This document shows, piece by piece, positions 1-64,000 of a DNA stretch of 64,000 nucleotides. The translations under genes were made by a program, and so were the position numbers. The first letter of the stretch is position 1; every line of letters starts with the position of its first letter. The stretch spans positions 558,001 to 622,000 of the forward strand of contig CP002098.1 of assembly GCA_000145985.1 (NCBI GenBank), read 5' to 3'. The stretch is from Ignisphaera aggregans DSM 17230. Its GTDB lineage: Archaea > Thermoproteota > Thermoprotei_A > Sulfolobales > Ignisphaeraceae. The notes beneath the pieces are model-generated. The model worked only from the letters and a program-made list of their open reading frames with translations. It did no database searches and was not told the DNA's origin.

Positions 1-1176
1 TCTATATACCTTAAAGCTATGTTCCATAGATTTAATAAGCTCTGGAAAGTCTATGTACCGCTCTACACACTTCTCTAGACCTGAGCTATCCAAGACCATC
101 TCTACATAGTAACTACCCGAATTTACAACAGGGATCTGCTTCTCTCTTCCACCAATATCTATCGCAAGTTTGTAGAAGCTATTGGTTATAGCTAGATATA
201 TATCGCTAAACCCTGTAAATCTTACCTCAGCTAGGGTATTCGATACAAAGTTTTGTATAGATAGTGGTGATAGTGAATAGTCATAGTGATACACATAGAG
301 TTTATATCTATTTCCAATACCCATATAGATAGATGTTATATAGCGGTAAAACTCCTTTATAACCCCATATAGATCTCCATATCGTCTAATCCCCAGATCT
401 GGCTGGATAATAGTTAGAGACTCTACGGTTCTTCTAATACTCTTCTTAAAACCTAGACCCAGTATAGATGCAATTGTTGTGAGATTAGATAGTTTGCTAA
501 GCCCAATACTATCATCTACAACCACAGTAGAAACATATGTATTGGGGGTTCCAACAACGGTTTGATAGACATACATTTTTCCATAGGCTCCAGCTTTTCT
601 AGCTCTATCCATAGGAACCCCTACAGCCATATACCTTACATCTCTAGGAGATATACAAAGCCTTTTGATAACACCTTGTCTATCATCTCTAGTTCTCATC
701 AAGATTATATCCAGTAGTGGGAGTATCCATAGAGGTGCCATACACCTAGAGGGAATCTCAACACCATATTTCCTAGAGATATCATTTCTAATAGACTTTG
801 GTACCTCTATAAGGCCTCCCCAGATATAGGAGATTTGGCTAAGTAGTCTATGTGGAATCTCCAATAGATTTGCAGTAAATTCAACAATATCTCTAGTCTC
901 TATAAATCGGAGAGCTGGAGATACATAGAAGATCCTATTTGATGAACCGATAATAAGCCCTTTATCTTCCTCAACATCAATTAACTCAAGAAGCGATTCA
1001 ACACTATTTCCATAAACATCAATTTTCTCAAGGGTTAGATACATCATTAGAAGTCCATAGATTTGTGATGCAGATATATGGCTAAGGGATTCTCTATATG
1101 TAGCACTTGTTATACCTCCCCATGGCCTTGTAGCTGAAACCTGGTCTAGACTCATTACAAGGCTGTATATAGGCAT
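1..1176 (-). CDS. Unrecognised CRISPR-locus protein, C-terminus beyond window (possible RAMP subunit)
   Basis: An open frame runs on the minus strand from the ATG at 1176 to the left edge without a stop, so only the first 392 residues are seen. It begins MPIYSLVMSLDQ and starts 3 bases after the cas10 stop, so it is almost certainly in the cas10 operon. Visible features are a segment reading AGAYGKMYVYQTVVG near residue 200 and a glycine-containing stretch ILGLGFKKSIRR near residue 245, which recalls the glycine loop of RAMP (Cas5/Cas7-like) proteins. I cannot assign it to a named Csm or Cmr subunit. Position is the main argument for a type III effector role; the fold is inference. Confidence 0.6.
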   Translation of the reverse strand, partial: MPIYSLVMSLDQVSATRPWGGITSATYRESLSHISASQIYGLLMMYLTLEKIDVYGNSVESLLELIDVEEDKGLIIGSSNRIFYVSPALRFIETRDIVEFTANLLEIPHRLLSQISYIWGGLIEVPKSIRNDISRKYGVEIPSRCMAPLWILPLLDIILMRTRDDRQGVIKRLCISPRDVRYMAVGVPMDRARKAGAYGKMYVYQTVVGTPNTYVSTVVVDDSIGLSKLSNLTTIASILGLGFKKSIRRTVESLTIIQPDLGIRRYGDLYGVIKEFYRYITSIYMGIGNRYKLYVYHYDYSLSPLSIQNFVSNTLAEVRFTGFSDIYLAITNSFYKLAIDIGGREKQIPVVNSGSYYVEMVLDSSGLEKCVERYIDFPELIKSMEHSFKVYR

Positions 1177-1179
1177 AGC

Positions 1180-3351
1180 CTACAGCCCTCTCTCTATATT
1201 TTTAAATGTGTTGAATACACCGTATCTAGGTGATGAAACAATGTATTGGGTGTTAGCTATAATATATCTCACAAGTCTCTTTGTAGCTACCATACCAAGT
1301 TCGTCATAGACTATATCAAGAATTTTGTCAAGTGTATCAATAACACATCTAATGTTTCTCTTCTCTAATAGGCAATAGCTATAAACCTTTGCAAAGACAT
1401 CTATAAGCTCTGATCTATTGAGATACTCAGTAAAGCTATTTCTAATGATATTATCTTGTTCTAGAACAGTATTCGGAATAAGAATTACTATGGGTTCTAC
1501 AAACCATTGTTCTGAAGGCTCGGGATATACAATGGAGTCTAAGCTAAATACAGCTATGCTATCTCTAGCCACATTCTTCACCTGGTCTAGAACACTAGAG
1601 AGAATCTTCATAGCTACATATAGTGGGAATTTGGGGTGGATTATGATTGCTACTGAAGAAAGTGTAGAGATTTTGTATCTCTTCAAAATATCTCTTATAC
1701 CCTCAGTATCCTCTCTCATAACAATCTGTAGAGCCTTTATAGCCATATCGATGACAAGACCTCTAAATCTCTTTATATGTTCAAAAAGATTAGACAGTCT
1801 CTCCTCGGGTCTACGTCCAGTTAGAGTAGATATGAATAGATTTTCGTCTCCTCCTATATACACTATAAGCATTCTCAATGGCGATAGATAGGAAATAGCT
1901 AGCGATTTTTTGAGTATATGCATCATTATATATTCAATAGCATAGTCCCATATATATGTAAGGGGGTTTCTCTCTTCATCAACATCTAGATGTAGTAGAT
2001 TTGAAAACATATTCTCCATACTATTTCTAATCTCTTTAACTCTGTTGATGAGCTTGAATGGATTTGTTAATGTTCCAAAGTTATCACCATCGCTTTGAAT
2101 AATAGCAATAGTTCCCGAGTCTGATACACTTGCAAGAGTCTCTATATCGAGTATCTTGAGATCTCCTTTAGCATTTATATAGAAGATCTCATGGTCTAGA
2201 ACAGGATTTTGCTGTAGTGTATCGGGATATAGATATGGTACATAGCCAGAGCTCAGCCCTCTCTGTATACAGCTATATATAGCTGTAACAAGTTCATATA
2301 TCCTATCATCAACTCTATCCCTATTTCTTACTAAAATATCGAGAATCTTTGTCACATCCTCTACATATCTATTGTAGATAGAGTCTATCTCTTTGAGAAC
2401 ACTATATACATCTTCTCTTTTAGACACCTGATATATGTTGAGACCTTTAGCAAAACCGATTAGTGCATATGCTATAGAGACTCTATGGTCAGAACTACCA
2501 ATTGTTATTCCTATGAGTGTAGCATCATCAAGAAACAGTTTACTGTCTATAGATGTCTCCTGATGTCTATATACCTTAACTATGAGCTCGGCATATCCAG
2601 GATCATCACTTTTGAAATAAGCTATAGCTGTATCTCTAAGGGTTGTCGATGGAATATTGGTTAGATTTGGAAGAATAATCCCTATTACTATAGGGGAGTT
2701 GAGAACTCTTCCAATTAATCTAAACAGAATGTCTTTTATACACAAAGACTCTTCCTCTCTAATAACATGTGCAACAAGTTTATTGCCAATAGAATTAGCG
2801 TCATGGAGAGAGAAACCCTGTGTATAAGCACCACAGATACTACAATATAGTTTACTAGGTGTTGCAGAAAAACCATCTCTAGAACCTATATAGCCACCTC
2901 CATATATTTCTGCAAAACCTGTAGCTGTATAGGAATATAGCTGCTGTAGCCCATTGGAACCTCCGCGAAAGATCTTTAGACTAACTTCAGCAGGGATTAA
3001 CATATGTGAAACAATATTTATTAGTGAAACAACATCACTGTGAAACACATTAAGATATTTATTGATTATATCTCCACAATTAGTACCAGCAACATATATA
3101 GCATTTCCACCACATCTCAATACATATGCCCTACATCCATATCTCTCTAAATACCTTGAGAGAACACTTGCCACAAGCTTTCTCAACACAATAAGAAAAC
3201 CATTTCTACCACGGACATCGACAAGTCTTTGTGAATAGCCTAGAAATTGATGAACCTTTCTAATACTTATAACTATAAGAATTGTATCATCCCTAGAAAG
3301 TATATTGGTAAGCTCACCAAGATATTGCCGTAGTCTAGCTATGTCTATCAC
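1180..3351 (-). CDS. cas10: Cas10 large subunit of a divergent type III CRISPR system
   Basis: This 723-residue protein is the large subunit that nucleates a type III effector complex and in active forms makes cyclic oligoadenylate. The N-terminus starts directly with a palm-like segment (ILIVISIRKVHQFLGY, residues about 24-39, comparable to the start of Cmr2 after its HD domain). A zinc-ribbon-like CSIC lies near residue 168. SDGDNFG near residue 420 and GGDEN near residue 500 match the metal-binding and GGDD motifs of the second palm domain. No HD nuclease motif is visible. The motif reads GGDE rather than GGDD. It sits between two unrecognised genes on the same strand, spaced by 3 and 11 bases, so it is one operon. 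Cmr2 or Csx11 type cannot be settled here. Confidence 0.85.
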   Translation of the reverse strand: MIDIARLRQYLGELTNILSRDDTILIVISIRKVHQFLGYSQRLVDVRGRNGFLIVLRKLVASVLSRYLERYGCRAYVLRCGGNAIYVAGTNCGDIINKYLNVFHSDVVSLINIVSHMLIPAEVSLKIFRGGSNGLQQLYSYTATGFAEIYGGGYIGSRDGFSATPSKLYCSICGAYTQGFSLHDANSIGNKLVAHVIREEESLCIKDILFRLIGRVLNSPIVIGIILPNLTNIPSTTLRDTAIAYFKSDDPGYAELIVKVYRHQETSIDSKLFLDDATLIGITIGSSDHRVSIAYALIGFAKGLNIYQVSKREDVYSVLKEIDSIYNRYVEDVTKILDILVRNRDRVDDRIYELVTAIYSCIQRGLSSGYVPYLYPDTLQQNPVLDHEIFYINAKGDLKILDIETLASVSDSGTIAIIQSDGDNFGTLTNPFKLINRVKEIRNSMENMFSNLLHLDVDEERNPLTYIWDYAIEYIMMHILKKSLAISYLSPLRMLIVYIGGDENLFISTLTGRRPEERLSNLFEHIKRFRGLVIDMAIKALQIVMREDTEGIRDILKRYKISTLSSVAIIIHPKFPLYVAMKILSSVLDQVKNVARDSIAVFSLDSIVYPEPSEQWFVEPIVILIPNTVLEQDNIIRNSFTEYLNRSELIDVFAKVYSYCLLEKRNIRCVIDTLDKILDIVYDELGMVATKRLVRYIIANTQYIVSSPRYGVFNTFKNIERGL

Positions 3352-3362
3352 ATATAGCCCCT

Positions 3363-4358
3363 CTACTTTTCACTAACCATATACTCAATAGGATATTTAA
3401 AACCATATATCTTTTCCATTGTATTTCTAAGACCTTGTCCAACAAGCTCAACAACACTTTTGATCCCCATACCCATCAACATATTTACAACATCCTCATA
3501 CTCAACAACCTTTGCCAGCTCACTAATCTGTACATCTAGTGGTATGCCGTATATCTTTGGTGCACCATATATCTTTCGCTCCCCTGACCTCTTCTCACTA
3601 CTTCTCCTATCAGAAATTATGATGGGTATATATACAGATCTCTTCTGCTGCTTCGATACCTCTACCAGATTGGTTATAATACCATTAATTCTCTTATAGA
3701 CATCTTCACCACTAATTCGTCTATCAACTCTTCTACCCTTAACCAATCCCTCCTTAACAGCCTCTACATCACCAAGTGGAACAACACTAAAGATGTTCTC
3801 AAACCTAGATTCCTCTACACCTTTCTCCAAACCCTGTGTAGCTCCACGTCTTAAAACAGTTATCTTCTGTTCAAAGATATTTAGCAATATCTCAATGACT
3901 TTATCATCTAGATATTTGCTATACTCAATACCTACATCCAGTTTTCTTGTATGTCTTGATTCAAGAACATAGTAATACTTTATATCCCTATCTTTCTGTT
4001 CACCTTCCTTCCTACATTCACATCGCAATAACTTATCGATACAATCTCTATAGCTATCTATAATACTACTATCTCCAGAACCTCTAGCAAAACCTATGCT
4101 AACTCCATATACCTTATTACAAGGTATACCACTATACACCAGAACATTCCTATCTACATAATGTACATATCCACTCACACGAGATAACACAAAAAATATC
4201 TCAAGACTCTTATCTCTATACACAATTATGGGGTTCAGCAAAAACATAGAATCTACAGTCAAACACTCAGCAACCCTATTAACAATACCTATATTAACAC
4301 TATCCCCATTCCACATAAAAATACCAAATAAAACAACCAACCCATTACCAGAGCCCAA
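3363..4358 (-). CDS. Unrecognised protein upstream of cas10
   Basis: A 331-residue protein is encoded 11 bases upstream of cas10 in the same direction, so it is probably the first gene of that operon. I do not recognise a family. The N-terminal 100 residues are beta-rich by composition (for example IGIVNRVAECLTVDSMFLL and a Cys pair around residue 110). The middle is highly charged, and the last 60 residues look helical (EYEDVVNMLMGMGIKSVVEL). An internal start at MWNGDSVNIG, about 14 residues in, is possible. A type III accessory or small RAMP-type subunit would suit the context, but nothing in the sequence proves it. Confidence 0.6.
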   Translation of the reverse strand: MGSGNGLVVLFGIFMWNGDSVNIGIVNRVAECLTVDSMFLLNPIIVYRDKSLEIFFVLSRVSGYVHYVDRNVLVYSGIPCNKVYGVSIGFARGSGDSSIIDSYRDCIDKLLRCECRKEGEQKDRDIKYYYVLESRHTRKLDVGIEYSKYLDDKVIEILLNIFEQKITVLRRGATQGLEKGVEESRFENIFSVVPLGDVEAVKEGLVKGRRVDRRISGEDVYKRINGIITNLVEVSKQQKRSVYIPIIISDRRSSEKRSGERKIYGAPKIYGIPLDVQISELAKVVEYEDVVNMLMGMGIKSVVELVGQGLRNTMEKIYGFKYPIEYMVSEK

Positions 4359-4710
4359 GACACATCCACCACAAAACCATTACTAATCTCTAAAACTACA
4401 GCCACAGCTACACAACTCTAGCCATGGACCCCAAATATAAGTTTTTCTATATAGACATCGAAATTATATCACAAACAGAAAACATATATACCAAACCCTC
4501 AACAACTCAAACCCTACTCCACACAGATATCAAGCTACCAAGAATTTTCAACTCCATACATCGAACATCTCAATATCAATAAACATCTTCAGAGATAACA
4601 AATTCCCTAACCCCATTTAATAAGATCCAGAAACGCAATTCACATACATAACAGTCAATATTCTTCCATCTAACACCAATACATCTATACCCTCTCTCAA
4701 ACAAAATCAC
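4359..4710. other. Intergenic, no gene seen
   Basis: This stretch of about 350 bases between the first gene of the cas10 operon and the leader-distal end of CRISPR array 1 has no open frame that I would defend. It must hold the promoter of the minus-strand operon; AT-rich segments near 4440-4460 (TATAAGTTTTTCTATATAG) are the only candidate. Confidence 0.5.
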
Positions 4711-6039
4711 CTTTCAATTCCATTTATAGGATTTCACTCAATATAGGCTGTGGATGGAATACTCTTGACTATAGCTTCCTTTCAATTCCATATATTGGAT
4801 TCCCAGAAATAACTCAGGAGCAGTTACCAAGTTATTTACAAGATGCAATTTCACTTTCAATTCCATATATTGGATTCTTAAAGCACATCAGTTTATAGAA
4901 GCATTCTTTGAGGAATTGGAGCTTTCAATTCCATATATTGGATTCATGCACTATTGATCCTATAGATGATGGTATAATTCCCACAGCTGTCTTTCAATTC
5001 CATATATTGGATTCGGTCTAAGAAAGATATTGTAGAGGAAGCTGTTAGGTTGTATGTACTCTTTCAATTCCATATATTGGATTCTTCCAGCCTAAGACCT
5101 GAGTATACTAGTAACTTGTATACAGTACTCTTTCAATTCCATATATTGGATTCAGGACACTCTAACAGTTTCAGGTCTGCCTGAGGCAGAATCAATTTCG
5201 CTTTCAATTCCATATATTGGATTCTTTCATTGTTGATACAGCGACATTGGCATCGTTACAAAGTTGTTCCACTTTCAATTCCATATATTGGATTCATACT
5301 TTGATAGGCAATGTGTAAAGTTTGTGTTGAAGGTGATTAAACTTTCAATTCCATATATTGGATTCGCGAGAGAGCCCAAGATAGTCGTAAGCGATACGGC
5401 AGCTGATGCTTTCAATTCCATATATTGGATTCAGACCCTTAGACCTCTCAGAGAATACCCTGTACAGCACATACTTTCAATTCCATATATTGGATTCAAT
5501 CAACTAAACTAATAATCAGAATCAAGTATGGTGAACATGATCTTTCAATTCCATATATTGGATTCTCCAGATCAGAGGCGTGGATTGAGGAGTATAGGAA
5601 GTATATGCTTTCAATTCCATATATTGGATTCGCCCAACATAGTCATGAAATGGGACTTCGAGGACGGTACACCTCACTTTCAATTCCATATATTGGATTC
5701 ATGCTAGATTGAATAAATTCGAAGATGGGTGGGTCATTAAGGCTTTCAATTCCATATATTGGATTCCTACTTTATGATAGTCCTCAGCAAGAGACAGTTG
5801 CAAGATCTTACTTTCAATTCCATATATTGGATTCCCGAAGAATTGCCGGAGCTCTATCCGCCTAGGAAACAAACCGAGCTTTCAATTCCATATATTGGAT
5901 TCATCTTCGCATTAGCAGATAATATCACTACATGGTTAGCAATATCCGTCTTTCAATTCCATATATTGGATTCTTCGTGTGGCTGAAGAAATACCTAGGA
6001 AGTAAAGACTTGGAACTTTCAATTCCATATATTGGATTC
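4711..6039 (-). CRISPR. CRISPR array 1, 20 repeats, leader on the right
   Basis: There are twenty 24-base repeats with 19 spacers of about 41-51 bases. Repeat starts on the plus strand are 4711, 4779, 4854, 4922, 4991, 5061, 5130, 5201, 5272, 5342, 5409, 5474, 5542, 5608, 5677, 5743, 5811, 5879, 5950 and 6016. In transcript sense the repeat begins GAATCCAATATATGG and ends AATTGAAAG, the usual crenarchaeal 3' end that gives an 8-base ATTGAAAG handle. All internal copies look identical. The leftmost copy (4711) is degenerate (it has TATAAATGG and a changed first base), which marks the leader-distal end. The leader at 6040-6330 lies to the right, so transcription is leftwards. Spacer targets are unknown. 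Confidence 0.97.
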
Positions 6040-6330
6040 CGGGTCACGATTCCTCTATTCTTATCTTATTGTAGTCTCCATATATGGATTCAGAGTCTTA
6101 TGTATAAATACTTGATAAAGATTTAAAAATCTTTTTGCAGATCATCAAAGGCCATATTCTTCAAACATCAATGGTATAAAGGCTATGATCTGGCAATAGG
6201 TTTATTGCAATGGTGTCAACTCTATAGATATGTACACCTCGATAACAATTAGAGTGTATACATTCTCTATATACGTAAGATGAGCTTATATATAGGTTTA
6301 TAAATATTGCATAAAGCCTATTGCAATGGT
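6040..6330 (-). promoter_or_regulatory. CRISPR leader 1 (homologous to leader 2)
   Basis: This AT-rich non-coding block lies between array 1 and cas6 and is an inverted homologue of 8400-8689. Read towards array 1, it contains a TTGCA-n10-TGCAA palindrome (6307-6326), a second palindromic motif (6192-6210), a TTTAAA box around 6120-6130 that is probably the array promoter, and a truncated repeat-like element (6074-6091) exactly 34 bases before the first repeat. The other end carries TATAGGTTTATAAATATTG (6292-6308), which could be the promoter of cas6 in the opposite direction. The shared order and spacing with leader 2 is direct sequence evidence; the promoter calls are inferred. Confidence 0.85.
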
Positions 6331-6405
6331 CTGTATGGATAGAATGTGTATTGTTTTGATAAGGTTTATATATGTTTTGTGTGTTTTGTTTGTTTGGTGT
6401 TTTGT

Positions 6406-7287
6406 GTGTCTGGTTTTGTTTTTGGTGTTAGGTTTTGTGTTGTTCCTTTTGATAGGGTTTGTATTAATATCTATACTCCTAGGTTTGTTAAGGCTTTGTT
6501 GTTTTTGTCTAGGGGTTTTTCTTGGGTTAGGGGTTTGTATGAGGATAGGAGGTCTGTTAAGCCTTTTTCTCTTTCTCCTCTCTATGGTGGTAATGGCTAT
6601 GTTCTTGATGAGGGTGTTTGTATTGATTCTAGCTCTAGATATTTCTTTGATCTATCTATTGCTTCTAGGGATACATCTCTTCTCGACTCTATCTCTTCTG
6701 TTTATGAGGATGTTGTAGAGGTTTCTAGTTGGGGTGCTAGGTTTAGGGTTTCTATAGATAGTATAGAGATTGTATCTATAGATAATCTCTCTATAGGTTT
6801 CAATGACTCTGGTAAACAGGTTGTAAAACTTGTTTTCCATACACCTACACTTCTATCGTCAAAGCTTATGGCACCCCCTCTAGACTCTTTCAAGAAGAGG
6901 ATTGAGTCTATGCCAAATCTATATATCTTATATCCATCTACAGGACATATATGTAGCTATCTAGCAAGGCTATGGTATTCAGCTACAGGTAGATCTATAT
7001 GTAGTGGACCTACAGAGGAGTGGGCAGCATATTTCATGGGGAGGCTATGTGAGGCTACTCTTGTACCTATAGACTATAGAATTTCTCTAAAGACCGTTAG
7101 ATATGATGAGAATAGAAGGATTAGAGGATTTGTTGGATGGACAATACTTAGACTAGGTATAAGGAGTAGGAAGGTTATAGATAGGATAGACAAGATATTT
7201 GCACTAGCATCAAAACTAGGTATAGGAAAGTCTAGAACTATAGGCTTTGGAATCACAAGAGCTTTTGTCAAAGAGCTTAGGGATTAG
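6406..7287 (+). CDS. cas6: Cas6 CRISPR RNA endoribonuclease
   Basis: Cas6 cuts the precursor transcript of the arrays within the repeat to give crRNAs with an 8-base 5' handle. The C-terminal KLGIGKSRTIGFGITRAF is the glycine-rich loop that identifies Cas6, and the body (VPFDRVCINIYTPRFVKALLF at the N-terminus) fits the first ferredoxin-like domain. The open frame reaches back to a GTG at 6346, but its first 20 residues are a Cys/Phe/Val low-complexity run, so I prefer the GTG at 6406; TTG 6394 is also possible. No clear ribosome binding site is present. It is convergent with csa1, and the repeats it should process lie on both sides. The catalytic His is not obvious. Confidence 0.88.
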   Translation: MSGFVFGVRFCVVPFDRVCINIYTPRFVKALLFLSRGFSWVRGLYEDRRSVKPFSLSPLYGGNGYVLDEGVCIDSSSRYFFDLSIASRDTSLLDSISSVYEDVVEVSSWGARFRVSIDSIEIVSIDNLSIGFNDSGKQVVKLVFHTPTLLSSKLMAPPLDSFKKRIESMPNLYILYPSTGHICSYLARLWYSATGRSICSGPTEEWAAYFMGRLCEATLVPIDYRISLKTVRYDENRRIRGFVGWTILRLGIRSRKVIDRIDKIFALASKLGIGKSRTIGFGITRAFVKELRD

Positions 7288-7352
7288 CATATAGACAGAT
7301 ATTCTTGTTTTATAACTAGAGTTTCACAGAGCAAAAATGTTAAGACTGTATA

Positions 7353-7447
7353 GAATCCTATAAATGGAATTGAAAGGTTATATGGTCTGGATGAAATCCT
7401 AGTGTAAATAGATATACTGTCATGAATCCAATAAATGGAATTGAAAG
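7353..7447 (+). CRISPR. One-spacer mini-array embedded in the 3' end of csa1
   Basis: Two 24-base repeats lie at 7353-7376 and 7424-7447 with a 47-base spacer. Both read GAATCC(T/A)ATAAATGG followed by AATTGAAAG, the same orientation as array 2. The TATAAATGG variant matches the degenerate distal repeat of array 1 and the stray repeat at 10339 rather than the main arrays. The csa1 reading frame runs through the right-hand repeat and the spacer, and its stop codon lies within the left-hand repeat. No leader precedes it, so transcription would depend on read-through from cas6. Confidence 0.9.
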
Positions 7448-8206
7448 TACATCGCTTAGGAGAATATCTATAGCCTCATCTCTAAGCTCTATAAACTCCT
7501 TTCTAACATCATTACCTATATACACAGGTTCTATCTTTATAGCTGTTCCATCGCTATTTACAAGCATTAGAATTCCAAAGTCTATAGGCATCTCGATAAA
7601 GCTCTCCATAGCTATTGCATATCCTGCTAATACATCTATATAGTCTCTTCTAAAAGAGCCATACTTCAGCTCAATGATTACAGAACCCTCAAAGAGTGCA
7701 TCAACTCTTAGATTTCTTGACAAACCTATTAGAGATCCATCAACAGTAAACTCTGTTATTGCTATAGGTGATCCTAGCTCCATAGCCATAGAGCTCCATA
7801 TAAATGAAAACTCTTTACACAGCTTCTCAACATTTATAATATTGTTATACACCTTTGCGGACTTTATACACTGTCTATATCCATATTCATATGCATCCCA
7901 AGGACTATAACCACTAAATATAGCTTTTGCAACAACACCGCTAGAGATATGGAAGATGCTGTGAATAGCAAAACCCTTCCTCATACCATCACTAGCCTCA
8001 CCCTCGACACCAATCCTCCTCCTAAGCCACAAATCCCTCCTACTAGGACAAAACCTATAGACAGCATCAGCCATAGAAAGCTCTAGAAAAGCCCTAGGCC
8101 TCAAAGGCTTCTCATACCAATGCCAACCCCTAAGACCCTCATCAACAGGATCACTAGCTCTATACACATGCAACCTCCTCAAAGATCTAGATATCCTTCC
8201 AAACAT
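7358..8206 (-). CDS. csa1: Csa1 (Cas4-family nuclease), C-terminus replaced by CRISPR repeat sequence
   Basis: Csa1 is a Cas4-related RecB-like nuclease of type I-A adaptation modules that helps process new spacers. GWHWYEKPLRP followed by YRFCPSRRDLWLRRR near residues 45-60 is the family hallmark, including the N-terminal iron-sulphur Cys. The nuclease core shows ITEFTVDG, an RVDALFEG Asp, IELKYG (E-x-K) and DVLAGYAIAMES. The last 27 or so residues are translated from a CRISPR repeat, a spacer and part of another repeat (VLSIPFIGF is repeat), and the cluster of C-terminal Cys expected in the Cas4 family is absent. Start ATG 8206 has GTGAT upstream and gives 282 residues. cas1, cas2 and cas4 are not in the window. 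It may be inactive. Confidence 0.85.
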   Translation of the reverse strand: MFGRISRSLRRLHVYRASDPVDEGLRGWHWYEKPLRPRAFLELSMADAVYRFCPSRRDLWLRRRIGVEGEASDGMRKGFAIHSIFHISSGVVAKAIFSGYSPWDAYEYGYRQCIKSAKVYNNIINVEKLCKEFSFIWSSMAMELGSPIAITEFTVDGSLIGLSRNLRVDALFEGSVIIELKYGSFRRDYIDVLAGYAIAMESFIEMPIDFGILMLVNSDGTAIKIEPVYIGNDVRKEFIELRDEAIDILLSDVLSIPFIGFMTVYLFTLGFHPDHITFQFHL

Positions 8207-8399
8207 ATAGATCACAAGAAAACACAAAACAAACAAATATATCAAAACACCATAACAACAAACAAAAACACCAATGCAAAAACCCTATTGCAAAAACAAC
8301 AACAAAACCATAAAACAAAACCCAAAAACAAATAGAAAAGAAACAAAAACACAATTGCAACAAAACATATACACACATCACACATTCTATAGTTATAGA
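8207..8399. other. Low-complexity A/C-rich upstream region of csa1
   Basis: The plus strand is dominated by CAAAA and AACAA units, so the minus strand is T/G-rich. It mirrors the T/G-rich start of the cas6 side (6350-6450), which supports an inverted duplication extending from the leader into the 5' region of each cas gene. Hydrophobic open frames here (Phe/Cys/Val only) are not credible proteins. Confidence 0.6.
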
Positions 8400-8689
8400 T
8401 CATTGCAATAGGCTTTATGCAATATTTATAAATCTCTATATAAATCTATTTTACTTATCTAGAGATTGTATGTACCTCTATTATTGTTGAGGTGTACTAA
8501 TTGTTCTAGTTGACATCTTTGCAATAACTCTATTGCCAGTCCATAACCTTTACACTATTGATGGTTGAAGAATATTGTCTTTGATGATCTGCAAAAAGAT
8601 TTAAAAATCTTTATCAAGTTATTGTAAATAGAACTCTGAATCCATATATGGAGACTAGGATAAGAAAAGAATAGAGAGTCCATAACCCG
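8400..8689 (+). promoter_or_regulatory. CRISPR leader 2 (inverted homologue of leader 1)
   Basis: This non-coding region precedes array 2. From left to right it has the TTGCA-n10-TGCAA palindrome (8403-8422), a TTTATAAATC box (8426-8435), the second palindromic motif TTGCAATAACTCTATTGCC (8519-8537), a block GCAAAAAGATTTAAAAATC (8592-8610) that is probably the TATA/BRE of the array promoter, and a truncated repeat GAATCCATATATGGAGAC (8638-8655) exactly 34 bases before the first repeat. The two palindromes are 96 bases apart, as in leader 1. It may also drive csa1 in the other direction. Confidence 0.85.
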
Positions 8690-9736
8690 GAATCCTACAA
8701 ATGGAATTGAAAGAGCAAATAGGACAATTAGACCGCCTTCTGCCCGCCCTACAGTTTTTCGAATCCTACAAATGGAATTGAAAGTCACCAATTGCGGTAT
8801 CCAGCACATCCACAGCTATACGCTCTGTCTCGAATCCTACAAATGGAATTGAAAGGGAAGCTTGCCGACGTCACGGAGCGTTCCAATGTACTGCTCAAGA
8901 ATCCTACAAATGGAATTGAAAGCCACAATCTTCACCCTTTCATATCTGCTCCTGCCTCTCTTCAGAATCCTATATATGGAATTGAAAGCAGAGACAAAGC
9001 ATGTTGATGTTACTGAGGAGATTAGGAAGAGGGAATCCTATATATGGAATTGAAAGCATTAACTCTTCTGCCTCTATAGCTTCTTCCTCAACGCCTGTAG
9101 AATCCTATATATGGAATTGAAAGTAACATGTCATTTAGTAGATCCACCAATGAGACCTGACCAGAGAGATATGAATCCTATATATGGAATTGAAAGTGTG
9201 CTATACCAGCACCTATCCTCTTAAGTTCACCCAATGTTATGAATCCTATATATGGAATTGAAAGTAAATGCCAACGCTTCATACATGTTTGACATTGTAG
9301 TTGAGGAATCCTATATATGGAATTGAAAGGTTCAGCAGAATCATGAAGTTCAGCAGAAAGCTGTCTGAGAATCCTATATATGGAATTGAAAGTCTATCCC
9401 CTGATAATATCTAGCACAGACTTTGCCAAGACCTTGAAGAATCCTATATATGGAATTGAAAGTTAGAACTATAGTATCTCACATCTCTCGACATACACCT
9501 TCCTCCTCAGAATCCTATATATGGAATTGAAAGTGCTCAGAACCCTTGACAGCACAGCGTCTTCTAGGCTGGGCAGAATCCTATATATGGAATTGAAAGG
9601 ATATATCTTAGAACTCTATCCTTAGCCCAATCATATATGACATGAATCCTATATATGGAATTGAAAGGTTTAGGCACTCCTCCTCGATTGACCGCATCTC
9701 AATATCTTCATGGAATCCAATATATGGAATTGAAAG
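8690..9736 (+). CRISPR. CRISPR array 2, 16 repeats, leader on the left
   Basis: Sixteen 24-base repeats and 15 spacers of about 39-49 bases. Repeat starts are 8690, 8761, 8832, 8899, 8965, 9033, 9100, 9173, 9241, 9306, 9369, 9439, 9510, 9576, 9644 and 9713. The first four copies, next to the leader, read GAATCCTACAAATGG; the next eleven read GAATCCTATATATGG; the last reads GAATCCAATATATGG, the array 1 type. All end AATTGAAAG. Transcription is rightwards from leader 2. The repeat is close enough to array 1 that one Cas6 should process both. Confidence 0.97.
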
Positions 9737-9796
9737 GAAATAATAAGGCAGGATAGTTAATAAGGGATCTAACTTGATTCTGTCAGGGGGTTCTAA

Positions 9797-10078
9797 ATGA
9801 CTGGGTATATACAGATTTCATCTACTGAGTGGTTAGAGATTATTGGTAAGACAATGTCTCTGGAGTTGTTCAGGCTTGTGTGTCCTATGAAAGAGTTAAA
9901 GATTGATGTCGGTATAAGAGAGTGTATAGAGGATTGGTTAAGGAGTAATCATTATGTGGTGGATAATTATATTTTGATACATGAAGATCCGATAGTTGGG
10001 AATAGAATAAAGGCATTTTTTGTTCTGTTGAACGATAGAAAAGTTTTTGGGTTTACAATTGAGCTTCAAAGCAAATGA
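9797..10078 (+). CDS. Hypothetical protein after CRISPR array 2
   Basis: A 93-residue open frame starts with ATG 60 bases after the last repeat of array 2, preceded by GGGGGTTC. It has no membrane segment and no motif I know. The amino-acid make-up is protein-like (MTGYIQISSTEWLEIIGKT, then an aromatic beta-like end KVFGFTIELQSK). Its stop overlaps the start of a second tiny frame as ATGA, and that one overlaps a third in the same way, so it is either the first of three coupled small genes or the front of one broken gene. Function unknown. Confidence 0.5.
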   Translation: MTGYIQISSTEWLEIIGKTMSLELFRLVCPMKELKIDVGIRECIEDWLRSNHYVVDNYILIHEDPIVGNRIKAFFVLLNDRKVFGFTIELQSK

Positions 10079-10143
10079 GACTTTTTCGGCAAGAGTTTTT
10101 AGTTTTGAAATGTGTTTCACATGAGTACAGTACGACACAATGA
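10075..10143 (+). CDS. Tiny ORF coupled by ATGA overlap
   Basis: This frame encodes 22 residues starting MRLFRQEFLVLK. Its ATG overlaps the stop of the preceding gene (ATGA) and its own stop overlaps the ATG of the next frame in the same way. It has no recognisable domain. It may be a real coupled leader-type peptide or a fragment of a decayed gene; the tandem overlaps are the only support. Confidence 0.25.
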   Translation: MRLFRQEFLVLKCVSHEYSTTQ

Positions 10144-10350
10144 GGAGAGATGTTCTATTGCCTTACAACATAGGGGAGATTCTATCAATTTTGGAAAATC
10201 TGAAGACAGTACTTAGAGGCGGTTCAATGTGGTTCAATTTGTTCAGAATCTGATTAAGGAATATAGAAGATGCTTATTGGTTGGATCCTAGAACAAAGAG
10301 ATGCTTTGAAATTCTTAGAAACATAATAAGCTATTTTGGAATCCTATAAA
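10140..10350 (+). pseudogene. Small gene with an in-frame TGA, ending inside a stray CRISPR repeat
   Basis: From the ATG at 10140 the frame gives 37 residues (MRRDVLLPYNIGEILSILEN at the start) up to a TGA at 10251. The same frame continues sensibly beyond it for another 32 residues (NIEDAYWLDPRTKRCFEILR) to a TAA at 10348-10350, inside the stray repeat. One nonsense mutation in a gene of about 70 codons is the simplest reading. The family is not recognised. Confidence 0.35.
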
Positions 10351-10362
10351 TGGAATTGAAAG
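10339..10362 (+). repeat. Isolated CRISPR repeat
   Basis: A complete single 24-base repeat (GAATCCTATAAATGG then AATTGAAAG) lies about 600 bases beyond the end of array 2 in the same orientation. It has the TATAAATGG variant shared with the mini-array at 7353 and the distal repeat of array 1. No second copy is within a spacer length. It is probably the remnant of an older end of array 2. Confidence 0.9.
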
Positions 10363-10481
10363 ATAGAGATCTTCTAATGCTTGAAGTCTTAATAGGAGCC
10401 CGGTGAATGGATTTGATTGAATGTTCAAAAAGTTTATAAATTTCTTTGGCGTATAGTATATTGGAGATGTTGTAGATAGAG

Positions 10482-11249
10482 TTGGAGGTGTATCTATTGT
10501 CTCTAGAGCTAATATCATCTCTAGCCTCTCTAGCAACTGTAGTTATCTCTATCTCCTCTCTCGCCTATTGGCTTGGCAAGAAGTTTGGTGAGATTGATTC
10601 TAGGTTTAGAGAGGTTGATAGAAGATTTGTTGAAATAGATAAGAGGTTTCAGCAGATTGATGAGAGGTTTAGGGAGATTGATAAGAGGTTTGTTGAGCTT
10701 GAGGAGAGGCTAAATAGGAGAATTGGTGAGGTTGAGGAGAGACTGAATAGAAGGATTGATGAGGTTGAGAAGAAGCTTGGTGGGAGGATTGATGAGATGG
10801 ATGCTAGGTTGGGTAGGGTTGAGAAGGAGCTTTCTGAGCTTAGAACTAGACTAGATGGTATTGACTCTAAGCTTAGGAGGTTGGGTGAGGCTTTTACAAA
10901 CTATCAGGAGTTTCTTATGAGGTATCTCGTCCATGAGGGTGTTTTGAGGCGTGAGGCTGCAGAGGTTATTACCACGGAGGCTAGAGGTGTTATGAGACTA
11001 GCTACAATGAATCCTCTTACTAAGGAGGAGTGGATGAGGATAAAAGAGCTATTGGATAAGAGTGAGAAGGAGGATCTAACGATTGAGGAGGCTTATGAGC
11101 TTCTAAATCTAGCGAGAAAGGTTGTCCATGAATATGGTGAGTATCCAGAGGCATGGAAGCTACATATGTATGCAGCTATGATGGTAGGATTCGCATGGAA
11201 GAAACAGAGGGAGAAGGAAGAGAAGGAGAAGAAAGAGGAGAAGAAATAA
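10482..11249 (+). CDS. Coiled-coil protein with N-terminal membrane segment
   Basis: A 255-residue protein starting with TTG. Residues about 5-28 (SSLASLATVVISISSLAYWL) form a hydrophobic helix. Residues about 30-130 are a long coiled coil of near-repeats, IDKRF and VDRRF at first, then EERLNRRI. The C-terminal part is helical (LTKEEWMRIKELLDKSEKED), and the tail is very Lys/Glu-rich. Proteins of this build (DUF3782-like coiled coils without the nuclease part) are common in Crenarchaeota; their job is unknown. A TATA-like TTTATAAATTTC lies at 10432-10443. The repeated codons in the coiled coil may be prone to slippage. Confidence 0.75.
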   Translation: MEVYLLSLELISSLASLATVVISISSLAYWLGKKFGEIDSRFREVDRRFVEIDKRFQQIDERFREIDKRFVELEERLNRRIGEVEERLNRRIDEVEKKLGGRIDEMDARLGRVEKELSELRTRLDGIDSKLRRLGEAFTNYQEFLMRYLVHEGVLRREAAEVITTEARGVMRLATMNPLTKEEWMRIKELLDKSEKEDLTIEEAYELLNLARKVVHEYGEYPEAWKLHMYAAMMVGFAWKKQREKEEKEKKEEKK

Positions 11250-11487
11250 CATTGATACACCAAAACCCTGCTACCTTCTCTCTATATAGACAGAGCTCTA
11301 TAGTCTCTAACTCTCAATACTTTTGTAATACTAATCTTGGGAAGTGATGTCCCTAGATCTATCGGTCTCTTCAGGCTGGATTAGAAGTAATTTTGAGGCA
11401 GATTAATGAATTTGTAGAGCCTTGGTACACGTTTCACTAAGTACTTCATAGTATAGGTCGTAAGTCCATTGGCATTCAAGGTGTTTA

Positions 11488-12864
11488 TCACAGTGCTGCA
11501 GTTCTCAGGAATTCTCCAAGGGCTTTCGAAGCCTTCTCGAGTTCTTCAGCTCTGAAAATTATAGGTCTTTTGCCCCTTCTCCAAGCGTAGAGCGAAAGCC
11601 TTCCAGGAGCAGTGAGATAGAATCTGTGTACAACATCTGATAGAGAGACGTTCAATTTGTAGTACTCCTCCGATATATATGGCATCCACCTCACTACTGT
11701 TACACCAATCCTTCTGAAGTACTGAAGCTGGTTATATAGATGGCTATAGTACTCATCTATGTCAGCCCTAAATAGATACCAGAAGACATCTACACCATGG
11801 AATACCGCTATATCGGGTTTCAACTCCTCCACTAGGAGTTGTTCCCATGTGAAGACCTCGGGGATGCTGTGTGAAGTTGGATTGATTGAGCGGAACACTA
11901 GATACTTATCAACAATCTCTTCGGCACGACTCCTCTCTATACCTACATCCACAGCAATATCTATGAAGAGCTTGCGGAGATCTTCAGATGAATACCTGTA
12001 GCTAATTACAAGAGCTCTAGCCTTATTGGCGATGACAATGGCTAGAAGCATTAGATGGAGCTCTGGTGGACGAGCATCGAGTGGATAGACAATTAAGTAG
12101 ACCTCACCCCTAAAAATACTCAGAGTTTCCTTGGCCAAGGGGTGCATTATTTCAAATTTACGTTCCTCTAATCTAGTTGCCGGTACTTCCTCGAGTATTT
12201 CAGGAGCTAGGAATCTAATTCCCCCACTCTCGCTAATCGTGAATGGGATTTTGGCTATTTTTAGAGGTGATCCACGTGACTTCTTAACCTCTGCAAATCT
12301 CTCTATAAGTCCTCTGACGATTCTATACTTCATGGTTATGATTGTATCGACTACAAACTCTATGTCCTCCAACCCAATGCCTCTTCCAGTTGGTGGAAGT
12401 TCATAGACTAGGACTAGAAGTCCATTCAGCACCTCTGGAAGTGATGCAAAGAAGTTCTGGAGATAGCCCCGTCTAGCAATACTAGTCTCAGTAGCCATGA
12501 GCAAAGGGTTTACAGAGTCTACAACTACAACCCTAGGTCTGAACTCCGCTATATGTTTATTCAGCTCATCTACAATCATCTCAACATCTGAAGAAACTGG
12601 GAACCTGATATATCTTAAAAACCCTCTCTTCTCAGCTGATGCGAGGTCTATCCCCAGTGCTGAGAGTATTCCGAAGACCTTCTCCTTATCCTCGTGAAAC
12701 GTGGTATAGAGACACCTCTCATTCCTAGCAGTATAGCTATAGCATATAGAAGCCGCTAGAGTAGTTTTGCCAGCCCCAGGATAGCCCTCTATCAGCAACG
12801 ATCCTCTGTACCTCAGCACCCCAGATGCAAACCTCTTAAGGAACTCATCTACGTTTAACAACAT
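11488..12864 (-). CDS. RecA/KaiC-superfamily ATPase (paralogue of the one at 51.4 kb)
   Basis: A single-domain RecA-like ATPase with a long C-terminal extension. The Walker A motif GYPGAGKTT is near residue 30 and Walker B RVVVVDSVN near residue 115. It is clearly a paralogue of the protein at 51406-52791 (shared RYRGxLxxEGYPGAGKTTLAAS, EDKEKVF, KRGFLRY, PDIAVFHG). The start is taken at ATG 12864 (MLLNVDEFLKRF) by alignment with the paralogue; an in-frame start at 12879 also exists. Such archaeal RecA-like proteins are linked to signalling, motility or DNA repair, but this subgroup has no known role. It stands alone, and its G+C looks higher than that of the paralogue, which hints at a different origin. 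Confidence 0.85.
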   Translation of the reverse strand: MLLNVDEFLKRFASGVLRYRGSLLIEGYPGAGKTTLAASICYSYTARNERCLYTTFHEDKEKVFGILSALGIDLASAEKRGFLRYIRFPVSSDVEMIVDELNKHIAEFRPRVVVVDSVNPLLMATETSIARRGYLQNFFASLPEVLNGLLVLVYELPPTGRGIGLEDIEFVVDTIITMKYRIVRGLIERFAEVKKSRGSPLKIAKIPFTISESGGIRFLAPEILEEVPATRLEERKFEIMHPLAKETLSIFRGEVYLIVYPLDARPPELHLMLLAIVIANKARALVISYRYSSEDLRKLFIDIAVDVGIERSRAEEIVDKYLVFRSINPTSHSIPEVFTWEQLLVEELKPDIAVFHGVDVFWYLFRADIDEYYSHLYNQLQYFRRIGVTVVRWMPYISEEYYKLNVSLSDVVHRFYLTAPGRLSLYAWRRGKRPIIFRAEELEKASKALGEFLRTAAL

Positions 12865-13131
12865 GAATCTGCATCCCAATCTCTGAGAGCTACATATAGA
12901 TTATGTACTGTATATAGATATATAAATTCTTCTACTCATTCTAGGCGAGAGACCTCCCAAACCTCTCAACGATGTGTGTATTCTATTATGAATAGAAGGG
13001 AATAGATTTATAGAGCTTATTAAAAGATTGGGTATAGAAATAATCTCTTGACGCTATATAGATAAGTATTGCTATAGATATTTCTGCTTTAGGTGATAGT
13101 TCTATAGCTACTAGATAAATGGGGTGGTTTT

Positions 13132-14328
13132 GTGCCTGAGCTTGTTATAAATATTAGTAATGTTGTTTCACCTCTATGCTATTCTCTTATTAGGCTTGAG
13201 CCATATACTACATGTATATATGGATGTGTTTATTGCTATGCTAGATGGTATAGAAGAGAATCAGATATAGTTAGACCCCGTGTCAATGCTGTTAAAGAGT
13301 TTAGTATCTATGCTAGGAAGATATATAGAAGAGATCTTCTACCCATACCTGCAAGACTATCAACACTTATAGACCCTTTTATCCCCCATGAAGAGCTTTT
13401 CAAGACATCTCTATCTCTTCTAAGGATTGCTCTAGACTATGAATATCCTATTATCATAAACACAAAATCTATTCTCCTCCTAAGAGATCCATGGAGAAGA
13501 GTTATTGAGAGGCTTGCCGATAGAGGTCTTGTCTCGATACAGATATCTGTCTCTACCCTTGACCAGAGAATCTCTAGTTCTCTAGAGCCATATGCATCTA
13601 CACCAAGTGAGAGGCTTTCTATGGCAAGAGAGTTCTCGTCTATAGGTATACCCATAGCTGTTAGGCTATCACCATATATACCGAGGATATCTATCTATCC
13701 ATCTATAGAGGAACTCGCCAATATCTTTAAAGATCATGGGGTTAGACATGTTGTTGTTGAGGTCTTGAGGCTTGAGAGTAGCTCTATAGAAAGTTTCCTT
13801 AGGGGGCTTGGTCTCGATATAGATGTTGAGAGCTATAGCCTTAGAATAGTAGAGGGTTTGACACCCATATCAAGAATATCTCTGGGGTCTAGAATAGATG
13901 AGTATATAGCTCTATCAAAGACCTTGGCTAGATATGGAATAGGTTTTGCAACATGTAAAGAAGGTTTATACAGTATTCATACAGCCTATGACTGCTGTGG
14001 TATGTATCTACTAAAGAGATCTATTGCATATAGAGCTACACTCATGGAGATATATCGTATCGCTAGAGAGTGGAATGGGATACCACTTGAAAAGATAGGG
14101 GATGCTATGGATATACTCCTCAAACAGGGGTATCTAGTGGGTGAGAAACTTAGGTTGTATCCAAAGAGAGTCTCAAAGCCTTTGAAAAACCATGAGAAGA
14201 AGCTTCTAAGGGTTTTAAAGAGCCGTGATATGGTTATACATATAGCTCCATCTCTAGACATAGTAGATGGAAGGATTATTGCTAGAGATATTGACGATAC
14301 TATAAAAACTGTGTCTAGACCTAGATAA
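13132..14328 (+). CDS. Radical SAM protein, SplB-like (COG1533 type)
   Basis: CIYGCVYC near residue 27 supplies the three Cys (C-x3-C-x2-C) that hold the 4Fe-4S cluster and S-adenosylmethionine. The downstream TIM-barrel-like segments (RLSTLIDPFIPHE, SIQISVSTLDQRI, AVRLSPYIPRIS) match the SplB-like family, once linked to spore photoproduct lyase but with varied or unknown roles in archaea. An extra CKEG and a DCCG Cys pair near residue 285 could bind another metal. The C-terminal 100 residues resemble a small winged helix. The GTG start at 13132 gives 398 residues. The kptA gene follows about 40 bases later on the same strand. Confidence 0.8.
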   Translation: MPELVINISNVVSPLCYSLIRLEPYTTCIYGCVYCYARWYRRESDIVRPRVNAVKEFSIYARKIYRRDLLPIPARLSTLIDPFIPHEELFKTSLSLLRIALDYEYPIIINTKSILLLRDPWRRVIERLADRGLVSIQISVSTLDQRISSSLEPYASTPSERLSMAREFSSIGIPIAVRLSPYIPRISIYPSIEELANIFKDHGVRHVVVEVLRLESSSIESFLRGLGLDIDVESYSLRIVEGLTPISRISLGSRIDEYIALSKTLARYGIGFATCKEGLYSIHTAYDCCGMYLLKRSIAYRATLMEIYRIAREWNGIPLEKIGDAMDILLKQGYLVGEKLRLYPKRVSKPLKNHEKKLLRVLKSRDMVIHIAPSLDIVDGRIIARDIDDTIKTVSRPR

Positions 14329-14371
14329 ATTAGATGATGTAGCCATGCCTTAGATGATAATGAGGATGATT

Positions 14372-15064
14372 ATGGCTGTGGCTAACAATACAAAGCCTAT
14401 CTATATATGTAGTATATGTGGTGTCTATACAGAGGAGGAGATTCATTGTGGGAGAAGGACAAGGCTCTTCCTAGATAGCTCTAGGAGAGAGTCTCTAAGT
14501 AAGCTAATGTCTTTTCTCCTAAGACATGATCCAGAGTCTATAGGTCTTAAGATGGATAGTTCTGGATGGGTCTATATAGATGATCTTGTAGATGGTATTA
14601 GGAATAGATGGAGAAATTCGCATCTATATAGATGGGTGGAGAAGGAACATGTTATAGCGATAGCTATGCTAGATCCAAAGGGGAGATTTGAGATTTGTGG
14701 AGATAGGATTAGAGCTAGATATGGACATAGCAAAAATCTTGATATAGAGATAGATTATCCAAGGGATATAGAGACAAAGATTCTGTATCACGGTACAGCA
14801 AGAGAATTTATAGATAGGATATCTATAGAGGGTTTAAAGCCTATGAATAGACACTATGTCCATCTAACAATAGATATGGTAGATGCATGTATAGTTGGAG
14901 AAAGACATAGTGGAAATCCAGTTGTATTGAAGATAGATGCAGATTGTGTTAGAAGCCATGGAATAGATATATACATAGCATCAAAAAGCATTAGATTAGC
15001 AAAACATGTTCCACGAAAATGCATCATAGAAACACTTGAGTGTACCCATATAAAAGAGCTTTAG
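14372..15064 (+). CDS. kptA: RNA 2'-phosphotransferase Tpt1/KptA
   Basis: KptA moves the internal 2'-phosphate of a spliced RNA junction to NAD, giving ADP-ribose cyclic phosphate. A zinc-ribbon-like CSIC...CG lies at the N-terminus, followed by the family core: LSKLMSFLLRHDPESIG, a winged-helix segment with DSSGWVYIDDLV, then ARYGHS, YHGT, YVHL and a RHSG loop, which carry the conserved Arg, His and Tyr residues. The start at 14372 has GAGGATGAT just upstream; an ATG at 14354 in frame is the alternative. It follows the radical SAM gene and precedes a VapBC pair. The classical role in tRNA splicing is plausible in this archaeal setting but not shown. Confidence 0.92.
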   Translation: MAVANNTKPIYICSICGVYTEEEIHCGRRTRLFLDSSRRESLSKLMSFLLRHDPESIGLKMDSSGWVYIDDLVDGIRNRWRNSHLYRWVEKEHVIAIAMLDPKGRFEICGDRIRARYGHSKNLDIEIDYPRDIETKILYHGTAREFIDRISIEGLKPMNRHYVHLTIDMVDACIVGERHSGNPVVLKIDADCVRSHGIDIYIASKSIRLAKHVPRKCIIETLECTHIKEL

Positions 15065-15140
15065 GCTAAGTACCCTAATAGCCCATTCCAAGTGCTAAAC
15101 TTTATTAACTTATCTAGCTACTATATTCTTGGCATATCCT

Positions 15141-15389
15141 ATGAATATTGTTAAAGTCTATAAAAAAGGTATTATAGTCTTACCAAAGAGCATAATGGAG
15201 AGAGTAGGTATAGAGGAGGGAATGCTTCTCGAAGTTACTGTAGAAGACGATAGAATTATTTTAAAGCCTCTTGATCTCTGGCATAGGGTATGGGGATGCA
15301 ATAGGGGTAGAGGCTCTGCTGAAGAAGCAGAGCTGGAGCTTGATCTTGAGGAGGAAGAATTTTGGAGTCGGAGGGAATTAGAGAAATAG
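15141..15389 (+). CDS. vapB: VapB antitoxin, AbrB/SpoVT type
   Basis: An 82-residue protein with an N-terminal swapped-hairpin DNA-binding domain (VKVYKKGIIVLPKSIMERVGI, then GMLLEVTVEDDRIILKPL) and an acidic tail that would cover the toxin. The ATG at 15141 is chosen over a TTG 12 bases earlier because AbrB domains normally start within a few residues of the first strand. It overlaps the toxin frame by 28 bases, the usual arrangement for a toxin-antitoxin pair, and probably represses its own promoter. Confidence 0.85.
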   Translation: MNIVKVYKKGIIVLPKSIMERVGIEEGMLLEVTVEDDRIILKPLDLWHRVWGCNRGRGSAEEAELELDLEEEEFWSRRELEK

Positions 15390-15822
15390 TTATTGACACC
15401 TATACCCTTCTAGCTATAGTATATGATGAGATTAGCAATAGAGCTAGAAATATCTTGGACTCTATATATAGGAGAAGGATTATAGGGGTAATACCTATAA
15501 CCGTAGTATATGAATATATTATTCATTGGTTAAGGGGAAGGATACCTGCTTTCAAAAATATTGATGAAGTTATAGCCTATCTGCAAAACTATTTTAGAGT
15601 AGTAGATCTATCTTCTGATGACTATATAGAGGCAGCAAAATAAAGATTAGAGGGGATGAAATTCTTAGGAAGGCTGAGTATGAAAGTATTAGATATAGGA
15701 GGCTAAGTATTGTTGATTCAACTATAATAGCATTAGCTCGTAAAAGAGGTGTACCTATACTGACAGGTGATAAAGATTTAACATATGTTGCATTGAAAGA
15801 AGGTGTAGAGGTTATCTGGTAG
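15362..15822 (+). pseudogene. vapC: VapC PIN-domain toxin, split by a frameshift
   Basis: The first frame (TTG 15362 to TAA 15643) gives IVIDTYTLLAIVYDE, VVYEYIIHW and ends EAAK. The PIN domain then continues in another frame from 15643 with KIRGDEILRKAEYES, IVDSTIIALARKRGVPILTG and DKDLTYVALKEG, ending with TAG at 15820. Together they hold the four acidic residues of a PIN nuclease. One missing A in the AAAA run near 15637-15640 would join the frames. It is either a dead toxin, a sequencing indel, or slippage at the A run. The paired antitoxin upstream looks intact. Confidence 0.8.
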
Positions 15823-15836
15823 AGATATAGATATAT

Positions 15837-16157
15837 CTATTGCTGATAGCCAAGAATCTCAGCAACTTCTCTTAGAATATCATCCTCAGATCTATTGCTT
15901 TCAACAAGCTGATGCTCTGCATAACTAGGCTTACGCTCATTGACATCCATTTTCCTAGATACCATCTCAACAGCTTTTCTACTTGGATGTGTAGCTATAT
16001 CTATATACGCCCTCACTATAGCAGCTATAGTAGCTTCCTGAAGAACTATCCTCTGATCGCTAAACTCTATAAGTATTCTGATATGTCTATGTCCAGGAGG
16101 TATAAATGCAACAATACGTCTAACATCCTCATTCCTATAAATCTTTAAGCCATCCAT
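15837..16157 (-). CDS. Conserved-looking hypothetical protein
   Basis: A 106-residue protein, convergent with the vapC frame. It has a compact alpha/beta look (VAFIPPGHRHIRILIEFSDQ, then EATIAAIVRAYIDIATHPSR). No Cys, no membrane segment, and no motif that names a family. A charged tail ends REVAEILGYQQ. The region next to the TnpB element suggests nothing specific about its role. Confidence 0.6.
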   Translation of the reverse strand: MDGLKIYRNEDVRRIVAFIPPGHRHIRILIEFSDQRIVLQEATIAAIVRAYIDIATHPSRKAVEMVSRKMDVNERKPSYAEHQLVESNRSEDDILREVAEILGYQQ

Positions 16158-16255
16158 ATAGGATACCTAACAACTGTATCTATACCCAACACATCTTATT
16201 ATCCTAACATATTTCACTAGTTATATAGATGATGATAGCGTCCTATACCGAGGGT

Positions 16256-16400
16256 GTGAGGACATCCACCGGGGGTTCAGGTCTGAACCTCGCTCTTAAT
16301 CACTTTTAGATACTTCTAATTACTTTCTTCATCCCTTCATGTCTTATTCCCCTGCTCTGTCTGGCTTCACTCTTCATTGCAGGGGCTCTTGGGGGTGACC
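16256..16400 (-). ncRNA. Putative omega RNA overlapping the 3' end of tnpB
   Basis: In characterised TnpB elements the omega RNA comes from the 3' end of tnpB and the right end, with the guide taken from flanking DNA. Here the stretch after the tnpB stop carries a GC-rich hairpin (GGTTCAG, two-base loop, CTGAACC) and then CCCCCGGTGGATGTCCTCAC. The guide would be the sequence just left of 16256. The 5' border is a guess. RNA evidence is lacking. Confidence 0.5.
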
Positions 16401-17535
16401 CAGGCACCCCTGCATACCCTTCTAATACTTTTAGCCAGATATTCATAGCACCTATCTTATCTCTATCAGCTCTGAAACCACATCTATGACATATCCCAAG
16501 TCTTCCAATGTATCTAATTTTTGATCTGCATCTTGGGCATTTTGAAGATGTTTTCCTCGGATCCACAAATATTATAGGGACATTGTATTCTATAGCTTTA
16601 CTCATTATTGATTCCTGGAGTTTTCTATATGCAAATAATGTGAGTTTCCAGACAATTTTGCTATTCTTATCATTAAATGATTCTCTGAGTTTCTCTAAAT
16701 CTTCTAATGCTATTGCATAACCACGTTTCTTGGCTTTCAGCACGATCTCCTTTGCGAACTTTCTACACCAATCCACAACAATATTCCTAGACTTTCTGTG
16801 GAGAGCTCTAATTCTATCTAGAATCTTCTCGCTGTATCTCCATCTCTTAGGATATTTTCTCTGGATCTCCTCGGCTCTAGCCCTCTTACCCAGAGCATCT
16901 ATAAATCTAGTCCTATACCTCCTAACCTCAGAACCATCATACGACACAATATGTCTAAAGTTTACGTCTAGAGCTACAACACCCCTAGGAATGTATGGTG
17001 CATATCTTGTCTCAAACACTATACTGATATAGAGCTTACCATTATAGTACTTGATATGCACTTCTTTCCATTTCAATCCTTTGAATCTCTCAATATATTC
17101 ATCCCTATGACTAATTCTAAGAATATACCATCTATCTCTAAGAATAATTCTAACAATCCTATTACTCAAATCCACCTTAGCATCCTGGTGATCTAGTCTT
17201 GCTGAAAGCCTTCTAATAACAGGTTTAGACCCTCCATTACTCTTAGCTGATTCGACCAAGGCTATAGCTGTGCTATATATATTCCTAGCTACATGTGCTC
17301 TAAAACCATAGCCTCTAAGCATATTGTAGAACATTTGATGTATTTGAGACTTCTCTGGAACTACATCAAGATCCCATAACACATCTATAACCCTCTGAAG
17401 AACATATCTATATATCACTAAATCCCATAGCAAATCCTCTAGATCTCCCTCAACAACTTCCGCTTCAGCTTTTAGAGTCCTATGGTATGCTCCCTCAGGC
17501 ATCCACCGAATACTACGGTGGATAGACACCTTCAT
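16306..17535 (-). CDS. tnpB: TnpB RNA-guided nuclease of an IS200/IS605 element
   Basis: A 409-residue OrfB-type protein. The RuvC-like active site shows an Asp in GVVALDVNFRH (near residue 188), a Glu in ALEDLEKL (near 275) and an Asp in ADRDKIGAMNI (near 358). Between the last two is the zinc finger CPRCRS...CHRCGF. The tail GVPGSPPRAPAM followed by EARQSRG is typical of archaeal copies. TnpB proteins use a guide RNA made from the right end of the element to cut DNA, which helps keep the element in place. All catalytic residues are present, so it may be active. The hairpin in its first codons may be part of the left end. Confidence 0.93.
   Translation of the reverse strand: MKVSIHRSIRWMPEGAYHRTLKAEAEVVEGDLEDLLWDLVIYRYVLQRVIDVLWDLDVVPEKSQIHQMFYNMLRGYGFRAHVARNIYSTAIALVESAKSNGGSKPVIRRLSARLDHQDAKVDLSNRIVRIILRDRWYILRISHRDEYIERFKGLKWKEVHIKYYNGKLYISIVFETRYAPYIPRGVVALDVNFRHIVSYDGSEVRRYRTRFIDALGKRARAEEIQRKYPKRWRYSEKILDRIRALHRKSRNIVVDWCRKFAKEIVLKAKKRGYAIALEDLEKLRESFNDKNSKIVWKLTLFAYRKLQESIMSKAIEYNVPIIFVDPRKTSSKCPRCRSKIRYIGRLGICHRCGFRADRDKIGAMNIWLKVLEGYAGVPGSPPRAPAMKSEARQSRGIRHEGMKKVIRSI
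17501..17523. repeat. Perfect 8-bp hairpin at the left end of the TnpB element
   Basis: ATCCACCG and CGGTGGAT are separated by seven bases, inside codons 5-12 of tnpB. Subterminal hairpins of this type are bound by TnpA in complete IS200/IS605 elements. Confidence 0.75.
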
Positions 17536-17614
17536 CGGGTATCAACCTAAAGATTCTATTAGTGTATAGATTTATAAGCCTTTATGCACAGCTAATATCT
17601 TGGTGAGTGAACAT

Positions 17615-17755
17615 ATGTTGATATATGTATTCAAAGCTAAAGTGGTTAAGAGTAGCATAAGATATCTGATATACCCACCAAAGGAGTACCAGGAGAAGCT
17701 TAAGAAGCTCCATGGAAAAGAAATTAGTGTCATAGTCATAGAGGAAAGTGATTAG
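17615..17755 (+). CDS. Small protein divergent from tnpB
   Basis: A 46-residue ORF (ATG 17615 to TAG 17755) lying back-to-back with tnpB, with a shared TTTATAA region at 17569-17577. It reads like a real small alpha/beta protein: FKAKVVKSSIRYLIYPPKEY, then KLHGKEISVIVIEE. This resembles short AbrB-like or hypothetical proteins seen beside archaeal tnpB genes, but I cannot name the family. It may be a cargo gene or regulator of the element. Confidence 0.6.
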   Translation: MLIYVFKAKVVKSSIRYLIYPPKEYQEKLKKLHGKEISVIVIEESD

Positions 17756-17864
17756 AGGTGTTAAAAATGCTGAGAAATAACGAACCTCAAGCTACAGCTG
17801 AAACCGGATATTGCTATCTTTATTCAATTCATATAGAATATGGCTGGAGGTACTAGGGTTTACT

Positions 17865-19330
17865 CTAAGCTCTTAGGTCTTGGTTTATATGTCTATGTTT
17901 AATTCTAGAGAGACTGAATGGTATTGCTATAAACATTAGTATTGATTGTATTTTGAATGCTGTGCTTATCCCATGGGCAAGTTCGTTCACTATATATCCT
18001 GTTTGTATTTGTTGTGTTGAGATGTCTATGTATGTAAATATTTTTGAGGCTATTTCGTATGGTATATGCATAGACATTGCAAGAATAGCTATGTTTAGGC
18101 TTATCATGAAGCCTATATTAAAGGTTAGTGTTCTTATTGATGATGCGATACCTCTTCTATGTGGGGGTACCGAGACCATTATTGAACTGGTATTTGGTGC
18201 TGTAAAGAGTCCTGCACCTATCCCTAGGACTGCTATGGCTATGAGTAGCATGGTTATACTGGTTTCTGGAAGAGATGATAGTTCTGATAATATGTATAGC
18301 GATGTACCAGCTGTTAACAGACCTGCTATAGTTATTGGTATATATCCATAGAGATCTGAAAGCCTTCCACCAGCTACTCCCGCTATAAGAAATGATAATT
18401 CAAATGGTAGTAGAGCTAAACCTGTACTAGTTGCTGAAAGACCTTTTACAAGTTGTAGATATATGGATAGAAGTGTAAGTGATGCTCCAAAAGCTATTGA
18501 GTAGAATATCTGTGCCATTATACCTCCAGTAAATTGCCATATCCTAAAGAGTCTAAGATCTATAAGAGGGTTCTCCTCCCTAAGCTCAATTACTGTGAAG
18601 ATAGCTATTAATAGAATGGCTATAGCTATAAAAATCTCTCCCACTACGATAAATCCATATCCATAGGTAAGAAATGTCAGGGCAATTAATATAAGTGTTA
18701 CTGAGGATGTAAATATTGCAAAACCTCTCCAATCTATCACAGGTTTTTCAATAGGTTTATAGATCTCTCTAAGAGTATGTCTAGACCAAAAATATGATGT
18801 TATACCTATAGGAACCTGTATTAAGAATAGCCAATGCCAACCCATATAATCAATTATAAATCCACTTAGAGTCAAGCCGATCAATGCACCAGTTCTCCAA
18901 GCAACCTGGTTAATACCAAGCCATGTAGCTAACATAGTACTAGGGATATGATCAGTTAGAATAGTGATGCTAAGAGCCATTAGAAAAGCAGCACCAACAC
19001 CCTGTAGAATCCTTGAGAATATAACCTCTATAGAATTTGTTGAAAGTCCTGCTGCCAAAGCACCTAGAGTAAATACTAAGATGCCAATATTAAATAGCTT
19101 AACCCTTCCATAAAGATCAGCAAGTCTTCCAATAAGAATCTGCATAAATGTACTCCCAAGCATATAGCCCTGAATAATCCAGACAACAGTAGTAATACCA
19201 GCGTTAAGGGATTGAGCAATTGTTGGTATCCCAACAAGAGCAAGTCTAGCATTAACACCTGTAAAAATGATACAAGTGTAGTTACACTAACAACATGAAC
19301 TATACTCCGCTTATCCATAGAGAGACCCAT
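17865..19330 (-). pseudogene. MFS drug exporter (DHA2/EmrB type), frameshifted near the N-terminus
   Basis: The main frame (from 19163 down to 17865) encodes 432 residues with about 12 hydrophobic segments. It has the MFS motif GRLADLYGRVKLF and a second half with GGRLSDLYG. The sequence before it, in the same frame, reads RLALVGIPTIAQSLNAGITTVVWIIQGYM, the conserved start of DHA2 exporters, but it has no start codon. A start at ATG 19330 (AGGTGA upstream) lies in another frame (MGLSMDKRSIVHVV). The frames join if one base is added to the A run at 19263-19267. A functional exporter would need that base; an internal start at 19163 would lose the first helix. Confidence 0.8.
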
Positions 19331-19748
19331 TGCAATCACCTAATGAGCTAACCAATCATCGCCTATTTTCCTAACTTTATACACCTTAACTATCTACATC
19401 ACATGGATAGCGCTGTACTGTTTAAGAGATATAAAAGTCTTTATTCTATATTCTATGGATCCTAAGATAGATCAGATAGAGTTCTTTGCTAAATAATGGT
19501 ATTTGTATTATTGGGGATGTGTTAGAATTTTGGATAGAGTAGGATAAAATAAGGATAAACAGACTATAGCTTTGATCCTATAAACGGGGTTGAAAGTCTT
19601 TAATTCGAGTGATTATTAAAGGGTTTCATAGAGTCTTATAAATGGGGTTGAGGATTGATTTAAATATATGTGGTTTATATGTTTTGTGATGTGTTTTGAT
19701 ATGAACTGTTTATACAAATGCTTATAATCCTGTGTTTTAAAAACTGAT
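19331..19748. other. Intergenic with decayed CRISPR repeats
   Basis: No gene seen. The block separates the divergent MFS and VWA genes, holds the two decayed repeats described separately, and has a TTATAA box at 19722-19727 that probably serves the VWA operon. Confidence 0.6.
19574..19653 (+). repeat. Decayed CRISPR repeat pair
   Basis: GATCCTATAAACGGGGTTGAAAG (two parts, GATCCTATAAACGG and GGTTGAAAG, 19574-19596) and a poorer copy GAGTCTTATAAATGG then GGTTGAGG (19631-19653) are separated by 34 bases. Both resemble the local repeat type with GG in place of AA before TTGA. This is a likely relic of an old array or an ectopic insertion about 10 kb from the active arrays. Confidence 0.65.
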
Positions 19749-21002
19749 ATGCTTTGGCTGTTGCCTATGTCTATATATGTGGAGCCTAGGCTTGCAAAGC
19801 TATTTGTTGTTGAGGGTAAGGAAGAGGTTATTCCATTTGTTGTTAGGATTAGGGGTGTTGGTTCTGCTAAAACTAGGTCTATATATCTTATTGCTATAGA
19901 TAGTAGTTGGTCTATGGATGGAGAGAAGATATTTTTTGCTAAGGATGCTATTCTGAATATGGTTAGAATGCTTGATCCTGATGACTATATATCTCTATAT
20001 AGCTTCTGTGGAAAGGTTCACAAGGTTCTTGATTTTATTAGGATAAGGGATATGGATAGAATTGTAAAGGCTGTTGCCGGTATCAAGCTTGGTGGGGGTA
20101 CTAATACATATGGTGTTCTAGAGCAGATCTATATGGATATCCCCTCTGTCTTAGATAGGGTTAAGAAGGAGGAGTCTGATAAGATTCCAAGTATAAGGAT
20201 GATTATGGTTACAGATGGTAATCCTACTGTTGGTATAAGGGATGAGGATAGGATTATAGATATTGCTGAGAGACTAGGTAAATACCTATCTATATCTCTC
20301 ATCATCGGTGTTGGTGACGACTATAACGAAAGGCTTTTAGCAAAGATAGCTCTAAAGACCAAGGGATTTTTTGAGCATTTGGATAACCCTGCTAAGACCT
20401 CTAGTATTCTAGAGAATATGGTTTCTAGATACAAGGTGGTTAGTGCTAGAGATGTTGAGCTATATATAAAGCCTTCTCCAGGTATAGGGGTGTATATATA
20501 CAATAAGCCTTACTATACCTCTGGAGGTGGTGTTGGGATAGAGATAGGAGATGTCTATGAAGGTGAAAACATAGATGTTGTTGGAGAATTCATTGTCTCT
20601 CAGCAGAAGAAGGGACTTACACACCTAGCAACTATAACAGCTACATATATAGATGAATCTGGTGTTACAAAGGAGGTAGAGCCAAAGAATATTGTTATTC
20701 CATGTGTAAGCAAAGTTTCTCCAGGGGATATAGAAATGGATGAGAATGTTTTTAAAGAGATAAACCTTATTAGAATAGCTACTACCCTTGCAAAAGATAT
20801 GTATGGAGGTATCTCAGTTAATCAACTTAACAAGATTATAGAAGAACTTACAAACTCTACTATAGCTATCGAAAATAGAGAGCTGTATATGAGAACTATA
20901 GACCTTAGAGCACAGCTAGAGAAAGAGGGGCTATCACCAGATATGATGAAGAAACTCATATCGCTTATAACTAGAATCTTAAGTGGTAGATACTATGAGT
21001 GA
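19749..21002 (+). CDS. VWA-domain protein with intact metal site
   Basis: The von Willebrand factor A domain has a complete metal-ion-dependent adhesion site: DSSWS near residue 55, the Thr in GGGTNTYG near 117 and the Asp in VTDGNPTVG near 158. The C-terminal 200 residues hold a beta domain and helices. No signal peptide or membrane helix is seen, so it is probably cytoplasmic. A second ATG at 19767 (MSIYVEPRLAK) is a plausible start; a TTATAA at 19722 about 25 bases upstream would give a leaderless message from 19749. The FHA gene overlaps its end and a kinase gene follows, so this is likely a phosphorylation-controlled module. Confidence 0.85.
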   Translation: MLWLLPMSIYVEPRLAKLFVVEGKEEVIPFVVRIRGVGSAKTRSIYLIAIDSSWSMDGEKIFFAKDAILNMVRMLDPDDYISLYSFCGKVHKVLDFIRIRDMDRIVKAVAGIKLGGGTNTYGVLEQIYMDIPSVLDRVKKEESDKIPSIRMIMVTDGNPTVGIRDEDRIIDIAERLGKYLSISLIIGVGDDYNERLLAKIALKTKGFFEHLDNPAKTSSILENMVSRYKVVSARDVELYIKPSPGIGVYIYNKPYYTSGGGVGIEIGDVYEGENIDVVGEFIVSQQKKGLTHLATITATYIDESGVTKEVEPKNIVIPCVSKVSPGDIEMDENVFKEINLIRIATTLAKDMYGGISVNQLNKIIEELTNSTIAIENRELYMRTIDLRAQLEKEGLSPDMMKKLISLITRILSGRYYE

Positions 21003-21315
21003 AAATATACTGGTCTTAGAGATTAGAAGTATTTCGACACCCCTACAACATATAGCTAGGCTTAAACCAGGTACATATATTATTGGCCGCGATCCTAGTT
21101 GTGATATTGTTATATCTGATCCATATGTATCTAGAAGACATGCAAAGATATTCTATAGAGATAATAGGTGGTATATAGAGGATCTTGGGAGTAAGAATGG
21201 AACATATGTAAATAGTGAAGATATAAGGGATAAGGGGGCGGTGGAGCTAGAGATGGGAATGTCTATTGTAGTAGGATTAACAACAATTATTGTTAAAGGC
21301 TTTGAACAGAGCTAG
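20995..21315 (+). CDS. FHA-domain phosphothreonine-binding protein
   Basis: A 106-residue single FHA domain, with the start ATG overlapping the VWA stop (ATGAGTGA), which implies translational coupling. The diagnostic residues are all present: GRDPSCDI with the Arg, SRRHAKI with Ser and His, and GSKNGTYVN with the Asn that contacts phosphothreonine. It would read phosphorylation set by the neighbouring kinase and could link it to the VWA protein. Confidence 0.93.
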   Translation: MSENILVLEIRSISTPLQHIARLKPGTYIIGRDPSCDIVISDPYVSRRHAKIFYRDNRWYIEDLGSKNGTYVNSEDIRDKGAVELEMGMSIVVGLTTIIVKGFEQS

Positions 21316-21398
21316 AGGTTATAGAATCTATATAGCAATTTCATTATAATACGAAATGTTTTTAAATTTTATAACGCTATATACGTATTCGGATAGTT

Positions 21399-22955
21399 AT
21401 GTTTCTACGAACATGTAGAGATATTGATACTATCAGTAACTATATGTCGGATCCCGTGACTCTAGCCTCTCTATTGCTTGTAAGAGATAGGAGATCTAGA
21501 GGTATCTTATCTATACCACTATCATCTCTACCTAAGGTTATTATGGATATAGCTAAGAGTGTTCAGGAAGATGTTGTTATCTATATGAAGTTTTCTTTTG
21601 GTGGTAATACATATAGGTTTTTCATTGTTAGAGATACTGCTATAGCCATTCTTCAGGAAGATATATCTGGACACGTTACTGGATATGGTATAGAGGTTCT
21701 CAACAATATAGCAAATATTATTAGTAGAAGTGATACTATATCCATATATATTGAGGAGATACCTCTCAAGTCTATTACTGATCAATTTATAGCTGAACAT
21801 GTTAAGAAGTGTATAGAGAGTGTTGAGAAGATACATCTAGTTATGTGGAGGAAGAGGGGTGTATACTGGTTCTCTATAGAGGATCTAATAAGTGATAAGG
21901 GTAGCTATACATATGTATTTAGAGCGAGAGATATAGGAGGAAATATATATGCTTTAAAGATTCCTAAGGAGGATATAGCTATAAATAGGAGTTTCACGGA
22001 TATTGTTAGGGGATATATAAATGTTTTCACTATTCGTAGTATAGATAGAGAGGAGCTTAGAGAACTTCTGGAGATAAAAGGCTATAGCAATGTAAATCTA
22101 TTGGAGTTGGCACTATATAGAGACTTTTTGACACATATATATGCTGTTGTTATATTGAGGGATAAGCTGGATAGAGATACATATATCTCTTATCCACCTA
22201 TAGTTGTAGAAGAGTATATGGATATGGGTGATCTTGAAGAATATGTGAAGAAGAGAGGTGCTCTAGGTCTAGAGGAATCTATGTATATACTCATAAGGAT
22301 TACAGGTGCTATAGCTCTTGCACATCTAATGAATTTTATCCATATGGATATAAAACCTAGGAATATACTTATGAAGAGAAACGGAGGTAGATATGGTTAT
22401 ACACCAAAGATAACAGATTTTAGTGGTACTATAGGAGATCCTGACCATGGCTATAAATTCACAAGGCTAACACCCGCATATGCAGATCCCATAGCTCTTA
22501 TGAAGGGATATTCAAACCTTAGCTACGATGTGTATAGCCTGGCCATGGTCTTTGGATACATGATCTCCGGCACCACACCTAAGCACAGACTAGTCCTAAA
22601 TATAGCTTTGCTACAGAACGTCTACGGATATCCGATACCCATGGAGAAGATCGGCGATGATGAGGTTGTGCTGAAGGAGTTTGCCGAGGAGGTCACAAAA
22701 CTATCTGCACAGCTGAAGATGAAGTCCATAACCATGCAGGAATTTGTAAAAGCCATATCCAGGGATGTGGAAGCCTTGGACAACATGTACATGCCATGGC
22801 TGAACGACATACCTAAAACAGTTGCAGACATTATGAGAAAATCTATTAGCCTAAACGAGGAAGAGAGATACAAGAGTTGTATAGACATGTGGCTAGATCT
22901 GAGACACAGCATTGTTAGAGAGGGCATGGAGAACATCCTACCCAAAACACAGTAG
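21399..22955 (+). CDS. Serine/threonine protein kinase
   Basis: A 518-residue Hanks-type kinase. The first 160 residues are an unrecognised domain. The kinase core follows: YVFRARD in the glycine-loop position, the Lys of ALKIPKE near residue 188, the catalytic loop HMDIKPRN near 314, and KITDFSG where DFG is expected near 340, so the Gly is shifted or replaced by Ser. PAYADP with LSYDVYSLAMV matches the activation-segment end and helix F. It lies 83 bases after the FHA gene. TTTTTAAATTTTATAA (21360-21375) may be a promoter of its own. From about 22,530 the base composition becomes visibly richer in G+C. Confidence 0.9.
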   Translation: MFLRTCRDIDTISNYMSDPVTLASLLLVRDRRSRGILSIPLSSLPKVIMDIAKSVQEDVVIYMKFSFGGNTYRFFIVRDTAIAILQEDISGHVTGYGIEVLNNIANIISRSDTISIYIEEIPLKSITDQFIAEHVKKCIESVEKIHLVMWRKRGVYWFSIEDLISDKGSYTYVFRARDIGGNIYALKIPKEDIAINRSFTDIVRGYINVFTIRSIDREELRELLEIKGYSNVNLLELALYRDFLTHIYAVVILRDKLDRDTYISYPPIVVEEYMDMGDLEEYVKKRGALGLEESMYILIRITGAIALAHLMNFIHMDIKPRNILMKRNGGRYGYTPKITDFSGTIGDPDHGYKFTRLTPAYADPIALMKGYSNLSYDVYSLAMVFGYMISGTTPKHRLVLNIALLQNVYGYPIPMEKIGDDEVVLKEFAEEVTKLSAQLKMKSITMQEFVKAISRDVEALDNMYMPWLNDIPKTVADIMRKSISLNEEERYKSCIDMWLDLRHSIVREGMENILPKTQ

Positions 22956-23732
22956 CTAGAAACCCCATATCCTCTTATCCCACTGACAACACCTCTGTAC
23001 ACAGATATATCCAAGGAGCAGTAGCTCCACCCAGACACGCCTCAACCACAGTCAGAAATCTAGGGTGTCCAATTCTCTAGGAGCTTAAGTTATCCTCTAG
23101 TTGATGCCCTCTACATAAACATAGAAAACAATATATAGATGCATAGCCATTCACACCAAGAATACTATTCTCATTACATCCATGGAACCAAGCAATATGG
23201 ATTACTTTTAGAACACAGATCTAGTCATCATTTATCAGTAAAGGAGCTTAAATCATCACAAAGAGATCATAAACCTACCCTATCATCACAACAACAAATC
23301 TGTTGTTTACTAATAAGCATTGCATAGAATTCAGACTAGCATAAATAGCTTCTGCATAGAGCTGGGCTCGGTGCACAGATCAGTCATCGTTATAGAGGAT
23401 TTTGGATAAGCTCTACATGGGTATATTTAAGGAGATCAAAGTTTCTCATGATTGTTCCATAGCTTGATGTCGAATCAGAATTGTTGAGGCTTAACTGAAC
23501 ATAATATTATACTAAAGCAGTTAAATTCATTGCACACGTCTAATGATTTTCTATAATAGTATCACTTCAAAGATGTTACAACTATATTAAGATATATATC
23601 CAGTCAACCTAATTTTTCGTATAGATTATTATATCAACAGAGGATTGAACTTCTCATGTACTTCAGTGTAACCTAATATTACGTTTATCTACAGAGAGAT
23701 TTAAAACCTTGTGTCAGTAGGGGTTTGCGTAA
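22956..23732. other. Long intergenic region, no gene seen
   Basis: About 780 bases without a credible reading frame; short frames such as that at 23139 are His/Ser-rich and lack a ribosome binding site. Just before the next gene, GATTTAAAACC (23698-23708) sits about 25-30 bases from its ATG and is probably the promoter of a leaderless message. Confidence 0.5.
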
Positions 23733-24971
23733 ATGGGTAAATTTGTTATGGATAAAAAGCTAAAGATATTAATTGAAACTGTATTGATAACAATAATAAT
23801 TTTACCAACAATAGCAGGTATATTCAGTGGATTAATACCTATAGTACCTAGAAATGTAGTTGCACAATTGATATCCTTTAGTGTGGTTAATATTATTCCT
23901 ACTACATCTCAGTATGAGGGTACTTCAGCTACGGTGTACTGTGATGGTTCACAGTGTTGTTCTAGCGTTTGGGGCTGTCCTAATATGTGGGCTCCTGTGC
24001 GGATTGGTAATGCTATTATGGATCCCAATGTCTGGGGCTTTGAGGATTTGTATAGGACTAATCCTTCGCAGGTTGGTATAGGCTCTACAACTATGACTAT
24101 AAGGAATGGGATTGTTGAGGTTGTTAGTCAGTGGAGGATTAATACTGCTCCTAGGTACGGTACTCCGGCTTATCACGAGGTTATCTATGGTGCTAAGCCT
24201 TGGGGTAGCTCGATTGTTAATGCACCAAACTTCCAGCTACCAATGCGTGTATCTGACTCGCCAAGAATACTAGTTGGTGTTCATCCACAGCTTATAAGTG
24301 GTAGACCTGGTATCAACTTTGCTTTTGAGGCATGGATATTCAGAGATGCTGACAATAGTAGAGCTCCAACAACAGGAGACTACGAGATTATGGTACAGCT
24401 ATATATGTATAATGGAGTTCCAGCTGGTTCTAAGGTTGCTAAATATACAGTTCCCATAATCGTTGATGGGAGGGTTGTTAACCAGGTCTTCGAGCTATAC
24501 CTCAGTACGTCTGCTGGACATACATTCTATACATTCAAATCAACAACAAACTATGCAAATAACCATGTTGTCTTCGACTACACAAGATTCATAGAGATAA
24601 TCAATGAGAGAGAAGGTGGAAAGCTATCCAACATGTATATAATGTCACTAGAATTTGGAACAGAGGTGTACACAATTGCATGTAGTTCATATCCATGTGA
24701 CATAGATGTAAGATGGAGTCTCAATAGATACTACTTCGCATTAGCACCAAGATCAGTAGCAACAGAGGAAGCTTTAAATGCATGGGCACAGATATTAGCA
24801 GGAACAACTACTCCTGTAACCATAACAATAACATCCATATCCCCAACAACGATAACAACAACAGTAAAGGAAACAGTCATACCAATAGAATATGTTGTAA
24901 CAATAGTTATAGCAGTAGTGATACTAGCTATAGCTATGGCATATATATTGAGGATGAGGAAGAGACAATAG
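23733..24971 (+). CDS. Cell-surface GH12 endo-beta-glucanase
   Basis: This 412-residue protein has an N-terminal signal or anchor helix (residues about 10-30), a glycoside hydrolase family 12 domain, a Thr-rich stalk and a C-terminal membrane helix followed by RMRKRQ. GH12 features include WGFEDLYR, YHEVIYGAKPWG, the likely nucleophile Glu in DYEIMVQLYMY near residue 217, and the likely acid/base Glu in SLEFGTEVY near 306. Family 12 enzymes cut beta-1,4-glucans with retention of configuration. Cys pairs (CDGSQCCSS, ACSSYPC) suggest disulphides outside the cell. It is probably tethered to the outer face of the membrane. It stands alone with its own promoter. Confidence 0.85.
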   Translation: MGKFVMDKKLKILIETVLITIIILPTIAGIFSGLIPIVPRNVVAQLISFSVVNIIPTTSQYEGTSATVYCDGSQCCSSVWGCPNMWAPVRIGNAIMDPNVWGFEDLYRTNPSQVGIGSTTMTIRNGIVEVVSQWRINTAPRYGTPAYHEVIYGAKPWGSSIVNAPNFQLPMRVSDSPRILVGVHPQLISGRPGINFAFEAWIFRDADNSRAPTTGDYEIMVQLYMYNGVPAGSKVAKYTVPIIVDGRVVNQVFELYLSTSAGHTFYTFKSTTNYANNHVVFDYTRFIEIINEREGGKLSNMYIMSLEFGTEVYTIACSSYPCDIDVRWSLNRYYFALAPRSVATEEALNAWAQILAGTTTPVTITITSISPTTITTTVKETVIPIEYVVTIVIAVVILAIAMAYILRMRKRQ

Positions 24972-25118
24972 CAAGATCTTCCAATTGACGTACACAATAT
25001 ACTTCAATTGTATGTCATTTTTATAGCCATATTACCTATAGTTTAGTCATCTATCCCAAGAAATAGATCTAAGAAACAATCTTATTAAGGAAGATACAAC
25101 TCTCTAGATCCAGGTATC

Positions 25119-25832
25119 CTAACTTGATAAGGATTTTCTTCCACCTTCAATCGATATTATCTTTCCATCTCTAATTCTTATCACCTTTTCACAGGAGTTA
25201 ACAACTATTGGGTCGTGTGTTGCTATGATGAAAGTCTGTTTGAGCTTGCTATTCAATCTCTTTACTAGTTTCATTAGCTCGCTCCCTGTTTCTGAGTCTA
25301 GATGTGCTGTTGGTTCATCCATCAATACTATTGATGGTCTTGTGACAAGAGCTCTTGCTATAGCTACTCTCTGTTGTTCTCCACCACTAAGCTCATCAGG
25401 TTTTCTATATGCTTTATCACCTAGTCTAACCATTTCTAGAGCTTCTAGTGCTCTCTCCCTTCTCTCCTTCTTGGAAAGACCCATGAACGCTAGTGGTAGT
25501 TCTACATTCTCTACAGCTGTAAGTATTGGAATTAGATTTAATGCCTGGAATACAAAGCCTATTTTTCTTAGCCTAAACTCTGTTAGCTTACCCTCATCAA
25601 GCTCAGTAATATCTACTCCATCTACTATCACTCTACCAGAATCAGCACGATCTAGACCACCAACTATGTTAAGCAGTGTTGTTTTTCCAGATCCAGATGG
25701 ACCTACGATACATGCTATCTCACCTCTATATATCTCTAGAGAGATTCCGGAGAGTGCATGTACCACTATAGACTTCTGTCTATAACTCTTAAAGACATTC
25801 TTCAATATAATTACAGTATCATTAGAAGACAT
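25119..25832 (-). CDS. ABC transporter ATPase, LolD/MacB type
   Basis: A 237-residue ATPase with Walker A GPSGSGKTT near residue 40, signature LSGGEQQRVAIARAL near 143 and Walker B IVLMDEPTAHLD. The family (with LTEFRLRKIGFVFQ) pairs with FtsX/MacB-like permeases. It overlaps the permease gene by 11 bases, so the two are translated together. The substrate cannot be told; relatives export peptides, lipoproteins or drugs. Confidence 0.92.
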   Translation of the reverse strand: MSSNDTVIILKNVFKSYRQKSIVVHALSGISLEIYRGEIACIVGPSGSGKTTLLNIVGGLDRADSGRVIVDGVDITELDEGKLTEFRLRKIGFVFQALNLIPILTAVENVELPLAFMGLSKKERRERALEALEMVRLGDKAYRKPDELSGGEQQRVAIARALVTRPSIVLMDEPTAHLDSETGSELMKLVKRLNSKLKQTFIIATHDPIVVNSCEKVIRIRDGKIISIEGGRKSLSS

Positions 25833-27090
25833 ATTTCATCGCCTCTACAGGCTTTAATCTAGAGGCTCTTATAGCTGGGTAAAGACCTGCTACCATCGAT
25901 ATAATTAGTCCAAGACCTAGAGCTAACAACACTATATTAGGGGTTATAACAGGTTGTAGTAATGTTATCTGCCTTGTCATCACATTATTTCCTCCTCTAC
26001 TAACCATCCTAGGCATATCAGGTGTAGGTGCAACTCTTATAAGACTATTGAGTACTGAGGGTAGATAGCTTGAGATTATAGCTCCTATCAACACACCTAT
26101 AACCCCGCCAATCAGTCCAAGGAATACTGTCTCCATGATAAATACATATAGTATATTTGAGCTTCGAGCACCTATAGCCTTAAGTATACCTATCTCCCTT
26201 ATCCTCTCAGCTACAGCCATAAACATGGTATTTGCAACACCAAAACCACCTATTGTTAATGCTATTGTCCCTATACTTAGAAAGAACATAGACCAAGAAT
26301 TTATTAGCTGTGATGCCTGTGCTATGAATGACGATGGTACTACTGCTCTTATACCTGGATACATGTCTTGTATCTGTTGTGCAATACTATTAGCATCTAG
26401 AGGATTAACACATTTTATTAGTATTTGAGATACATAGCCAGTAAGATTAGCAATTCTCTGAACATCTCTTATATCCATATATATATATATAGCATTCTCT
26501 TGAAACTCTACACCAGTCTCAAAAATACCAACAACATTACACTCTATACTATTACCAGTTTGCTGATATGTGATATTCAGGGTATCTCCAATTCCTATCC
26601 CAATGGCTTCACTAAGGGCTTTTCCTATAACACATTCTCCTTGTCTAGCTATAAAGCTACCATTAACAATATTTAGATTTGATACATTAAGATAACTCGA
26701 TATGTCAACACCATAGATAACAACCCTAGGTATATTACCAATAGATATAGATATGGAGAGTAGTGGTGAGACTATATATACACCTGGTATACCCTGTATC
26801 TCACTCACTATAGACTCACTAAGAAGTCTATCCCCCGTAGCAAATCCCATAGGTCTAGAACCCTCCCTAAATCCCTGGAAACCTATTGATGCATTATAGA
26901 GAGTTATATCGGCTCCACCCATAGCTCTTATAGCATTCATGAGATTAACCTCCATACCGGAGGTTATTGAGAGTAGTGATACAATCATAGCAACACCTAT
27001 AGCTATACTAACAACAGTAAGTATAGTCCTAATCTTCCTCCTACCAAGATTTCTAAGACTTAGCATAGTTAAAGCCTCAAATCTACCCAA
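25822..27090 (-). CDS. ABC transporter permease, MacB/FtsX type
   Basis: A 422-residue permease with one N-terminal helix (RKIRTILTVVSIAIGVAMIVSLL), a large extracytoplasmic domain (residues about 45-270) and three C-terminal helices, the usual FtsX/MacB layout. GILKAIGARSSNILYVFIMET is the conserved cytoplasmic loop. The TTG at 27090 gives the expected few residues before RNLGRRK; ATG 27066 is an alternative. Upstream of the coupled ATPase. Together they form a complete transporter as dimers. Confidence 0.88.
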   Translation of the reverse strand: MGRFEALTMLSLRNLGRRKIRTILTVVSIAIGVAMIVSLLSITSGMEVNLMNAIRAMGGADITLYNASIGFQGFREGSRPMGFATGDRLLSESIVSEIQGIPGVYIVSPLLSISISIGNIPRVVIYGVDISSYLNVSNLNIVNGSFIARQGECVIGKALSEAIGIGIGDTLNITYQQTGNSIECNVVGIFETGVEFQENAIYIYMDIRDVQRIANLTGYVSQILIKCVNPLDANSIAQQIQDMYPGIRAVVPSSFIAQASQLINSWSMFFLSIGTIALTIGGFGVANTMFMAVAERIREIGILKAIGARSSNILYVFIMETVFLGLIGGVIGVLIGAIISSYLPSVLNSLIRVAPTPDMPRMVSRGGNNVMTRQITLLQPVITPNIVLLALGLGLIISMVAGLYPAIRASRLKPVEAMKYVF

Positions 27091-27491
27091 CTACAACACC
27101 AAGCCCAAGACATACCAATATCTTCAGAAGTGCATAGCGATAGACACCCTATATAAGCACTACTCACAGCATGTGAGCAGCATATAGATATTGAAAGGAA
27201 ATTAAATAGCTGATAGAAGGGTACTGATCACTATATAGAGAAAATATTTTGTTCAGAACCCGGACTCTATCATCATATATCGGCAAAGGAGCCCAATTCA
27301 TCATTAGCTATTAGCGATATATACTATGTTTTATCTCAACTAATAAATTTTGTCTAGATTAAGAATTGATCTAGAGATTATATCTCTATAGATTTAGTAG
27401 TGTTGAATATCTAAGGCATTAGGATTAGGACAGAGATTGTGTTAAAGAGATATATTTAGCTATATAATGAGATTTACTGTAGCAGTCTCTA
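27091..27491. other. Intergenic, no gene seen
   Basis: This is the divergent promoter region between the ABC permease and the small gene at 27492. No convincing open frame or repeat. Confidence 0.5.
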
Positions 27492-27917
27492 ATGATGAGT
27501 GGAGATATCATGGTATTAGCCCACGGATTAGTGGTTAAATTTCAGGAATATTTTGATAAGGTGGTTAAAGCATTAGAGAATATAGATATAGCTTCAAATG
27601 TCTATATAGAGATTCTCGCTACCTCTCCACGAATAGCGCTAGCCATTGGTGAAAAATATTTCTTTAGGGCAGAGAACTATTTAGCTACTACCACTCTATT
27701 GATTGAAAATGGAGATACAACTATTGTGAAGATAATTACAGCTGGAGGACGTAGAGGACTGCTAGATTTATTTGATTGGGGATCGACTAGAGACTATGCA
27801 TATATCATTGTTGATGAGCTCTCTAAAGCTCTTGGAAAAAAGTATGAGGTTGTTATGAATATAGACTATTTAGATAAATCAAAATCAAGTTTGATGCATA
27901 ATATAAACATAAGATAG
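27492..27917 (+). CDS. Hypothetical protein, possibly DUF6054-like
   Basis: A 141-residue protein with an alpha/beta pattern: an N-terminal helix (FQEYFDKVVKALENI), strands (VYIEILATSPR, TTTLLIENGDTTIVKIITAG) and a motif GGRRGLLDLFDWGST that recalls the GGG-x-LxFxFDWG stretch I associate with DUF6054. It is followed by a helix DELSKALGKKYEVVM. No membrane segment. The resemblance is from memory and weak. No operon partners. Confidence 0.6.
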   Translation: MMSGDIMVLAHGLVVKFQEYFDKVVKALENIDIASNVYIEILATSPRIALAIGEKYFFRAENYLATTTLLIENGDTTIVKIITAGGRRGLLDLFDWGSTRDYAYIIVDELSKALGKKYEVVMNIDYLDKSKSSLMHNINIR

Positions 27918-28001
27918 ATAATGTTGCTCCTCAGAGAATAATCTTAAAACTTTCGTGATTTGATAAATAGCTAAAATTAATGAATATATACCGTAATATA
28001 G

Positions 28002-28118
28002 ATGAATAATCATGGTAATGGAAATATTATAGATTTAGAGATTATTGGGCTTAGAAAATTAGGATTACCAGGTATAGTAAAACATATTAAGAGTATGGCA
28101 GAATTTGAAATAGAATAA
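28002..28118 (+). CDS. Possible 38-residue protein
   Basis: The ATG 28002 to TAA 28118 frame reads DLEIIGLRKLGLPGIVKHIK in its middle, an amphipathic pattern that looks like the end of a larger protein. No ribosome binding site. It may be a gene fragment. Confidence 0.2.
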   Translation: MNNHGNGNIIDLEIIGLRKLGLPGIVKHIKSMAEFEIE

Positions 28119-28297
28119 CCCTTTTGGCACAACTGAATAGATTAAGATAGGATAATGAATTCCTTAGGAGATTCACATTAGTTTTAGCATTAAGATTCAT
28201 AATATAGTGACACTATGAGTTAACAACAATGCTATGCTCTATATCCATGAATACTATTTATTGTGTACTGTATACCTAGTCTATTATAGGGTTGTTC

Positions 28298-28795
28298 ATG
28301 AATATATGTATAGTTTACTATAGCAAGACAGGTAAGACACATAGAGTTGTTGAATACATTAAGAAGAGACTTGAAGAAAGAGGTACTAAGGTCAAGATAT
28401 TCTTTGTAGCACCCACTAAAGAATATTTTAATAAGTTTCTCCACCTAAATCCTAGAATACTTTATGAAGTTTTAGCTAAGAAGACTATAGAGATAACTAA
28501 TATTGTTATTGACCAAAATACATGTAGTATGCTAATAATAGCTACTCCAGTATGGTGGGGATCAGCTTCACCACCTATATACACCTTTATAGAGAAGTAT
28601 TCTGGAAGATATGGAAATCCTGTATACTGTATAGCTACAGCAGATCTAGAGATAGACTATGCCTCAAAGCTGAAGAGAGAGCTTGATGAGAAGAGGTATA
28701 ATGTTATAGACTGTATATCTATAGTTAATCTCGATAGAGATATGGATAAGTTAAATAGATTCATAGAGAGTATCATTAATAGATTTACATCATAA
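28298..28795 (+). CDS. Flavodoxin-like FMN protein
   Basis: A 165-residue protein. YYSKTGKTHRV near residue 8 is the flavodoxin FMN-phosphate loop, and IIATPVWWGSASPPIYTF near residue 90 is the second FMN contact, found in flavodoxins and NAD(P)H-quinone reductase-type proteins. The start is the ATG at 28298; a TTG six bases earlier is in frame. It stands alone and could carry electrons or reduce quinones. The electron partner is not seen. Confidence 0.85.
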   Translation: MNICIVYYSKTGKTHRVVEYIKKRLEERGTKVKIFFVAPTKEYFNKFLHLNPRILYEVLAKKTIEITNIVIDQNTCSMLIIATPVWWGSASPPIYTFIEKYSGRYGNPVYCIATADLEIDYASKLKRELDEKRYNVIDCISIVNLDRDMDKLNRFIESIINRFTS

Positions 28796-28841
28796 ACATA
28801 AAATAGATATTCTGTAATAGTAATTCAAATATCATTATCTA

Positions 28842-29034
28842 TTGCATAATCTCACTGAAATCATAGGGAGAGATATAGCTACAATAATAATTGATTTTAT
28901 GAAACCATATAGAGTTGTAGATTTAGATATTGAAGATGCTATGAAGATTGTTAATGAAAAACAATATTGTATTCTATGATGCATCATATATAGTTTTGAT
29001 AGAAAACTTAAAGCCTTGTTGTGAGTGGGGATGA
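28842..29034 (+). pseudogene. Remnant of a VapC-like PIN toxin
   Basis: One frame reads DFMKPYRVVDLDIEDAMKIV and stops at a TGA near 28980. A neighbouring frame then gives NIVFYDASYIVLIENL, which matches the third PIN motif (Y/F-D-A-S-Y-x-x-L-A-E). Joined by a single-base shift in the AAAAA run near 28960 they make the C-terminal half of a PIN domain. There is no start or antitoxin nearby. It is a decayed fragment. Confidence 0.5.
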
Positions 29035-29138
29035 GATATCATAAGCATTGCTTCATGGTATGGCTTTGGACAGCAAATATTTATCAACCTATTGTTAGGG
29101 TTGTAAATATAAGGATTTAGATATGGTGAATTTGAGTC

Positions 29139-29924
29139 TTGGTCTATAGATATTTGGATGATCTTGATATAGATCTATGGAGAGCGATTACAAAGCTATA
29201 TGTATCTGATCCCTTGACCCATTGTTATCTTATGTATGATTTAATTTATGAGTATGGGAATATAGATGCTGTATTTAGTGTTGATTACAATGGTATAGTT
29301 TCCTATATACTTATATGGAATGGTTATCGTGTACAGGGTGTACATCTATGGGGATATGATATCGATTTACTGAATATGGTTGATATTGCTAGAGATAAAC
29401 CTGTATATATACATCTCTATACAGATGACTATAGCTTTTCTAGAAAGATTATAGATATTGTTAATCAAAATGCTAAAATTTTAGAGTTCTATGATATGGT
29501 TGTTGATGAAAAGAGTTTTATACAATACAATAACCCTATTGTCCATAGACTTAGCCTAGATGATATAGAGGCTTTTATAGCTATAAAGAGGATTCAGGGA
29601 CGTGAGATAGGTTATGAGGAGGCGCAGAGAATTCTTCTTAGAGGTAGATACTATGGGGTATATATAGATAGAATGATTGTGGCTATCGCTGGACGCTATA
29701 TAGCTCTGCCAGAGGTTTGGGTGATAGGTGATGTATATGTTCATCCAGATTATAGGGGTAGGGGATATGGAAAAGCTGTTACATCAGCAATAACTAGAGA
29801 TGCTGTTGCATCTGGGGCTATAGCAATGCTGCATGTAGATACAGAGAATATACCAGCTATAAATCTCTATAAGGGTCTTGGGTATAGGGTCTATAGGAAG
29901 AGGATATGGATATATATAGCATGA
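29139..29924 (+). CDS. GNAT-family N-acetyltransferase
   Basis: A 261-residue protein whose C-terminal half is a GNAT domain: VWVIGDVYVHPDYRGRGYG contains the acetyl-CoA pyrophosphate loop (R-G-x-G-Y-G), followed by HVDTENIPAINLYKGLGY. The N-terminal 120 residues resemble a degenerate first GNAT fold. The start is a TTG at 29139; no better in-frame ATG is available. The methyltransferase frame opens within its last codons, so the two may be co-transcribed. Substrate unknown. Confidence 0.8.
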   Translation: MVYRYLDDLDIDLWRAITKLYVSDPLTHCYLMYDLIYEYGNIDAVFSVDYNGIVSYILIWNGYRVQGVHLWGYDIDLLNMVDIARDKPVYIHLYTDDYSFSRKIIDIVNQNAKILEFYDMVVDEKSFIQYNNPIVHRLSLDDIEAFIAIKRIQGREIGYEEAQRILLRGRYYGVYIDRMIVAIAGRYIALPEVWVIGDVYVHPDYRGRGYGKAVTSAITRDAVASGAIAMLHVDTENIPAINLYKGLGYRVYRKRIWIYIA

Positions 29925-29974
29925 GAGTGTGTAGATATATATTTGTCTCAGCTATTTTAATCCATGGTGGTTAT

Positions 29975-30820
29975 ATGGAGTCTCTATATATGGAGAAACT
30001 CTATAGGTTGTTTCCATGGCCTGAAAACCCGTATGAGGAGGAGGGTAGAGCTAGATATCAAGAGGCTTTAGAATATATGGCTAGAGTTGTTGAACATGGG
30101 TGGATTAGGGAGAGAGTTGGTGATAGGGATAGGATTAGTATTGTTGAATACTGTAGTGGCACAGGTATAGGTGGTATCGCATTAGCGAGAATTCTTCGTG
30201 AGAAATATGGTGTTGCCATAGATCTTCTGCTAATAGATCTTAGGAGAAGTGCTCTGGAGATAGCCAAGAGGTTTTCACGTGAGGAACTAGGTTTTGAGGT
30301 AGATACACTTGTAGCAGATGTTACAAAAGATATAGATCTTGGGAAAAAGTTTGATATAGCTCTACTCTGGGGTCTTACAACACCTCATTTCAGTCCTTGG
30401 AACTATATCAAGTTTCTATCCAATGTAGCTAGATCTCTTAGTGATAAGGGGATCTATATCTATGAAGAGGGCGATAGAATGTACTCGATACTTCTATTGA
30501 GAGGCTATAAAGATGTTGTATCTGAGTCGTCTAGAAATAGAATTGTGTTGACAATTCATAGAGACTATAGTCCATTGACAGGTTATATAACTAGAACTAT
30601 ATATGATTTTATAGGTCATGAATATACAGATCTAAAATTATATTTCTGGGGATTAGCAGATTCAATGGCATTTACATGGATATTCTTTAGAGATATAGAC
30701 TTTATACCACTTAGATCTAGCTATAGCGGTGTAGCAGTAGCTGTAGACCCGCGGAGAGATATCAGATATGAGGATTATCTCTATGCAAAGCCTAGGGTTT
30801 TGGAGAAAGAGGATCTGTAG
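29975..30820 (+). CDS. Class I SAM-dependent methyltransferase
   Basis: A protein of about 281 residues. Motif I reads VEYCSGTGIGGIAL near residue 50, then LLLIDLRRSAL (motif II) and KFDIALLWGLTTPHFSPW (motif IV region), with YIYEEGD following. I prefer the ATG at 29975 (GGTGG just upstream) over the ATG at 29906, which lies inside the acetyltransferase gene. The tail is aromatic-rich and may bind the acceptor, which is unknown. Confidence 0.8.
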   Translation: MESLYMEKLYRLFPWPENPYEEEGRARYQEALEYMARVVEHGWIRERVGDRDRISIVEYCSGTGIGGIALARILREKYGVAIDLLLIDLRRSALEIAKRFSREELGFEVDTLVADVTKDIDLGKKFDIALLWGLTTPHFSPWNYIKFLSNVARSLSDKGIYIYEEGDRMYSILLLRGYKDVVSESSRNRIVLTIHRDYSPLTGYITRTIYDFIGHEYTDLKLYFWGLADSMAFTWIFFRDIDFIPLRSSYSGVAVAVDPRRDIRYEDYLYAKPRVLEKEDL

Positions 30821-30930
30821 TGTCGATAAACACTACCCTCTTAATTTATTTAAAAAGATCTAGATTATGAAAACTATATCTGTGGATCGCGAAGACATGA
30901 CCTCTAGGAGGTTGAGTATATATCTAAACA

Positions 30931-31235
30931 TTAGGTGAGACTATCCAAGCTTACTACATTGACTATGTCTCTAACCATGTGAGATAGCCTTTGGTCTTCA
31001 GTCACAAGTATCAGATTGTGCTTAGAAGCTAGGGCTACATTTGTGAAGATATCGAGCAGAAGAGCTGCTTCTGAAGCCCCAAACTTACGTAATAAATACA
31101 CTTCCTTCCACAAGACGTTGATTACCTCATATATTATAAGTCATTGTAGTGCTTGACCACAAAGCAGAACTAATTTAGCCTGTTGAGAGCTCTAATGATG
31201 CTTGATGCATTGAATAAATAGATCGGTTTCTTCAT
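30931..31235 (-). pseudogene. Decayed VapC toxin next to its antitoxin
   Basis: An ATG at 31235 overlaps the vapB stop (ATGA) and opens KKPIYLFNASSIIRALNRL, a PIN start in which the first catalytic Asp has become Asn. The frame then hits a stop. In another frame LVLLCGQALQ is followed by TGA and then LIIYEVINVLWKE, and the rest runs to 30931 as KFGASEAALLLDIFTN, HNLILVTEDQRLSHMV. The gene therefore has at least one frameshift, one nonsense codon and one lost catalytic residue. Unlike some other breaks in this window, this cannot be one sequencing error. Confidence 0.75.
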
Positions 31236-31462
31236 CTCGTTTCCCTATCTTCACGGATCAGCTCTACAACTTCATTCACATCTATCTTACTTAGTACGTT
31301 ATGCATCTTCTTCAAACTCTCCTCTAGACTCATCAATCTACGCCTACGTATCTCCTCCTCGAGAGTCCTCCTTAGAAGCTCAGAGATGTTGATACCTAGC
31401 CTCTTAGCCTCCTCAAAAAGTTCTCTCCTAATCTTAGTGGAGACTGTAACATACCTACCCAT
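31232..31462 (-). CDS. vapB: VapB antitoxin, ribbon-helix-helix type
   Basis: A 76-residue protein with the ribbon-helix-helix pattern VTVSTKIRRELFEEAKRLGI followed by NISELLRRTLEEEI, and a charged tail that would bind the toxin. GGTGAG lies upstream of the ATG. Its toxin partner downstream is broken, so the antitoxin is now an orphan, perhaps kept as a repressor or to neutralise another toxin. Confidence 0.85.
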   Translation of the reverse strand: MGRYVTVSTKIRRELFEEAKRLGINISELLRRTLEEEIRRRRLMSLEESLKKMHNVLSKIDVNEVVELIREDRETR

Positions 31463-31886
31463 TAGGTAGACTCACCATGTAGAAATTATATGCTTACCTA
31501 ATATGAGGATCTTCCAGAGCAAGAACACCTAGTCTAAATCCTTGCCAATGTTTCAATTGGTAATCATTACAGCTTCATAGATTATGGTAAGGAACATTCG
31601 CCTGATAGCTATAGAAGTACATGACTTTATGCTGAATTCATTCAAAGGTTTTAGATTTATCATTAATTTTTATGTGTAGAACTATTGCTGGAGATAGATT
31701 ATGTAGCTGTATCTAAGGGTCAGATTCAGAGAGATAGAGTTAGAAGCTATAGCTGTGATTCATAGGTATGGCATCTGGATAGCTCTAGTCCATTATCATA
31801 GAGGATTTAAATGGGTTCTGTTTATTGCTGTATTTGGGGAGGGTTTTTAAGGTGTTTATCACCATATCTATCACAGGGTTTATGTT
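31463..31886. other. Intergenic, possible gene fragment
   Basis: No whole gene. A plus-strand frame around 31722-31840 gives ELEAIAVIHRYGIWIALVHY, which looks protein-like but has no start and I cannot place it. The end of the region holds the thyX promoter. Confidence 0.3.
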
Positions 31887-32822
31887 ATGGATGCACCATA
31901 TAAGCCTAGTGTAAAGCTCTTGTTCTATCTATCTGATGTTCCAAAGATTATTGCATCTGCAGGTAAGATGACTCTGTCTCATAGGGATGTAGCAACAATT
32001 TTTGGTTCTATGGATGATACGAAGGTTGTTGAGTGGATCAGAGAGCTTGTTAGAAGGGGGCATACATCGCCATTTGAACACAGCATCTATGTTTTTGAGG
32101 TTGTTTGTAGTAGAGTTGCAAGTCATCAGATTGTTAGACATAGGATTGCTGGATATACACAGCTTAGCCAGAGATATAGTGAGAATTTTCTGAGGCTGTT
32201 TGTGAAGAGCATTGCTAGTTATCTTGGTAGAGAGGATCTATATGTTGATAGTCCTAGGAATAGAGAGGGCTATAAATCATATGTACATCTAATAAATATC
32301 TTTATAGACTCTGGACCTGAATATGATACACTCTTGGACATAGTCTCGACAGCTTTTATAGTACCTCCAAATGTTGTGAAGAATAGGGATAGATCGTTTC
32401 TAGAATCGCTAGTTGTTGCTGTTGGGAGATACTATGATGTATTGGCAAAGGGCTATACATATGAAGATGCAAGATTTCTACTTCCACAGGCAATTAAAAC
32501 AAGATTACTTGTATCTATGAATGCACGTGAACTTATCGAGAGTTTTCTACCGTTGAGAATGTGTATAAGGGCACAGTGGGAGATAAGATATATCGCATGG
32601 AATTTATGGAGACAGCTTATGGAGATCCACCCAGATATATTTAGGTACATAGGCCCTCGATGTATACATATAGATAGCCGTGTTAGGAAGAATCTTTGTA
32701 GCCTAGATGAATATCTAGATGGTAGATGCTCCTTCGAAATATCTAGATGTCCAGAGCTCGTTGATAGAGAAGCTATTTCACAGTGTCTAAAAACAACTTC
32801 TAGAGATCCATATGAGCCTTAG
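31887..32822 (+). CDS. thyX: Flavin-dependent thymidylate synthase ThyX
   Basis: ThyX makes dTMP from dUMP with FAD, NADPH and methylene-folate or its archaeal analogue. The ThyX motif RHR-x7-S is present as RHRIAGYTQLSQRYSE near residue 90. SPFEHSIYVFEV before it and LLPQAIKTRLLVSMNARELI and RAQWEIR further on fit the family. 311 residues, a little longer than bacterial forms, with a Cys-rich tail (CIHID, CSLDEYLDGRCSFEISRC) that may bind metal. It is convergent with the metE-like genes, ending 6 bases from them. Confidence 0.95.
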   Translation: MDAPYKPSVKLLFYLSDVPKIIASAGKMTLSHRDVATIFGSMDDTKVVEWIRELVRRGHTSPFEHSIYVFEVVCSRVASHQIVRHRIAGYTQLSQRYSENFLRLFVKSIASYLGREDLYVDSPRNREGYKSYVHLINIFIDSGPEYDTLLDIVSTAFIVPPNVVKNRDRSFLESLVVAVGRYYDVLAKGYTYEDARFLLPQAIKTRLLVSMNARELIESFLPLRMCIRAQWEIRYIAWNLWRQLMEIHPDIFRYIGPRCIHIDSRVRKNLCSLDEYLDGRCSFEISRCPELVDREAISQCLKTTSRDPYEP

Positions 32823-32828
32823 ATATAG

Positions 32829-33839
32829 CTATATCTTGGTTCTAAGAGGAATTGACTCTATACCCCTCTTTACAAGCTCTCTCCTGACAATCTCTGTACC
32901 TCTAACCATTGCCTCAAGCTTCTTTTTAGCAATACTTCTAGGTAATAGCTTTAATCCGCAATCAGGATTTATATAGAGGTACTCAGGATCTATATAACTC
33001 ATAGCCTTTGTTATCGCCTTAGCTATATCCTCTGGAGCCTCAACAGATTTGTTATGTACATCAACAACACCAAGGCCAAGCTCTTTACCAAGTTTTTTAA
33101 CTATATGCAGATCTCTGAAACCTCTATTGGCAAACTCTAGAGCAAACTGTGTAACATTTATATCGTCAAAGTATTTCTGGAGCAATTCATAGTTGCTGTA
33201 ACAGACATGGAGACCTATCTTAATGTTTATACCCTCAACTGCTTTATTTATAGCTTGTACAGCCCAGTCAATCTCATCTGGATGTGTGGTCAGGGCAGGC
33301 TCGTCTATCTGTACAAACAGTGCTCCAGCCTCCTCAAGTTTCTTGAGCTCTTGATTAACAACCTTAGCTAGATCGAATGCTAGATCCTCTTTAGATCTAT
33401 AGTATTCATTGAAGCTCCAATCAGCTATTGTATATGGACCCGTTATAGTTACCTTTACAATGGGCTTCCTTGTACAGCTTTTTAGGAATAGGAATTCTTC
33501 TACAACAATAGGCTTGAGGTATTTTATTGGTTCAACAACAGCTGGTTTCCTGAAATAGTTATTACCCCATACCCTAACAGGTCCATAGAACTTAAAGCCA
33601 CCTATTCTCTCAGCAAAATACTCTACCATCTCATCTCTACGCATTTCACCATCAGAGGGTATATCGATCCCTGCTTCCTCATGATCCCTTACAACAGTTA
33701 TCACAGCATCGTCTAGAGCCTCCCTAAGTGTATCAGCATCGTATCTACCCTGCCTAAAACCTCTAATAATCTCCCTTAGCCATCTTGGTCTTGGATACGA
33801 ACCTATAACAGTAGTTGGCAATACGGGTAGATACATCAT
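32829..33839 (-). CDS. metE: Cobalamin-independent methionine synthase, archaeal core MetE (catalytic, zinc-binding)
   Basis: A 336-residue protein equal to the C-terminal catalytic half of MetE. It has TVIGSYPRP at the N-terminus, SDGEMRRDEMV, QIDEPALTTHP, and zinc ligands in GLHVCYSN (His and Cys, near residue 208) and NPDCGLK (near residue 297). It transfers a methyl group to homocysteine; core MetE proteins in archaea often use a methyl-protein or methyl-corrinoid donor rather than methyl-folate. The start overlaps the end of the upstream paralogue by 4 bases (ATGA). Confidence 0.88.
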   Translation of the reverse strand: MMYLPVLPTTVIGSYPRPRWLREIIRGFRQGRYDADTLREALDDAVITVVRDHEEAGIDIPSDGEMRRDEMVEYFAERIGGFKFYGPVRVWGNNYFRKPAVVEPIKYLKPIVVEEFLFLKSCTRKPIVKVTITGPYTIADWSFNEYYRSKEDLAFDLAKVVNQELKKLEEAGALFVQIDEPALTTHPDEIDWAVQAINKAVEGINIKIGLHVCYSNYELLQKYFDDINVTQFALEFANRGFRDLHIVKKLGKELGLGVVDVHNKSVEAPEDIAKAITKAMSYIDPEYLYINPDCGLKLLPRSIAKKKLEAMVRGTEIVRRELVKRGIESIPLRTKI

Positions 33840-34861
33840 GTCTCTCCACCCCTAAGTGATTTAACCAATAAACCAAGTTTCCTAAGCTTTCTAACAGCTA
33901 TAACCTCTGGTATGAAGTCCATAGGAGCACTATTTGTGACATATATATCATCTATATCTACCCTGGTAAACATCTGAACAATTCCCCTCAAAACAGTGTT
34001 CTTCTCGATTATAGTACTCCTAGAGTTATATAGCCCTAGTGCAATATGTCTAAAGCCATCCAACCCCTTGGTAATACTATCAAAATTCTTTGTAGCTGTA
34101 AGATCTATTCCAATTATATGGCTTTGCAACTCTACTAGAAGCTCGAGGACTCTTCCTATATCACCAAAATATGTCTGTATCCACAGTCTAACGCCATGCT
34201 CCTTACCAAGACTCGCTAAACTATTGACAGCCTCAGAGACGTATACTTTATCAGCTCTACCAACAACAATCTCAGGTTCGTGTATCTCTACCACAGTTGC
34301 TCCATGGCTAGACAAATTCTTTATGAGTGGGGACAAAACTTCTGTTGTATAATCATTGATGAGATCTCTGAGATCACTATAAAACTCATTTACAGAGTTT
34401 AGGGCGAAGGTTAGAGGTCCTGGTAGCACAGGTTTCAACACATATATATTCTCTATACCCAGCTCAGCCACAACCCTATCGAGAATCTTCATCGCATTGC
34501 TGTACCACATAGCTATAGGTACATCTCCTCTAAGCCTAATCCTAGCTACAATATGTGGTGCCCTAAAGAAGAAGTTATTGTCATAGAATCTATAGAGACC
34601 ATCAATCCTAACACCATCTATATAGCTTATTAACGGATTGAAGATATCATCCCATCTGAACATACCATCAGTTGTATACTCTATACCAAACTTTATAATC
34701 AATCTAAAGAGTCTCTCCATATGTTCTTCATATCCATGCTCAAGTCTATCCAGAGAAATCTTATTGGAGTAAAACTTATTTAGCAACCTAGCTAGGGTTA
34801 CAGGCCTTGGATAACTGCCTACAATACCACCATATATCTTTGTCAATACATACACCAACAC
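33836..34861 (-). CDS. MetE-like paralogue lacking zinc ligands
   Basis: A 341-residue relative of core MetE (GIVGSYPRPVTLARLL, TTDGMFRWDDIF, VLPGPLTFALNS, EIHEPEIVVG). At the place of the zinc His-x-Cys it reads RLWIQTYFG, and at the last Cys it reads TNSAPMDFIPE, so it cannot bind zinc like its partner. It is translationally coupled to the catalytic gene. By analogy with two-gene archaeal arrangements it may form a folate- or methyl-donor-binding half, or a structural partner. The pairing is seen; the role is inferred. Confidence 0.8.
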   Translation of the reverse strand: MLVYVLTKIYGGIVGSYPRPVTLARLLNKFYSNKISLDRLEHGYEEHMERLFRLIIKFGIEYTTDGMFRWDDIFNPLISYIDGVRIDGLYRFYDNNFFFRAPHIVARIRLRGDVPIAMWYSNAMKILDRVVAELGIENIYVLKPVLPGPLTFALNSVNEFYSDLRDLINDYTTEVLSPLIKNLSSHGATVVEIHEPEIVVGRADKVYVSEAVNSLASLGKEHGVRLWIQTYFGDIGRVLELLVELQSHIIGIDLTATKNFDSITKGLDGFRHIALGLYNSRSTIIEKNTVLRGIVQMFTRVDIDDIYVTNSAPMDFIPEVIAVRKLRKLGLLVKSLRGGET

Positions 34862-35053
34862 GGCATTCCAATAGCTCCACCTATATGTCTATCCTACTTC
34901 AGATCATGTTGCTACTCCATGTAAAACCTACTTAGATAGACTCAACATAATCTCTATGTATCATCATTGTGTATATCTACCCTATACACCCTGACAAGCT
35001 CTTTTCATCAGAGATAGAATTAGATAGGATAGTTCCAAGAAACAGTATTTTGA

Positions 35054-35257
35054 ATTGATTACAACATTCTTGATGATATACATATAGAGATAGGTACTAA
35101 TATGTCTAAGAAGCTAGGGTGAAATGGTTGTGGGAATCTTTTGAAGCTGATAGAGAGGTGGAAAGATCCTAGGGTTAGAGAAGCTTTGATGAAGATGATT
35201 ATGGTTGTAGATGAGTTGAAGAGAAGGAGATATTCTTCAAATCCCCTTAGATGTTGA
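35054..35257 (+). pseudogene. Gene fragment with an in-frame stop
   Basis: A plus-strand frame gives IEIGTNMSKKLG, a TGA at 35120, and then NGCGNLLKLIERWKDPRVREALMKMI to a stop at 35257. The ERWKDPRVREAL stretch recalls the end of DUF1641 proteins (L-x-x-W-x-D-P-E-V-R-E-A-L). It has no good start. It overlaps the end of the minus-strand nucleotidyltransferase gene. Probably a relic. Confidence 0.35.
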
Positions 35258-35872
35258 TGAAACAATATTTTGTAGCTCTATAAACTTGTCATATGTATTT
35301 TCATGCATTGTTTTTCTAGCTATATAGTCTATATCTATTCTATCTCTCCATATGTAGTAGAGCCAGATAGCCTTATCCCTATCCTCTGTAGATCCCCAGA
35401 ATTTCCATGCAGCTAAATATCTTATTATAAGTTCTTCGGGTGGCTCTAGATAGATATATTCGCTGTTTATCATAAGCTTTACAGGTTTCATCTCTCTATC
35501 ATATATAGTAGAGACAATATCTATAGACTTTGTCGAAATAGCTTCTATATATGGTAGATAACCCCTACCAATCCTCTCAGCTATTCTCCTAAGAAACTCC
35601 TCTATAATCCTAATAGCCTCTACACCCTCAACAACTATATCTATATCCATAGTCCTATAAGCTCTACCTGTATAAACCTCTACAGCAAAACCCCCAGTAA
35701 CAATAATCCTCCCAAAACCTCTCCTCTCAAGCCATGTATTTAGCCATGCAAAAAATCTCAAATATCTTCTAGTCTCATCAAACTCAGAACTGACAACAGG
35801 TAGAATTCTATCATAGAATTCTCTGAGAATCTCATCAACTATCTCAATCTTAAAACCCTCTCCTCTCCCCAT
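35237..35872 (-). CDS. Nucleotidyltransferase-fold protein
   Basis: A 211-residue protein. IIVTGGFAVEVYTGRAYRTMDIDIV near residue 60 has the GG motif and the paired Asp (D-x-D) of the polymerase-beta-like nucleotidyltransferase fold. YLEPPEELIIRYLAAWKFWGS and RDKAIWLYYIWRD are helical. Such proteins act as toxins (AbiEii or MNT type) in toxin-antitoxin pairs. It overlaps the 78-residue gene upstream by 34 bases, which fits a pair of that sort. Confidence 0.7.
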   Translation of the reverse strand: MGRGEGFKIEIVDEILREFYDRILPVVSSEFDETRRYLRFFAWLNTWLERRGFGRIIVTGGFAVEVYTGRAYRTMDIDIVVEGVEAIRIIEEFLRRIAERIGRGYLPYIEAISTKSIDIVSTIYDREMKPVKLMINSEYIYLEPPEELIIRYLAAWKFWGSTEDRDKAIWLYYIWRDRIDIDYIARKTMHENTYDKFIELQNIVSSTSKGI

Positions 35873-36075
35873 ACAACCACCTCAAAATATCTATCAACAA
35901 TCTGACGACCAATTTCAGCAAGCCTCAAAACATCGCCTATACCCCTCCTAGATACCCTAGGCAAACCATCTCTAAACCTTGCTATAAATCTAAATGCATC
36001 TCTATACCTCTCCCTCTTAAGACGCTCAAGATCTTCAAGACTAATCTCCACAGATACCCCCAAACCATACAACAA
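35839..36075 (-). CDS. Small partner of the nucleotidyltransferase, putative antitoxin
   Basis: A 78-residue basic, helical protein (SLEDLERLKRERYRDAFRFI, then GIGDVLRLAEIGRQIVDRYF). It overlaps the next gene by 34 bases. I do not recognise the family. Its size, charge and coupling suggest an antitoxin or regulatory partner, but no DNA-binding motif is clear. Confidence 0.6.
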   Translation of the reverse strand: MLYGLGVSVEISLEDLERLKRERYRDAFRFIARFRDGLPRVSRRGIGDVLRLAEIGRQIVDRYFEVVVWGEERVLRLR

Positions 36076-36162
36076 TAAGAAGCTTATAAATATAGAACCA
36101 CATTGTTCAGAATATCGACACAGGATCAGATCTCTTCAAGACTATCTGAATATATCGCCTTG

Positions 36163-36870
36163 TTAGAGAGGTAGCTTGGTGACCTCTTTACCAGATACTA
36201 TTAGCCACACACCCCTCTCCTCAGCCTTTGATGAGTCTCCCAAGAATCTTGCACAGTAAAGTACAGGTATAATCCTCCCTCTGAATAGATCTGGTCTAAC
36301 ATCCTTAACATTTTCAATCCTCTTCAAAAGTCTCTCAACAGTTTTATTAGAAGCTCTCACCTTTGCCTCACCCACAATAGTGATATTCTCTATAGATCCA
36401 TATATATCAAGCTCATACCTCTCATTAATCTTAATACTTGAGAGACTAATCTGAATCCCTCGCTTCATTAAGAGTTGCGATATAACTTCCTGAGCTTCCT
36501 CCTCAATACTTATAGATAAATGTTCCAAAGCTCTCTCAACCCTAGTCAATCTAGTCTCAATCCTATCCATTCTTTCAACCATCTTCAGAAAATCCTTCCT
36601 CAGCATCTCAATCTCTCTATCATGTCTCTCAAATCCTTTGACCATATCCTCTCTAAGTTTTGCAACTTCATTCCATAGCCTAGCTATCTCCTCCCAGATC
36701 CTCTTCTGCTCCTCCCTAATTCTAACAAGTTCCTCCTCATGTCTATCAAGCCTCTTAAGAATCTCATTCAGACCTATAAGACCTGCTACAGCATATCTAA
36801 ACTCTATATCTACTTCAAGTGTCTTTAGTATCCTCTCCTTCTCCTCCTTAGTAAGTAGCTCTGAACCCAT
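36163..36870 (-). CDS. DUF3782-type coiled-coil protein with a PD-(D/E)xK nuclease-like end
   Basis: A 235-residue protein. Residues about 1-40 form a helical cap (KEEKERILKTLEVDIEFRYA), 45-125 a long coiled coil, and 130-235 a restriction-endonuclease-like fold: ELDIYGSIENITIVGEAKVRAS contains the Asp and the E-x-K of the active site near residues 160-175. This matches archaeal DUF3782 proteins, whose function is unknown. The nuclease residues appear intact, so DNA cleavage is possible. It is a single gene. Confidence 0.85.
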   Translation of the reverse strand: MGSELLTKEEKERILKTLEVDIEFRYAVAGLIGLNEILKRLDRHEEELVRIREEQKRIWEEIARLWNEVAKLREDMVKGFERHDREIEMLRKDFLKMVERMDRIETRLTRVERALEHLSISIEEEAQEVISQLLMKRGIQISLSSIKINERYELDIYGSIENITIVGEAKVRASNKTVERLLKRIENVKDVRPDLFRGRIIPVLYCARFLGDSSKAEERGVWLIVSGKEVTKLPL

Positions 36871-37304
36871 ATATCTCTACACCATAGAGTATTTGTAGAG
36901 CTTAAAAAGTGTATGGCTGAAGTTGTTTTCATCTCTGTACGCATAGTGAAGGTCGAGTTCTCATTACATTATTTCCACTACTTATAAATTCTCTCAGCTT
37001 CTGCTGTTTTGAGTCTCTTGTGTGACCCCTTTGATTAGTTTCTCTGCAAATAAGCCCAATGTACATCATATAGACTCTTAGTACTCATATACGCTAGTGC
37101 ACCTCTCTCCAAAGCAAAGACAGAGTAAAAATCCTTATCTATGTTGTGGTATGTATAGAATAGAATGTTTATAGGCTTTAAGATGGAGAAATACAATTAA
37201 AGGTATTTTAAGAATATATGAGGAATTAAGGAGTGAAACAGTTGGAGTATATAGTTAGATTAATCAGATGTATGGATAGAGAGATGCTATAGAGGTTTAC
37301 AGAA
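36871..37304. other. Intergenic, no gene seen
   Basis: This region of about 430 bases between divergent genes has no credible frame. The ATPase gene at 37305 may start slightly earlier, since the frame ahead is open only briefly. Confidence 0.45.
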
Positions 37305-38336
37305 ATGAAGAAAATTAAGGTGGGTTTTGCTGATCGCAAAATAGAGTTTATTGATAGAGATGTTGCTTTAAAACAAATTGAGAATTTTGCTGAGAGGGGC
37401 ACTAGATTCCCCATTGTTATCTATGGTCCTGAGGGCTGTGGTAAGACAGCTTTGTTTAGACAGGCTAAGGCTGTTCTTGAGGAATATGGTTATAGTGTTG
37501 TATATGTAAATCCTTCTGGAGAGTCTATAGAGGAGAGATTCTCTATATCTGAAGAGCTTAGGGGATTAGCTGAAGAGTTAGGAGCATATCTATTAAAGGA
37601 TATCTCTAGTCTTATTGAAAAAGCTGTTGAGATTTTATATATAGCTATTAGAAGGGGTATTAGGAGGAGGATAGCCATATTAGCAGACGATGTCTTTCAA
37701 GTTATAGGATTGGATAAAGCAGAAATCCTTATAAAATCATTTCTAAATATGATTGAATGGCCATCTATAGACTATGAAAAGATTGTTGTTTTGGTTTCTA
37801 GTAGTGAGGGTGTTTCTAGGGAGAGGATAGGTAGACATACATGGGCTGATATACATATAATGTGGAATATGTCTAGAGAAGGATTTAAACAGCTCTATGA
37901 AGTTCTATCTGAACCAAAACCTTCTTTTGAAGATGTTTGGAGGATAACAGGAGGTAATCCAAGGATATTGGAGAAGTTGTATAGAGCTGATTGGGATATA
38001 GATTTTGTTATTAGTAGAATGATTAAGGAGAAAGATATTCATCTATGGATATATTCACTCAATAGCGAATCTAGAGATATTCTAATGGATATTGTTGATG
38101 ATCCTGATACAATACTCTATAAACTATATAATGAAAAAGTAAAGAAGCTTTTGAAAGAACTCATTGAGAAGAATCTCATTGTTAGTATATGGGATCGAGA
38201 ACCAAGGCTCTGGATAGATACTCCACCACCTGAAAAGGATTTAGAGCTTGGTATAGGCAAGTATTTTGCATGGCAAACACCCTTGCATAGAGAGGCAATC
38301 AGAAGAGATTTAGAAATGTATATCTCAAAACAATAG
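37305..38336 (+). CDS. Archaeal P-loop ATPase (ATPase_2 type)
   Basis: A 343-residue STAND/AAA-like ATPase of the kind expanded in Crenarchaeota. Walker A is YGPEGCGKTAL near residue 45, Walker B is RIAILADDVFQ near residue 125. ITGGNPRILEKLYRADWD near 220 is the family's sensor-2-like motif, followed by a winged-helix region (LLKELIEKNLIVSIWDREP). A role in genome or plasmid maintenance or in defence has been suggested for such families, but none is established for this one. Single gene. Confidence 0.8.
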   Translation: MKKIKVGFADRKIEFIDRDVALKQIENFAERGTRFPIVIYGPEGCGKTALFRQAKAVLEEYGYSVVYVNPSGESIEERFSISEELRGLAEELGAYLLKDISSLIEKAVEILYIAIRRGIRRRIAILADDVFQVIGLDKAEILIKSFLNMIEWPSIDYEKIVVLVSSSEGVSRERIGRHTWADIHIMWNMSREGFKQLYEVLSEPKPSFEDVWRITGGNPRILEKLYRADWDIDFVISRMIKEKDIHLWIYSLNSESRDILMDIVDDPDTILYKLYNEKVKKLLKELIEKNLIVSIWDREPRLWIDTPPPEKDLELGIGKYFAWQTPLHREAIRRDLEMYISKQ

Positions 38337-38560
38337 TATTTCCAATTCCCACTTCGGAAACACCAAATACCTTCAGCAGGATCTATAACAACAATGCGAA
38401 GCATTTTCAAAGCATTATCGCTTAAGAGAATATCTTCCCCTAACTAGATATACATATACCCTATACAGAGCCTTCAACACTACCCTCTGCTAGTATATAG
38501 AGATCCAGCGTTTCTATTGTTCGAGGTAAGACTATGTGGCTACCATCGGCCAGACTTCTC
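38337..38560 (-). pseudogene. Relic of a small aspartyl-protease-like gene
   Basis: On the minus strand, broken frames give ETLDLYILAEGSVEGSV and then, after stops, EDILLSDNALKMLRIVVIDP and AEGIWCFRS. This resembles the end of small archaeal proteins with a retropepsin-like fold (I/L-L-I-S-D...L-G-I-V-V-I-x-P-x-x-G-L-W). The identification is from memory. The remaining bases up to 38911 show nothing except an AT-rich promoter region ahead of pstS. Confidence 0.3.
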
Positions 38561-38911
38561 CTAGCATAAAAGAAGCTAAAATCTATTGGGGATCTTCATC
38601 GTTAGAACATCAATATATGGTATCTATAGCTACAGCTCTCTGTTCAAGATTTATAAGTATACTACAATTAGTTTAATAGCCTCACACTCTTATTTGATTA
38701 TTCTGATGTAAAACATGGTGGAAGTTTTTGGTAGAGTTCTGAAAGTCTATCTATGTGGAATAGATTATTCTTATATCCGATATCTGCCATAGTGTATAAA
38801 ACGTTAATATTTTATACACTCTATTTATAGCTACTAAAACATATCTATAATATATATAGATAAAGCTTTTTAGTAGATGTGTAAGAGTATTTAACACGAA
38901 GGTGTAAGAAA

Positions 38912-40186
38912 ATGGGTGTAGATAGGAGTATCATAATTGGAGTAGTAGCTGTAGTATTAATAGTTATTGCAGGTATAGTTGGTTACTATGAAGGCTCTAG
39001 GGCTGTCCAACCTAAAACAGTAACATTAACACAAACTATTAGAGAAACTATTACATTAACACCAACAAGCGGTGGTTCAACTCCACAATATCCAGCTTCT
39101 TCACAGGTAGCTACACAAACTGCTTCAGCAACATATAGTGTGACTATTGTTTTGCCTAGGAATATTGGTGTTATTGGTGGTGGGGCTACTTTTGTTAATC
39201 CTCAGATGCAGGCATGGATTCAGAGGTTTATGGATCTATACAAGGATTATAGTATTGTTATTAATTATCAGTCTATTGGTAGTGGTGCTGGGGAGGCAAA
39301 GCTTATAGATGGTGCACTAGATTTTGCTGTAACAGATGTTCCAATATCTAGAACAGGTTTTGAGAAGCTAAAATCTAGAAACATACCATTTGTACAGATA
39401 CCTATAGTTGCTGGTGCTGTATCCATTGTATATAACCTCCCTGAATGGGATGAAAATAGATGTGGACCTCTAAGACTATCAGGAGAAGTAATTGCAGATA
39501 TATATCTAGGAAAAATAATTAAATGGAATGAACCTGCTATAGCCCAACTTCAAAAAGATATATGTAGAAATCTATTACCAGATAAAGAGATTATAGGTAT
39601 CCATAGAGCTGATGGAAGTGGAACAACATATCTATTCACAGCATTCCTATCCATCGTAAATAGTGATTGGAACAATAAGGTTGGCTATGGATACACAGTT
39701 GAATGGCCAAGAGACAACATAGGCTATGGAATAGGTGCAAAAGGAAACGAAGGAGTATCAGCAACAGTCAAAAATACACCCTACTCAATAGGATACGTAG
39801 AATATGGATATGCCATACAACTAGGACTAAAAATGGCAGCTATAAGAAATAGAGATGGAAACTATGTCCTCCCCAATACAACAACAGTTCTATCTGCACT
39901 AAAATATGTAACAGGTATACATCTCCCCAAACCAGATGAATATTGGGGTGAATACATATTCCATATACTATATAGAGAAGGTTCAGAGACATATCCTATA
40001 GTAGGTACACCAATAATGACATTAAGACTAGATGTAGATCCAAATAAGCTACAGCTAATTAAAGGATTCCTACTATGGATATTAACAGAAGGACAAAAAG
40101 AGGAAAACCTAGTCCCAGGCTTCCTACCCCTACCAAAGGAATTCACAGAGAGGTTCATACCAATTGTAGAATCGATAACTAAATAA
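38912..40186 (+). CDS. pstS: Phosphate ABC transporter substrate-binding protein PstS
   Basis: A 424-residue protein with an N-terminal membrane anchor (residues 6-27), a short Thr/Ser-rich stalk and a PstS domain. Diagnostic stretches are YQSIGSGAGEAKLIDG, DFAVTDVPIS and GIHRADGSGTTYLFTAFLS, which line the phosphate site. There is no lipobox Cys, so it is held by the N-terminal helix. The pstC, pstA and pstB genes are not in this window. Gene start is preceded by GGTGTAAG. Regulation by phosphate is likely but no operator can be seen. Confidence 0.9.
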   Translation: MGVDRSIIIGVVAVVLIVIAGIVGYYEGSRAVQPKTVTLTQTIRETITLTPTSGGSTPQYPASSQVATQTASATYSVTIVLPRNIGVIGGGATFVNPQMQAWIQRFMDLYKDYSIVINYQSIGSGAGEAKLIDGALDFAVTDVPISRTGFEKLKSRNIPFVQIPIVAGAVSIVYNLPEWDENRCGPLRLSGEVIADIYLGKIIKWNEPAIAQLQKDICRNLLPDKEIIGIHRADGSGTTYLFTAFLSIVNSDWNNKVGYGYTVEWPRDNIGYGIGAKGNEGVSATVKNTPYSIGYVEYGYAIQLGLKMAAIRNRDGNYVLPNTTTVLSALKYVTGIHLPKPDEYWGEYIFHILYREGSETYPIVGTPIMTLRLDVDPNKLQLIKGFLLWILTEGQKEENLVPGFLPLPKEFTERFIPIVESITK

Positions 40187-40348
40187 TTTCTATACATTGA
40201 CTATTTTTTACAGAACATTCTAATCCTAATTAATTATTTGACGCAGAATATAAATCCTCAATCTTTGTCATCATTATTGCTATATAACCTTTTAAGTATT
40301 GCCATAAATATCTATTGTATGACATCTAGTCTTGTATAGGTGGTGTAT

Positions 40349-41305
40349 ATGGAATGTATAGAGGTTGTAGCACCTTCTCATCTTCATGTAGGTAATATTG
40401 ATTTTGATGGAGGGTTGGGTAGGCTTTATGGAACTATAGGTTTTACTCTTGAGAATCCAAGCATTGTTGTCAAGGTCTATAGACATAATGGTGTTGTATC
40501 CAATGATGTATATGCCGAGAGGTTTGCAGATGTTTTGATTAGTAGATATGGTGTTGATGGTGTTAAGATAGATGTTATTAGAAGATTTCCAGAGTATGTT
40601 GGTCTTGGATATGTTACACATCTCGGCTTTGCTATAGGTGTAGCAATATCTCATCTATATGATCTTAAGCTGAGCATGAAGGATATAGCTTTAACCATTA
40701 AGAGAGGTCTCCTCACAGCACTAGGCTATTATGCATGTGGATATGGTGGTTTTATTGTCGAAGGCGGTTTTAGGAGGGGTATGCTAGATAGAATGGTTCC
40801 ACCACTCATCTTTAGAGGTGATATACCTAGTGATTGGATATTTGTTGTAGTAGTTCCTAATCTTCCTAGGAAGAAGATTGTTGATATGAGAATCGCTAGA
40901 GAGGATGCAATTCTTAGGGAGGTTTCTATGGATAAAAACCTCGCTGGCTATCTATCTAGACTGGTTTTGATGAAGATTATCCCGAGTTTTATTGAGGGGG
41001 ACCTCAAGGGTTTTGGTGAAGGTATAACAGAGTTTAATAGAGCTTTAGGTAGTATATGGCTGAAGTATCAAGGGGGCATATATTGTTGTGATATTGTTGA
41101 AAAAGGTATAGAGATTATATTGAGATATACTACAGCTGCATGTCAATCTTCATGGGGTCCTACATTCTATGGTATTCTAGATGATGAGAATAGAGCTTCT
41201 ATGCTTGTAGAGGAGCTTAGGAGGTTTCTAGATTCTAATGGTGGTGGAGATATTTTTGTTAGTAGAGGAAGGAATAGAGGGCTAGAGGTGAGAAACTGTG
41301 GCTAG
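40349..41305 (+). CDS. Beta-ribofuranosylaminobenzene 5'-phosphate (RFAP) synthase-like protein
   Basis: A GHMP-fold protein of 318 residues. VVAPSHLHVGNIDFDGGLGRLYGT at the N-terminus and the YVGLGYVTHLGFAIGVAIS glycine loop near residue 90 match archaeal RFAP synthase, which joins PRPP to an aminobenzoate to begin methanopterin-type cofactors. ACQSSWGPTFYG near 265 is the C-terminal family motif. The ATG at 40349 with AGGTGGTG upstream is preferred to GTG 40340. It overlaps the DUF1464 gene by 8 bases. Confidence 0.85.
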   Translation: MECIEVVAPSHLHVGNIDFDGGLGRLYGTIGFTLENPSIVVKVYRHNGVVSNDVYAERFADVLISRYGVDGVKIDVIRRFPEYVGLGYVTHLGFAIGVAISHLYDLKLSMKDIALTIKRGLLTALGYYACGYGGFIVEGGFRRGMLDRMVPPLIFRGDIPSDWIFVVVVPNLPRKKIVDMRIAREDAILREVSMDKNLAGYLSRLVLMKIIPSFIEGDLKGFGEGITEFNRALGSIWLKYQGGIYCCDIVEKGIEIILRYTTAACQSSWGPTFYGILDDENRASMLVEELRRFLDSNGGGDIFVSRGRNRGLEVRNCG

Positions 41306-42440
41306 GGTCATGGGCACAGACTCTGGTACCAAGAGCTATGACATATTTGGATTTGATGATGAAACAAATGAGGTGTTCGTTGATGAGAGTATACCTAGGG
41401 ATTTAATGGTATCTAATCCTTCTATAGTTGTGAAAAGACTGAAGAATCTTGTTAAAACATATAGAGTTGAAGTAGTTGTAGCTTCGAGTGGATATGGAAT
41501 ACCTCTGAAGCCTGCCTATGAAGCTAGCTATGAAGAGATAGCTATGGCAACATTTATATCTGAGAAAGAGGTTTTGAAAGGCCATAGAATACTTGGGCTT
41601 AGAAAACTTCTTAGACTTATTAAGGAGGATCCAGAGCTGAATAGAATAACATATTTTACCCCAGGTGTGATACAGTTACCAACAGTTCCTATATACAGAA
41701 AAATAAATAGAATTGATATGGGTACATCAGATAAGGTATATACAGCTGCTCTTGCTATAGCTAGACATGCAGAGAGATTTGGTATTGGTTATCGACATGT
41801 AGATATAATTGCTGTGGAAATAGGATTTGCATATACATCAGCACTAGCTATAAGAAGTGGGGAGATAGTTGATGCAATTGCAGGTACAGCAGGATTTCCA
41901 GGATATATAGGTACAGGTTTCGTTGATGGAGAACTTGTGTATGCTATAAATAATATCGATGTAGAGTTTCCAAAAGAGGCTCTATTTAGAGGTGGAGCAG
42001 CATGGCTATCACTACAAGACCCATTTAAAACACCTATAGATGAATTCATCGGTAAACAACCTGGATATGAGCTCATGTTGGAGTCTATAGCTAAAGATAT
42101 TTTAGTTCTACTCTACTCTGTGAAGCCACAGGCAGTATATCTAAGTGGTAGATTCATAAGAATAGACAGATTTGTAAAAGATTCTATAAACACTATATCG
42201 AAGACTGTAAAAGCGTTAGAAAAACATGAGCTACTTATTATGAAACTAGAATCTAGAGGTAGAGTAGCTAAGGAGGCTGCAGAAGGTGCAGCTATAATAG
42301 CAAGTGGTCTTGCTGGAGGTAGATATAAGGAACTTGTAGATGTTTTAAGACTTAGAGAGAGTAGTGGAACCATATTCGACTATATAACTATTGTAGATAA
42401 GAAGAAGCTTATAGATGCATATTCAAAGTATATAGAATGA
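41298..42440 (+). CDS. DUF1464 protein (ASKHA-fold kinase-like)
   Basis: A 380-residue archaeal protein. MGTDSGTKSYDIFGFD at the start is the phosphate-1 loop of the acetate/sugar kinase-actin fold. VEIGFAYTSALAIRSGEIVDAIAGTAG and VYLSGRF are the further loops. DUF1464 was once called a predicted butyrate kinase; its substrate is unknown. GTG 41298 is the start, overlapping the RFAP synthase stop, which suggests the two proteins share a pathway. Confidence 0.85.
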   Translation: MARVMGTDSGTKSYDIFGFDDETNEVFVDESIPRDLMVSNPSIVVKRLKNLVKTYRVEVVVASSGYGIPLKPAYEASYEEIAMATFISEKEVLKGHRILGLRKLLRLIKEDPELNRITYFTPGVIQLPTVPIYRKINRIDMGTSDKVYTAALAIARHAERFGIGYRHVDIIAVEIGFAYTSALAIRSGEIVDAIAGTAGFPGYIGTGFVDGELVYAINNIDVEFPKEALFRGGAAWLSLQDPFKTPIDEFIGKQPGYELMLESIAKDILVLLYSVKPQAVYLSGRFIRIDRFVKDSINTISKTVKALEKHELLIMKLESRGRVAKEAAEGAAIIASGLAGGRYKELVDVLRLRESSGTIFDYITIVDKKKLIDAYSKYIE

Positions 42441-42541
42441 TCTTGTCAATTAATATTAGTATTAAGGTTTTAGCCTCATAGATATCTTCCCATATATAAA
42501 TATTTATAGGGGGTTGTTTTAGTGTGTTGATAGGTGGTGAG

Positions 42542-43672
42542 ATGGATCAGTATCTAGTATTATTATTGGTGGGTGTTATTGTTTTAGTTGTAGATGTGGT
42601 ACTATTATTGGTAGGGAGATTTAGTAGGATTCTTATGCTGATTGGTATGCTTTGGCTATTTGCAATAGGTTTATACTATGGTCTTTTAGCTCTGGGAATC
42701 TATGGTGTATCCAATATCTCTTTTAATATTGTTGGAGCTATACTACTTCTTATCGGCTGTAATATGTTGAGACATTGTTTTGGTGGTATTAGGAGGTGGT
42801 TATCGGTTGTTAGGGATCATATAGCTAATCTCTATATGGTATGGGCTATACTGCTAATAGTGGTATTGTTTATAGTGTTCCCTATATATCTGGGTATAGA
42901 TATAGTTTCTAAGGGTTTGGATAAATCCTTTGTATGGCTAATAACACAGCCATTTATATACCTTGGAAGAGATATATGGTTTGCTACTGGAAGTATCCTC
43001 TGGATTTTAGGAACATCACTATTTCTTATAGAGATATACAACTTGATTACTAAGGGAGAAGGTAGTTATACTATAGGGTTAAGCTCTATAGATATTCCTA
43101 TAATAGATGTAATACTTATATCAACAACTATTTATGGAGGTGCTCTAGTTGCTTTTGAGGATATACCTATAATCCCATTTTTTGCCTGGATTAATCCAGC
43201 TAGAGCTCTTGCCCCTATCCTAGGAGCTATATTTGGGGTTCCAGGGGCATTGGGTGTAGCTATAGGTAGTTTTATAGCTGATGCTCTACTTGGTTATCTA
43301 GGTATTAGCAGTATAGGTGGTTTTATAGGTAGTTTCCTATTGGCGTATACACCATATAGATTTGTAAAGGATAAGACATTTAGAACACCTAGAAGCTTCA
43401 TAGAGTTCTATATATGGGGTGTATTGATCTCTAGCACCTGGTACTCTATATACATATCATGGTGGTTTGATGCTCTAGAGCCTATAATAGGTCTACCAAA
43501 ACCATTTATATGGGGATGGCTTACTCCATGGACACTATTCAACAATCTATTTGCAATAGCCATATTTACACCAATTCTCGGACTTATACTATATCCTATA
43601 GCAGAGATAAACAGTATTGGATTGAATAAACATAGCTCTAGTCCTCAAGAAGTCTCCAATATCAATATATAG
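42542..43672 (+). CDS. Multi-spanning membrane protein, possible ECF/QueT-like substrate subunit
   Basis: A protein of 376 residues with about 9-10 hydrophobic helices. INPARALAPILGAIFGVPGALGVAIGS then FIADALLG near residues 215-250 has the look of the QueT/ECF S-component family (A-R-x-x-x-P-x-x-G-x-x-x-G-x-x-G-x-x-x-G). It has several extra N-terminal helices. The ATG at 42542 with GGTGGTGAG upstream is preferred to GTG 42524. It lies 101 bases after DUF1464, so a link to cofactor precursor uptake is possible but unproven. Confidence 0.7.
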   Translation: MDQYLVLLLVGVIVLVVDVVLLLVGRFSRILMLIGMLWLFAIGLYYGLLALGIYGVSNISFNIVGAILLLIGCNMLRHCFGGIRRWLSVVRDHIANLYMVWAILLIVVLFIVFPIYLGIDIVSKGLDKSFVWLITQPFIYLGRDIWFATGSILWILGTSLFLIEIYNLITKGEGSYTIGLSSIDIPIIDVILISTTIYGGALVAFEDIPIIPFFAWINPARALAPILGAIFGVPGALGVAIGSFIADALLGYLGISSIGGFIGSFLLAYTPYRFVKDKTFRTPRSFIEFYIWGVLISSTWYSIYISWWFDALEPIIGLPKPFIWGWLTPWTLFNNLFAIAIFTPILGLILYPIAEINSIGLNKHSSSPQEVSNINI

Positions 43673-43725
43673 ACACTATGATTAATTAGGAGAAGCTATT
43701 TCACAACATCCTCTAGAAGATATAA

Positions 43726-44101
43726 CTAATCTCTAATGAATATACCCTCTCTTGATACCTTTATTCTGCTTCCAACATGTATATCGAGTAGCATATTCTC
43801 TTCTACTAGGATGCTGCGAATTGTATCCCCGCTACAGTGTATAGCAGAGAGTCTCCACAGCAGGTATTCTAATGTATATGCTTAGACCCCAAGCAGTAAG
43901 AAGACTAGAGCTAGATGGATTAGGATTATTATCAACTACAACAATAGCCTCCACCCACCCAACACCACTACCTCTAGGAGATGTTGATATATTTATCTGA
44001 CTCTGTTCATATGATCTGTAATATGGTATAGAATATGATACGAATATAAAGCCTATTATCACTAAAACTATAATTATAGGGAGGAGTAAATCAATATTCA
44101 T
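43726..44101 (-). pseudogene. Short exported protein, frameshifted
   Basis: The main frame (44101 to 43832) begins MNIDLLLPIIIVLVIIGFIFVSY, a signal-anchor helix, then continues VGWVEAIVVVDNNPNPSS and IYIRIPAVETL. At about 43857 the frame changes: a neighbouring frame continues well with SAIHCSGDTIRSILVEENML and HVGSRIKVSREG to a stop at 43726. With one base restored it would be a 125-residue secreted or pilin-like protein. As it stands it ends early at 43832. Function unknown. Confidence 0.5.
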
Positions 44102-44203
44102 CTCATTTACACAATCTACCTCTTAGGATAAACTACCTAAATATATCTTAGTGCTTTATTATATACAGTATATTAATCCTTATTTAATGATAGGATACCA
44201 TCT

Positions 44204-45172
44204 TTATGATACTCTATGGCATGCCACCCAATGACCTTTTTCAACCTGGTTTAATTGGGGTTCTTGTCTAGAGCATATCTCTGTTGCTAATGGACAACGT
44301 GGATGGAGTCTACATCCACTTGGAGGTTTTGATGGATCGGGGATTTCTCCACGCAATATGATTTCTGTTTCTATCTTACTTTCTTTTCTAAGCTTGGGTA
44401 TAGCTGTTAGTAGTGCCTGGGTATATGGATGTAGTGGTTTTACTAAGACTCTATGGCTAGGACCATACTCCACTATTTTTCCAAGGTACATTACAGCAAT
44501 ATTATTTGATACAAGTCTAGCTATAGCTAGGTCATGTGTTATGAATATCAATGCCTGGTTGTACTTCTCTTTGAATTCCCTAATTAGTTCAAGGATAGAG
44601 GCTCTAATAGATACATCTAAATTGGATGTAGGTTCATCAGCAACAATTAGCTGGGGTTCTAATAGCATAGCTCTTGCAATAGCAGCTCTCTGTAGCTGTC
44701 CACCACTTAGATGATATGATCTTCTCATATAGAAGTCCTCAGGTGGTATAAGCCCTACCTTCTCAAGCATTTGAAGAACTCTCTGACGAGCTTCATCTCT
44801 ATCAGCTAGTCCATGGACTATAAGTGGCTCAGCTAGAGCCTCGCCTATTGTTTGTAATGGATTGAAGCTTGCGTAGGGATCCTGTGGAATTAATTGCATC
44901 TTACTTCTAAGAGGTCGAAGCTTTGATTCATGTATATAGGTTATATCCATACCATCGAATATTATTCTCCCAGCTGTAGGTCTATATAGCCTAAGAACAA
45001 GCTTTCCTAGAGTAGTCTTACCACTACCACTCTCACCTACAATCCCCAGGGTTTCACCAGGATATAGAGTAAAACTTACACCATCCACAGCTCTAACCAT
45101 TTTCCTTGATCCAAATAGACCAACTTCAAAGTATTTCTTAACGTTATCAACTATGAGTATTGGTCTAGACAT
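44204..45172 (-). CDS. dppF: Peptide ABC transporter ATPase, OppF/DppF
   Basis: A 322-residue ATPase with Walker A GESGSGKTT, signature LSGGQLQRAAIARAML and Walker B LIVADEPTSNLD. The C-terminal extension GCRLHPRCPLATEIC is the Cys-containing oligopeptide-type tail. It ends the minus-strand run dppB-dppC-dppD-dppF and, with DppD, powers import. Spacing to dppD is 13 bases. Confidence 0.92.
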   Translation of the reverse strand: MSRPILIVDNVKKYFEVGLFGSRKMVRAVDGVSFTLYPGETLGIVGESGSGKTTLGKLVLRLYRPTAGRIIFDGMDITYIHESKLRPLRSKMQLIPQDPYASFNPLQTIGEALAEPLIVHGLADRDEARQRVLQMLEKVGLIPPEDFYMRRSYHLSGGQLQRAAIARAMLLEPQLIVADEPTSNLDVSIRASILELIREFKEKYNQALIFITHDLAIARLVSNNIAVMYLGKIVEYGPSHRVLVKPLHPYTQALLTAIPKLRKESKIETEIILRGEIPDPSKPPSGCRLHPRCPLATEICSRQEPQLNQVEKGHWVACHRVS

Positions 45173-45185
45173 AGATTTCCACCTA

Positions 45186-46148
45186 TTACTTCCTTATATA
45201 GAGCCAGCATGAAACATAGTGATTCTTTCCATATCCAACAAGATCTGGTTGTTTTATTCTACATAGATCGCTACTATATGGACATCTTGGATGAAATCTA
45301 CAGCCTGTTGGAGGATTTCTAAGATCTGGTGGTGTTCCTGGAATCGATTTTGGCCATTTACCACTTTCTATATCTGGAACTGATGCGAGTAATGCTTGTG
45401 TGTAGGGATGCAGAGGCTCCTCAATAATACTTTGTTTAGATCCATATTCCACTATTTTTCCAGCATACATAACAACTATTTTTGTAGCTCTTTCAACTGC
45501 TAATGCTATATCATGTGTTATTAGAATGATAGACATACCTGTAGAAAGTCTTATCCTATCTATTAAATCCATAATCTGTTTCTGAACTATTACATCTAAT
45601 GCTGTTGTAGGTTCATCAGCCACGAGAACACGTGGGTTTAGAGCTATAGCAGCTGCTATAGACACCCTCTGTCTCTGGCCACCGCTAAGCTGATGGGGAT
45701 AAGCATTAGCAATATTCCTAGATAAACCTACTGACTCAAGAACCTCTCCCACTCTTGCATATGCCTCATCCTTAGATATTCCATGTTCTATCAAAACCTC
45801 TGCTATCTGATCTCCAACACGTCGAATAGGATCTAGAGTTGTGAACGGATCTTGAAATACCATTGAAATTAGGCTACCTCTAGCTCTCCTCAGCTTATCT
45901 CCACTAAGTCTAAGGATATCTATCCCATCTACAAAAATACTACCCTTAACAATTCTACCAGGTGGTGGCACAAGGTTTAGTAGGGCATAGACTAGAGTCG
46001 ATTTGCCACTCCCACTCTCTCCAACTATAGCTACAAAATCCATCTTATCTGCTGTTAGAGAGACATCCTCTACAGCATGTATTACCCCTCGTTTTGTGTA
46101 ATAATAAACAGTTAGATCTACTACATTAAGAACATTTTGTTGGCTCAT
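45186..46148 (-). CDS. dppD: Peptide ABC transporter ATPase, OppD/DppD
   Basis: 320 residues, with Walker A GESGSGKST, signature LSGGQRQRVSIAAAIA, Walker B VLVADEPTTALD, and the tail GCRFHPRCPYSSDLC. It overlaps dppC by 4 bases. Partner of DppF in the ATPase heterodimer. Confidence 0.92.
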   Translation of the reverse strand: MSQQNVLNVVDLTVYYYTKRGVIHAVEDVSLTADKMDFVAIVGESGSGKSTLVYALLNLVPPPGRIVKGSIFVDGIDILRLSGDKLRRARGSLISMVFQDPFTTLDPIRRVGDQIAEVLIEHGISKDEAYARVGEVLESVGLSRNIANAYPHQLSGGQRQRVSIAAAIALNPRVLVADEPTTALDVIVQKQIMDLIDRIRLSTGMSIILITHDIALAVERATKIVVMYAGKIVEYGSKQSIIEEPLHPYTQALLASVPDIESGKWPKSIPGTPPDLRNPPTGCRFHPRCPYSSDLCRIKQPDLVGYGKNHYVSCWLYIRK

Positions 46149-47023
46149 AGCCCCTCCCTCCTAATATGTTCACTAAGCCCCTCGCCAATTAGTGCAAAGC
46201 CTATAGCTAGAAGTGTTATCATTAAACCTGGAAAGAATATGAGCCACCAATACCCTGATAATACAAATCCTTTACCTCTATAGAGATCATATCCCCAATC
46301 CGGTGTGGGTGGCTGAACTGATAGGCCTAGATAGCTCAATGCAGCTTCGGTCAATACAGCATCAGCTGCACTGAGACTGAATACAACCATTATTGTAGGA
46401 ATTATATGCGGTAGAATATGTCTAAATATAATCCTTAATACAGGTAGTCCTAATACCCTAGAAACTTCGATAAAAGGTTCTTCCTTAATACTCAATACCT
46501 GTCCCCTCACCATTCTAAAGTATGTTGGTATATAGACAACAGCTATAGCTATAGCAGCATTATATATGCTTGGCCCTAGAGCTACTGCAAGAGCTATTGC
46601 AAGTACAAGGCTTGGAAAAGCATATATAGCATCCATAATCATGCTCAAAACCCTATCTATCCAACCTCCATAATAGCCACTTAGTAGCCCTAGGGGAACT
46701 CCTATTGCAATACATATTGCAATTGATAGAAATACAACAGCTAGTATTGTACGTGCACCATATACAGTTCTAGCCCACATATCCTGCCCCAAGTTGTTTG
46801 TACCAAATGGATGTTTAAGTGAGGGGGGCTGGAATGGTTTAGCAACTCTATTGATAGGGCTATAGGGTGTGAGAAGAGGTGCTGCTAGAGCCATGAAAAC
46901 TATCGTTAGAACTATCGCTAATCCGCTATAGACCATAGCCCTACCCCTATCTGGTATCTGAATAGGTATTAGCTTGTTGAATATGTATGAAATTCTTCTA
47001 GGGATTGATGCATGCATATCCAA
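46145..47023 (-). CDS. dppC: Peptide ABC transporter permease, DppC
   Basis: A 292-residue permease with an N-terminal helix, then the long loop with HPFGTNNLGQDMWARTVYGAR that marks DppC/OppC, and about five more helices. The EAA-like loop is EVSRVLGLPVLRIIFRHILPH. It pairs with DppB to form the membrane channel. Three bases separate it from dppB. Confidence 0.92.
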   Translation of the reverse strand: MDMHASIPRRISYIFNKLIPIQIPDRGRAMVYSGLAIVLTIVFMALAAPLLTPYSPINRVAKPFQPPSLKHPFGTNNLGQDMWARTVYGARTILAVVFLSIAICIAIGVPLGLLSGYYGGWIDRVLSMIMDAIYAFPSLVLAIALAVALGPSIYNAAIAIAVVYIPTYFRMVRGQVLSIKEEPFIEVSRVLGLPVLRIIFRHILPHIIPTIMVVFSLSAADAVLTEAALSYLGLSVQPPTPDWGYDLYRGKGFVLSGYWWLIFFPGLMITLLAIGFALIGEGLSEHIRREGL

Positions 47024-47026
47024 TCC

Positions 47027-48037
47027 CTAGTACCTTATCCTAGGATCTAAAACTGCATAGATTAGATCTACAATGAGGCTGATAAACCCTACAAAGAATG
47101 CAAATACTATTACAACAGCTTGTATAGCTGGATAATCCCTATAACTCACCTTCTCAACAAGATATGTACCTATACCTGGCCAATCAAATGTTGTTTCAGT
47201 TAGCACTGCTCCACCAAGTAATAGTGCAAACTGTAGACCTGCATATGTGACAACAGGTATTAATGCATTTCGAAAAGCATGTAGCAGAATTTTTCTCTCA
47301 CGCACCCCCCTAGCACGATATGCAAAAACATAGTTTGATTCTAGAGCCTTAACTAAATTATTTCTAACAAGTCTTACATAAGGTCCACTTAGGACAAGTC
47401 CAAGGGTTAGAGCTGGAAGGATCAAATGCTTTAATGCACTTGTAAAAGCCCTCATATTTCCAGTTATTAAAGAGTCCAAAACATATAATCCAGTTATAAT
47501 CTGTAGATTAATATCGGGATCTATACGACCACTAATAGGTAGTAGGCCAAGCCATACACCAAATACTAGCTGAAACAGTAGACCAACCCAAGGTATAAAC
47601 AGTGTATATGTCACTATACCAAAGATACGCAACCCTATATCTACCTTAGTATCCCGCTTTACTGCAGCTAAAAAACCTGTGGCTATCCCTATAGCAAGGC
47701 TTACTAGAAGTCCTGCAATACTTAATTCTACTGTAGCTGGAAAACGCTCTACAAGGTCTATGGCTATGCTACGTCCACGTATAATCATACTTGTACCAAA
47801 GTCTCCATGTAAAACTCTCCATAGATATTCAAAGTACTGTATGTAATAGGGTTTGTCAAGACCAAGACTACGTCTTATTTCTTCAAGCTGTTCCACAGGT
47901 ATATTCTTTGTGCCAAGCACAGCCAGCACTGGGTCTCCAGGGAGGATCCTCAAAATTATGAAGACAAGAGTATAGAGTATTAGCACTGTAGGGATTATTA
48001 AGCCAGCTCTTATAGCGATATATCTCAGTAAACCCAT
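47027..48037 (-). CDS. dppB: Peptide ABC transporter permease, DppB
   Basis: About 336 residues. ILRILPGDPVLAVLG near residue 35 and PYYIQYFEYLWRVLHGDFGTS identify DppB/OppB, and RARGVRERKILLHAFRNALIP is the EAA loop that contacts the ATPase. ATG 48037 with AGGGA upstream is preferred to TTG 48055. First gene of the operon, divergent from dppA. Confidence 0.92.
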   Translation of the reverse strand: MGLLRYIAIRAGLIIPTVLILYTLVFIILRILPGDPVLAVLGTKNIPVEQLEEIRRSLGLDKPYYIQYFEYLWRVLHGDFGTSMIIRGRSIAIDLVERFPATVELSIAGLLVSLAIGIATGFLAAVKRDTKVDIGLRIFGIVTYTLFIPWVGLLFQLVFGVWLGLLPISGRIDPDINLQIITGLYVLDSLITGNMRAFTSALKHLILPALTLGLVLSGPYVRLVRNNLVKALESNYVFAYRARGVRERKILLHAFRNALIPVVTYAGLQFALLLGGAVLTETTFDWPGIGTYLVEKVSYRDYPAIQAVVIVFAFFVGFISLIVDLIYAVLDPRIRY

Positions 48038-48238
48038 TACATTATCCCTAGACAAATAGGGCTCAATAAGTGTTGGTTGGAATCACTTTTAGCTTTTTAT
48101 GCAGTTTTTACAAACCTAATTCTATATCTTAGATTAAGGTAGATAATATAGCAAAAAGTATTGATTAAAGAAGTAATAAGGTTTTAAAGGGGTTAAATAG
48201 ATAGATAAAGATCTACTAAGTATATTGGGGTTAGATAC

Positions 48239-49927
48239 ATGGCTGAGGTAAGAACATTAGCCATATACATTGTATTATTGGTAATTGTAGCTATAGCAGC
48301 ATACTATGTCGGAACACTCCAAGCACCTACAAAAACAGTAACTACAACAATAACAGAGAGATATACAGCAACACTAACTACAACGGTAACAGAAACAATT
48401 ACTGCTACAGAGACTAAACCAGTAGCTATATCCCCTACACCAACTCCTACACCAGGATACATAACAGAGAAAATAGTGATAGGAACTACAGATAAGGTTA
48501 CCGATCTAGATCCATCAAATGCCTATGACTTCTTCACATGGGAAATACTAAACAATGTTATGGAAGGTCTTGTAAAATATGAGCCCGGGACAGATAGGAT
48601 TATACCTGGTATAGCTGAGAGATGGGAATCTAGAGATAATGGTACTATATGGATCTTCTATCTAAGGAAAAATGTGAGATTTGCTGATGGAACTCCATTG
48701 ACAGCAGCAGATGTTGTTAGAAGTATTAAGAGGGTTATGAAGATTAATGGTGATCCAGCATGGCTTGTAACAGAATTTATTGAAGATGTTAAGGCATTAG
48801 ATAACTATACAGTTGAATTTATACTTAAGAAGCCTACAGGTTACTTCCTAGCACTTGTAGCTACACCACCATACTTCCCTGTACACCCAAGCTATCCTGA
48901 TGATAAGATAGTTAGCGATGCTATATGGGGTGGAGCTGGACCTTATATGATAAGAGAGTTCAAGAGAGATCAATATATAGTGCTTGAAGCTAATCCATAT
49001 TACTATGGGGAACAACCAAAAACTAAAACAATTATAGTTAGGTTCTATAAAGATGCAGCTTCCCTTAGATTAGCATTAGAGAAAGGTGAAGTCGATATAG
49101 CTTGGAGAACCCTTAGACCTACAGACTATGAAGATCTTAAAAAGAATCCCAACTTTAAGGTTATAGAGGTACCTGGATCCTTCATAAGATATCTAGTTAT
49201 AAACGTTAAGATGGATCCCGTATCAAATGTATTGGTGAGAAGAGCTATAGCAGCTGCAATTGATAGAAAGGATCTTGCAGAGACAGTTTTTCTAGAAACT
49301 ATGGAGCCTCTCTACAGCCTTGTACCAAAGGGTATGTGGAGCCATGAGGATGTCTTTCTAGAAAAATATGGTGATGGAAATCTAACGCTAGCTATTCAGC
49401 TACTTAAACAAGCTGGTTATAGTGAAAATAATAAGTTGCATATAGAGCTCTGGTATACACCTACACACTATGGAGATACAGAAGCAGATCTTGCACAACT
49501 GATCAAGGAACAACTAGAGAGGACAGGTCTCATAGTTGTTGATTTGAAGAGTAGTGAGTGGGCTACATATGTAGATCAGTTAAGAAATGGACAAATGATG
49601 ATAGCTCTACTTGGATGGTATCCAGACTATATAGATCCAGACAACTTCCTCTATCCATTCCTACACAGTCAAGCTAATAAATGGACGGGAACAGGTTATG
49701 CAAATCCAGAGGTAGATAGGTTGATAGAGGAGGGAGCTATAGAACTAGATCAGACAAAAAGAGCTGAAATATATGGAGAGGTACAGAGGATACTAGCTGA
49801 AGATGTTCCATATATACCACTCCTCCAAGGAAAACTATTGATGGTTACACAGAAGAATATCGAAGGAGTGAAGCTAGGACCCACACTATTGTTCTACTAC
49901 TGGACAGTATACAAAACAACAGGTTGA
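48239..49927 (+). CDS. dppA: Peptide/solute-binding protein, DppA type
   Basis: A 562-residue family 5 binding protein. Residues 5-25 form the membrane anchor, then a Thr-rich stalk (about 30-75), then the SBP_bac_5 domain: DLDPSNAYDFFTWEILNNV, GIAERWESRDNGTIWIFYLR, RFADGTPLTAADVV and AIDRKDLAETVF. It lacks a lipobox Cys. It gathers substrate outside the cell and hands it to DppBC. Relatives in hyperthermophiles often bind oligosaccharides rather than peptides, so the substrate is open. Confidence 0.92.
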   Translation: MAEVRTLAIYIVLLVIVAIAAYYVGTLQAPTKTVTTTITERYTATLTTTVTETITATETKPVAISPTPTPTPGYITEKIVIGTTDKVTDLDPSNAYDFFTWEILNNVMEGLVKYEPGTDRIIPGIAERWESRDNGTIWIFYLRKNVRFADGTPLTAADVVRSIKRVMKINGDPAWLVTEFIEDVKALDNYTVEFILKKPTGYFLALVATPPYFPVHPSYPDDKIVSDAIWGGAGPYMIREFKRDQYIVLEANPYYYGEQPKTKTIIVRFYKDAASLRLALEKGEVDIAWRTLRPTDYEDLKKNPNFKVIEVPGSFIRYLVINVKMDPVSNVLVRRAIAAAIDRKDLAETVFLETMEPLYSLVPKGMWSHEDVFLEKYGDGNLTLAIQLLKQAGYSENNKLHIELWYTPTHYGDTEADLAQLIKEQLERTGLIVVDLKSSEWATYVDQLRNGQMMIALLGWYPDYIDPDNFLYPFLHSQANKWTGTGYANPEVDRLIEEGAIELDQTKRAEIYGEVQRILAEDVPYIPLLQGKLLMVTQKNIEGVKLGPTLLFYYWTVYKTTG

Positions 49928-50065
49928 CACATCGGAATAGATCAAAATCAATTCTTTTTTAATCAGTTTTGCCGAATTTTAATTTTACTCACCTCCTTTT
50001 TATAGTTTATAGATTTCTACAATGAGCTTCAAATGTTATGACTCCTAGGAACCTGTTTTTCTCAA

Positions 50066-50285
50066 TTATGAGAAGCAGTCTGTCATTAGCATCGCAGCTA
50101 TGCGAACTTTTCCATCTGTAGCAAAGAAGTTCATCATACCTATTATAATGAATGATGCTGTATCAGATACTAAGCCTAAGAAGAGATATTTAAAGATTAT
50201 TCCCATGGCTACACCAAGATATGCACCTATGAATAGCACTGGTGCAAAAACACCTCAACTACCACCAGATGTTATGGAATTGGCA
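50066..50285 (-). pseudogene. Fragment of a ClC-type chloride channel
   Basis: Read on the minus strand, GGS is followed by TGA (50257-50255) and then GVFAPVLFIGAYLGVAMGII, ending SFIIIGMMNFFATDGKVRIAA and a stop at 50066. This is the conserved ClC motif G-S-G-G-x-G-x-F-A-P-x-L-F-I-G-A and the helix after it. A GGA to TGA change would explain the stop. No upstream part of the channel is here. It is a dead remnant. Confidence 0.7.
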
Positions 50286-50345
50286 TATAGCTATATAAAA
50301 GTTTATTATCTGTAAAGACGATATAGATCTCAAGGTGTAGTTTAG

Positions 50346-50708
50346 ATGAGTGAGAAGAGGTATCGTTGGGCTTGGGAATTATTTGTAGGTTCATTGTTTA
50401 TAGGTATAGGGTTGGGGCAGATCTTCGGAGAGCCAGGGGTAGGTACACTTCTTGGTATGGGTGTAGGCTTTATTCTAACAGCTATAATTCGTATTGAGGA
50501 GGAGAGACCGAGAGTTGTTATTAGGTCTAGTCCTACCCTAGCTAGTATACCGCTTATTATCATGGGCTTGGTCTTTATTGTTACTGGTCTTGGAATCTCT
50601 GACGTAATAAATATTGATATGAAGGTTCTTATGGGATTACTCCTTACAGTAGTTGGTATAACAATGGTTTTAATGGGTATAGTGATTATGGCTAGAAGAA
50701 GACACTAG
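50346..50708 (+). CDS. Small membrane protein with four helices
   Basis: A 120-residue protein with helices at about 10-28, 32-48, 63-82 and 94-114 and a basic tail MARRRH. No recognised family. It lies 40 bases before the PH-like membrane protein, so the two may act together. Start ATG 50346. Confidence 0.7.
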   Translation: MSEKRYRWAWELFVGSLFIGIGLGQIFGEPGVGTLLGMGVGFILTAIIRIEEERPRVVIRSSPTLASIPLIIMGLVFIVTGLGISDVINIDMKVLMGLLLTVVGITMVLMGIVIMARRRH

Positions 50709-50747
50709 CTATATATTTATATAGCTAGGTGCATGTGGTGGAATTCC

Positions 50748-51293
50748 ATGGTTGAAGAGTTTAGGCCTTCGCCAAAGATGAAGCTTATCTACTGGATATA
50801 TTTCTCAATATATCTAATACCTATGGCTGTCATATGTATTGTTATCTCTATGGCTAGTATCATTGCTGGAGCTATATTTATGGTGATAACAATATTAATT
50901 CCATTAATAGTTTTAGCTATCTGGATACCTCGTTTCTATGAATCCATTGTGTTTAGGGTGGAGGATGACCATGTATATGCTAGATATGGTGTATGGTGGA
51001 AGGTGGAGAAGCGTGTTCCCTATAACTTAGTATCAGAGGTTACAGTTAGACAGGGTCCTATTCAGAGAAGGTTAGGTCTAGTCAATGTAGATGTATATAC
51101 TCCTGCTACAGGTGTTACAAAACCAGAGATTACATTATTCCAACTACCAAAGGATATTGGATTAGAGATATCCTCAGTATTACGCAGAAAGGTGGGTATA
51201 TTATCATCGCGTGAGAGAAGAGCTATAGAGGAAGAGATACTAAAGGAGCTTAAGGAGATTAGAAAATTACTAGAGGAGAGACTACATCGATAA
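50748..51293 (+). CDS. Membrane protein with bacterial PH domain (DUF304/bPH2 type)
   Basis: A 181-residue protein with two N-terminal helices (IYWIYFSIYLIPMAVICIVI and the next hydrophobic stretch), then a bPH2-like beta domain (FRVEDDHVYARYGVWWKVEK, RVPYNLVSEVTVRQGPIQRR), ending in a charged helix. ATG 50748 with GTGG upstream is preferred to 50733. The family is found in YdbS-like pairs of unknown function. Confidence 0.8.
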   Translation: MVEEFRPSPKMKLIYWIYFSIYLIPMAVICIVISMASIIAGAIFMVITILIPLIVLAIWIPRFYESIVFRVEDDHVYARYGVWWKVEKRVPYNLVSEVTVRQGPIQRRLGLVNVDVYTPATGVTKPEITLFQLPKDIGLEISSVLRRKVGILSSRERRAIEEEILKELKEIRKLLEERLHR

Positions 51294-51405
51294 GATAAGA
51301 ATTAAAGGATTAAAATGGATTTAAATATGTTTTAATCTCTATATTTCCATCCATAGCCAAGTTTATCTATATTTTTAAACCTATGCAAATATTTATAGAT
51401 TATCT

Positions 51406-52791
51406 ATGGGATCTATAATGATGAGCGTAGTTGAGTTTATTGAGAAGTTTATACCAGGTTTGCTGAGATATAGAGGTACACTAGTTGTTGAGGGTTATCC
51501 AGGTGCTGGTAAGACTACTCTTGCTGCTTCTATATGTCATAGCTATGTATTAAAAAATGAGAGATGTCTATATCTAACTTTTCAAGAAGATAAGGAGAAG
51601 GTTTTTAAAATACTCCTTAGTCTAGGTATAGATTTTATAGAGGCTGAAAAGAAAGGGTTTTTAAGATATTTGAGACTTCCAATAGCTTCTGATGTTGGAT
51701 CCCTCTTAGAGGAGTTGAACAAGCATATAGCTGGATTTAGACCTAGGGTAATTGTTATAGATTCTATAAACCCTATGTTAAAGGCTGTTGAGAACGATTT
51801 CAATAGAAGAGCATATCTACAAAACTATTTTGCTTCACTTCCAGAGACTATGAATAACCTAGTTATTATGATCTATGAACTTCCAGCTATAGGTATAGGT
51901 ATTGGGCTGGACGACATAGAGTTTGTAGCTGATGCAATTATAGCATTGAAATACAAAGTTAGTAGAGGTATTATATCAAGATATGCAGAGATAAAGAAGG
52001 CGAGGGGATCACCACTAAAAATAGCTGAAATACCGTTTACAATTCGTGAAGGTATGGGGATCAGATTCTTTGTATTGCCAACACCAGAAGAAATTATAGC
52101 GACAAAATCTGAAGAGCTCCAGCTCCCACAGCCTCTCGCCAATAAGATATATACAAAGATAATTAAAGGTGAATCTATATTAGTTGTATACCCACCTGAT
52201 GCTAGACCATTTGAAGATACTGTTGTTGTTCTTATTATGGCGATGATAAATAATGCCAAGGTTCTATTCATAAGCTATAGATATTCACCAGAAGATCTAC
52301 ACAGAATGTTGATAAATGTTGCAACAAGTATAGGGGTTAGTAGAGATATAGTTGAAGAACTCATTAACAAATTCATAGAGTTTCACTCAATTAACCCTAT
52401 GGCATACAGCATCCCTGAGATTTTTACTCAGGAAATCTCTCTAGTAGAAAGTATTAAACCAGATATAGCTGTATTCCATGGCATCGAAGTTTTCTGGTAC
52501 ATAGCTAATACTGAGGAGTACTTCACCAATCTCTTTAATCAGCTTCAATATCTTAGATCAAAAGGTATAACAACTATTAGAATGTCTTCATATGTATCTG
52601 AAGAGTTCTATAATCTGAATAGCAGTCTAGCAGATGCTATCTATAGACTATATTTCTCTCCATCTGGAAAGCTTATGCTCTATGTTTGGAGAAGAGATGG
52701 AATTCCAAGGGTATTCGATGTCGATGAACTTATAGGTGATTTCATGGCTGTTGGTAATTATCTAAAGAGATATGATATCTCTAGTATATGA
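51406..52791 (+). CDS. RecA/KaiC-superfamily ATPase (paralogue of the one at 11.5 kb)
   Basis: A 461-residue protein with Walker A GYPGAGKTT near residue 35 and Walker B RVIVIDSIN near residue 120. It aligns over its whole length with the protein at 11488-12864. A TTTTTAAAC box at 51372-51380 places the transcript start near the ATG at 51406, so the message is likely leaderless; internal ATGs at 51418 and 51421 are possible. The C-terminal half (PDIAVFHGIEVFWYI) is conserved between the paralogues and probably forms a second domain. Function unknown. Confidence 0.87.
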   Translation: MGSIMMSVVEFIEKFIPGLLRYRGTLVVEGYPGAGKTTLAASICHSYVLKNERCLYLTFQEDKEKVFKILLSLGIDFIEAEKKGFLRYLRLPIASDVGSLLEELNKHIAGFRPRVIVIDSINPMLKAVENDFNRRAYLQNYFASLPETMNNLVIMIYELPAIGIGIGLDDIEFVADAIIALKYKVSRGIISRYAEIKKARGSPLKIAEIPFTIREGMGIRFFVLPTPEEIIATKSEELQLPQPLANKIYTKIIKGESILVVYPPDARPFEDTVVVLIMAMINNAKVLFISYRYSPEDLHRMLINVATSIGVSRDIVEELINKFIEFHSINPMAYSIPEIFTQEISLVESIKPDIAVFHGIEVFWYIANTEEYFTNLFNQLQYLRSKGITTIRMSSYVSEEFYNLNSSLADAIYRLYFSPSGKLMLYVWRRDGIPRVFDVDELIGDFMAVGNYLKRYDISSI

Positions 52792-52805
52792 ATAGAAATA
52801 TTTTT

Positions 52806-55154
52806 CTATCCCAATCTCTGTATAGGTATAGCATATATAGGTATAGATTTAAGAGATATAACGATATATATGTCTCCTATACAGTATTGTTTAAGGCTAT
52901 AGATTTTCTCCATACTAACTATAACTATAAGATTGTCATACCATTTATCAGCATTTATATATGGTATTGAATATCCATAGCCTGGTGGTGCAATCCCTGC
53001 ACAGTATCCAGAGTTATCTGTATATAGAAAGATCTGTATATCATTTATTGGGTCATAGATATATGTCGATAGGTTTATCTCTATATAGAGTTTATCTCCA
53101 TATAATTTATATATAGTGTTTGGAACTTGGAAAGGAACAGCATATATCTTTACAACTGTATAGCTACTATCTCTATAAATCGTAGCCCAAAATGAGCCAT
53201 GCATCTCAATACAATCTAGATAATACTTATTGAGGAGATCTATTATATAGCTAGCTAACCATACACTCCACTGCTCCTTGAAGATAGGAGAATATGCTGT
53301 ATCTAGTGGAACATATATGTCTCTATCAATTATCGGTAGAGATAATTTTAAGCTAGCACCCCAGATATGTATAACTGTAGATAACTCTCTAGATATCCTC
53401 ATTCCAGTTTCTCTAGATACTATATCCATAACAATATCTATGGCTCTCTGATCTATAGCATCTATTGGATATGTATCTATATACTCTCTATCCATTCTAT
53501 AGAACTCTATTGATGATGTACCATGGCTATACCATATCCTGTATACATATATCTGGCTTGTTATATTTACAACATATTGTTTATAGTCATCCCATTCTAT
53601 AACAGGTAGATGTTGGTCTAATATCCATAGAGTATTGTTTAGCTCTATACCTACAGCTGCATGTAGTCCTATAGATGTATTGAATGTTAATATATATACA
53701 GGGTTTATGTTTGCTGATAGTAGTATTGCTGATGTTAGTACTGCATAGTCACTACATATACCTTTCCCCAATTTCATGGTTGTTAATGGATCATATATAC
53801 CTGTAGAAGGGGATAAAGCCTTAGCTCTATCGTATTCAATGTTATTGTTAATCCATGTAAGAGCATTCCATATGATCCATCTAGTATCGTTAGGTAGTGA
53901 ATCTCTATAGACAGATTTTCGCAGTATATTCATAGAAGTCTCATTAAATGTGTTGAGAATAACATCATAGAATGTGGGGTAGCCTAGGCTTGGTGTAGTT
54001 GGTGGTTGGATGAATACAACGTCTTTACAATAAGTAATGTTTAGAAATTCTTCATTGTTAAGATTTGCATAGCATATCTTGTTAGCCATGGGCAGAATTA
54101 TATAGAATTCACTGGATATGTTTAGTCTATATACCTCTCTCTTTATAGTATCTAGTGGAAATATGAGCTTGGCATACGTCTTATTTACAAAGGCGTATTG
54201 AGCAATAATAGCTATTTCATCTCTCGGAAATCCAAGTGCATGTAGATATATAGTTTGATTATTGTATGAAATCTCTATATATAGCTTATTGCTACTTGTA
54301 TTAATTCCTCTTATCTCTATAACAAAATCAGAGATATTTTCATAGAGAATAACTGTATCTAGATCTAGATACGTCTTTGGTGTATATATTGTTGGTGTTG
54401 ATGTAGCTGTTTCATTTATTTGAATAACTGTTGTTGGCACTAAAGTAGTTGTGATAGTCTCTGTAGATATTTCGATAGGTGTTATTGTAGAGGAGTTCTC
54501 TACTATCATAGTCTCTGTTGTATGTGTATAGAACTGGGTTTCTGTTGTCATAGTTGTTAGTAGTGGTGATGTTGATACAGATGTTGTTGTAGTTGTTATC
54601 GAGGGTGTCTGTAGGGTTGCTGTTGGTGTAGATATTATAGCTGTAGCCATCCTAGTTTCTTCTATAGTGGTTTTCTGAGTTGTACTAGGTATAGTTGTTG
54701 AGGAGGTTTCTATAGATCTTGTTGTATCTATTTCACCTATTGATAGTGTATCTAGTGTAGTTGTATATGTATTGTATATGGTTTGAGTTTCTATTGGTGA
54801 TATAGTTTTTGTAGATATAGGTGTTATTGATGTAGGGGTACTGGGTATTGTTTGCTGTGGAGAGAATTTTATTGTACCATATATAGCTATAGCAATAATG
54901 ATAATTACTACAATTATTATAGCTTTGCCAAGACTAGCTCTCTGTATTTTTTGTGGAATATCTCTAGATTTGCTATATCTATCTTGTTCATACGCCACAG
55001 ATATCCTATTGATATCTCTCCCTATAGGTTGTTCATATTCTGTAGCTGTAGATTCTATACCTTGTAACGATAGAGAACATAGATAATCATCTATAAGATT
55101 GCTATATTCCCTAAGCTTCATAACATTATCTCTATACCTAGTTAGTATAGACAT
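52806..55154 (-). CDS. Membrane-anchored Thr-rich protein with transglutaminase-like domain
   Basis: A 782-residue protein. Residues 1-75 are cytoplasmic, 76-96 a membrane helix (AIIIVVIIIIAIAIYG), 100-255 a Thr/Ser/Pro/Ile stalk, 260-400 a beta-rich region, and about 410-540 a transglutaminase-like fold with the catalytic triad: Cys in GKGICSDYAVL (near 463), His in SIGLHAAVG (near 498), Asp in LWILDQHLP (near 511). The last 200 residues are unrecognised. The active site lies outside the cell. It may cross-link or cleave surface proteins. The ATG has AGAGGTGT upstream. A small gene precedes it. Confidence 0.82.
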   Translation of the reverse strand: MSILTRYRDNVMKLREYSNLIDDYLCSLSLQGIESTATEYEQPIGRDINRISVAYEQDRYSKSRDIPQKIQRASLGKAIIIVVIIIIAIAIYGTIKFSPQQTIPSTPTSITPISTKTISPIETQTIYNTYTTTLDTLSIGEIDTTRSIETSSTTIPSTTQKTTIEETRMATAIISTPTATLQTPSITTTTTSVSTSPLLTTMTTETQFYTHTTETMIVENSSTITPIEISTETITTTLVPTTVIQINETATSTPTIYTPKTYLDLDTVILYENISDFVIEIRGINTSSNKLYIEISYNNQTIYLHALGFPRDEIAIIAQYAFVNKTYAKLIFPLDTIKREVYRLNISSEFYIILPMANKICYANLNNEEFLNITYCKDVVFIQPPTTPSLGYPTFYDVILNTFNETSMNILRKSVYRDSLPNDTRWIIWNALTWINNNIEYDRAKALSPSTGIYDPLTTMKLGKGICSDYAVLTSAILLSANINPVYILTFNTSIGLHAAVGIELNNTLWILDQHLPVIEWDDYKQYVVNITSQIYVYRIWYSHGTSSIEFYRMDREYIDTYPIDAIDQRAIDIVMDIVSRETGMRISRELSTVIHIWGASLKLSLPIIDRDIYVPLDTAYSPIFKEQWSVWLASYIIDLLNKYYLDCIEMHGSFWATIYRDSSYTVVKIYAVPFQVPNTIYKLYGDKLYIEINLSTYIYDPINDIQIFLYTDNSGYCAGIAPPGYGYSIPYINADKWYDNLIVIVSMEKIYSLKQYCIGDIYIVISLKSIPIYAIPIQRLG

Positions 55155-55193
55155 ACACCTCTTTATCTTTTCACTATTCAGAACCCCATTAAA

Positions 55194-55355
55194 CTATTTT
55201 GAATGCATAATAGAATTCCTATTACAAAGATCTTTTAGCTTCAATACCAAGCTAGATAGCTTTATTAGATACCAATCAATAGTAGAAACATATCTAAGTT
55301 CATTAACAAGATTTTCAATAAGCTTAAAAAGAATTGTATCAACCATAGCTCTCAT
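55194..55355 (-). CDS. Small helical protein upstream of the transglutaminase-like gene
   Basis: A 53-residue frame (ATG 55355 to TAG 55194) on the same strand and 39 bases ahead of the large surface protein. It reads DTILFKLIENLVNELRYVST and then IDWYLIKLSSLVLKLKDLCN, two helices. Probably co-transcribed. Function unknown. Confidence 0.5.
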   Translation of the reverse strand: MRAMVDTILFKLIENLVNELRYVSTIDWYLIKLSSLVLKLKDLCNRNSIMHSK

Positions 55356-56060
55356 CCGCTAGAATACATAGCAATATAATATATTTGAATATATCTATAC
55401 ACTATTTCTATCGTTATGGATCCATCTATAGCTATTATAATATCCTCAAAAGATCTAGACATACTCTCAACAAGAATAACATCTATCTATCACACTTAAA
55501 AATTTGTATCTAAATATACAATACACTAATATTACCAGGTAATATCCATGTTTTAAACAACAAGCGTTTGCTATTTGTCAGTAGTATTAGTTATCATCAT
55601 ATGGTTTAAAGACACAAGATCTTTATCTAAATTTGTAGTGAGATCTATAGCTGTTATAGATAGGGATTGACACTCATTGCCAAAGACTATCTTTGATTCG
55701 TGGAATAGTCTATAACTTTCCATTTATCGGATTCTATAACTGTCATGGAAATATAGTTGATAATAGAAGAATACATTGTTAAAGCTTATTATCGAGATAA
55801 TGGGATTTGGAATAACACTATAGTTCTAGAGGGTATTAAGCCTGAGATAGGCTTATTAGCGTTAAAGCTATGCATATAACTCTAATAATCTGATGTTATA
55901 GAGCTAAGTGGGCTTGTTATGAATAGAAAAACTAGAAGCATAGCAAATGGCACTATAGCTATATATATCCTCATAAATGTCTTAGTGGAGACCTTGTACC
56001 TTCATCCCTAGACTATAGATATGATTGCAGAGAGTTTAAATCTATATGGGATAGCCATAG
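55356..56060. other. Intergenic with possible decayed fragments
   Basis: No whole gene. On the plus strand around 55755-55880 a frame reads EEYIVKAYYRDNGIWNNTIV and GIKPEIGLLALKL, and a later one SGLVMNRKTRSI; these loosely resemble pieces of a small aspartyl-protease-like protein such as the one at 62.3 kb. Too broken to call as a gene. Confidence 0.3.
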
Positions 56061-56689
56061 CTATTTATCAATCCAATACTCTGTGCCCATGGATATCTCT
56101 ATCCTTGGGTCTATCTCTATAAAGAAATCATCTGTACATATCTCTACAAGTCCTTGACCTGGATACAAATTATATATTTTTCCTACTCTCCATGTGTTAT
56201 TAGTAGTTCTATTGAAGGTTATAAGCTTGAGTGGTAGAGATACATCCTCCATTGTTATCCAGAAACATCCTGTGGAGCTATTAAATAGAATATCGTGTGC
56301 ATCAATACCAAGAAAGTCATATGAAGATTTATTCTTATATCCAATATATAGAAGAGATCCTTCGAAAACATATAGCTTTAGACATCCGAGATAGCTACAT
56401 AGATACACAACTTTAACCCCATATAGATTTCTAGAGCTATAGGTAGGCACTATTCCCACTAACTGTAATTGTATGTGTATGTATAGTGGTAGCTATAGAG
56501 GTTGAGGTAGTGGTAATAGTAGTAGTTATAGTCAGTACACTATAAACCTCTGTAGTTCTCCAAATAGTTGTTGTAATAGCTATGATTGAAACCCTTGAAT
56601 ACTCTTGAATAGATATAGATTTAAAATTATAACACCACACCAATAGTAAATACTATCATAATGATTATCGCTATATTGCTTTTAGTCAT
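56061..56689 (-). pseudogene. Thr-rich surface protein broken by two frameshifts
   Basis: Three frames follow each other on the minus strand. From ATG 56689, KSNIAIIIMIVFTIGVV is a signal-anchor helix. The next frame gives a Thr-rich stalk (VLTITTTITTTSTSIATT) up to about 56437. The third frame (56459 to 56061) gives a beta-rich domain with GVKVVYLCSYLGCLKLYVF and DFFIEIDPRIEI. Signal-anchor, stalk and domain is the layout of the other surface proteins here, so one gene with two indels is the simplest explanation. Confidence 0.5.
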
Positions 56690-56805
56690 GTTTCTTAAAC
56701 GTGTAATACAAAAATCTCTCAGTTGTTAGAAAAGTAGTTCAAGATTTTCATAAATACTTTTAAAGGCTCTAACACTAGAGTGTGGTAGGCGCGCCCGCCA
56801 GGTGA

Positions 56806-58587
56806 ATGAATGTGAAAATAGGCGAGTCATATGCTAGAATGATCTTAGCTATAGGTGCTTATGAAGACATAGGTATTGAACCTACTTATAAGGACATTGC
56901 ACGTGCTACGAATAGAAGTTTAAGTAGGGTTAGAACTGCGGCAAATAAAATAATGAAAGAAGGTTTAGCCATAAAGGTTTCTGAAAATCCAGTAAAATTG
57001 AAATTGACTGAGAAGGGGCGAGAAATATATAAACAGATAAGAAGTGAAATTGTGGGACAGATTGGAAATGCAAAGGTATATCCATCACAGCTAATTAAGA
57101 AATTTGACGAAAAACTATATGAGGATTATCGGCGTATAAGATTTTTTGGTGATGTGGCAGTCAGCGCAGATGTTGTAGTCTCTAAGTTAAAACTTCCTGA
57201 GGTTGTTAAAGCACTTGGAGAGAGGTTTGGACCAGCATTACTCTTTGGTTATGTAGCTGAGTTAGCTACAGCTGTACAGATAGCATCAGCTTCAGCCATA
57301 GGTTCAATTCCGTTTAATTCTTTATCAAAACAAATAATTAATGCACCAATACGAGTTGCTAGAGTTACAGATGTTGCATTGCCTCCACATATGGAAGGCA
57401 CAGTAATACCGCTAGAGCGCGCAGTAAGATCTTTAAGCTTTGTCTCTCTATGGCCAAATAGAACTTCTTATCGGGATGTAAAAAGCTATGCTGAAGAAGC
57501 AGATGCACTTGGTCTTATTAGAATGGTAAAAGGGTTGCAGGACGATGAAGTCTTTTTAGAACCGCGCCTTAAGACAGGGATAGACGTTGTTGAAAAAATC
57601 TCTACTATAGGATTTGATACGCTTACAGCAGTACCTAGTAGAGCTTGGATTCCAATGCTTACAATATATGGAGATATTACAACAAGGTTTCCAACATTAC
57701 AAGAGCTTCAGAGTGCTGAAACCCCAATGCTCAGTGTTATTCGTGATATTGTGGGGCTTGATAGAATTGAGAAATGGGTTAACCATGTATTAGGCATTAA
57801 AAAGAGTATGAAAGTCCCTGCACTAACAATGGAAGCACCCTATGATACATTTGGAGTTGTTAAGCTGATAAAGATAAGTGATGAACAACGTCTATTAACA
57901 CTAACTGTTGCAAGAAGAATTGTTGGTGAGGCTTTACAGGAGGATAGCTTCAATCTCAATAGTGTTTACAGTAGAGCTGAAGAAAGAATTCGTAGGGTAT
58001 TAGTTGATTCAGGAATCTATGGAGAGATTCTAAAGGAATTCATTAGGGAGGGATTTATAGGAAGTGAAGAGGCTGAAAGAATCATAAAGAAATATGTAGA
58101 TGAAAATCCTATAGTAATTCTAAAAGATTTTGAAAGTCTTGGTTTTATACAACCTGTGGGATTTGGATATTATAGTGCATGGACTATAACCCCACTTCAT
58201 CACAATCAAAATGAGACCATTAGAACTCTATTAGCGTGGTTAGCAAAGGAACTTAGAAGTTTGGGACGTGATGAAGAATTCAATCAGATACTCTATGAGA
58301 ATGTGCTAAGGAATTTGATAGAACGAGGTGAAGTTAATATCTCTACTATACAACCATACAAAGCTTTAGTTAGAGTTGCTCGAAGCCTTACTACACTTGA
58401 AAAAATGGGCATAGTTAAATTTGAAGGTGATGAAGTGGTCAAGGTTACAGACAATAATGCAAGAAGATTATTGATGCAGGCATACATAGAACATAGACTA
58501 GGTCTAGGACTGGCTTTAGAGCCTTACGAAAAACAGAAGAAACCTAAGTTAGATGAGATAGTAGCAGAAATAGTAGTTGAAAAATGA
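56806..58587 (+). CDS. Large winged-helix protein of unknown family
   Basis: 593 residues. The N-terminal 90 residues are a winged helix-turn-helix (EPTYKDIARATNRSLSRVRTA, then KLTEKGREIYKQI). The rest is mostly helical, with repeated features such as LKLPEVVKALGERFGPALLFG, HMEGTVIPLERAVRSL and a second HTH-like part near the end (VARSLTTLEKMGIVKFEG). No catalytic motif, no membrane segment. Upstream is an unusual GC-rich stretch GGCGCGCCCGCC (56787-56798) and then AGGTGA before the start. Codon choice has more GAA and CGN than its neighbours. I cannot name a family; a plasmid or virus origin is possible. Confidence 0.8.
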   Translation: MNVKIGESYARMILAIGAYEDIGIEPTYKDIARATNRSLSRVRTAANKIMKEGLAIKVSENPVKLKLTEKGREIYKQIRSEIVGQIGNAKVYPSQLIKKFDEKLYEDYRRIRFFGDVAVSADVVVSKLKLPEVVKALGERFGPALLFGYVAELATAVQIASASAIGSIPFNSLSKQIINAPIRVARVTDVALPPHMEGTVIPLERAVRSLSFVSLWPNRTSYRDVKSYAEEADALGLIRMVKGLQDDEVFLEPRLKTGIDVVEKISTIGFDTLTAVPSRAWIPMLTIYGDITTRFPTLQELQSAETPMLSVIRDIVGLDRIEKWVNHVLGIKKSMKVPALTMEAPYDTFGVVKLIKISDEQRLLTLTVARRIVGEALQEDSFNLNSVYSRAEERIRRVLVDSGIYGEILKEFIREGFIGSEEAERIIKKYVDENPIVILKDFESLGFIQPVGFGYYSAWTITPLHHNQNETIRTLLAWLAKELRSLGRDEEFNQILYENVLRNLIERGEVNISTIQPYKALVRVARSLTTLEKMGIVKFEGDEVVKVTDNNARRLLMQAYIEHRLGLGLALEPYEKQKKPKLDEIVAEIVVEK

Positions 58588-59116
58588 TTATAGACTTTAA
58601 AATTATTATGGTTATAGCTATAGCTTTTAATAATAGAAGGAAAAGTGAACAATGCAATCATAATTTCATTCAGATCTTTCTACAGGAAATCCATGAACTA
58701 TCTAGACCTCAAGACGATGCAAACACTTTCCAGGTGTTGCTGAAGTAAACGTTAAGAAATCTTCGATGACATGCCAATAGGAATGAGTTCTCTGATGCCT
58801 ATTGATATAGTTTCTGACGAATCTTTAAGGCAAATAAGGTGACTAGAGAAGTAGTATCCAAAAGTCTTAGTAATCAAAGTAGTTAAAGAATTCAATGATA
58901 TGCATAATAACTATTAACCCTATTGGATACGAACCTCTATAATTTCTAACAATTCTCTAATTGATACTTCTCTTAGAATTTTTAATACTTCATAATTTAT
59001 AGTGTAATATAGTAGTAATTAATGAATTTCAGAATTGAAGCAGATATGCAAGCAATGGATATACTTGTATATTCTTATTATGAAATATGAAAAGTATCTG
59101 CTTTATTCAATAGTCT
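58588..59116. other. Intergenic, no gene seen
   Basis: This region of about 530 bases shows only short broken frames (for example PIGMSSLMPIDIVSDESLRQ from 58772). No repeat or RNA that I can recognise. Confidence 0.4.
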
Positions 59117-59617
59117 CTATCTGCTACTGCTTATGATTTCGATTGTTTTTTCAATAACCTTCTCTATATATGGTATACGTTCTACTATATCTTCTCTACC
59201 TAGTTTTGCTTCATGAAATCCCCATACATGTAGAGCCCATGCTGTATCCCATGACTATATAAACCATGGATCAAGATTCTTAGCTATAGCTCTTACAGCT
59301 TCTATAAAATCTGTTACAGCCCATCTACCTCTACTCTCAACTCTTGACAATACTTCAGATAAATTGAGATGTATTGCTAAAATCTTTACACATTCCTCAA
59401 CAGCTCTATACAGCTTCTCACTAGCTTGAACAGGATCTTTATCAACAAGACTCTTACCCTCCTCAAGATATTTCCTAGCAAGTTCTATACCTATCTCCTT
59501 CCTCTCCTCAGAATCAAGACCAAGACTATCAACAATTAGCGACAATACAAAACTCTCTATATCCAAACCCCTCCTAACAATCTCACGATAAGGCTTCTCA
59601 GGTATATAGATATCCAT
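59117..59617 (-). pseudogene. PaREP1-type protein with an in-frame amber stop
   Basis: The first 120 residues (SEERKEIGIELARKYLEEGK, DPVQASEKLYRAVEECVKIL, GRWAVTDFIEAV) match the PaREP1 family of archaeal helical HEPN-like proteins. After NLDPWFI comes TAG (59257-59255), but the same frame continues with the expected end SWDTAWALHVWGFHEAKLG and ERIPYIEKVIEKTIEI to a stop at 59117. One nonsense mutation explains it. The shortened protein loses its last quarter. Read-through is not expected. Confidence 0.75.
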
Positions 59618-59734
59618 ATCTAGACACTAGGGCTATACAGATATATCCTCAAAATCATTATAAATCTAAGACTATATGAAATCTTTGGATTTAAAAAGAT
59701 GTGTTAAAATTGAATATGTGATTTGAAGCTTTAT

Positions 59735-61267
59735 CTATTTTCTTAATAGGAAAGCAATTATTATTGCTATTACAACTATTGCCATGGCTATAATACTGAT
59801 TGTTTCTGGTGGAATAACAGCTTCTTTTATTGTTGTTGTAACTGTTGTTGGTGTTGTTATCGATGTTGTGATTGTTTGTGTTGTCGTTGTTGTAGTTGTT
59901 ATTGTTGTGGTGGTAGTTGATGGTGTAGCTATAGTGGTTGTTGCAGTAGCTGTTTTCTCTAATGTGGTGGTAGATATAGATGTTGTTGTAAATATAGATG
60001 TGATGGTTGTTAATGATATATATGTAGATGTTATGGTTATGGGTATAGATATTGTCTGCATTGCTGTAGTGGTTATGGTTTTTGTCACAACTGTTTGTTG
60101 TACTGGATATATTGTAGAGATTGAGTATATAACCCATCTACTATTTCCACCCATAGTTGCATAGTCATAGCCAGCAACATATATGTTAGAGCCATCGAAA
60201 ACATGTTTACCTAGATCAAAAGTAGAGTCTGCTTCTATATTGCTACTTAGAACATATTTAGCAAGGCTGTACATATTTTTGTTCATGATATACATATTAT
60301 GTCTTATGTATGTACCTGTATACTCATCTCTAAATATATAGATGAAGTTCTCTGTATATACTATCTTTGCTCCATATGTTCCCCAGATCTCTTTATTTAG
60401 ATCAACTATATTTCCATTTGGATCCATCTTGGCTATACCATTTGAGCCAACTATATAGGCATATCCATTGGCATCAAAATCTATTGCATATAGAGATCCT
60501 AGATAGTATTTATAGTTTATGGGATAGTCTATGTATTTAACTATGTTAAGATTCTTGTCAAGTAATATAGCTAGGCTGTGGACACTATAGTTATAATCTG
60601 TATAGTATCCAACTACCCATATATTTCTGTTGAGGGGATTGACACCAATATCATATGTATATCCCCATTTCCAGTTAGGTATATATACAACCCTATTGTT
60701 TATAGGGTTTAGATCCGGAGATCTTTTCTCTATATACCAAATATCTTCATTATATCCATCGAGATTTATATCTTTTCTTGTATATCCACCTATATAGATA
60801 TATCCATCGCTATATGTAATAGTGTATAGAGGTGTATTTTGAACCTCTATTCTTCTAACAACATTTAGATCCTTATCAAATACATATATAACTCCATATG
60901 AAGATATAAACGTATTTTCATAGCCAACAACATATAGTAGATTGCCAATAGAGATACAGTTGATGAGAACCTCTATACGGTCACCCCTCCACATATTTAC
61001 AACATCACTTGTAGACATATCGAGAAGAACTATAGCTGGTGTATCATCAGCTACACCAACAACAGCTATATATCCTCCGAAGAGGCATGAGCCATATGCA
61101 TAGTCCCTACCCTTAGTCAGGTCTATATATTTAACCCATTGTATAGGTGCTAAAACATTTGGTGACTCTGAATAGACTATAGCTACTGTATATAGACAGC
61201 ATATAGATAGAAACAACAGTATTGCGATCAACAGCTTTGCTGATTTACATACCCTGTATATACCCAT
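59735..61267 (-). CDS. Thr-rich cell-surface protein with propeller-like repeats
   Basis: About 510 residues: an N-terminal signal helix (KLLIAILLFLSICCLYTVAI), a beta-propeller-like domain of repeated strands (YGSCLFGGYIAVVGVADDTP, ISIGNLLYVVGYENT, YSDGYIYIGGYTRKD, WVVGYYTDYNYSVH), a Thr-rich stalk of about 80 residues and a C-terminal helix ending LLRK. It should be displayed outside the membrane. DINLDGYNED resembles a Ca-binding loop. ATG 61267 with GGTTGGT upstream is used. Ligand unknown. Confidence 0.8.
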   Translation of the reverse strand: MGIYRVCKSAKLLIAILLFLSICCLYTVAIVYSESPNVLAPIQWVKYIDLTKGRDYAYGSCLFGGYIAVVGVADDTPAIVLLDMSTSDVVNMWRGDRIEVLINCISIGNLLYVVGYENTFISSYGVIYVFDKDLNVVRRIEVQNTPLYTITYSDGYIYIGGYTRKDINLDGYNEDIWYIEKRSPDLNPINNRVVYIPNWKWGYTYDIGVNPLNRNIWVVGYYTDYNYSVHSLAILLDKNLNIVKYIDYPINYKYYLGSLYAIDFDANGYAYIVGSNGIAKMDPNGNIVDLNKEIWGTYGAKIVYTENFIYIFRDEYTGTYIRHNMYIMNKNMYSLAKYVLSSNIEADSTFDLGKHVFDGSNIYVAGYDYATMGGNSRWVIYSISTIYPVQQTVVTKTITTTAMQTISIPITITSTYISLTTITSIFTTTSISTTTLEKTATATTTIATPSTTTTTITTTTTTTQTITTSITTPTTVTTTIKEAVIPPETISIIAMAIVVIAIIIAFLLRK

Positions 61268-61484
61268 ACCAACCACAGAAATACTATTCTACAAACATGT
61301 CTTAAATACATAATTGTTTTTATCTATGGAAAGAAGCTCCATAGAGGTCATAAGCAGAAACTCTACACAACCCTTACTATACATCGAAATAGGCGAGAAT
61401 TACAGAAAACTATATAAATCTATGCAAATAGTCGATGCCACAAAATCTCACATCTGTAATAGCATTTAGCTATGATGTGCCAAA

Positions 61485-61844
61485 CTAGGTGCGTAGTGGA
61501 ATTATTTTTATAGATCTTCTTCTGATTATAACCAGCTTGTTATATAGATTATCTATTTTTTCAAGTACTGAAACCAGTCTTTCGGCTATGTATATAGGAT
61601 TCGATGGTGGTATCCTCAGTAGAATAATGCCTGTGATATTAGGGTTTAGGAGAGCTATTCTTCCAAATTCTTTATCAAATGTTATTATAATCCTTGATTC
61701 CTTTATAGCAAGTTCTATCACTTCTTCATCATTCATTCCTGGTCTAATTTCATATATAGCTATAACATTGTATCCTTTCTCTCTAAGTATTTTGATAACA
61801 GTTTTCGGTATATTTTCATCAGCTAGAAGTCTAGGTTTTGACAA
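61485..61844 (-). CDS. DUF5615 PIN-like toxin
   Basis: A 119-residue protein with RLLADENIPKTVIKILREKGYNV at the start and IIITFDKEFGRIA in the middle, the two motifs of DUF5615 (a PIN-like fold with acidic residues D-E-N and D). It overlaps the DUF433 gene by 14 bases. This is a common archaeal toxin-antitoxin pair and would cut RNA if freed. Confidence 0.88.
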   Translation of the reverse strand: MSKPRLLADENIPKTVIKILREKGYNVIAIYEIRPGMNDEEVIELAIKESRIIITFDKEFGRIALLNPNITGIILLRIPPSNPIYIAERLVSVLEKIDNLYNKLVIIRRRSIKIIPLRT

Positions 61845-62067
61845 TAATCTCTTCCCTTAGAACTTTTGCAGCATATCTAATGGCAGCTAATATGTCTTCT
61901 CTTGTTAGATGTGGGTATTCCTTTAGTATATCGTCGATTGTCCATCCATTGGATAACAGCTCCAGAATGAAATATACAGGTATTCTTGTGCCTTTTATAA
62001 CTGCCTTACCTCCTAATATCTTTGGATCTACAACAATTCTATCCTCTTTTGCCAATATCTTCACCAT
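61831..62067 (-). CDS. DUF433 antitoxin
   Basis: A 78-residue protein. VDPKILGGKAVIKGTRIPVYFILELLSNG followed by TIDDILKEYPHLTREDILAAIRYA is the DUF433 pattern, a helix-turn-helix antitoxin. Upstream of and overlapping the toxin gene. Confidence 0.9.
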   Translation of the reverse strand: MVKILAKEDRIVVDPKILGGKAVIKGTRIPVYFILELLSNGWTIDDILKEYPHLTREDILAAIRYAAKVLREEIIVKT

Positions 62068-62347
62068 ATATAGCTTTATGTAAAGAACTTATATATTTTC
62101 CTCTACACCATATCTATTAGCTATCTCATGATTTAGATGCTCTTAATACATCTGTGATGTGCTGAAAAAGATTTGAAAAGGGGTCTAAGATCCATAGCAA
62201 TTCTATATAAAATTCTATATAACTATATATAGTTTTAATCTTGTTAAGCATTTCTATAAGTCTTCTTCTACCTCTTCATATGTTGTTAAAAAGGTTTTTA
62301 ATGTCTATAGCTGTTACCCTTAAACTAAGATAGACTAGGTGTTTATT

Positions 62348-62721
62348 ATGGGATCCATTGTTGGTGGTGTTAGGATTCGTGGATCTAGGGGTGAGGCTAC
62401 TGTTAAAGCTCTTGTGATACAGGTTTCTATGGAGATTTAATTACATTGCCAAGATATGTTGAGGGTATAGGTATAGAGTTTAAATATGAGAGAATTAGGA
62501 GGTTGCCCAATGGAAGAATTATCAAGGTTAGATTTGGTGGTGGGGAAATAGTATTGGAGGATACTGTTACATATGGAGATATAGAGGTATGGGAAGAATT
62601 GAAACTACCAGAAGGTGTAGAGGCGCTACTAGGTGTAACAGCACTTGAGAAACTTGGATATAGGGTTAACCCAAGAACAGGAAAGCTTGAGAAAGTAGAA
62701 TTCTACTTATTAACTATCTAA
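62348..62721 (+). pseudogene. Retropepsin-like aspartyl protease, frameshifted at the active site
   Basis: The frame from ATG 62348 reads VRIRGSRGEATVKALV and then goes wrong after CTTGTG (62412-62417). With one T restored it reads KALVDTGFYGDLITLPRYVEG, recovering the D-T-G active site, and continues in the frame of the rest (YERIRRLPNGRIIKV, GVEALLGVTALEKLGYRVNP and RTGKLEKV) to the stop at 62721. As given, the two parts are in different frames. Confidence 0.72.
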
Positions 62722-62919
62722 GGTATACCACAGCAAAATAGCTCTTTTAATTCTATTAATTCTATACGTCATATTCCTTCTGATGACTATTTTCTCAACA
62801 TTCTGTATCTCTTCTATAGTATTTTAATAAGTAGAAAATTGATTTGGATGGTGCTAAAGTTTTTAAGAGGTGAAATGTTTAGAGATTCAATAGTCTGAGG
62901 ATTGATTGGGATTAGGGTT

Positions 62920-63516
62920 ATGGCTAGTGGAATAGCTTCATGGTTCTATGAAACCTATGTTCCAGCTCAGTTTATTCTTGATGATGGTCTTTCTGAGTTT
63001 ATATCTGCATCTATTGTTGAGGAGAAGATGGTTCGAGAACCCCTCTTTCTGCTCTATGTATCTCCACATAGTATTGAAGCTATAGCTACCTCTCTAAGGA
63101 ATCAAGGATTTGTTGAGACTCATAGAGTTAGGGGAGAGGTTTATAGCTTTGTTAAGAGACTTGAAGATCCATGGGAACTATATATAAGGATTTTTAGCAA
63201 TGGATTTATCGAATCTGAGGTGAGAGTTGGAGATATTTTTGCGGAGAAGCTTGGGAGTATAAATCTCTTTGTAGTCTATGAACCATATAACTTCTATAGC
63301 CAGATATATAATAAGCTCCATATACTCTATAAACCTCGTAGAAAATGGGTTATCAAAGTCTTAAACAATTTCCGTATCCAGATGAGACCACCAAAGCTTT
63401 TAGCTCCTTGGAAAACCATTACCATTTCCTATGAAGCTCTATCTGTTACAGAACCACTTATCTATTTGTTGAGCAGGCTTGAGAGGGATGATGTAGGAGT
63501 TGCAATACCGATCTAA
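62920..63516 (+). CDS. Hypothetical protein paired with a PaREP1-like gene
   Basis: A protein of about 198 residues. The mix of strands and helices (REPLFLLYVSPHSIEAIATS, ELYIRIFSNGFIESEVRVG, NLFVVYEPYNFYSQIYN) suggests a globular cytoplasmic protein. I know no family. ATG 62920 is preferred to TTG 62902. It overlaps the next gene by 17 bases, so the two are likely to work together, perhaps as a toxin-antitoxin pair. Confidence 0.65.
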   Translation: MASGIASWFYETYVPAQFILDDGLSEFISASIVEEKMVREPLFLLYVSPHSIEAIATSLRNQGFVETHRVRGEVYSFVKRLEDPWELYIRIFSNGFIESEVRVGDIFAEKLGSINLFVVYEPYNFYSQIYNKLHILYKPRRKWVIKVLNNFRIQMRPPKLLAPWKTITISYEALSVTEPLIYLLSRLERDDVGVAIPI

Positions 63517-63895
63517 ATTACATGAAGTGATAGATTTATGTAGAAAGTATATTGATGAAGCTATAGACCTTCTACAGAAGGGAGATTCTATTCAAGCTAG
63601 TGAGAAGCTATATAAAGTAGTAGAAGAAGCTTTAAAGATATTAGCAGAGATACATGGGCTTGAAGCATATAGGAAATCAGCTGAGATAGGTAGATGGAGT
63701 GTATCACGCCTAGAGGAAGCAGCTAAACAGTTAGCAACGATATATGGTGATAGTATCTATGACTCTTGGAAAATAGCTTATGAGAGACTACATATAGAGG
63801 GATTCCATGAGAAAAAGCTAACACCTGAAGATATACGTGAAGAAATAGATAAGGTGATATACCTAGTATCGCTACTTGAGATTCTTACAAGATAA
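63500..63895 (+). CDS. PaREP1/HEPN-like helical protein
   Basis: A 131-residue protein with KGDSIQASEKLYKVVEEALKIL, IGRWSVSRLEEAAKQL and YERLHIEGFHEKKLTPEDI, parallel to the broken protein at 59.1-59.6 kb (QASEKLYRAVEE, GRWAVTDFIEAV, HVWGFHEAKL). It starts with TTG inside the end of the preceding gene. HEPN-like proteins often act as RNases with a partner. Confidence 0.75.
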   Translation: MQYRSKLHEVIDLCRKYIDEAIDLLQKGDSIQASEKLYKVVEEALKILAEIHGLEAYRKSAEIGRWSVSRLEEAAKQLATIYGDSIYDSWKIAYERLHIEGFHEKKLTPEDIREEIDKVIYLVSLLEILTR

Positions 63896-63959
63896 TGGCA
63901 TGTTGTGCTACAAGTGTTATACACTACCTTTGGTAAATCGTTAAATTGGCGATAAAATT

Positions 63960-64000
63960 ATGGGTAGAGAGCTTCTAAATCTTGAGATCGTTGAGGGGGA
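63960..64000 (+). CDS. Possible start of a gene cut by the window end
   Basis: An ATG at 63960 opens MGRELLNLEIVEG, which runs to the right edge. Too short to judge. Confidence 0.25.
   Translation, partial: MGRELLNLEIVEG

Follow-up and report, generated by a model that had tools for sequence, protein, structure and literature searches.

Loss of the adaptation module from CRISPR loci is common, and its cause is rarely visible. Three described systems come close to the locus reported here. Self-targeting spacers drive large deletions and the loss of cas genes (PMC6990116). CreA and CreR RNAs are produced from one or two ectopic repeats (PMC9458426, PMC12737573). In the type I-A system of S. 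islandicus, Csa3a is encoded on the reverse strand beside csa1-cas1-cas2-cas4 and activates these genes (PMC4333418).

The window analysed here, a stretch of 64,000 nucleotides from Ignisphaera aggregans DSM 17230, contains a csa1 gene whose 3' end is replaced by a CRISPR repeat-spacer-repeat unit. Much as in the self-targeting cases (PMC6990116), the spacer may derive from a chromosomal gene, and this putative target and its surroundings are now missing. Here, however, the gene in question is the adaptation module's own regulator, and the spacer sits where a truncated adaptation gene joins the unit; the match is to Csa3 at the protein level, a nucleotide-level self match being lost or unproven. 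The unit is like the sources of CreA and CreR RNAs (PMC9458426, PMC12737573) in having one or two repeats outside the arrays, in a cas locus, with a spacer related to a cas-linked gene. It differs in its canonical rather than degenerate repeats, in a spacer that covers a coding start instead of a promoter, and in having neither a toxin nor a target left. The truncated protein has the family fold and motifs of type I-A Csa1 (Cas4', PF06023/TIGR01896), and csa3 adjoins csa1 in its relatives, as in S. islandicus (PMC4333418); but it has no C-terminal Cys triad, and no cas1, cas2, cas4 or csa3 adjoins it.

Organization of the locus

Two arrays of a single 24-nt repeat family face outward in the window, and the converging genes cas6 and csa1 lie between them (Table 1). 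A 402-nt imperfect inverted repeat (6016-6417 and 8312-8713, 77%) comprises the array leaders and the upstream parts of cas6 and csa1. Repeat-like sites number 39 in the window and 0.00 in shuffled sequences, and chance is thereby excluded. Because the source genome is closed (1,875,953 bases), an assembly error at the junction of csa1 with the unit is unlikely.

Table 1. Positions of the features around csa1 and cas6 in the window
Feature	Position	Strand	Description
CRISPR array 1	4711..6039	-	20 repeats, 24-nt family
Leader of array 1	6040..6345	-	common to the cas6 upstream region; arm of the 402-nt inverted repeat
cas6	6346..7287	+	Pfam PF10040; PADLOC Cas6a, 4.8e-29
Interval from cas6 to the unit	7288..7352	+	65 nt; unlike the leaders of the neighbouring arrays
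Repeat 1 of the unit	7353-7376	+	GAATCCTATAAATGGAATTGAAAG; 24 nt, intact; identical to repeats of the 547 kb array; csa1 stop codon (- strand) inside
Spacer of the unit	7377-7423	+	47 nt; - strand reads MTVYLFTLGFHPDHI, matching the N-terminus of Csa3
Repeat 2 of the unit	7424-7447	+	GAATCCAATAAATGGAATTGAAAG; 24 nt, intact; same sequence as the 1494 kb array repeats; immediately adjacent to csa1
Foreign C-terminal tail of the csa1 frame	7358..7447	-	29 residues and stop, from repeat, spacer and repeat
csa1, native part	7448..8245	-	residues 1-266 of the longest frame; ATG at 8206
Leader of array 2	8386..8689	+	divergent from csa1
CRISPR array 2	8690..9736	+	16 repeats, 24-nt family

Partly decayed repeats of the same family occur outside the arrays, solo or paired, at 10339-10362 and at 19573-19596 with 19631-19654 of the window, and at 529958, 534199 and 534252 of the genome, the copy at 529958 being a single repeat with leader-like sequence before it. 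Type III-like genes lie to the left of array 1 (window 1180-3351, L042:9265-19176) and encode Cas10 and several RAMP proteins; some members of the set match weakly or not at all.

The truncated Csa1 protein

Read on the minus strand, the csa1 frame (7358-8245) continues across repeat 2 and the spacer to a stop codon at 7358-7360, inside repeat 1. The first-pass annotation of this DNA had described two full repeats and a 47-base spacer in the last part of the frame, a stop codon within a repeat and translated repeat and spacer in place of the normal C-terminus, all of which is borne out. The alignment with other Csa1 proteins that it had proposed as a check places the end of homology at the repeat border: V266 (in LLSDV) is the final native residue, and its codon ends at base 7448, which adjoins repeat 2. 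The Pfam Csa1 profile PF06023 covers residues 17-264 and is matched to position 269 of 292 (193.2 bits against a cut-off of 27), and TIGR01896 is matched to position 253 of 273 (196.9 bits against a cut-off of 103.35), so that the matches stop 20-23 positions short of the profile ends. Whereas the relatives end in DPGxxxxCxxxCPFxxxC, the window protein continues from LLSDV into LSIPFIGF, the translation of the repeat. About 20 codons, including those of three C-terminal Cys residues, are missing.

The only Cys residues of the frame are at positions 8, 66, 126 and 143, in agreement with the earlier statement that no C-terminal Cys is left. The RecB motifs (D and E-x-K) are present as RVDALFE and ELKYG, and the N-terminal FCPSRRDLWLR is intact. 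The Fe-S signature of Csa1, an N-terminal Cys plus the C-terminal triad, is therefore incomplete, with the triad missing. Both parts are found in 47 of the 57 aligned Csa1 proteins, including the closest relative; one further row, interrupted in its source by an in-frame stop, was uninformative. Among these 57 proteins, only the window Csa1 combines an intact N-terminal Cys motif with a missing triad. This combination suggests that the triad was lost recently and by accident.

An AlphaFold2 model shows a confidently folded core up to about residue 253 of the modelled chain and pLDDT values below 50 from residue 254, and the foreign tail is predicted to be disordered. A structure search with the window Csa1 returned only weak RecB/Cas4/Dna2-type matches with low TM-scores. 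The window csa1 is a truncated remnant of a Csa1 gene and not a full member of the family.

A natural clade of seven Csa1 proteins also lacks the Cys triad (tree support 100/97; L024 and L130-L135, from G058, G144, G140, G143, G113, G149 and G088). In six of the seven, annotated frames place other adaptation genes directly after csa1, mostly cas1 and in one case cas4; for the seventh (G058), a cas1-like protein downstream is seen in raw frames only. A csa1 family without the C-terminal Cys had been named in the first-pass annotation as evidence that would refute its reading. Such a clade exists and counts in part against that reading, but its N-terminal Cys motif is altered too, whereas that of the window protein is intact.

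Cys-to-Ala mutants of SSO1391 retain nuclease activity (PMC4176176), and SSO1391 is a Csa1-type protein by length and numbering. Because these mutants stay active and a Cys-less clade exists in nature, the loss of the Cys residues by itself need not inactivate the window Csa1. With its RecB motifs kept and the SSO1391 mutants active, the protein may still cut DNA; since it has no Cas1 partners of its own, it is doubtful that it takes part in adaptation. The closest Csa1 is that of G011, a genome of the same family, with 63% identity and a sister position supported at 100/100, and the branches from the common node to the two proteins are equal in length (0.33 each). The absence of any sign of fast decay in the branch length, the intact RecB motifs, the core modelled with confidence and the activity of the SSO1391 mutants (PMC4176176) would all agree with a functional Fe-S-free variant kept under selection, as in the Cys-less clade. 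We nevertheless regard such a variant as unlikely, given a locus without a cas1 or cas2 partner, a tail predicted to be disordered and an N-terminal Cys motif that, being intact, points to recent loss.

The repeat-spacer-repeat unit

The two repeats of the unit are two different standard array repeats of the genome, and its spacer is of ordinary length, array spacers spanning 39-51 nt. The unit thus has the canonical repeats and the usual spacer length of a CRISPR array. No leader of its own was found: the left flank (7288..7352) scores within shuffles for four of the five arrays of the genome and shows a weak excess over shuffles only against the 1494 kb leader and the leader of G001. This flank was accordingly rejected as a leader. 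The unit follows cas6 in crRNA orientation, and no terminator-like site was found between the two. The preferred reading is that the unit is an array remnant that has no leader. Read-through from cas6 could, as a prediction, give a crRNA antisense to csa3 mRNA. A csa3 that could serve as its target was not found in the present genome.

The first-pass annotation had attributed the unit to ectopic spacer integration or recombination. Cas1-Cas2 integration duplicates its target sequence. An ectopic Cas1-Cas2 insertion into csa1 would explain the exact borders of spacer and repeats, but it should have left a duplicated target, and here there are two different standard array repeats. In addition, the 3' part of csa1 is not present on the far side of the unit in any frame. 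Because the repeats belong to other arrays and the csa1 end is missing beyond the unit, ectopic integration fails as an explanation and is highly improbable, whereas the other half of the proposal, recombination with array DNA, fits better.

The junction of csa1 with the repeat falls no more than about 3 nt from where the repeat ends; by a rough estimate, the chance of this for a random break is about 4 in 70, a figure that counts against the account of the junction given below. A HAD-like frame, AVVLDLNGTLVDC, in the trailer of the 536 kb array (L041:16265-16387) likewise enters the terminal repeat exactly at its border. For this candidate second truncated gene, 41 genomes yielded no homologue and Pfam no match.

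The spacer and Csa3

What the first-pass annotation had overlooked, and what is new here, is that the spacer itself, judged by its translation, encodes the start of the CARF regulator Csa3. In relatives, the proteins encoded close to csa1 or cas6 that TIGR01884 identifies as Csa3 begin ...FTLGFHADHVIRRL or MASYIFTLGFHEDFI, and the minus strand of the spacer reads alike (Table 1). The ungapped score of the spacer translation against Csa3 is 60, compared with a mean of 21.3, a standard deviation of 2.8 and a maximum of 32 for 150 shuffles. In a tblastn search of all 65 spacers in six frames against cas regions, the unit spacer gave the best match (27.7 bits) and matched the csa3 genes of several genomes; the maximum for three shuffled spacer sets was 23.5 bits. 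Against the Csa3 of G049, 10 of 15 residues are identical, with Met aligned on Met. The nucleotides of the relatives' csa3 agree with the spacer at 19-29 of 47 positions, and the match is thus at the protein level only.

The search of the spacer against viruses and the genome, also proposed earlier, gave no phage match, no exact 19-mer in viral contigs and no nucleotide match in the present genome. The degenerate pattern FTLGFHPDHI is absent from the viral and genome contigs searched, and a viral spacer was rejected on these grounds. A csa3 of the spacer type was not found in phage or plasmid records, and because of this a chromosomal source is favoured, either the lineage's own csa3 or that of a relative. 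Our inference is that the lineage sampled its own csa3, although the csa3 of another cell may be the source. With the Csa3 of G011 as query, no credible match appeared in the source genome, the best having an E value of 0.134, a result from one query with which a strongly diverged csa3 could be missed.

Two further readings of the spacer were rejected. It fits in no frame as a piece of the lost csa1 end. Nor is it a csa3 relic in place, since relatives have csa3 either in divergent orientation to csa1 or upstream of it, and the fragment is exactly spacer-sized and flanked by two complete repeats. The other spacers of these arrays gave no convincing csa3 match. One spacer of the 1494 kb array (L045, after position 10436), with the translation TNIHVATPRPIIPS, resembles Csa3 DAIHIVTARPVVRA with an ungapped score of 37, above the shuffle maximum of 32; it is unremarkable in tblastn, and a derivation from Csa3 is not claimed.

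The position of the unit also calls for consideration of a CreR-like regulatory mini-CRISPR, in which a crRNA-like RNA antisense to the csa3 start would repress csa3 and hence the adaptation genes, its target having been lost later or now being supplied by another gene. RNAs from one or two ectopic repeats have precedents in CreA and CreR (PMC9458426, PMC12737573), and the present two-repeat unit is ectopic within a cas locus and follows cas6 after 65 nt in crRNA orientation, no terminator-like site having been found in this interval; its RNA would be complementary to csa3 mRNA over the start codon and the codons next to it. However, CreA repeats are typically degenerate, and the repeats here are canonical with a spacer of ordinary length. 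The csa3 target was not found in the genome, and the window holds 15 seed-like sites of 14 nt with 3 mismatches against 8.4 expected, only a modest excess. Such a regulatory role is very unlikely.

A second adaptation module and comparison with relatives

The sole cas1 of the genome is at 867 kb, 300 kb from the window csa1, together with a full-length csa1, cas2, cas4, a I-A gene set and arrays built on another repeat family, of 25 nt. No cas1, cas2 or cas4 stands in an operon with the window csa1, and csa3 is missing there as well. The csa1 beside the sole cas1 (L044:8325-11035, 858-878 kb) lacks the E-x-K lysine, as do its relatives elsewhere, and this group is, from its sequences, likely a nuclease-dead Csa1 subfamily. 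The window copy, in contrast, has the catalytic motif but no Cys triad. Adaptation today probably depends on the csa1-cas1-cas2-cas4 genes at 867 kb, as a second module, and the window csa1 is an orphan remnant. The earlier suggestion that truncation has disabled spacer acquisition is weakened by the full-length csa1 beside the sole cas1, by the Cys-less clade in operons and by the active SSO1391 mutants. Sulfolobus Cas1 is specific for its own leader (PMC5815122), and because of this specificity the window arrays may, by analogy, be frozen.

In G011, csa1 overlaps cas1, which is followed by cas2, and csa3 is divergent on the same contig (L046); this genome has 58 repeats close to the repeat family of the window. 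The order in G026 is array, leader, csa1, cas1, cas2, cas4, csa3 and cas6, with a second array further on. G001 carries, 3' of cas6 and in the same orientation, an array whose repeat is identical to repeat 2. The window locus looks like a locus of the G011/G026 type minus cas1, cas2, (cas4) and csa3. The same junction, which the first-pass annotation had proposed to look for in related genomes, is absent from 11 genomes of the genus, and a protein scan of the genome contigs found no relative.

G001 also contains a csa1 fragment of 38 codons with one TGA between unrelated genes (L083:9217-9330; G001:C36:19217-19330). Single repeats with A/T-rich, leader-like upstream sequence occur in G001, G004 and G007 (L047:16042, L173:2305, L174:3543) and are perhaps empty arrays, consisting of a leader and one repeat.

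Origin of the junction

The unit is probably, though by no means securely, what is left, without a leader, of an array whose anti-csa3 spacer came from the lineage itself or from kin, and it would mark the junction of a rearrangement that deleted the adaptation module. The truncation at the repeat border, the orphan status of csa1, the Csa3 identity of the spacer, the failure to find csa3 and the missing leader are the observations from which this account starts; self-targeting or recombination between spacer and gene would have driven the deletion. The ancestral locus would have carried, as in relatives, csa1-cas1-cas2(-cas4) with csa3 adjoining, between two outward-facing arrays, although its cas6 and leader may have been arranged otherwise than in G026. 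An array of the same repeat family would then have taken up, as a spacer, the start of the lineage's own csa3 or of that of a close relative, and have become joined to csa1, with loss of the last ~20 csa1 codons, cas1, cas2 and csa3. The product would be the present order of cas6, repeat, csa3 spacer, repeat and truncated csa1.

Two routes to the deletion can be envisaged. An anti-csa3 crRNA would have made csa3 a self-target, and cleavage and repair would have deleted the adaptation module, the survivors being cells that had lost the target. Alternatively, a neighbouring spacer derived from csa1 would have undergone recombination with csa1, the two being in direct orientation, and the intervening DNA would have been lost, including the csa1 tail and cas1-cas2; a border close to the repeat end would then be an automatic outcome. 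A mechanism in which spacers from csa3, and perhaps csa1, recombined with the adaptation locus or guided its cutting and so erased it, leaving the truncated gene and the spacer together in the scar, or in which a CreR-like mini-array repressed Csa3 at its start codon, is tentative and rather improbable when stated in this form. The basis is one genome, and no second genome in the data has the same junction.

The same arrangement could have arisen by neutral deletion, with csa1 joined by illegitimate recombination to an existing array end and the csa3 spacer, self- or kin-derived, being a coincidence with no causal part. A redundant adaptation module exists elsewhere in the genome, the other array relics and solo repeats of the region indicate that arrays decay and rearrange, and no sequence feature demands selection. 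However, only one of the 65 spacers matches csa3, the neighbouring gene that is now missing, and it is carried by the sole unit at the junction; neutral deletion is a possible but somewhat unlikely explanation.

Implications

The scar described here places a spacer from the regulator that switches on spacer acquisition beside a cut adaptation gene. As a practical point, even where nucleotides give no match, a spacer can be traced by translating it and comparing the product with the families of nearby genes. The locus suggests that the immune system once sampled its own memory-making genes and may have helped to delete them. If the self-sampling of csa3 caused the loss, it would provide a concrete route to frozen CRISPR arrays, which could be tested in related strains.
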